Origin: a virus
DNA length: 27,043 nucleotides
Virus record (IMG/VR): IMGVR_UViG_3300042523_000921
Location: 1 to 27,043 of that record
Strand: one strand, 5' to 3'
Below the pieces are notes generated by a model. The model was not told the DNA's origin. It ran no database searches and saw only the letters and a program-made list of their open reading frames with translations. The position numbers and the translations under genes are program-made. Positions 1 to 27,043 of the stretch are shown piece by piece. Within the stretch, counting starts at the first letter, position 1. Every line of letters starts with the position of its first letter.

Positions 1-1
1 A

Positions 2-2311
2 GTTGTTGCAACTTTACGTTCAAGAGGTATTTCATTATACTCAAACAACGCAGACCTTGGTCAACACGGTCCTATATACGAAGTAAGTGGATTAACTGAT
101 GTTAATTTAGTTGCAACAGGACAATATTCAGGTATTACAAATTCACCATATGAAGGATTCTTACTTTCAGGTATTACTAAAGATTCTGATACTTTCTCTT
201 TTGAAACTTCATTATCTGCGGCGTCTCCTAAGTTTATAACTAAAGTTTTAGGTGTTGATAATTTTGGAAAATCAAGAAATGAGGTTCCATTATATGTTGA
301 AGAAATTTATCCAGGTTCTTTAAACTACGCATATAACCAAGGTTATATTAAAGGAATTAATCCTGAGTTAGTTGCATTAGAAGATGCTAGAGGTGAAAAT
401 ACACAATCAATCGCTTATAAAGTTGAAAAATATCAATCACCTGAAACTCCGTTCTTGGTATCTGAGTTAAGAGGTAATAAAGTATATAGATTATTTAAGT
501 TTATCTCAATCTCTGATGGTGACGCAGCTAACACAGAAGTTAAAGTTTCAATTGCAAACTTATCATTTAACAATATGACATTTGATGTATTGGTTAGAAA
601 CTTCTTTGATACAGATGCTAATCCTGTTGTAATTGAGAAATTTACAAACTGTAACATGGACCCAGCTTCAAACAACTTTGTTGCTAAGAAAATTGGTTCG
701 TCTAACGGTGAATTTGCTTTAATTTCAAGATATGTAATGATTGAATTAGCTGATGAAGCTCCGATAGATGCAATCCCTTGTGGATTCTACGGTTATACTC
801 AAAGAGAATACGAATCAACTGCTAATATTTCACCAGTACCTACATTCAAAACTAAATACTATTTTCCAGGTGAGGTTATTTATAACCCTCCATTTGGTTC
901 TACAACAAACGCAACTGAATCTGCGGGTGATATTGTTAGAAGAGCTTACTTAGGTTTCTCTTCCCAATTTGGAATTGATGATGCGTTCTTACAATTTAAA
1001 GGTAGACAAAATCCACCTAACTGGGTCTCTTCTGCATTACCTATTGCAGGTGAACCTTGGAATTATTTAAGTAAAGGATTCCACATGGACTCAGGAGCAA
1101 CTGTAGTTACAATTGCAAATTCATTCCAAACAAGTGGTCAAACAGCATTTGAGTGTGGTGTTGCGGATTTCAGATTCGACCCTGAGACTCAAGAAAACCC
1201 TTACTACTTTATCTATTCAAGAAAATATACAATATGTTTCGCAGGTGGATTTGACGGGTGGGATGTTTATAGAGAATTTAGAACTAACCAAGATAGATTC
1301 CAATTAGGGGCGACAGGTTACTTAGCAGGAGCTTCGTCTTCTACAAGATACCCAACAGCAACAGGTGATGGTTTATTTAAAAGAATTGTTGTTGCAAACA
1401 ATACTCAAGATTTTGCTAACACCGATTATTACGCTTACTTACTTGGTATATTAACATTCGCTAATCCTGAAGCAACAAACATTAACATATTTGCAACTTC
1501 AAGTATCGATTATGTTAATAACTCAAATCTTGTTGAGGAAGCTATTGATATGGTTCAATATCAAAGAGCTGACTCTGTGTATATCGCAACAACTCCTGAC
1601 TATCTAATGTATACTCCAGATGGAACTAACTCTTTAGATATCATCTACCCACAAGAGGCAGTTGATAACTTAGATAATACAGGAATAGATTCAAACTATA
1701 CTGCAACTTATTACCCATGGATTTTGGTAAGAGATACTGTTAATAATACACAAATCTACTTACCTCCAACAGGTGAAGTTTGTAGAAACTTAGCATTGAC
1801 TGATAATATTGCATTCCCTTGGTTCGCATCAGCGGGTTACACAAGAGGTCTTGTAAATTCAATCAAAGCGAGAGTTAAGTTGACTCAAGAAGATAGAGAT
1901 ACTCTTTATCAAGGTAGAATCAACCCAATCGCAACATTCGCAGACGTTGGTACAGTAATTTGGGGTAACAAAACATTACAAGTAGCTGATTCAGCATTGA
2001 ACAGATTAAACGTAAGAAGATTGTTATTACAAGCTCGTAAATTAATTTCAGCGGTAGCGGTAAGATTATTGTTCGAACAAAACGACCAAATCGTTAGACA
2101 ACAATTCTTAGATAGTGTTAACCCTATTTTAGATTCAATAAGAAGAGACAGAGGTTTATACGATTTCCGTGTAACAGTTTCTTCAACACCTGAAGACTTA
2201 GATAGAAATACTTTAACAGGTAAAATCTACTTAAAACCTACGAAGGCATTAGAATTCATCGACATTGAATTCTTCATCACTCCAACAGGAGCTTCGTTTG
2301 AAAATATCTAA
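2..2311 (+). CDS. Tail sheath protein, gp18-like (5' partial)
   Basis: This is the contractile tail sheath subunit, which polymerises around the tail tube and contracts to drive the tube through the host envelope. The frame is open from base 2, so the true start is outside the window and about 770 C-terminal residues are visible. That already exceeds T4 gp18 (659 aa), so extra or enlarged outer domains are likely. The last roughly 140 residues (about nt 1860-2308) hold the conserved sheath core: a segment reading RLNVRRLLLQARKLI, then an FEQND-containing helix, an RDRGLYDFRV strand, DRNTLTG, and a closing strand ending ITPTGASFENI. T4 gp18 ends in the same order (RINVRRLF, then IDRNEF, then TATGADFDE). 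The in-frame TTG at 455 is internal to the continuous reading frame and is not a plausible start. Next come a GC-rich hairpin and a HAD-like gene. The family assignment is secure; the N-terminal extent is unknown. Confidence 0.95.
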   Translation, partial: VVATLRSRGISLYSNNADLGQHGPIYEVSGLTDVNLVATGQYSGITNSPYEGFLLSGITKDSDTFSFETSLSAASPKFITKVLGVDNFGKSRNEVPLYVEEIYPGSLNYAYNQGYIKGINPELVALEDARGENTQSIAYKVEKYQSPETPFLVSELRGNKVYRLFKFISISDGDAANTEVKVSIANLSFNNMTFDVLVRNFFDTDANPVVIEKFTNCNMDPASNNFVAKKIGSSNGEFALISRYVMIELADEAPIDAIPCGFYGYTQREYESTANISPVPTFKTKYYFPGEVIYNPPFGSTTNATESAGDIVRRAYLGFSSQFGIDDAFLQFKGRQNPPNWVSSALPIAGEPWNYLSKGFHMDSGATVVTIANSFQTSGQTAFECGVADFRFDPETQENPYYFIYSRKYTICFAGGFDGWDVYREFRTNQDRFQLGATGYLAGASSSTRYPTATGDGLFKRIVVANNTQDFANTDYYAYLLGILTFANPEATNINIFATSSIDYVNNSNLVEEAIDMVQYQRADSVYIATTPDYLMYTPDGTNSLDIIYPQEAVDNLDNTGIDSNYTATYYPWILVRDTVNNTQIYLPPTGEVCRNLALTDNIAFPWFASAGYTRGLVNSIKARVKLTQEDRDTLYQGRINPIATFADVGTVIWGNKTLQVADSALNRLNVRRLLLQARKLISAVAVRLLFEQNDQIVRQQFLDSVNPILDSIRRDRGLYDFRVTVSSTPEDLDRNTLTGKIYLKPTKALEFIDIEFFITPTGASFENI

Positions 2312-2321
2312 TAAAAATTAT

Positions 2322-2344
2322 GGGGGGAGTTAAATCCCCCCTTT
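2322..2344 (+). terminator. GC hairpin after the sheath gene
   Basis: A 7-bp stem (GGGGGGA at 2322-2328 with TCCCCCC at 2335-2341) encloses a 6-nt loop and is followed by only three T residues. The stem is strong but the U tract is weak, so it may be a leaky terminator or an mRNA 3'-end stabiliser for abundant sheath transcripts. It ends 10 nt before the next start codon. Confidence 0.55.
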
Positions 2345-2351
2345 AGCCAAA

Positions 2352-3179
2352 ATGAGAGAAAAATTAATAGAGGGGTTTAAAGATAAGGGTTCACCAGACA
2401 TGAAATATTATGCGTTTGATTGGGACGATAATATTGTACACATGCCAACAAAAATCATTGTTAAAACAGAAGACGGTGATGAAGTGGGTATGTCAACTGA
2501 TGACTTTGCGGAACATAGACATCATTTAGGTAAGGAACCTTTTGAATATAAAGGTGAAAAAATTGTGGGTTTTGCAAATAACCCATTTAGAAACTTTAGA
2601 ACTGAAGGAGACAAAGATTTTTTAATTGACTCAATGAGAGCCAAAGAAGGACCAGCGTTTAATGATTTTAGAGAAGCAATTAATAATGGTTCAATATTTT
2701 CAATTATTACTGCAAGAGGACATAATCCAAATACTTTAAAACAAGCCGTTTATAACTACATTATAAATGATTATAATGGGATAAACAAAGAAGAACTTAT
2801 TAAAAATCTTAAAAAATTTAGGTCGTTTACTGATGAGGATGAAATGAGTGATGATGAATTAATCAAATCATATTTAGAACTTAATAAGTACCACCCCGTT
2901 TCTTTTGGTGACGAAGGAGGGGCTCAAAATCCTGAAGAGGCGAAGGTCCGTGCAATGGATGATTTTGTAAGTTATATTAAAGGAATGGCGGCAATATTAA
3001 ACAAAAAGGCTTTTTTAAAGAATGATGTTAATAACAACTTTATTCCTAAAGAACCATCTATAGGCTTTTCAGACGATGACCCAAAGAATATAGAAGTAAT
3101 GAAAAAACATTTTAAAGATAAACCAGATAATATAGTAAGAACATATTCTACAACTGGAGGCGTTAAAAAAGAAGTCTAG
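2352..3179 (+). CDS. HAD-superfamily hydrolase-like protein
   Basis: A 275-aa protein with the layout of a haloacid-dehalogenase-fold phosphatase. Motif I is FDWDDNIV, with Asp23 and Asp25 in the DxD pattern that supplies the nucleophile and the general acid/base. A motif II-like Thr120 sits in SIITARG. An acidic motif IV-like IGFSDDD (Asp241-243) near the C terminus could help bind Mg2+. A charged helical insertion (about 145-180) separates motif II from the rest and could be a cap. HAD enzymes usually remove phosphate from small molecules, nucleic-acid ends or proteins; nothing visible identifies the substrate. The gene sits between sheath and tube, so it is probably expressed late and could act in morphogenesis or be packaged, but that is inference. 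The ATG lies just after the hairpin at 2322-2341 and has no Shine-Dalgarno sequence. Confidence 0.7.
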   Translation: MREKLIEGFKDKGSPDMKYYAFDWDDNIVHMPTKIIVKTEDGDEVGMSTDDFAEHRHHLGKEPFEYKGEKIVGFANNPFRNFRTEGDKDFLIDSMRAKEGPAFNDFREAINNGSIFSIITARGHNPNTLKQAVYNYIINDYNGINKEELIKNLKKFRSFTDEDEMSDDELIKSYLELNKYHPVSFGDEGGAQNPEEAKVRAMDDFVSYIKGMAAILNKKAFLKNDVNNNFIPKEPSIGFSDDDPKNIEVMKKHFKDKPDNIVRTYSTTGGVKKEV

Positions 3180-3236
3180 TTAAAGAATATCATTTTTAAA
3201 AATTTAAGTAAATAGAAAAATTTTTGAAACAGGATA

Positions 3237-3243
3237 TATTTAT
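3237..3243 (+). promoter_or_regulatory. TATTTAT motif upstream of tail tube gene
   Basis: TATTTAT lies in a 96-nt intergenic gap, 32 nt before the tube start. It is one of five copies upstream of structural genes here and is a candidate late-promoter core. The gap contains no other recognisable signal. Confidence 0.35.
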
Positions 3244-3275
3244 CGTTATAAACATAGAAACAAAATTTAAATAAT

Positions 3276-3764
3276 ATGGCTGATTTACTGATGAAAATGC
3301 CGATTCCTTATGAACCGAAACGTCAAAACCGATTCATTTTAAGGTTTCCATCGAGTTTAGGAATTAATGAGTGGTTTGTAGAATCTGCATCTAGACCGCA
3401 TATCACAATCGCAGCAACGGAAATTCCGTTTTTGAACACCTCAACTTATGTTGCAGGTAGATTCAACTGGCAAACAATTAACGTAGTCTTTAGAGACCCA
3501 ATTGGTCCTTCTGCGTCACAAGCTCTTATGGAGTGGGTACGTTTACATGCGGAATCAGTAACAGGTCGTATGGGATACGCTGCTGGTTATAAAAAAGATA
3601 TTGACCTTGAGATGTTAGACCCAACAGGAGTTGTTGTTGAGAAGTGGATTCTTTATGGAACATTCTTGACAGATGTTAACTTCAACGCATTGGCCTACAA
3701 TACAGATGCTTTAGCGACAATCGCAGCAACTTTAAGAATGGATAGATGTGTGTTAGTTTACTAA
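3276..3764 (+). CDS. Tail tube protein, gp19-like
   Basis: This is the inner tail tube subunit, which forms hexameric rings stacked on the baseplate around the tape measure and inside the sheath. At 162 aa it is almost exactly the length of T4 gp19 (163 aa). The sequence has the family's order: a basic, beta-rich start (KRQNRFILRFP), a central region around TINVVFRDPIGPSASQA, the FLTDVNFNALAYNTDA segment typical of the tube loop and strand, and a final hydrophobic strand ending RMDRCVLVY. It follows the sheath as in T4 (18 then 19), except that a HAD-like gene is inserted between them. The ATG at 3276 has only A/T-rich sequence upstream. A TATTTAT motif lies 32 nt upstream, and a strong terminator follows at 3797-3834, so the gene may be made from its own short transcript, as would suit a high-copy virion protein. 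Confidence 0.93.
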   Translation: MADLLMKMPIPYEPKRQNRFILRFPSSLGINEWFVESASRPHITIAATEIPFLNTSTYVAGRFNWQTINVVFRDPIGPSASQALMEWVRLHAESVTGRMGYAAGYKKDIDLEMLDPTGVVVEKWILYGTFLTDVNFNALAYNTDALATIAATLRMDRCVLVY

Positions 3765-3767
3765 TAC

Positions 3768-3774
3768 TATTTAT
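3768..3774 (+). promoter_or_regulatory. TATTTAT motif between tube and gp26-like genes
   Basis: A second TATTTAT copy starts 4 nt after the tube stop codon. A strong terminator lies between it and the next gene, which weakens the case for it being a simple promoter of that gene. Confidence 0.25.
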
Positions 3775-3796
3775 AAAAAATTTAGAACTATTATAT

Positions 3797-3834
3797 TTAA
3801 CCGTAAAGCACATAAACTTTACGGTTAATTTTTT
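3797..3834 (+). terminator. Rho-independent terminator after tail tube gene
   Basis: A perfect 12-bp stem (TTAACCGTAAAG at 3797-3808 with CTTTACGGTTAA at 3817-3828) has an 8-nt loop and is followed directly by six T residues (3829-3834). The start codon of the next gene is only 2 nt beyond the T tract. Confidence 0.9.
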
Positions 3835-3836
3835 AT

Positions 3837-4580
3837 ATGGATAATCAATCAAAAGAATACGGACAGGCAAATTTCTCCCTTCCCCATGACGTGGTACCAT
3901 TACCATCTCAAGGTATATTCTACAAAAACAAAAAGAAAGCAGTCAAAGTCGGTTACTTAACCGCCAATGACGAGAACTTACTAATGGCTGGTGGTGAAGA
4001 TATGACACCGAATCTTTTAAGAACTAAAATTTACGAACCAGACTTACGAGTTGAGGAAATGTTGGAAGGTGATGTTGAAGCTATCTTAATCTTTTTAAGA
4101 AACACAGCATTTGGACCTGAGATGGAGGTTACATTAACTGACCCCACAACAAGAAAATCATTTAAGTCAAACGTATTATTGGACCAATTAACAATTTTAC
4201 AAGGACAAACACCAAATGAAGATGGTACATTTATTACAACTTTACCAAAATCACAAACAACGGTTAAGTTAAAACCGATGACTTATGGTGAAATTTTAGA
4301 AAACCAAAGAATTGCGGATTCATACCCTGTAGGTAGAGTGGCTCCAAAAGTTACATTAAGACTTCAAAAAGAAATTGTTGAAGCAAACGGTTCAACCGAT
4401 AAAGGCGAAATCGCCAAATTTATAGAGCAGATGCCAATTGCTGATTCAAAATTCATAAGAAACTTTATGAGTGAGAATGAGCCAAGATTGGATATGACAA
4501 GAGTAGTAATGACCCCATCAGGAGATAGATTGACAGTTAATGTCGGTTTTGGGGTGGACTTTTTTCGTCCTTTCTTCTGA
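3837..4580 (+). CDS. gp26-like baseplate/tail assembly protein
   Basis: A 247-aa protein resembling the T4 gp26 family of baseplate hub assembly proteins (T4 gp26 is 208 aa). The visible signature is an N-terminal VVPLPSQGIFYKNKKKAVKV (about 19-38), the 'smooth, short' entry motif common in this family. A compact alpha/beta middle follows, with GDVEAILIFLRNTAFGP. The C terminus, FGVDFFRPFF, resembles ends of tail-assembly chaperones of the lambda G type. In T4 the order is 26-51-27-28-29; here this gene is followed by a short overlapping ORF and then the tape-measure candidate, the same arrangement as lambda G-GT-H. The ATG lies 2 nt after a terminator's T tract and has no Shine-Dalgarno sequence. 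Near the 3' end the codons TTT TTT CGT form a possible +1 slippery site leading into the downstream ORF. Assembly role: moderate confidence; exact gp26 orthology: lower. Confidence 0.6.
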   Translation: MDNQSKEYGQANFSLPHDVVPLPSQGIFYKNKKKAVKVGYLTANDENLLMAGGEDMTPNLLRTKIYEPDLRVEEMLEGDVEAILIFLRNTAFGPEMEVTLTDPTTRKSFKSNVLLDQLTILQGQTPNEDGTFITTLPKSQTTVKLKPMTYGEILENQRIADSYPVGRVAPKVTLRLQKEIVEANGSTDKGEIAKFIEQMPIADSKFIRNFMSENEPRLDMTRVVMTPSGDRLTVNVGFGVDFFRPFF

Positions 4581-4719
4581 TTATAGGAAAAGTCAGCTCG
4601 ACGAGTATTACTATTTATCGACACTATTAAACATATCGTATCAGGATTTTCTAATTATGCCACTCTTCATGAGAAAGTATTTATTAGACAAATGGATTGA
4701 AGACAATAAAAAGGACTGA
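4540..4719 (+). CDS. Short overlapping ORF, possible frameshifted tail-chaperone extension
   Basis: A 59-codon ORF in the +1 frame relative to the gp26-like gene, overlapping its last 41 nt and ending at TGA 4717-4719. From residue 14 it reads like a real, mostly helical protein: SDYRKSQLDEYYYLSTLLN, then ISYQDFLIMPLFMRKYLLDK. The 'YYYL...YQDFL.MP...R.YL.DK' style is typical of C-terminal parts of tail assembly chaperones. The first 13 residues (MSVLGWTFFVLSS) arise from the overlap and look non-specific. It can be reached in two ways: initiation at ATG 4540, or a +1 frameshift at TTT TTT CGT (4560-4568). The latter would give a 293-aa fusion of 243 gp26-like residues and 50 from this frame. 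It lies directly upstream of the tape-measure gene, where lambda-like phages place the frameshifted T domain and where T4 places gene 51. Coding status is fairly confident; expression mode is unresolved. Confidence 0.65.
   Translation: MSVLGWTFFVLSSDYRKSQLDEYYYLSTLLNISYQDFLIMPLFMRKYLLDKWIEDNKKD
4560..4569 (+). promoter_or_regulatory. Candidate +1 programmed frameshift site
   Basis: In frame the codons are TTT TTT CGT followed by C. If the Phe-tRNA on the second TTT (4563-4565) slips one base forward it re-pairs on TTC (4564-4566), a better match for a GAA anticodon, and reading continues as GTC CTT TCT into the downstream ORF. The CGT next codon is uncommon here, where Arg is mostly AGA, so a pause is plausible. 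Confidence 0.45.
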
Positions 4720-4734
4720 AAAATCAGTCCTTTT
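4709..4734 (+). terminator. Hairpin terminator before tape-measure gene
   Basis: An 11-bp perfect stem (AAAAGGACTGA at 4709-4719 with TCAGTCCTTTT at 4724-4734) has an AAAA loop. The T-rich right arm serves as the tract. The left arm contains the stop codon of the short ORF, so a ribosome terminating there would interfere with folding. Confidence 0.8.
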
Positions 4735-4735
4735 G

Positions 4736-4742
4736 TATTTAT
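4736..4742 (+). promoter_or_regulatory. TATTTAT motif upstream of tape-measure gene
   Basis: TATTTAT begins 2 nt after the terminator and lies 23 nt before ATG 4766. A promoter would be expected here because the preceding terminator isolates the tape-measure gene. It runs into TATAAT at 4742-4747, another possible -10 box without a visible -35. Confidence 0.4.
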
Positions 4743-4765
4743 ATAATATCTAACAGAATAAAATT

Positions 4766-6619
4766 ATGGCAGACGAAACCCAAAAGACCCCAGGACAATA
4801 TGCAGATGACATAAAAAATGCAGCAAGTTTTAATGCTGCTGACTTTATTGATGCGTATGAGAGAGTTGGTTCAGTTGCTCGTGAAGTTAATAATACCTTT
4901 GGTCAGAGTAGAGAACGAATTAATGAAGTTAAAGTTGCTCTTGCCGACGCTCTTCCTGGTATTGTTAGATTAGGAGGAGATTTAGGTGCTGTTGGCGAAA
5001 CTATTGGTCAAATTGCTGAAGCTTCAAGAAGAAACGTTGTCGCCAATACTGAAGATGTTGAAAAGTTATATGCAACTACTAAAGTAATTGGGGGAAGTGT
5101 TAAAGAAATTGCGGATTCGTTTTTAAATGTTGGTGTTGGAATTGAACAAGTTGGTAAACAATTAGAGGATTCAGTTAACTATGTTCGTAGTATAGGTGGA
5201 AACACCAAACAAGTGATGGGAGATGTTAGAAATAACATGGAACAAATGAATCGTTACCAATTTGAGGGAGGAGTTCAAGGTCTAACCAAAATGGCAGCTC
5301 AAGCTTCAATGTTGAGGTTTGATATGGGGGAAACATTTAGACTTGCGGATAAAGTATTAAATCCTGAAGGAGCTATTGAAGTGGCAGCGGCTTTCCAAAG
5401 ATTAGGTGTTAGTGCTGGTGCCCTTGCTGACCCATTCCAATTAATGAACCAATCGATTAATGACCCATCAGGACTTCAAAATAGTTTGGCAGATGTTGCA
5501 AAACAATTTACCTATTTTGACGAAAAAACAAAAACTTTCAAGATTAACCCACAAGGTGTATTAACCCTTAGAGAGATGGAACAACAAACGGGGGTTAGTG
5601 CTAAGGAGATGAGTAAAATGGGGCTTGCAGCCGCAGAATTGGACCAAAGATTGTCGGCAATCAATAATGCAGGACTTACAATTGCTAGTGATGAAGACAA
5701 ACAATATTTGGCAAATATTGCAACAATGCAAGATGGTAAGTACAAAGTAACGTTGGAGGATGGAACTAAAAAAGAATTAGCGGACTTAACACAGCCAGAA
5801 TTTGATAAACTTATTGAAGAACAAAAGAACGGACCTAAAACAATGGAAGAGATTGCAAAATCTCAAATGACCATTAGTGCGGATATTGCAGGTAATGTTT
5901 CCGCAATTAAAGCCGCAGTTCTAGGTGGTGCTGTTACACAAAAAGATGTCTTATCTAGTTCAGAAGCCATTAGAAAACTATCTTCTAGTTTAACTGGCGC
6001 ATTATCTAAAAACTTTAGTTCACCACAAAAAGTTAGAGATACAATGACCGACTCTTTTGACGACGTAAAATCGTTATTTAAAGATATTGCAAATAAAGAT
6101 GTTTCAACAACAGATGCGTTATCAAATTATCTAACTAAAGCCGGAGTTCAATTACAGGATTTAAGTAAGGATGCTCAAGCAAATATTATAAAAACATTAC
6201 AAGAAACACGTTCACAGTTAGGCGATAAAAATGCAATTGATAGAAACGCCAGAAGTTTTATTGACCAAATGTTAGGTGAAACTAAAACTCAAACAACTAA
6301 AAATACTGGTGATGGAAATAGACCAATTTCAAGTTTAATTGAAGGTACAAACGCATCATCTAAAGTTAAAGACGTTGTTAGTAATAACGGAGGACCATTT
6401 GGTGGAGCAAAGAAATCACAAGTAGATTTTGGAGGAGGGATTAAAATTGATGTCAATTTCAATGGAGGAGCGGAAAATTTAACAAATGCTCAAAAAGAAG
6501 AGATTACCAAAATGCTTATTGAAAAAATGAATAGTACGGATATGAAACAATATATGATTGAGGTTAATACACCAAATAACCCAACAAAGGCACCTACTGG
6601 AAAAACAGTAACGAGATAA
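4766..6619 (+). CDS. Probable tail tape measure protein (gp29-like position)
   Basis: A 617-aa, largely helical protein rich in Ala, Gln, Asn, Asp and Lys, without Cys and without an obvious signal peptide or long hydrophobic segment. Repeated heptad-like stretches (for example around SRERINEVKVALADAL and EIADSFLNVGVGIEQVGKQL) suggest extended coiled coil. The C-terminal 100 residues are Gly/Asn/Thr-rich, apart from a small folded-looking piece, GGIKIDVNFNGGAENLTNAQ. The length is close to T4 gp29 (590 aa), the tape measure and hub protein, and the gene follows directly after the chaperone-like pair, the standard location for a tape measure. That would mean it is threaded through the tube lumen, sets tail length and leaves first on infection. 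No sequence motif proves it; placement, size and composition carry the call. A terminator and a TATTTAT motif precede it, suggesting separate transcription. Confidence 0.6.
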   Translation: MADETQKTPGQYADDIKNAASFNAADFIDAYERVGSVAREVNNTFGQSRERINEVKVALADALPGIVRLGGDLGAVGETIGQIAEASRRNVVANTEDVEKLYATTKVIGGSVKEIADSFLNVGVGIEQVGKQLEDSVNYVRSIGGNTKQVMGDVRNNMEQMNRYQFEGGVQGLTKMAAQASMLRFDMGETFRLADKVLNPEGAIEVAAAFQRLGVSAGALADPFQLMNQSINDPSGLQNSLADVAKQFTYFDEKTKTFKINPQGVLTLREMEQQTGVSAKEMSKMGLAAAELDQRLSAINNAGLTIASDEDKQYLANIATMQDGKYKVTLEDGTKKELADLTQPEFDKLIEEQKNGPKTMEEIAKSQMTISADIAGNVSAIKAAVLGGAVTQKDVLSSSEAIRKLSSSLTGALSKNFSSPQKVRDTMTDSFDDVKSLFKDIANKDVSTTDALSNYLTKAGVQLQDLSKDAQANIIKTLQETRSQLGDKNAIDRNARSFIDQMLGETKTQTTKNTGDGNRPISSLIEGTNASSKVKDVVSNNGGPFGGAKKSQVDFGGGIKIDVNFNGGAENLTNAQKEEITKMLIEKMNSTDMKQYMIEVNTPNNPTKAPTGKTVTR

Positions 6620-6639
6620 ACAAAAAATAGTCCTTAACC

Positions 6640-6646
6640 TATTTAT
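6640..6646 (+). promoter_or_regulatory. TATTTAT motif upstream of 1680-aa baseplate gene
   Basis: TATTTAT lies 15 nt before ATG 6662 in a 42-nt gap that has no hairpin. It is another copy of the candidate late-promoter core. Confidence 0.35.
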
Positions 6647-6661
6647 TAATTAAAGATATTA

Positions 6662-9600
6662 ATGGGAAGTCCTTTAGATTTTATAAATTCGGATGGTTTT
6701 AGAAAGAAACTTATAACTAGGAACTTAACTCCTTATGCTAAGTCCCCTAACAGACCTACGCAACCTATTAATACTGAATACATTCAGTCAGACACATCAG
6801 TTCAAGATAGTCCTGACCAATTAATTGATGAGCCATCTTTCGCAAACAAATTATTTCCTCTTAATCAATGGGGTAATGAAGGAGGATACAAACAAGTTCC
6901 TGACCCAGGAGGGTTAATGAATACCAAATCAAATGACGGTGAATACGGATTTCAAGACGCCAATATCGTTGCTCAATCAGTACCTGAATCACAAAAGTGG
7001 AAACCACTTAACGTATTTTCTAATGGTGGTCAAATACAATTAGATAGTGCTGAATTTTTTAATTCTTTAGACAAACCACAAACTACAAACAATTATAACA
7101 ACCAACCATACCCAACAACATTTGTACCGTCAAACTATAGTCCGTTATCAATATTACTTTCCCAAGACCCTGGCGGAAGTAATGGTTTATTAAGTCAGGA
7201 TTCGTTTATTGCCAAATTAGGCGCTCAAACACTTAGACATGAGTTTGAACAAAGAATTGCCACTCAAATTAGACAAGATACTATTGGAAGAGCTAACATT
7301 TTAAATGTTAATAGTGGTACTGATTTGGTTAATATCATTACAGGTAATGTTCCGTTAATTGAACCAAACTATACAATTACCATTACCGCAAACCCAATAC
7401 TTGCGGCCGCCAATTTTGCATTAAGATTAGGAGGAAGTATATTACCAACTTCAACAATACCTGGTTCTTATTTTGACCCAAATACTAATCCAGGACCACA
7501 GACGACAATACAACAAATGTCCAATGCGTTTAGACGTAGTGGGGTTGGTAAATTTTTTAATAGACTTATGGGTGGTGGAGACACTGGTTCTCAAATCATG
7601 TTTAATAACATGGGAGCAGGACAAAGGTCAAGACTATTCAAAAACATTGATTACAACAGATACAAACCAAATTTCCCAAGAACGTTTATTGATAGAGCTG
7701 CTGGAGTACTTACAGGTACTCAATCGGATAATAGTAATTTCTATGTAGGTAGTATAAGTTCTAATCCTTCACAAGTTTTTTCACCAGCTGGTGAGGTACC
7801 TGTTAACGCTTATGGTATTGAACAACAATCTCCTGTTTATGGACCATCTGAGTTAGCTCAACTATATGAAGGACCAAGTAAAGAAATTAAGTTAGGAGCT
7901 AATGGACCTACATATTCAAATGGTGGAGGTATTGAAGGTGGATTTACGTGGGTATCACCTAAGTATAAGGGTAATGCTGGTAAGACAGTTGGTATCGGAG
8001 GATTGATTGTTAATGAGGACCAAGACTTTAAACCATCATCATACAATTCAACTGAGTCAACTGAAAGAACATTTAAACAAGGTTCAATCTTAGACCAAAC
8101 ACAAAGAATAATTGATAGCCAACCTCAAGGAGGTAAAAGATTACAACACGTAGGTAATGCGATTGACCAAGTGAGTAAAGTGTTTAACGACGGGTATAAA
8201 GAAATGACTAAGGGTTCAAGAGTATATAAATACACTGGAGCTATTGGTCAGGAAGTTGGAACCGAATACTGTAGGGTATTTGCCAAAGACATACCTTACC
8301 TACAATATAATGACCTTCAAAAAGTTGATGGTATTACGGTTAGTGGTAGAAGATTCTCTGATTCAGTACTAGATAATACATACAACCTTAACATTGCTCC
8401 AAATAAGATGGAGGGAGGACATAGTTCTACTAACATAATAGGCGGAGCGGGTAATACGGGTTACGCCAAAAAATATATGTTCTCATTGGAGAATTTGGCT
8501 TGGAGAACAGGTGCGCCAGGTAACTCTGTATCGGATTTAGCGGTCTGTGAGAGAGGACCAAATGGTGGACGAGTAATGTGGTTCCCTCCGTACGGATTGA
8601 CCTTTAGTGAGTCTGTATCGGCTAACTGGAACAGTTCAGACTTCTTAGGAAGACCTGAACCTATTTACACTTATAAAAATACACAAAGAAGTGGAACTTT
8701 AACATGGAAAATTGTTGTTGACCATCCGTCTGTATTGAATGTTATTGTTAATAAAGTATTAAACAATGAAACTAATAAAGTTAGGATTGATGGTATTTTA
8801 GATTCATTCTTTGCTGGTTGTAGAAAGTATGACCTATATGAACTTGCTAAAAAATATTATACAATTCCTCCTGGCGAATTATCTTACTTACAAGATGTTA
8901 TAACTTCTAAAGAGGCGACAAAAGAAGAACTTCAATTTATTAAAGAAACTATTCAAACAGGTAAAGATGCTCCAAATAAAGGTGGCACAGTTGTTGCTCA
9001 ATCTAATTCGTTAGGTAAAGATTATTTTGGAAAGTATATAAATATTGGTGCGTACTTTGGAAATGATTACCCAAAACCAAACACTGCACCAAACTACACA
9101 ACAGAGTATGTTAGATATACCAGTCCAAGTAACGTTAATTTATATACTCAAAAAAATAACGGTGCGGCATTAGGTAACTTCTTTAATAAAGCTGTTACAC
9201 CAAACTATCATGTCTTAACAGGAATGACGTTAGATTTAAAAAATCAACTTACACAATACCCTGATGGTAGTGTAACGATTGTTATTGACTCAAGTTGTTC
9301 TGCTCCTGCAACTCAAACTTATAATATTGAGTTATCTAAAAGAAGAATCGCATCACTTGTTAAGTTTTTTGAAGAAGACCCCAATACAGCTCCATTTATT
9401 AACAAAAGATTACTAATTAAACAAGGAAAACCGTTTGGTGAAAATCAAGCTGCCGCTCAACCACTTATGGCAAGTGCGGATACAGGACCATATACTGCTG
9501 ATAATGTTAAAACTGCGGGACAAACCTATAATTGTGGAGATAAGGATGTTAATACACCAGGAGGAGATACTCAATCAGGGTCAAAAGATATTTATACTGT

Positions 9601-11704
9601 ACCTTCAATGGCTTGTAGAAGAGCTTATATCTCACAAATCGAATCTACATTATCTGCCCCAATATTACCACCGCCACCAAACTATACTGAGGTATTAGTT
9701 GGAAATGTGGTAACAACTACAGTTAGAACTGAAGAAGTTGTTGAACAACGAATTAGAAGAGACAATATTACCAAGAGAGTGTTAAGAAATTTGTTATCTG
9801 AGTGTGATTACTTTGAAACAATTAAAACAGAAACACCAATGGTCTATGACAATTTAAAAGATAAATTGAAATTTTTCCAACCAGCGTTTCACTCAACAAC
9901 ACCTGAAGGATTGAATACAAGACTTACTTTCTTACAACAATGTATGAGACCTGGTAATACAATACCAACAATTAAAAAGAGTACCCCAAGTGGAAAACCT
10001 GTGTTAGAATATAACAATGCTGTTAATACCGCATTTGGAGCGCCACCAGTCTTAGTATTAAGAATTGGAGATTTTTATAACACTAAAATTATTCCAACAT
10101 CATTAGGATTAACTTATGAGGAATTAGACCTTAATCCTGAAGGTATTGGTGTACAACCAATGATTGCCAATGTAACCATGGGATTCAATTTTGTTGGAGG
10201 TAGTGGATTAAAAGAATCAGTGGATAGATTACAAAATGCATTAACCTTTAATTACTACGCAAATACTGAAATTTATGACGATAGGTCTACTGTTACTGCT
10301 AATGAAGATTTCTTAAAAGTATTAGATGAAGAATTTTGGAAACAAGATACGGTATCAGCACCGGCAGTAAATCAAGCAGTACCTAATGCGGGTCAAAACA
10401 ATAATGGAACTGTGGGTACAATTCTTACTAATGTTATAACGGCAAGTGGAGAAACTGGTACATTAAGTTATTCTGATTTTATGTCACAAACAGTTACCGA
10501 TACTCAGAATTACTTTACAACAGTGGTTAACAAAACAAAAGAAACTGTTAATCAATATAACAACGCGGTAAGACAACAATGGATGTTGCAACGTTCCTAC
10601 ACTCAAGGAAATCTTAGTGTGAGTGCATCAACAGTATCGTTATTTGGTAAACCAGCTAATGTTGAAAAAAGATTTGATGAAATTTTTGGTACGTTTGAAA
10701 AAAATATTAAAAATGGTAACGAGCCATTTTTACAATTCATCGCAGCAAAGGTTAGAGATTTCTCACCAAGGTTAACAGGAACCGTTCAAGAGAACTATTT
10801 TAATTTTGTTAAAAATAAAAGAAGTTCTTTCCAAAACGCAGTATCAAAAATAATACAGGACCTTACAACCGAAGAACAAAAGTACATTCAACGTTTAGGG
10901 AGAGTTAATCTTATAACATTCCCTGGTACGCCTAACACAGGTACAGATGGATTACAAGGTAAAACAGGTAATGCTAAAGTATATGTAACACTTGGAACTT
11001 CTTCAGCTTCAACAAGTTCTACGGCAACAAATACATTACAAGAATTAGTACAAGACGTTCAAAAGATACAAAAAAATATTGCAGAGTTTAATGAGGCAAT
11101 ATGGTCAAATACAAAATTTACTTATAATGCAACTGAATATGAAGGTAAATTAGTTTTCCAAACAAATGATGGAGTGTCTAAAGAGGTTACGGTTGAACAA
11201 GTTTTTTTACCTTTTAGTACAAATCCATCATTTAGTAATAATGTTGAAAATTATCCATTTAGAAGAGAATATATGATTATGTCTGAAGATGTTCTTGATG
11301 AAAAAAAGTATGAAACATTTAAAAAAGCTTTAATTGGTAATATCATTGGTAATGCATCTATCATTGGAAAAGGAGCTGATAATATTGAGGCGGTATTTGA
11401 TGCCTATTGGCAACAAACTGCTAAGCCTGTATTTTTGAGTGAAAACAACATTACTAAGGCGTTTATTGAAAATATGGAAAAAACAAAGTTAAAAAACTTC
11501 TTGGTATATACACCGTTTGATAAAAAAGACAGAGTCTTTACGTACACTATTGAAAACGCGGCTGTTGCTCAAGTTAAAACATCACAACAAAATATGATTA
11601 AAGGATTGGGTGCAACAACAAATCAAAACACAAATAACAACACTTGGAATGATACTAATGGAAATTCAACAGGTGCATACATATCTAAAGCAAAATTAAA
11701 CTAA
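6662..11704 (+). CDS. Giant baseplate protein with an OmpA-like segment
   Basis: A 1680-aa protein heading the baseplate cluster. Residues 1-150 are Asn/Gln/Pro-rich and probably disordered. A folded beta-rich region follows at about 518-700. It contains a segment around W656 (SANWNSSDFLGRPEPIYTY), then RSGTLTWKIVVDHPSV, a pattern found in baseplate proteins of contractile systems. Residues about 857-933 resemble an OmpA-family peptidoglycan-binding domain: strand VTIVIDSSC (871-879), then N888, L891-S892 and R894-R895 in the N..LS.RR helix motif. A second beta region at about 1128-1210 includes FNFVGGSGL (1175-1183) and FNYYANTEIYDD. The C terminus is Gln/Lys-rich and helical, ending in an Asn/Thr-rich tail. 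Its stop overlaps the next gene's ATG by one base (TAATG), implying translational coupling to the gp53-like gene. A baseplate location is inferred from context and size; no single T4 counterpart could be named. Confidence 0.6.
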   Translation: MGSPLDFINSDGFRKKLITRNLTPYAKSPNRPTQPINTEYIQSDTSVQDSPDQLIDEPSFANKLFPLNQWGNEGGYKQVPDPGGLMNTKSNDGEYGFQDANIVAQSVPESQKWKPLNVFSNGGQIQLDSAEFFNSLDKPQTTNNYNNQPYPTTFVPSNYSPLSILLSQDPGGSNGLLSQDSFIAKLGAQTLRHEFEQRIATQIRQDTIGRANILNVNSGTDLVNIITGNVPLIEPNYTITITANPILAAANFALRLGGSILPTSTIPGSYFDPNTNPGPQTTIQQMSNAFRRSGVGKFFNRLMGGGDTGSQIMFNNMGAGQRSRLFKNIDYNRYKPNFPRTFIDRAAGVLTGTQSDNSNFYVGSISSNPSQVFSPAGEVPVNAYGIEQQSPVYGPSELAQLYEGPSKEIKLGANGPTYSNGGGIEGGFTWVSPKYKGNAGKTVGIGGLIVNEDQDFKPSSYNSTESTERTFKQGSILDQTQRIIDSQPQGGKRLQHVGNAIDQVSKVFNDGYKEMTKGSRVYKYTGAIGQEVGTEYCRVFAKDIPYLQYNDLQKVDGITVSGRRFSDSVLDNTYNLNIAPNKMEGGHSSTNIIGGAGNTGYAKKYMFSLENLAWRTGAPGNSVSDLAVCERGPNGGRVMWFPPYGLTFSESVSANWNSSDFLGRPEPIYTYKNTQRSGTLTWKIVVDHPSVLNVIVNKVLNNETNKVRIDGILDSFFAGCRKYDLYELAKKYYTIPPGELSYLQDVITSKEATKEELQFIKETIQTGKDAPNKGGTVVAQSNSLGKDYFGKYINIGAYFGNDYPKPNTAPNYTTEYVRYTSPSNVNLYTQKNNGAALGNFFNKAVTPNYHVLTGMTLDLKNQLTQYPDGSVTIVIDSSCSAPATQTYNIELSKRRIASLVKFFEEDPNTAPFINKRLLIKQGKPFGENQAAAQPLMASADTGPYTADNVKTAGQTYNCGDKDVNTPGGDTQSGSKDIYTVPSMACRRAYISQIESTLSAPILPPPPNYTEVLVGNVVTTTVRTEEVVEQRIRRDNITKRVLRNLLSECDYFETIKTETPMVYDNLKDKLKFFQPAFHSTTPEGLNTRLTFLQQCMRPGNTIPTIKKSTPSGKPVLEYNNAVNTAFGAPPVLVLRIGDFYNTKIIPTSLGLTYEELDLNPEGIGVQPMIANVTMGFNFVGGSGLKESVDRLQNALTFNYYANTEIYDDRSTVTANEDFLKVLDEEFWKQDTVSAPAVNQAVPNAGQNNNGTVGTILTNVITASGETGTLSYSDFMSQTVTDTQNYFTTVVNKTKETVNQYNNAVRQQWMLQRSYTQGNLSVSASTVSLFGKPANVEKRFDEIFGTFEKNIKNGNEPFLQFIAAKVRDFSPRLTGTVQENYFNFVKNKRSSFQNAVSKIIQDLTTEEQKYIQRLGRVNLITFPGTPNTGTDGLQGKTGNAKVYVTLGTSSASTSSTATNTLQELVQDVQKIQKNIAEFNEAIWSNTKFTYNATEYEGKLVFQTNDGVSKEVTVEQVFLPFSTNPSFSNNVENYPFRREYMIMSEDVLDEKKYETFKKALIGNIIGNASIIGKGADNIEAVFDAYWQQTAKPVFLSENNITKAFIENMEKTKLKNFLVYTPFDKKDRVFTYTIENAAVAQVKTSQQNMIKGLGATTNQNTNNNTWNDTNGNSTGAYISKAKLN

Positions 11705-12027
11705 TGGCATTTCAATATTGGAATAGATATAGTGATTTTTTAATTAATGGAGAGCAAACAGTTGTCCCGTATGTTTATATGCCTCAAAAGGCAACCGATG
11801 TATCTTACATATATAAAGTTGCTCAAAGTAGATTAGATAAGGTATCACAAGAATATTATAGCTCACCTGTATTTGGGTGGTTAATACTTCAAGCAAATCC
11901 ACAATTTGGAGGACTTGAAAACAATATATATGATGGAGCGGTGTTGACTATTCCTTTCCCATTACTACCATCTTTACAGGACTATAAAGCGGCGTTAGAA
12001 AATCATTTTTATTATTATGGCAGGTAA
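11704..12027 (+). CDS. Baseplate protein, gp53-like (LysM-type)
   Basis: A 107-aa protein matching the conserved core of T4 gp53, a baseplate wedge component that helps tie wedges together around the hub. The pattern starts MAFQYWNRYSDFLING, continues with RLDKVSQEYYSSPVFGW (43-59), then LILQANPQF and a final LTIPFP (81-86). LysM-like domains typically run in the same order: a helix with D..s..yYg.p..W, then 'I..aN....', then 'G..L.IP'. T4 gp53 is longer (196 aa), so this is the compact version. The gene overlaps its neighbours on both sides: 1 nt with the upstream baseplate gene and 11 nt with the giant hub gene. The three are therefore very likely one translationally coupled unit with fixed stoichiometry. 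Confidence 0.75.
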   Translation: MAFQYWNRYSDFLINGEQTVVPYVYMPQKATDVSYIYKVAQSRLDKVSQEYYSSPVFGWLILQANPQFGGLENNIYDGAVLTIPFPLLPSLQDYKAALENHFYYYGR

Positions 12028-15000
12028 CTTATCACCAGACAAGAGTGGAGACATATATGTTGAGTTTGACTATAATAACCTCATTTTAGTCGACCCAAAC
12101 AAAACAATTAGTAATGGAAAAATTCAAGAAAGATTAGTTGACCATGAAAACTTAGTTATGTATGCTAATTTAGAGGCCGATGTTTTACCAAGAACAAAAT
12201 TAGCGGTTGGTATTAGCCCTGAAGATAGTGGAATAAGAACAATTTCTGTTGCAAAACTTAATTTTCTTAAACCAAGTAAAAATAATTATTTAGGGACAGG
12301 ATATTATGATGAATTAACGGGACAAAATACTACTAAATTTGATGGAACTAATCAACCTGCTCAAATAGGGCAACAACCTAGTGGAGGAGCAAAACCGTTT
12401 TTTACAAATAGTGTTGCCAATGAGACGAATGTAATTGATAACGGATTATTAGGTATTACAAGTATTAATATTACAACCAATAGTTCGTTTATACCATCGG
12501 TAACAATGCAATTGGAAGATGTTCAGGGTAAAGCATTGTTTCAATTAGGAAACAATTCACCATACTCAGCCTTTTTTAATTTACCTTATCCACCATTTTA
12601 CTTAACTCTTAAAGGGTTTTACGGACAAGCGGTAAGATACCAACTTAATTTAGAAAAATTTCATGCTGCGTTCAACTCATTTAGTGGAAACTATCAAATC
12701 AGTTTAACATTCAAAGGTTATAAATTTAACATATTGAATGAGATTGCTATGGGACACTTATTAGCAACACCACACATGTATTCTCAAAGGTTTAATTTTT
12801 CACAAACACCAGTAACACCTCAAGCGTCAAATAAATCAAATGAGTCTCAATCAAAAGTACAAGCTGCAATTGGAGCTAATAGTAGTAATAGTAGTGACGC
12901 TGTTGTTACTGAATTAGTTACAGAAATTGGATATCAAAAAATTGTTGAAGTTTATAGTGAATACAAAGCCAAAGGTTTAATACCTAAAGACTTACCCGAG
13001 CTTACGCTAATTCAATTAATGGCAAAATTGGATACATTTGAACAAAACATTACAAATTCTTTTCCTAAAGCTGATGTTGAACCTTTAACTAATATTAGAA
13101 ATTATAAGGATATTTTAACCCAATATTTTACAAATATTAGAAATTCAAATAGTTCATGGTTTAATACATATTTGAACCCAAAACCAATTTATTTAAAGGA
13201 TAATAAAAAAGTTTATGTTTTTAATACCACAAATGAAACTACTAAGACAGAGGCACTATCATTATTAGATAGTAACATCAAAAAATTTAATGATGCACTT
13301 GCTGGGAATACAACCCTTGGAGCTAAAGGAGCATCCCCAATCCCAAATCCAATTAAATTGGACATGATTGTAATTGAAGCTCCAAGTGACTCTCAAATTG
13401 ATTGGGTTGAGACTACAAGAGCTCAGACAGGGATTATAACACCAACTCGTGAATCAATAGAATCGGTTCAATCTAAATTTATTGGAATCGTTAATAATAT
13501 TGAAGTAACGGATGTTAATGGAAGAAATAGTTATACTTTATCAAAAGAAAAATGGTTTGTGTTTGAAGGAGAGGGTAAATTTGATGCAACAATATCATCT
13601 TTAGAAACAACGGCAAATAAAAAATTATCAGAATATGAGTCAATAATAACCGAGGCTTTATTAAGAAAGATTGAAGATAAAGATACTGGACTTGGGTTTA
13701 AGCCTACGGTTAGAAATATGATTGCGGTTGTCATGGCGTCAGCTGAAGGTTTTATTAGATTAATGGATGATGTTCATACTAAGGCTTGGAATGTAAAATA
13801 CGACCCTGTTAGAAAAGCTGCAATTTTAGATAATGATGCTTCAGCACCAAGTTCTGAAACTAGAGACCATGTGAAACAAACACAAGGTTCTTTATTAGGT
13901 AATACCGCAGCTGAGAATGCACAAATTCCTGTATATCCTTGGCCACAATTTTTTGTAGAAACACCCGAAGACAAAAAGGGTAGGTTCCAATTAAAGTATA
14001 TTGCGGACCCAACAGTTATTGATAGAACAAAAGGAGGCGATTATTCTAAATGGCCTGAGGTACAATTTGTGGAAGAGTATATGAAAGGACTTACAATGAA
14101 GTTTCAAAACCCTACTGCCGCCCCTCCATTGGCAAATCAAAGAGATACAAATATTATTAATATTAACCCAATTGAATTTCCGTCATTAGGAATTGCCTAT
14201 GAGAATAAAGAAGAAATTAAATTTTATTATGAAATATGGGAGAGACAATTTTTAACTTCACATTATTCAGGATTAGTTAGGGCTAACTTAGGTCAAATTA
14301 ATGACTTACTTAAACTTAATATTGAAACTGAGGTTAGCAATATTACAACAAGTTTAGGGGTGAGTTCACCATATATTACGTTCAAATTAAAAAATTATGG
14401 GTTAAACGCATCTAACTACGAACAATTTTTGAGTACCATATCAAATATGGGTACAGGTAGAGCATATCAAGACCATATTAGAGATTTCTTTGTAACACCA
14501 TATATTAAATCTATCACTAATAATTCGTATAGTGTATTAAGTATTAATGACTTAGGTAAAATACCACAACTTAGTACCAAGTCCGAAGCTCTTGCAAAAT
14601 TAATTGCGAACGCGTCTAACGAACCTATGGTTGTTGATACCTTACCATTTACTGACTCATCATGGTGTTTAAATAATTTAAATCAAAGTTCGACATCTTT
14701 TGGTACTCAAGTTTATGATACTAAAAAAACATTAAAAGTTTTTGAACCAAGAAAGATTATCTCAAACTTTAGTGACGTAAATGACTATAAAACAAATAGA
14801 CCTGTAACTAACTTTTCTTATTTGTTAAGACAAAACCCAACTTTAGTTGCTATAGCTTCAGGAATTTATCCAGGTGCAATACCAGGGTTATCATCATTTT
14901 ATACAACAAGGACACCTAATAATTTTATTGCAACTGAGGGTTATTGTGACTATACAACACCAACAGGGTTTTTAGGACCGAGAACAACAACATCAATGTT

Positions 15001-18000
15001 GAATACACCATACTTTGTTAATGCAATTCAAAACGGGGTTGCCAATTCAAAAACTAACGACCAATACCCTTATGTTCAAGCGGCGTATCTTTTTCTTAAT
15101 TCATTACCATTAGCGAGTTTAAGAGAAAAATATAAAACAACAACTGACGGTACAATAACAACTGACGGTCCAAAAATAACTGATTTAGATTATATTGCTT
15201 CGTGTTTTAATAAATTTGGCGCAATACATAAAATACCATACGCTTGGATGATAAAGTATGGTTCCGTTTGGCATAGATATAAAAAATATAAAGATACTGG
15301 TGTTGATATCTTAACAGATGTTTGGAAAAACTTTGACTATAGTTTAAACTACGACCCAATTTCAGGGAGTACTACAAAACCGTATGTATTCAAATATAGT
15401 GGTGTTGATAGAACTGTTGTATTACAAGATGAAACAACGACTGATGCAAATATGCAAGTTGGATTCTATCCTAAGTTAGTTAATGATTTTAATATTTTTT
15501 ATAATGGGTATAATTTGTATAGTGGATATACTAATCAAGAGATACAAGAAAGTGTTAATGGTGGATTAAAAATGTATAACTTTTTGGATTCAAACATTAA
15601 TAATGCTACCCAAGGAACTAAAAATTTAAGATTAATTACATGGTCTGTTTTAGTACCTGATTTAACACCTGAAATATCTGTAGATTGTGACCCTAAAGAT
15701 AATACAAAGGGAGAACAATATTTTGTTATACCATCTTTTGGTACACCATTAAACCAAACAGTAGGAGCATGTATAACAGGTGTTACAACTTCTGTTGGAA
15801 CCAAAGTAAATTTAACATCAAATAATAGTGTATATAATGGTTCAGTTAGATGTTTATGGTCAGCCCCAAATTTTGGATATTACGATAATAATCAAATAGC
15901 ATACCCAAATCCTGATTCATATCTTAATTTTATTAATACAGGAAACACTCAAACACCTGTTCATTTTTTAAGTACAAATTCATATTCAAAAATTGAAGAA
16001 GTATTTTCGGTTTTTGAAAAAAGAATTTTAGATACTTTTGAACAAGAGTTTTTAAATTTCTCAAAGTCTATGAGTAACACGGATGTTAGTGACTATACTG
16101 TTACTTTTGGACAAAGTCCCGTTAATATAAATGCCAATTACAAAAACTTTCAATCGTTATTTAAAACATTAATGATGGTACCTGCTCAATCTAAAGGACA
16201 AACAGATACTGATTATTTTAATGGGACAATCCAATCACAATATGACGTATTTCAAAATGGAGTTAGAGCGTTTATGGAATACGATATTATTTTTAGGTAT
16301 GGTAATCCATCTAATTATGATTACAGAATTTTTAATTCCTACCTGTCATATAACGGACAACAATTAGTTGTTGACCCAATAACATTTAATCCTTACGTTA
16401 AAGGAACTTTACCAATTAACGGGGGAACGTTAACACTAACTCAATCTAAATTATTAAATCCTACAGCTTGGAACGCACTTGAAACTAATGTTGGATTCTC
16501 CACAATTAGTGGAGTTACCTATACATCTAATGGTTCATATATTACGGATTTCTTTATTGATAATAACATTGAGTTCACTGCTCAAAACGTGGTATTATTG
16601 ACACCATTGATTAAAATGTTTGCAACTCAAAAGTTAAAGAGTCCAACAATGACTGTTGTACAATTTAAAAATAACCTTACTCAATATCTTGGTTTAGAAA
16701 CAGATTTACAAAATAATTTCTTAAATGGAGTATTATCAGGTGTTAGAGCCGCTCTACCAAATCAACAACAAATTCCTTCTAGTACGGTACAAAGTGTTAT
16801 TAGTGGAGAACAAAGTAAAGTTGAGAACTATGAAGTGTTTAAAGCGTTAAACGATAAATGGATTTCTGGAGGTGATTACAAAACTAAAACACTATTTGAG
16901 GATATTATGTTTTTAGATAGAGCCTCAAGAAATATTGGAGATACAATCTTATTAGATATCTTTGATTTAAAATATATGTTTGGAGGAGGTAAAGGTAATG
17001 GAGAATACTCTCTTAACCAAGCCATGAGTGTTTATACTTTTATTAGCGGTATTCTTATTAAGAATAACTTTAATGTTATGAACCTGCCAGCATATGTTAA
17101 TTTTTACAACGTACAAGATGTTGACGGAACCACAATTCCAAAGGCTGAAGGTTCGTTAGATTTTGCTAATAGTATGTGGGGTACATATTTGGATGTTGAT
17201 TATAGAAAATCAGGCCCAAAAATGGTTTGTTTTTATGCAGGTAAACCTTCACAATATTTAGACCTACCTAAAGGAAACTTCAAGTTTAGAGATGATGCGT
17301 TTGAAATGAGAAGAGCTTCTGAAAACCCATTAATTGAAGACCAAAAAGGTAAAAAAGATTGGGCGGTATCAAATAAATGCGTTGGATTCAACGTGGATAT
17401 TGGTATTAGAAATCAAAATATATTCTATTCGTTTAGTGTTAGTCAAGACAATGGTAGCGCAACATCAGAATCAATTAATACTCAATTGAATATGGTTGAC
17501 CAATCGTCAGGTAGACAAACCGCAACACAAAACGTAAGTTTATATAATCTTTATAAACAAAGAAGTTATAAATGTAGTGTTGTTTGTTTAGGTAATGCCT
17601 TATTACAACCAACAATGTATTTTAACTTAAGACACGTTCCAATGTTTAATGGTCCGTATATGATTCAAGATGTACAACATACTATACAACCTGGTAATTT
17701 TCAAACAACATTTACAGGGGTTAGACAGGGTATTTATGACTTACCTGCAATTGATACTTTCTTACAGAGTATTAACCAAAATCTTATTACTAAGTTAGAA
17801 GAGCTTCTTAAAATTAATAAAGATAGTGTTACGGTATCTGGAACAACAAATGCTATTAAAGCAAAACAAATTTCTCAAAAGGCGGATAACACTTTAGACA
17901 CTACTAATTCTTGTGAAGGTAATGTTCTTAAAGTATATAACCCTGTTAATACACCTGGTAAATATGTTTCTGTTAAAGGTGATTTAATTCCAATAAATGA

Positions 18001-19873
18001 GAAAACATTGGCAGATACTTTAAAAAGAGTATTTCCAAATAATGAAAGTCTTCAAACAATTGTATATTGTATGTCGTATCTTAAAACTTTCCAACAAAAC
18101 TCAAGTAGCAAAAATGGAGCGTTTAACGGATGGAATAATAACTTAGGTATGATTTCTTTAGATGTTGATTGGGGGTCTCAAACAACTCAATTATCGACGG
18201 TATATAGTTGTGTTAAGTCTAAAAGTAATGCGTCAACAAACATATCACACCCTGTGACACATTTTGACACTCTTGACTCATATGTTAGATTTATGGGAGC
18301 TAGAATTGAACCAAATATTCCAAGAATTTTAACAGGAGGATTGGCAAAATATTATATTTGTGATTGGCCAGGTTCTAATGTTAGTCCTGAGTATTACGAC
18401 GCAAATACTGCTGAATTTAAACCAACAACGGATACCTTATATAAGGCTTTAGATTCTGCAGTCAATGTTGGGTTGTCAAGTTTAAATGCTTCTAAAGATT
18501 TAAAATCTACCATCCAACAAAATATTAATAAAATAAAAGCCGCGTTAACAATAACAGCAACTACAACATCATCATTAGGGACTACGACAGTCACTCCACT
18601 TGTATCGGCTTCGGGTGCTACCTCAACCAATTTATGTCCTCCGCCAGTATTTACATCATTTGCTCCGTTATCAGGATATACAGGAACAATTGTTCAAGTT
18701 AATGGTAGATATCTATCAACAACTAAAGAACTTAAACTTATGAATAAAGTTGTTCCGTTTAAAGATGTAACAATCTATAATGATGAAACATTAAGATTTG
18801 TTGTACCTCAGATTGCCACAGGAACTGTTGCGGCTTCAGGTAAAATTGAAGTTAAAACTAACCATGGAACATTTACAGGAGCAGTATTGTTTAATTATAA
18901 TCCAGCCTTAAGTGGTGTTACATCATCATCGCCAGGTTCATATACGAATCCAGCGGCGGCAAATAAAATACCACCATATTCTGCAACAACAGGAATTACT
19001 GACACAAAACTTGTGTCATCTAATCTTAACCCACAAAATACAGGGCCTATCGTTCTTAGTGCGGTGACGGATACAAAAGATTTAATTGGAAGTAATACAC
19101 AATTAACGGTACAAGTCGGACCTGATGCAGGAGCTTGGAAAATCGATACGCAACCAAACTTCAATTATAAAGTTATTCAAATTACACCTGGCCCTGATGG
19201 AAAATATAAAGGTCAAACAATTACAACTGCAAGTGGAAGTAGATTGTTAGGATATGTTTCTGCTGACCAACAACAGTTCTCAATTAATAGAGCTCAAATG
19301 TTGGATGAATTTAGACAAAGTCTTGACGATGAAGAATTAGAAAATTCTAAGATTTACGCAAGCATTGAACTTTATGTGAGGCCTACAGATAATGTCAAAA
19401 ATCCTCAGGATGTTATTCAAACATATAATTTCAACTTATTCTTAACAGATAGAAATGTTGGAGATGCAATTTCAAATACTGTTACATCGTCAACAACAGG
19501 GACAACAACAGGAAGAACATTTGCTCAAAAAGCAATTTCAATAATTAAAGTTGGAGAGTATGATTCATTACAAGGCGATGGATGGCAATATTTCAACGTT
19601 AAAAAGCCAGCGGGTGGTTACATAACATTTAAGTTTGACGCACCTGAATTTAGTACTGCTAATTATGGTAGCAAATATGTTGTTGATTTGAATAATGATT
19701 TAGTTTCATATAGTTCAAGTGGAGGCGATGACACCAAATATACCAATCTAGTAACGGTAAACAGTTTAGGAAGTTTTAAACTAAGAGTAGACTATCGACC
19801 TTATGGTTATACTGGACCAATAGGCGGTCAAGTGTTAACACAAACGGTATATAGCCCAATTTTCACTTTATAG
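12017..19873 (+). CDS. Giant baseplate hub protein with IPT/TIG and hydrolase-like segments
   Basis: At 2618 aa this is the largest gene here. An N-terminal beta-rich region (about 145-255) has TSINITTNSSFIPSVTMQLE and a GFYGQAVRYQL strand. A segment at about 1788-1908 resembles the late-control gpD/gp27 hub fold: it reads SYKCSVVCLGNALLQP, then FNGPYMIQDVQH (1877-1888), followed by FQTTFTGVRQG. Residues about 1995-2116 resemble a glucosaminidase-type wall hydrolase around GWNNNLGMI (2038-2046) and HFDTLDSYV (2082-2090), but no catalytic Glu is evident in the usual place just upstream of NN. Residues about 2207-2297 are a good IPT/TIG domain (PPPVFTSFAPLSGYTGT ... VLFNYNPA), an Ig-like fold common in adhesins. 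Two further beta modules finish the protein. The whole looks like a hub that also contacts or opens the cell wall. It starts at ATG 12017 inside the gp53-like gene. Hub identity is moderate; roles of the fused domains are inference. Confidence 0.65.
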   Translation: MAGNLSPDKSGDIYVEFDYNNLILVDPNKTISNGKIQERLVDHENLVMYANLEADVLPRTKLAVGISPEDSGIRTISVAKLNFLKPSKNNYLGTGYYDELTGQNTTKFDGTNQPAQIGQQPSGGAKPFFTNSVANETNVIDNGLLGITSINITTNSSFIPSVTMQLEDVQGKALFQLGNNSPYSAFFNLPYPPFYLTLKGFYGQAVRYQLNLEKFHAAFNSFSGNYQISLTFKGYKFNILNEIAMGHLLATPHMYSQRFNFSQTPVTPQASNKSNESQSKVQAAIGANSSNSSDAVVTELVTEIGYQKIVEVYSEYKAKGLIPKDLPELTLIQLMAKLDTFEQNITNSFPKADVEPLTNIRNYKDILTQYFTNIRNSNSSWFNTYLNPKPIYLKDNKKVYVFNTTNETTKTEALSLLDSNIKKFNDALAGNTTLGAKGASPIPNPIKLDMIVIEAPSDSQIDWVETTRAQTGIITPTRESIESVQSKFIGIVNNIEVTDVNGRNSYTLSKEKWFVFEGEGKFDATISSLETTANKKLSEYESIITEALLRKIEDKDTGLGFKPTVRNMIAVVMASAEGFIRLMDDVHTKAWNVKYDPVRKAAILDNDASAPSSETRDHVKQTQGSLLGNTAAENAQIPVYPWPQFFVETPEDKKGRFQLKYIADPTVIDRTKGGDYSKWPEVQFVEEYMKGLTMKFQNPTAAPPLANQRDTNIININPIEFPSLGIAYENKEEIKFYYEIWERQFLTSHYSGLVRANLGQINDLLKLNIETEVSNITTSLGVSSPYITFKLKNYGLNASNYEQFLSTISNMGTGRAYQDHIRDFFVTPYIKSITNNSYSVLSINDLGKIPQLSTKSEALAKLIANASNEPMVVDTLPFTDSSWCLNNLNQSSTSFGTQVYDTKKTLKVFEPRKIISNFSDVNDYKTNRPVTNFSYLLRQNPTLVAIASGIYPGAIPGLSSFYTTRTPNNFIATEGYCDYTTPTGFLGPRTTTSMLNTPYFVNAIQNGVANSKTNDQYPYVQAAYLFLNSLPLASLREKYKTTTDGTITTDGPKITDLDYIASCFNKFGAIHKIPYAWMIKYGSVWHRYKKYKDTGVDILTDVWKNFDYSLNYDPISGSTTKPYVFKYSGVDRTVVLQDETTTDANMQVGFYPKLVNDFNIFYNGYNLYSGYTNQEIQESVNGGLKMYNFLDSNINNATQGTKNLRLITWSVLVPDLTPEISVDCDPKDNTKGEQYFVIPSFGTPLNQTVGACITGVTTSVGTKVNLTSNNSVYNGSVRCLWSAPNFGYYDNNQIAYPNPDSYLNFINTGNTQTPVHFLSTNSYSKIEEVFSVFEKRILDTFEQEFLNFSKSMSNTDVSDYTVTFGQSPVNINANYKNFQSLFKTLMMVPAQSKGQTDTDYFNGTIQSQYDVFQNGVRAFMEYDIIFRYGNPSNYDYRIFNSYLSYNGQQLVVDPITFNPYVKGTLPINGGTLTLTQSKLLNPTAWNALETNVGFSTISGVTYTSNGSYITDFFIDNNIEFTAQNVVLLTPLIKMFATQKLKSPTMTVVQFKNNLTQYLGLETDLQNNFLNGVLSGVRAALPNQQQIPSSTVQSVISGEQSKVENYEVFKALNDKWISGGDYKTKTLFEDIMFLDRASRNIGDTILLDIFDLKYMFGGGKGNGEYSLNQAMSVYTFISGILIKNNFNVMNLPAYVNFYNVQDVDGTTIPKAEGSLDFANSMWGTYLDVDYRKSGPKMVCFYAGKPSQYLDLPKGNFKFRDDAFEMRRASENPLIEDQKGKKDWAVSNKCVGFNVDIGIRNQNIFYSFSVSQDNGSATSESINTQLNMVDQSSGRQTATQNVSLYNLYKQRSYKCSVVCLGNALLQPTMYFNLRHVPMFNGPYMIQDVQHTIQPGNFQTTFTGVRQGIYDLPAIDTFLQSINQNLITKLEELLKINKDSVTVSGTTNAIKAKQISQKADNTLDTTNSCEGNVLKVYNPVNTPGKYVSVKGDLIPINEKTLADTLKRVFPNNESLQTIVYCMSYLKTFQQNSSSKNGAFNGWNNNLGMISLDVDWGSQTTQLSTVYSCVKSKSNASTNISHPVTHFDTLDSYVRFMGARIEPNIPRILTGGLAKYYICDWPGSNVSPEYYDANTAEFKPTTDTLYKALDSAVNVGLSSLNASKDLKSTIQQNINKIKAALTITATTTSSLGTTTVTPLVSASGATSTNLCPPPVFTSFAPLSGYTGTIVQVNGRYLSTTKELKLMNKVVPFKDVTIYNDETLRFVVPQIATGTVAASGKIEVKTNHGTFTGAVLFNYNPALSGVTSSSPGSYTNPAAANKIPPYSATTGITDTKLVSSNLNPQNTGPIVLSAVTDTKDLIGSNTQLTVQVGPDAGAWKIDTQPNFNYKVIQITPGPDGKYKGQTITTASGSRLLGYVSADQQQFSINRAQMLDEFRQSLDDEELENSKIYASIELYVRPTDNVKNPQDVIQTYNFNLFLTDRNVGDAISNTVTSSTTGTTTGRTFAQKAISIIKVGEYDSLQGDGWQYFNVKKPAGGYITFKFDAPEFSTANYGSKYVVDLNNDLVSYSSSGGDDTKYTNLVTVNSLGSFKLRVDYRPYGYTGPIGGQVLTQTVYSPIFTL

Positions 19874-19883
19874 CATAACAACA

Positions 19884-19890
19884 TATTTAT
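19884..19890 (+). promoter_or_regulatory. TATTTAT motif upstream of 74-aa gene
   Basis: TATTTAT (followed by ATAG) lies 14 nt before ATG 19905 in a 31-nt gap. It is the last copy of the candidate late-promoter core in the window; none was noted in the short gaps of the replication block. Confidence 0.35.
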
Positions 19891-19904
19891 ATAGAAAGAT
19901 TCTT

Positions 19905-20129
19905 ATGAACATAAAAACAGCATTAGACAACTACTTAGGAAAATCAACAAGATATTCTGAAGAAGATAACGGAGACGGAACAAAACAAGTATGTGATTTA
20001 GACACAGGGGATTGTTACACCGTTAGAGAAAGAGACGGGCTAATTGAAAGAGCAGGTCATCAAGTTAACGCTAACAGAAAAGTTAGAGTAGAAACATCAA
20101 GAGGAATAAAACAACTATTAAACGGATAA
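19905..20129 (+). CDS. Small protein of unknown function
   Basis: I do not recognise this 74-aa hydrophilic protein. It begins MNIKTALDNYLGKSTRY and has an acidic stretch, SEEDNGDGTK. A central VCDLDTGDCYTV carries two Cys residues six apart (29 and 35 by eye). A basic C terminus (NANRKVRVETSRGIKQLL) could touch nucleic acid or an acidic partner. Two Cys are too few for a classical zinc finger on their own. It is preceded by a TATTTAT motif and followed after 5 nt by the 234-aa gene, so the pair are probably co-transcribed at the end of the structural block. Intact length and A/T-rich start context match neighbours, so the gene looks real. Confidence 0.75.
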   Translation: MNIKTALDNYLGKSTRYSEEDNGDGTKQVCDLDTGDCYTVRERDGLIERAGHQVNANRKVRVETSRGIKQLLNG

Positions 20130-20134
20130 AACAA

Positions 20135-20839
20135 ATGAGTTTAGATAAAAAAATATTAAGTGAAATTGATAGATACAGAAGTATCAATCAATACATCATG
20201 GAACAAGCGGCTGACGTTGCGGCACCTGAACAAGATTTAGGTCCATTAGCACCATTACCAGGAGACGTAGGAGCAGGAGCTCCACCACCTCCAGCAGATG
20301 CAGGTGCGGTACCACCTCCAGCCCCAGCACCAGCAGGTGGAGAACCTTTAGACGTTGAAAACGACCCTGACGTTGAGAAACTTAATGATGACGGAGAGTC
20401 TGAAGAAAAAAGCAATGAAGGAGAAGGTGAATCTGAAGAACTTGATATTACAGATTTAGTAGACTCACAAAAAAGCATTGAAACAAAACAAGAAGAATAT
20501 TTTAACAATCTATTTGGACAATTAAATGATTTACAATCAAGACTTGGAGAGATGGATAACATCATGAATAAATTAAATTCACTTGAAGCTAAAATTGAAA
20601 AATACAGAGAAAAAACTCCACAAGAAAAATTAGAATTAAGAACTTACGATTCATATCCATTCAACCAAAAACTTTCACAATTTTTTGATGATAAATCAGA
20701 AGAAATGGAAAAGACAGGAAAAAATGATTACATTTTAACTGCTGACGAGGTCAAAGACATTAACGTAGCAGACATTAAAAATTCATTTCAACCTGGAGGA
20801 GCTCCCGAAACGGACACATACAAAACTTCATTTAAATAA
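20135..20839 (+). CDS. Acidic Pro/Ala-rich coiled-coil protein, unknown function
   Basis: A 234-aa protein with clear segmentation. An N-terminal helix (MSLDKKILSEIDRYRSINQY) is followed by a low-complexity Pro/Ala/Gly linker (about 30-70, with APPPPADAG and PPPAPAPAGG). Next comes a very acidic Glu/Asp/Ser stretch (about 73-105), then a predicted coiled coil (about 115-160, SIETKQEEYFNNLFGQLNDL onward) and a small C-terminal domain with TYDSYPFNQKLSQFF. This looks like a virion-associated linker or scaffold-type protein rather than an enzyme. It lies downstream of the tail genes and is closed by a strong terminator, so it belongs to the structural side of the boundary. I cannot assign a T4 counterpart. 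GC is locally higher over the Pro/Ala linker because of CC- and GC-rich codons, which also opens a long but spurious frame on the other strand. Confidence 0.8.
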   Translation: MSLDKKILSEIDRYRSINQYIMEQAADVAAPEQDLGPLAPLPGDVGAGAPPPPADAGAVPPPAPAPAGGEPLDVENDPDVEKLNDDGESEEKSNEGEGESEELDITDLVDSQKSIETKQEEYFNNLFGQLNDLQSRLGEMDNIMNKLNSLEAKIEKYREKTPQEKLELRTYDSYPFNQKLSQFFDDKSEEMEKTGKNDYILTADEVKDINVADIKNSFQPGGAPETDTYKTSFK

Positions 20840-20842
20840 TTT

Positions 20843-20867
20843 AAAGGTGTCGAAAGACACCTTTTTT
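20843..20867 (+). terminator. Strong rho-independent terminator separating tail and replication blocks
   Basis: A 9-bp perfect stem (AAAGGTGTC at 20843-20851 with GACACCTTT at 20856-20864) is capped by a GAAA tetraloop and followed by a T tract (six T in a row, 20862-20867). It lies 4 nt after the stop of the 234-aa gene. Confidence 0.95.
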
Positions 20868-20868
20868 A

Positions 20869-20900
20869 TTTGACAAAATACATAGACTCACCTATAATTG
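20869..20900 (+). promoter_or_regulatory. Strong promoter for gp32, dual sigma70/Bacteroidota pattern
   Basis: TTGACA at 20870-20875, exactly 17 nt, then TATAAT at 20893-20898: a perfect sigma70-type consensus. The same bases read as TTTG (20869-20872), 20 nt, then TATAATTG (20893-20900), a 7-of-8 match to the Bacteroidota -7 box TAnnTTTG at a suitable spacing. Start of transcription would be near 20905, giving a leader of about 30 nt before ATG 20935. It begins 2 nt after the terminator. Confidence 0.85.
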
Positions 20901-20934
20901 TATAACACATTTAATAATTTAAAACTTAAAAAAC

Positions 20935-21795
20935 ATGAGTTCATTAGACGCCGTATTGGCACAGTACGAAAAAACACAAAATGCATCGGGCGGGGCCCAA
21001 AGTAAAATGTCGCAAGACGAAAGAATGAAAAGGTATTTCGCTTTAATCCTTGGGGATAAAGAGAAGTCAGGTCAGAGAAGAGTAAGAATTCTTCCTACCA
21101 CAGATGGTTCTTCACCATTCAAAGAAGCATGGTACCACGAAATCCAAGTAGGTGGCCAATGGCAAAAGTTCTACGACCCAGGTAAGAACGATAACGAACG
21201 TTCACCTTTAAACGAGGTTTACGAAGAGTTAATTGCAACAGGTAAAGAGTCTGACAAATTGTTAGCAGCTCAATACCGTTCTCGTAAATTTTATATCGTT
21301 AAGGTTATCGACAGAGACCACGAAGAAGATGGTCCAAAATTTTGGAGATTCAAACACAATTACAAGAATGATGGTATCTTAGATAAAATCATTCCAATTT
21401 GGAGAAACAAAGGTGATATCACTGACGCTGAAAAAGGCCGTGACTTAATCATTGAGTTATCTAAAGCTAAAACTCCAAAAGGTAAGGAGTACACAACTGT
21501 ATCTACAATTATGTACGACGACCCAGCTCCTGTTCATACAGACGCGGCACAAGCAAGTGCATGGATTAATAATGAGTTAACTTGGTTAGATGTTTATTCT
21601 AAAAAACCTATTGACTACCTTGAAGCGATTGCTCGTGGAGAGACTCCAAAATGGGATACTGAAAAGGGTGGATATGTTTACGAAAGTAATTCAGTGGCTA
21701 CCGAGTCTTTTGGTGGTGGAACTTCTAAATCTACACCAGCTGTAACTTTAGACCCACAATCGGATGACGAACCAGACGGAGATTTACCGTTCTAA
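20935..21795 (+). CDS. Single-stranded DNA-binding protein, gp32-like
   Basis: This is the phage ssDNA-binding protein that coats replication and recombination intermediates and recruits other replisome proteins. At 286 aa it is close to T4 gp32 (301 aa). It shows the family layout: an N-terminal cooperative-binding region (MSSLDAVLAQYEKTQ...), a core starting RRVRILPTTDG with WYHEI (66-70), a KFWRFKHNYKNDGI segment and ELTWLDVYSKKPIDYLEAI, and an acidic C-terminal tail. Two features differ from T4. There is no cysteine in the whole protein, so the Cys3-His zinc site of T4 gp32 is absent although a His remains at 68. And the tail ends DDEPDGDLPF, like the tip of bacterial SSB rather than T4 gp32. 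The gene is bracketed by its own strong promoter and a terminator, consistent with high, independent expression. Confidence 0.93.
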   Translation: MSSLDAVLAQYEKTQNASGGAQSKMSQDERMKRYFALILGDKEKSGQRRVRILPTTDGSSPFKEAWYHEIQVGGQWQKFYDPGKNDNERSPLNEVYEELIATGKESDKLLAAQYRSRKFYIVKVIDRDHEEDGPKFWRFKHNYKNDGILDKIIPIWRNKGDITDAEKGRDLIIELSKAKTPKGKEYTTVSTIMYDDPAPVHTDAAQASAWINNELTWLDVYSKKPIDYLEAIARGETPKWDTEKGGYVYESNSVATESFGGGTSKSTPAVTLDPQSDDEPDGDLPF

Positions 21796-21803
21796 TTTAT
21801 AAC

Positions 21804-21836
21804 AAGGGTGGGAATCCCCCACCCTTTAATTTTTTT
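21804..21836 (+). terminator. Rho-independent terminator after gp32 gene
   Basis: A 9-bp stem (AAGGGTGGG at 21804-21812 with CCCACCCTT at 21818-21826) has a 5-nt loop, followed by TAA and a run of seven T residues (21830-21836). The next start codon is only 5 nt past the T tract, so downstream genes probably depend on read-through or an unseen promoter. Confidence 0.9.
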
Positions 21837-21841
21837 ATAAC

Positions 21842-22135
21842 ATGACGTTTAAAGAAGAAATTGACTTACAGTTAAAAGACAATAAAATGTTGTCCTATGA
21901 AATCTTGAGTCAACTAAAAGACAAAGGATACTTCTCAGGTAGAGGTAAGCAAATCGGTGATACTGTTTTGTTTGGTATGTTAAAAGAAGAAAGTGAAGAA
22001 GGAGAATTAAATCTAAGATTAATAACTTTTCACGAAGAGGAGATAGGAGTTTTATATGAAGAAGATAATTTTTTCTATAATAAAACAAAGGCAAATAAAT
22101 TACCGAATATTAAAAGAATAGAAAATGGCAATTAA
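21842..22135 (+). CDS. Small acidic protein between gp32 and UvsX genes, unknown function
   Basis: A 97-aa protein that I cannot assign. The N-terminal half looks helical (MTFKEEIDLQLKDNKMLSYE), with GYFSGRGKQIGDTVLFGMLK after it. The C-terminal half is alternating and beta-like, very acidic in the middle (LKEESEEGEL, FHEEEIGVLYEEDN) and ending basic (NKTKANKLPNIKR). In T4 the gp32 region encodes accessory proteins (gp59, gp33, DsbA), but no motif here ties it to any of them. It overlaps the UvsX start by 11 nt, so the two are translationally coupled, and a role with the recombinase or with gp32 is a reasonable guess from position only. The ATG lies 5 nt after the gp32 terminator. Confidence 0.8.
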   Translation: MTFKEEIDLQLKDNKMLSYEILSQLKDKGYFSGRGKQIGDTVLFGMLKEESEEGELNLRLITFHEEEIGVLYEEDNFFYNKTKANKLPNIKRIENGN

Positions 22136-23126
22136 GAAAAATGATTTTAAGTCTATCAAAGACAAATTCTCGACTTCAGCAAAATATAAACCTCAAAGGT
22201 TTTTTGACTTAGGTCCTGATTTCTTAGATGCAGTTGGTTTACCAGGTCCTGCTGTAGGACACTTGAATATGTTACTTGGTCACTCAGATACAGGTAAGAC
22301 AACAGCACTTGTAAAGACTGCGGTTGATGCTCAAAAGAAAGGTATTCTTCCTGTGTTTATTATTACAGAACAAAAATGGTCATTTGAACACGCCAAATTA
22401 ATGGGGTTTGATTGTAATGAAGTAGTTGATGAAGAAACGGGTGAGTTAGATTGGGATGGTTTTTACATCTTCAACAATAACTTCAACTACATCGAACAAA
22501 TCACCGACTACATCAACAACTTGTTAGACGAACAAGAGAAAGGTAACCTTGACTACAGTTTGTTATTCTTATGGGACTCAGTTGGTTCTGTACCATGTAA
22601 GATGACATTCGAAGGTAAAGGTGGTAAACAACACAATGCAAGTACTTTAGCCGACAAGATTGGTATGGGTATTAACCAAAGAATTTCAGGGTCTCGTAAA
22701 GCGGATTCTAAATACGAAAACACATTGGTTATTGTTAACCAACCATGGGTAGAATTACCTGACAATCCATTTGGACAACCAAAGATTAAAGCTAAAGGTG
22801 GTGAGGCCATTTGGTTAAACTCATCATTAGTGTTCTTATTCGGAAACCAAAAAGGTGCGGGTACAACTAAAATTACCGCAACAAAAGATAAGAGAACTAT
22901 TAAGTTTGCATCAAGAACAAAAGTTTCTGTAATGAAGAACCACATCAATGGATTGGGTTATGAAGATGGAAAGATTATTGTTACACCACACGGATTCATT
23001 GCAGGTAAAGAAGCTGCGGAAGAGAAAACTTCAATTGAAAAATACAAAAAAGAATACGCAGACTATTGGAAAGATATCATTGGAACCGATGGCGATTTTG
23101 ATTTGAAAGAAGAAAAAGAAGATTAG
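22125..23126 (+). CDS. uvsX: UvsX-like RecA-family recombinase
   Basis: A strand-exchange ATPase that forms filaments on ssDNA for recombination-dependent replication and repair. It is 333 aa against 391 for T4 UvsX, so a compact version. Visible motifs: Walker A GHSDTGKTT (52-60), the catalytic-Glu strand IITEQKW with Glu82, and Walker B LLFLWD (146-151) followed by SVGS. A likely DNA-binding loop region includes GKGGKQHNASTLADKIG, then TLVIVNQPWVELPDNPFG, a UvsX-type segment corresponding to RecA loop 2 and the hydrolysis-sensing Gln. A Lys-rich then acidic C terminus (DGDFDLKEEKED) may regulate access to DNA and resembles the acidic tail of RecA. The start ATG lies inside the upstream 97-aa gene. 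It would work with the gp32 homologue encoded just upstream; no separate UvsY-type loader is recognisable in this window. Confidence 0.93.
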   Translation: MAIKKNDFKSIKDKFSTSAKYKPQRFFDLGPDFLDAVGLPGPAVGHLNMLLGHSDTGKTTALVKTAVDAQKKGILPVFIITEQKWSFEHAKLMGFDCNEVVDEETGELDWDGFYIFNNNFNYIEQITDYINNLLDEQEKGNLDYSLLFLWDSVGSVPCKMTFEGKGGKQHNASTLADKIGMGINQRISGSRKADSKYENTLVIVNQPWVELPDNPFGQPKIKAKGGEAIWLNSSLVFLFGNQKGAGTTKITATKDKRTIKFASRTKVSVMKNHINGLGYEDGKIIVTPHGFIAGKEAAEEKTSIEKYKKEYADYWKDIIGTDGDFDLKEEKED

Positions 23127-23157
23127 TATATATTGTTTCACAATTTAAATCACGGAT

Positions 23158-24159
23158 GTGATTAAGACATTATTAGTAGACGGAGACAATCTGTTTAAAA
23201 TTGGATTTCACGGAGTTAGAGGGATGTATGATGGGGGTGACCACTTAGGTGGCATCTACCACTTCATTAACATCATAAAAAAGTTTCTTGAAGAACATAA
23301 CTTGGATAAAGTTGTTGTCTTTTGGGACGGAGACTCGAACTCATCTATTAGGAAAACGATTTATCCACAATACAAGGCGAATAGAAAAAGGGACATGAAC
23401 GAGTATAAGTACGAGTCATACCTTCAACAAAAATCTCGAGTTAAACAATACCTCGAGGAGATATTCGTACGCCAAGTTGAAATGATAAACAACGAGGCTG
23501 ATGACCTGATAGCTTACTACTGTAAAGTATCAAATGAGGAGGATATCATTATCTTCTCTGCAGATAAAGACTTAACACAACTCATATCAGAAAGAGTTAC
23601 CATATATTCTCCAATCTCAAAACAATATTTTAAGAACGGAGATATGATAACTATCAATAAGGTTGACATACCACATTATAATGTTTTAGTTACCAAAATT
23701 TTCACAGGAGACAAGTCCGACAATATCGATGGTATTGAAGGGTTGGGGGAAAAGACTTTATTAAAGTTCTTTCCTGAATTACATGAAAAACCCTGTACTA
23801 TGGAAGAATTACTCTATATTGCACGAAATAACGAGCAAAAGAAAAAACCAAAAGCTCTTGAGAATATTTTGACTGGTAAGACAAAAAATGGTATACTTGG
23901 TGAGGAGTTCTATAATACAAATAAAAAGATTGTAGACCTTGAGAACCCACTTATTACCGATGAAGGTAAAGAACTCGTAAAACAAATACACACCGATACA
24001 ATTGACCCCACAGATAGAGGATACAAAAACTTAATGAGAATGATGATGGAGGATGGCCTCTTTAAGTACCTCCCCAAGAACGACGAGGCTTGGGTAAATT
24101 TCCTCAAACCATTTATGAAATTAACACGAAAAGAAAAACGTAATACAAACAAAAATTAA
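23158..24159 (+). CDS. rnh: 5'-3' exonuclease / RNase H (FEN-like, T4 Rnh type)
   Basis: A flap-endonuclease-family 5' nuclease that removes RNA primers and flaps from lagging-strand fragments. At 333 aa it is near T4 RNase H (305 aa). Metal-binding acidic residues are all visible: LLVDGDNLF (Asp8, Asp10), FWDGD (Asp57, Asp59), NNEADDLIAYY (Glu113, Asp115, Asp116), FSADKDLTQL (Asp136, Asp138) and FTGDKSDNIDGI (Asp185, Asp188). The last leads into the helix-hairpin-helix DNA-binding element GIEGLGEKTL. The basic segment YPQYKANRKRD (69-79) matches the arch region. The start is taken as GTG 23158: an in-frame TAA lies at 23146, and the ATG at 23156 runs straight into TGA in another frame, so GTG gives the expected IKTLLVDGDN start. 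The next gene begins after 3 nt. Confidence 0.92.
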   Translation: MIKTLLVDGDNLFKIGFHGVRGMYDGGDHLGGIYHFINIIKKFLEEHNLDKVVVFWDGDSNSSIRKTIYPQYKANRKRDMNEYKYESYLQQKSRVKQYLEEIFVRQVEMINNEADDLIAYYCKVSNEEDIIIFSADKDLTQLISERVTIYSPISKQYFKNGDMITINKVDIPHYNVLVTKIFTGDKSDNIDGIEGLGEKTLLKFFPELHEKPCTMEELLYIARNNEQKKKPKALENILTGKTKNGILGEEFYNTNKKIVDLENPLITDEGKELVKQIHTDTIDPTDRGYKNLMRMMMEDGLFKYLPKNDEAWVNFLKPFMKLTRKEKRNTNKN

Positions 24160-24162
24160 AAC

Positions 24163-24615
24163 ATGAGAGAGCAAGACAGCACAAAAATGGAATTCCTTTT
24201 GACATTGAATGACAACATTGTAGTTCAAAGATTCTTCAACGTTAGAGGGTATACCCCGAAAGCGAAAAACTCGATGGAGTTATATGAATTCATCCTGAGT
24301 TTGAAAAATGAATTACAATATGCCTTGAAAATGAAGACAGTAATTTACATGATGGACAACAGAGATGCAATTGAGCATGACCCATCAATTATGAACACAT
24401 CTTATACGGATGGTCCTGAAATTTTTAACATTTATGTTAAAGTTGGAGAACAGACAATTTGTCATAGAGTTTTTGACGGAAAATTTTATCCACCAAAAGT
24501 TCGTTATACAGTGGACGTAAGACCATTTTTAAAAGAGGTTCTTCGCGAGTTAACTGACATTTTTTCAAACAACAAATTAACTTACGAATATTTGGAATTT
24601 GACCTTAGCAAGTAA
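24163..24615 (+). CDS. Conserved-looking protein of unknown function, 150 aa
   Basis: No function can be read from this 150-aa protein. It has a mixed alpha/beta pattern: a leading strand region (MEFLLTLNDNIVVQRFFNV), a helix MELYEFILSLKNELQYAL, the segment YMMDNRDAIEHDPSIMNTSY, strands IFNIYVKVGEQTICHRVFDG, and a C-terminal helix VRPFLKEVLRELTDIF. The ATG at 24163 follows the nuclease stop by 3 nt, but the later in-frame ATG at 24187 (starting MEFLL) is an equally good start and begins at the first structured residues. The gene sits between the 5' nuclease and the replicative helicase, where T4 has uvsX-40-41; no resemblance to gp40 is visible. A replication accessory role is a guess from position. 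It ends 38 nt before the helicase gene. Confidence 0.8.
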   Translation: MREQDSTKMEFLLTLNDNIVVQRFFNVRGYTPKAKNSMELYEFILSLKNELQYALKMKTVIYMMDNRDAIEHDPSIMNTSYTDGPEIFNIYVKVGEQTICHRVFDGKFYPPKVRYTVDVRPFLKEVLRELTDIFSNNKLTYEYLEFDLSK

Positions 24616-24653
24616 CTATTTAATTAATACGAGGGATAATTTTAAAACAATAT

Positions 24654-26039
24654 ATGAACAAAAATTTCGATTATTTAGGTAATACATTTCAGATACAACT
24701 ACTGAATCAGATAGTTGTAGACAAAGACTTTTCATCGTCTATTATGGACGTGATTGAGTCATCGTACTTTGACAACAAGTACTTTAAAATCATCTTGCAG
24801 ATGATAAAAGAATACTATGTAAAGTATGAATCAACTCCTAATTTTGAAACTCTTGACCAAATTGTTAAATCAGAAATTACACAAGAAATTGTTGCAAAAG
24901 TGGTCTTAGATACCTTGAAACAGGTAAAAGACGCGCCTTTTGAAGGAACTGTATTTGTTCAGGAAAAGGCTTTAAAGTTCTGTAAACAACAAGAACTTCA
25001 AAAGGCTATGGACAAGGCTCAGAAGATTATTACTGAGGGTGATTTTGAGTCTTATGATAAAGTTGAGGGATTAGTGAGAAACGCGTTACAAGTTGGTGAA
25101 ATTGACAAAGGACAAACGGATATTTTTGATAACTTGGATACCGTATTAGAAGAAGATTATAGACATCCAATTCCAATGGGGATTGCGGGAATTGACAGAC
25201 TACTTAAAGGTGGTTTAGCTAAGGGTGAGATAGGTGTAATCCTTGCACCAACTGGTGTTGGTAAAACTACTATCTTAACCAAGATTGCAAACACTGCATT
25301 TAACTTAGGATACAATGTCCTTCAAGTATTTTTTGAGGATAACCCTAAGATTATTCAGAGAAAACACTTCACACTTTGGACAGGAATTGAACCAGACAAT
25401 TTGGTGAAAAATAGAGATGAGGTAATGTCAAAGGTCACTGAGATTCAAGAGACTATGAAAAACAAATTGGTTCTTAAAAAGTTGGCATCTGATACTATGA
25501 CTATGAATCAAATCAAAGGTCAAGTAAGAAAAATGATTGCAGACGGAAACAAAATTGATTTAATCATGTTAGATTATATCGATTGTATATTACCTGAATC
25601 AACAAGTAAAGATGAGTGGAAAGCTGAAGGTTCTGTAATGAGAGGATTTGAAGCAATGTGTCATGAGCTAGACTTAGTCGGATGGACCGCCACACAAGGT
25701 AATAGGTCTTCAATTTCAGCTGAAGTAGTAACGACAGACCAAATGGGTGGGTCAATTAAAAAGGCTCAAGTTGGTCACGTAATCATCTCTGTAGCTAAGA
25801 CCCTCCAACAAAAAGAAATGAACCTCGCAACTATTGCAATAACAAAATCTCGTCTAGGTAAAGACGGAGTAGTTTTTGAGAATTGTAAATTTAACAATGA
25901 GTTACTTGAAATCGATACTGAAAGTTCAGTTACATTCTTAGGTTTTGAAGAACAACAAGAAGAAAGAAAAAGAGATAGAGTAAAAGAGTTAATGGAGAAA
26001 AGAAAACAAAAAGAAGAACAACAGAAACAACAATCTTAA
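24654..26039 (+). CDS. Replicative DNA helicase, gp41-like (DnaB family)
   Basis: A hexameric helicase that unwinds ahead of the replication fork on the lagging strand and works with the primase. At 461 aa it matches T4 gp41 (475 aa). The N-terminal helical domain (1-150) starts MNKNFDYLGNTFQIQLLNQI. The linker leads into a RecA-like motor: PMGIAGIDRLLKGGL (174-188), Walker A APTGVGKTT (198-206), FFEDN (226-230) carrying the catalytic Glu position, Walker B LIMLDYID (303-310), then GWTATQGNRSS with the sensing Gln/Asn, and MGGSIKKAQVGHVI with the C-terminal arginine-rich helix region typical of the family. The tail from about 440 is Lys/Glu/Gln-rich (MEKRKQKEEQQKQQS) and probably flexible. 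The primase is not in this window. Confidence 0.93.
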   Translation: MNKNFDYLGNTFQIQLLNQIVVDKDFSSSIMDVIESSYFDNKYFKIILQMIKEYYVKYESTPNFETLDQIVKSEITQEIVAKVVLDTLKQVKDAPFEGTVFVQEKALKFCKQQELQKAMDKAQKIITEGDFESYDKVEGLVRNALQVGEIDKGQTDIFDNLDTVLEEDYRHPIPMGIAGIDRLLKGGLAKGEIGVILAPTGVGKTTILTKIANTAFNLGYNVLQVFFEDNPKIIQRKHFTLWTGIEPDNLVKNRDEVMSKVTEIQETMKNKLVLKKLASDTMTMNQIKGQVRKMIADGNKIDLIMLDYIDCILPESTSKDEWKAEGSVMRGFEAMCHELDLVGWTATQGNRSSISAEVVTTDQMGGSIKKAQVGHVIISVAKTLQQKEMNLATIAITKSRLGKDGVVFENCKFNNELLEIDTESSVTFLGFEEQQEERKRDRVKELMEKRKQKEEQQKQQS

Positions 26040-26061
26040 TACAAAAAAAATACAATTAATT

Positions 26062-27009
26062 ATGGAGAAAATTTTAGTAGAGAATCCTAACAGATTCGTC
26101 ATATTTCCAATTCAACACGACGATATTTGGGAGTTCTATAAGAACCACCAAGCGGCATTATGGACAGCGGAAGAAGTTGACTTAACAAACGATATCAGAG
26201 ATTGGAATAATCTTACTGAAAACGAACAATATTTCGTTAAAAATATATTATCATTCTTTGCGGCATCGGATGGTATTGTTAACGAAAATCTCGCCGAAAA
26301 CTTCTATAGAGAAGTACAATACCCTGAAGCTAAGTTCTTCTACGGGTTCCAATTGATGATGGAGAATATTCATAGTTTGATGTATTCTTTATTAATTGAC
26401 ACGTACATCTCAAACGAAGAAGAGAAACACTTATGTTTCACTGCCTTAGATAACCTACCTGCAGTACAAAAGAAAGCAAAATGGGCTCTTGATTGGATTG
26501 ATAACGCATCTTTCCAAGACAGACTTGTGGCTTTTGCTGCGGTTGAAGGAATATTCTTCTCAGGGTCATTTTGTTCAATCTTTTGGTTGAAATCAAGAGG
26601 AATCATGCAAGGACTATGTAATGCAAATACTTTAATTTTTAAAGATGAAAACTTACATTGTGACTTTGCAATCCATTTGGTAAACAATCACTTAGAAAAC
26701 AAACCAACTGAAAAAAGAATTAGAGAAATCTTATTATCTGCACTTGAAATTGAAAAAGAATTTATCACAGAATCTTTACCTGTTTCCCTAATCGGTATGA
26801 ACTCAAATTTAATGAAACAATACCTTGAATTTGTAACCGATGGGTTATTAGTTAAATTTGGTTGTAAAAAAGAATTTAACGTTGAACAACCATTTAAGTT
26901 TATGGAACAAATCGCAGTTGAAACAAAGGGTAACTTCTTTGAGTCAAGAACGATGGAATACCAAAAAGCGAAACTAAACGAAACATTATCTTTTGATTCT
27001 GATTTCTAA
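26062..27009 (+). CDS. nrdB: Ribonucleotide reductase small subunit, class Ia
   Basis: The R2 subunit, which holds the di-iron/tyrosyl-radical cofactor and delivers the radical to the large subunit, converting ribonucleotides to deoxyribonucleotides for phage DNA synthesis. At 315 aa it is a normal-length intact gene. All expected ligands are present: Asp70 (AASDGIVNEN), Glu101 and His104 (MMENIHS), radical Tyr108 in E..H...Y, Glu162 (AVEG), and Glu196 and His199 (FKDENLHCDF). The closest visible style is eukaryotic-type R2 (FFAASDGIVNENL), also found in Bacteroidota. The C terminus, LSFDSDF, ends in the acidic-Phe peptide that docks on the large subunit. Unlike T4 nrdB there is no intron. 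A further gene seems to start at 27028, probably the large subunit by T4-like and host operon logic, but that cannot be read here. Confidence 0.96.
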   Translation: MEKILVENPNRFVIFPIQHDDIWEFYKNHQAALWTAEEVDLTNDIRDWNNLTENEQYFVKNILSFFAASDGIVNENLAENFYREVQYPEAKFFYGFQLMMENIHSLMYSLLIDTYISNEEEKHLCFTALDNLPAVQKKAKWALDWIDNASFQDRLVAFAAVEGIFFSGSFCSIFWLKSRGIMQGLCNANTLIFKDENLHCDFAIHLVNNHLENKPTEKRIREILLSALEIEKEFITESLPVSLIGMNSNLMKQYLEFVTDGLLVKFGCKKEFNVEQPFKFMEQIAVETKGNFFESRTMEYQKAKLNETLSFDSDF

Positions 27010-27027
27010 TTTATTACTATTAAAAAT

Positions 27028-27043
27028 ATGATGTCACTAAAAA
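27028..27043 (+). CDS. Possible start of the next gene (3' partial)
   Basis: After the NrdB stop there is an 18-nt A/T-rich gap and then ATGATG, giving the visible start MMSLK or MSLK. The context (TTAAAAAT before ATG) is the same as at other starts here. The large ribonucleotide reductase subunit would be expected beside nrdB, but five codons cannot confirm it. Confidence 0.35.

Follow-up and report, generated by a model that had tools for sequence, protein, structure and literature searches.

The locus described here raises the question of how a reading frame that overlaps the 3' end of a phage tail gene is expressed, i.e. by a start codon of its own or by ribosomes that change frame while translating the upstream gene. 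The locus is contained in a window of 27,043 nucleotides, the whole stretch of DNA that was analysed (IMG/VR virus record IMGVR_UViG_3300042523_000921, positions 1 to 27,043). A first-pass annotation had described a 59-codon ORF (4540-4719) in the +1 frame relative to a gp26-like ORF and had proposed that the two are joined by a programmed +1 frameshift at TTT TTT CGT C. The frame relation of the two ORFs was confirmed, the string was found in frame inside the overlap (GAC TTT TTT CGT CCT TTC TTC TGA, 4557-4580), and translation that moves into the +1 frame at the second TTT reproduced the predicted fusion length of 293 aa (Table 1). Based on the comparative sequence data presented below, programmed +1 frameshifting very probably makes a short and a long form of the tail assembly chaperone from this gene.

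Table 1. Positions of the genes, the proposed slip site and the RNA hairpin in the window.
Feature	Position	Strand	Evidence or remark
Tail tube protein gene (upstream context)	3276..3764	+	phrog_4542 tail tube, E=6.8e-24
TAC-N gene (gp26-like), zero frame	3837..4580	+	247 aa; stop TGA 4578-4580
RNA hairpin 5' of the slip site	4512..4555	+	Covariation, folding energy
Hairpin strands	4512-4517/4550-4555 (CCCC/GGGG core); 4527-4535/4541-4549; loop 4536-4540		
TCAGGAG, internal loop of the hairpin	4518..4524	+	Near-invariant in 36 representatives
ATG of the 59-codon ORF	4540..4542	+	Not conserved; judged not to be the start of the extension
Slip site TTT TTT CGT C (proposed)	4560..4569	+	P-site UUU 4563-4565; A-site CGU 4566-4568; C 4566 proposed to be skipped
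TAC-C extension	4567..4719	+	+1 frame; 50 codons post-slip; stop TGA 4717-4719
Next downstream gene, tape measure position in relatives	4766..6619	+	Weak family matches

The gp26-like protein matches PF12322 (T4_baseplate; E=2.4e-6, 27.9 bits, above the curated cut-off of 24.5) and the baseplate hub family phrog_150 (E=2.3e-11). As in tail assembly chaperone pairs of the lambda gpG/gpGT type, a single gene follows the tail tube gene and has a C-terminal extension in another frame at its 3' end, but here the gene belongs to the PF12322 family, is found in a T4-type phage and has a UUU_CGY site with a conserved 5' hairpin. Two statements on the surroundings of the gene fared less well. The 617-aa ORF at 4766 had been named as a tape-measure candidate; it gave only weak family matches below the cut-off, which leave this identity unconfirmed, and no real match to the tested part of the tape measure of Flavobacterium phage immuto. 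The layout had also been equated with the 26-51-29 order of T4, where gene 26 in fact lies on the opposite strand from 51-27-28-29.

Relatives of the window (group A) were collected as the best 80 of 377 by similarity and, with a divergent member as the query, the best 80 of 513. Both sets together with the window and its copy (L081) make up 162 loci, in which some contigs occur twice; these contain 80 distinct full regions and 43 representatives at 97%, or 82 distinct regions when truncated ones are kept. The sequence TTT TTT CG[T/C] CCT TTC TTC T[G/A]A is present in 162 of the 162 loci, and the +1 extension past the stop is 139 nt long in 152 loci, 133 nt long in 8 and cut by the contig end in 2. 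In 29 representatives of the first set, the extension has a pN/pS ratio of 0.166 when read in +1, versus 1.71 and 0.91 in the other two frames, and the gp26 part has a ratio of 0.185. These comparative data show that the extension behaves as a coding sequence, because it is of full length in 160 of 160 uncut loci and signs of purifying selection are seen only in the +1 frame. In one sequence alone, 46 open codons in the +1 frame beyond the stop are not rare, with a chance of approximately 2% under a base-composition model. The -1 frame, in which the extension of a canonical -1 frameshift would lie, closes 50 nt after the stop in the window, and the extension under selection is the +1 one. We considered and rejected a misassembled T run, the same frame relation being found in 160 uncut loci of the 162 and in isolates. 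In a predicted model of the fusion protein, which is poor as a whole (pLDDT 62.7), the added domain at residues 251-290 has block pLDDT values of 82-89, with three helices from 247 to 290. A fold search of this model against PDB gave 27 matches with E values up to 10, none of them below 0.001, and a search of PDB by sequence gave no match.

The extension could also be made as a separate small protein, initiated at ATG 4540 or coupled to the termination of gp26 translation. An ATG is indeed present in the open +1 stretch before the site in 137 of the 162 loci and 69 of the 82 distinct regions, window included, and AGGAG is located 15 bases before the ATG in the window. Against this reading stand the members without a start codon: in 13 of the 82 distinct group A regions (25 of 162 by locus), the open +1 stretch contains no ATG, in 7 of the 82 (15 of the 162 loci) it contains none of ATG, GTG and TTG, and in several loci TAG follows directly after the ATG in the +1 frame. 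A similar picture was obtained with 96 distinct 72-nt stretches, taken from every stored locus with the site, 26 of which are without ATG and 9 without ATG, GTG or TTG. In addition, the seven codons between ATG 4540 and the slip site carry no sign of coding in the +1 frame (pN 0.127 and pS 0, in a short stretch), and among 125 ATG starts called crudely in a long related contig, just 3 are preceded by SD-like 4-mers. Separate initiation would be excluded only through the members without a start codon, the window itself having ATG 4540. The first-pass annotation had suggested that a conserved TTT-CGT and +1 frame combined with a variable ATG would support frameshifting, and this is the pattern found, TTT-CGT/C and the frame being kept in all 162 loci and the ATG being variable. 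Taking these points together with those from more distant phages (see below), we regard a separately initiated extension as very improbable.

Codon usage at the site was analysed in a synonymous scan of a viral collection, which was designed to avoid a biased fetch: all codons for Asp-Phe-Phe-Arg(CGN)-Pro-Phe-Phe-stop (TAA/TGA) followed by TTA were searched, yielding at least 119 stretches, many of them on contigs that are also in the 162-locus set. Among the matches listed, the second Phe codon is TTT in 119 of 119 stretches (89 of 89 distinct ones), TTC being allowed. In these at least 119 stretches, the first Phe codon is TTT in 115 and TTC in 4, the Arg codon is CGT in 72, CGC in 44, CGG in 2 and CGA in 1, the Pro codon is CCT in 117 and CCA in 2, and the extension is 133-145 nt long in 117 and cut in 2. 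Likewise, Phe 242 and 243 are encoded by TTT in 29 of 29 representatives, whereas eight other conserved Phe codons are a mixture of TTT and TTC, the TTC count ranging from 7 to 20 among up to 29 representatives. Because TTT is constant here and usage is mixed at the other Phe codons, the second TTT is kept for something beyond its amino acid. The 96 stretches mentioned above were not used as evidence on this point because the second TTT had been required by the filter. The near-constant CCT TTC TTC after the site is what would be expected from double coding.

The site is also uncommon in its surroundings. TTT TTT CGT C occurs twice in the window, versus 0.19 expected occurrences, and the slip site is the sole in-frame TTT CGN among the 17 window ORFs taken as genes (8,758 codons); in 180 kb of a related contig there are 13 in-frame TTT CGN, including one TTT TTT CGN at this gene. 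CGT and CGC are rare Arg codons in this phage, together accounting for 27 of the 288 Arg codons in the window, 231 of which are AGA. A tRNA search in 180 kb of the long related contig detected none for Arg or Phe, and one tRNA-Met only.

A 15-bp RNA hairpin is located upstream of the site and ends seven bases before the slip codon. None of the 96 distinct stretches lacks its CCCC/GGGG core, and Gly239 is encoded by GGG in 29 of 29 representatives, compared with 0 to 5 of up to 29 at other conserved Gly codons. The fold in the window has an energy of -16.5 kcal/mol (z -2.8), and RNAalifold gave -11.07 kcal/mol for the hairpin region, versus a median of 0 for 48-nt windows along the gene and -1.03 for the best non-overlapping one. 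Covariation was assessed in 36 representatives differing in at least 5 of 48 positions and compared with shuffles. The proportion of hairpin cells that are paired is 91.7% (85.0 in shuffles), the number of cells with a change on both sides is 34 (11.7 in shuffles) and the covariation score is 0.264 (0.157 in shuffles), with 0 of 500 shuffles as high in each case. The number of further pair types is 21 (16.8 in shuffles; 3 of 500) and that of pairs with both-side change is 6 (4.0 in shuffles; 15 of 500 as high). When the partner strand was slid by one to three bases, the covariation score was at most 0.079. A narrower earlier set of 43 rows (34 distinct) contained one pair with changes on both sides. 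The mean folding energy is -15.09, versus -13.11 (sd 0.28) when synonymous codons were shuffled among the sequences (0 of 300), and 36 of 36 sequences fold better than the mean of their random synonymous recodings (mean z -2.94, range -4.54 to -1.73). As judged from this synonymous covariation, the hairpin is conserved. In the TCAGGAG motif of its internal loop, T10, C11, G13, G14, A15 and G16 are invariant and A12 is present in at least 90% of the 36 representatives.

Counted back from the start of the P-site codon, GGGGU in the 3' strand of the hairpin (4551-4555) occupies bases 8 to 12 and GGGG bases 9 to 12. If the Shine-Dalgarno helix is located there in the ribosome, the hairpin would stand in the place of that helix. 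No 3' structure was found in group A, windows starting at the site or at the stop giving -1.1 and 0.0 kcal/mol, and a search of Rfam gave two matches, far below the gathering scores. We also observed that TCAGGAGA in the internal loop of the hairpin (4518-4525) is the complement of TCTTCTGA, which is located shortly after the slip site (4573-4580). No covariation of this pairing was seen by eye among the 96 distinct stretches, and it may represent a pseudoknot around the site, chance or a by-product of coding constraint.

More distant relatives were sampled with Microcystis phage Mel-JY01 as the query (group B; best 80 of at least 600 relatives), and a third set was designated group C; L125 and L154, which run off the contig, and the partial L188 and L189 were dropped before both groups were counted. 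In group B, the P codon is TTT in 67 of 67 distinct sequences, versus 75% elsewhere in those genes; it is followed by TGG in 65 and TAC in 2, and then by CCT in all 67. The +1 extension is 187 to 325 nt long in 65 of these sequences and cut in 2, with a pN/pS ratio of 0.218 (440 pairs). A separately initiated extension is difficult to reconcile with this group, in which 24 of the 67 distinct sequences lack ATG, GTG and TTG in the open stretch and 13 of the 67 are startless even if CTG, ATT, ATC and ATA are counted. The hairpin and the rare codon are not general: no common upstream hairpin was found in group B in an ungapped alignment anchored on the site, and the A-site codon is TGG or TAC, not CGN. 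With model R1, matches were obtained to the window and, in 180 kb of one long contig, to the homologous site (E values of 4e-20 and 1e-20); the best other match had an E value of 0.041, and several weak matches end on group B slip sites, where they probably arise through the letters of the slip site.

Among the 14 distinct ends in group C, TTC TTT TGG CCT is found in 9, TTT TTT TGG CCT in 2 and TTT CTA in L082. In L179 and L185, the TTT has been lost, and the extension lies in the -1 frame and has an ATG of its own downstream of the stop; on the basis of their sequences, these two loci can be regarded as a natural control for the TTT slip codon. They also count in favour of separate initiation, as does Pseudomonas phage Cygsa01, which has no TTT slip codon and whose extension, by annotation, has its own ATG beyond the stop.

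Sixteen distant records were compared: 8 carry a +1 extension close to the same Phe pair (LR756508, Mel-JY01, Listeria phage LIS04, Streptococcus phage GXN1, Bacillus phage SP-15, Pseudomonas phage QdP_Psa3, Flavobacterium phage immuto and Rhodothermus phage RM378), 4 have a -1 extension (LR756511, Stenotrophomonas phage RAS14, Synechococcus phage S-RIM8 and Vibrio phage Bakedbeans), 2 have an extension with its own ATG by annotation (Synechococcus phage S-SCSM1 and Cygsa01) and 2 have no extension (Aeromonas phage phiAS4 and, by annotation, T4). An ATG, GTG or TTG is present in the open stretch of 7 of the 8 +1 records, a further point for separate initiation; RM378 has none. Re-pairing would be possible at UUU_UGG (Mel-JY01 and RM378), UUU_CGU (GXN1), UUU_CCC (QdP_Psa3), UUU_CAC (SP-15) and UUU_CUA (LR756508). 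LIS04 (UUU UUU AGU) offers poor re-pairing and would need a slip at the first codon, and immuto (UUU CUU UGG) would need a different slip codon, i.e. a slip on CUU. In the deposited annotations, part of the extension is listed as a separate short gene in SP-15, immuto and Mel-JY01, and LIS04 has no such entry. To judge from these sequences, the shift seems to have switched direction within the family. RAS14 (L193) and LR756511 (L086) are large-genome relatives with the -1 extension at a Phe run. The baseplate hub gene of S-SCSM1 (L194) retains T_TTT_TTC at its end, but a separate start is annotated for the downstream domain, which occupies the +1 frame; S-RIM8 differs in this respect.

The same frame might be reached by two further routes. 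RNA polymerase could slip on the T run and produce mRNA with one base less or two more, which ribosomes would read unshifted. The run comprises six T in the window and mostly seven in group B, in line with such slippage, but the same junction is found with runs of three or four T, in TTCTTTTGG (9 of 14 distinct group C sequences), TTTCTTTGG of immuto and TTCTTTCGT of GXN1, and TTC precedes TTT in 4 of 96 distinct group A stretches; transcriptional slippage is thus assigned a very low probability. A -2 shift would also enter this frame, adding one residue at the junction. P-site tRNA-Phe on six T could re-pair two bases back, and phage Mu uses -2, as stated in a report on PA-X (PMC3498833). In members with TTC TTT, however, the tRNA would land on TCT and mismatch after slipping back two bases, so that -2 fits badly and there is very little chance that it operates here.

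The preferred reading is a one-base forward slip. In the course of events that we infer from sequence, which takes in the shift itself, its +1 rather than -2 direction, its rate, the roles of the hairpin and the rare codon and the chaperone function, most ribosomes would read the zero frame to its stop and yield TAC-N. A fraction would move one base forward while UUU 4563-4565 in the P site is occupied by tRNA-Phe; the tRNA would re-pair on UUC with the rare Arg codon CGU waiting in the A site, and reading would continue as GUC CUU up to 4719 to yield TAC-NC (293 aa). The upstream hairpin probably promotes the forward slip, and, if lambda gpG/gpGT is taken as the analogue, the long form would gain a small helical domain. 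Alternatively, slippage could take place on the first TTT while the A site is empty, and the protein would be identical.

Chaperone genes of T4-like phages were reportedly identified by Vladimirov, Gautam and Davidson in 2022. Bacterial release factor 2 is made by a one-base forward slip with a G-rich element close upstream of the site. The present site differs from that of release factor 2 in having no stop in the A site (the codon is CGT, with the stop four codons on) and in that its GGGG is a strand of a covarying hairpin. Tsh of Listeria phages and of SPP1 is a major tail protein rather than a chaperone. For Tsh of these phages, a +1 shift in the phage tail gene has been shown by protein sequencing (PMC3498833). 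The authors of the PA-X study proposed P-site slippage from UUU to UUC, to which a rare codon in the A site perhaps contributes, and predicted a wider class of UUU_C sites (PMC3498833). This re-pairing by a one-base forward slip, which the first-pass annotation had put forward, fits the site described here, where P-site UUU re-pairing to UUC and CGN in the A site are shared with PA-X (PMC3498833). The match to the PA-X motif that had been drawn holds for UUU_CGY and fails for the UCC of the E site, the codon there being TTT or TTC in the loci counted; the hairpin 5' of the site and the unrelated gene and host are further differences.

Chaperone frameshifts, forward ones included, are already known, and the PRFect training set (SEA-PHAGES) contains 2368 backward and 350 forward sites (PMC10885494). 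Poly-T -1 signals are likewise known in TAC-N genes of T4-like phages (PMC12846349). In Vandenendeviridae, S-RIM8 and Bakedbeans, the junction of the -1 chaperone frameshift is found, as here, in the T-rich Phe stretch with which TAC-N ends, but the signal is GTTTTT or T_TTT_TTC with -1 rather than TTT TTT CGY with +1. The titles and abstract starts of the open-access literature, outside of which most subscription papers fall, named no +1 chaperone frameshift in T4-type phages and no upstream hairpin for bacterial +1 shifting, and this is weak evidence that a UUU_CGY site preceded by a hairpin is new for T4-type phages.

In T4, gp26 and gp51 both match PF12322 (8.8e-64 and 3.9e-52, respectively); gp26 ends in EFFELL, and gp51 runs 48 residues past its PF12322 match. 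The two T4 genes are on opposite strands, in contrast to the one gene found here. PF12322 genes number one each in four long group A contigs, two in T4 and one in S-RIM8, although the absence of a second copy is weak evidence, as the model missed Mel-JY01 and immuto. A profile of the fusion protein gave a weak alignment with T4 gp51, covering an N-terminal stretch only, and no phrog_634 hit was obtained. T4 may be read as having the short and the long form on two genes, with one gene and a shift in the present phage. T4 gp26 and gp51 may be the split form of one frameshifted gene, which would account for the presence of two related proteins in T4.

No SD-like sequence was seen by eye close before 16 window genes, and a pattern search of genome contigs for a host gave 18 matches, none of them a relative. 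The data suggest a Bacteroidota host, because SD-like starts are few and the phage is related to Flavobacterium and Rhodothermus phages. The candidate +1 site would sit in a lineage with hardly any SD starts. It is conceivable, although we hold this only tentatively and consider it somewhat doubtful, that in hosts with hardly any SD starts the hairpin refolds behind the ribosome at the place of the SD helix and drives +1 shifting on UUU while a rare CGY codon occupies the A site, as a counterpart of the release factor 2 frameshift in which a hairpin takes over from the SD sequence as the driver, and that this is possibly the ancestral mode of gp26/gp51 expression. As a candidate +1 frameshift at sense codons, the locus has three parts that are separately testable, namely the slip codon, the rare codon in the A site and the covarying hairpin.

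Two hairpins resembling intrinsic terminators (3797-3828 and 4709-4734 of the window) flank the chaperone gene, the second overlapping the last codons and the stop of the extension. They could separate the expression of the chaperone from that of the tube and the tape measure.
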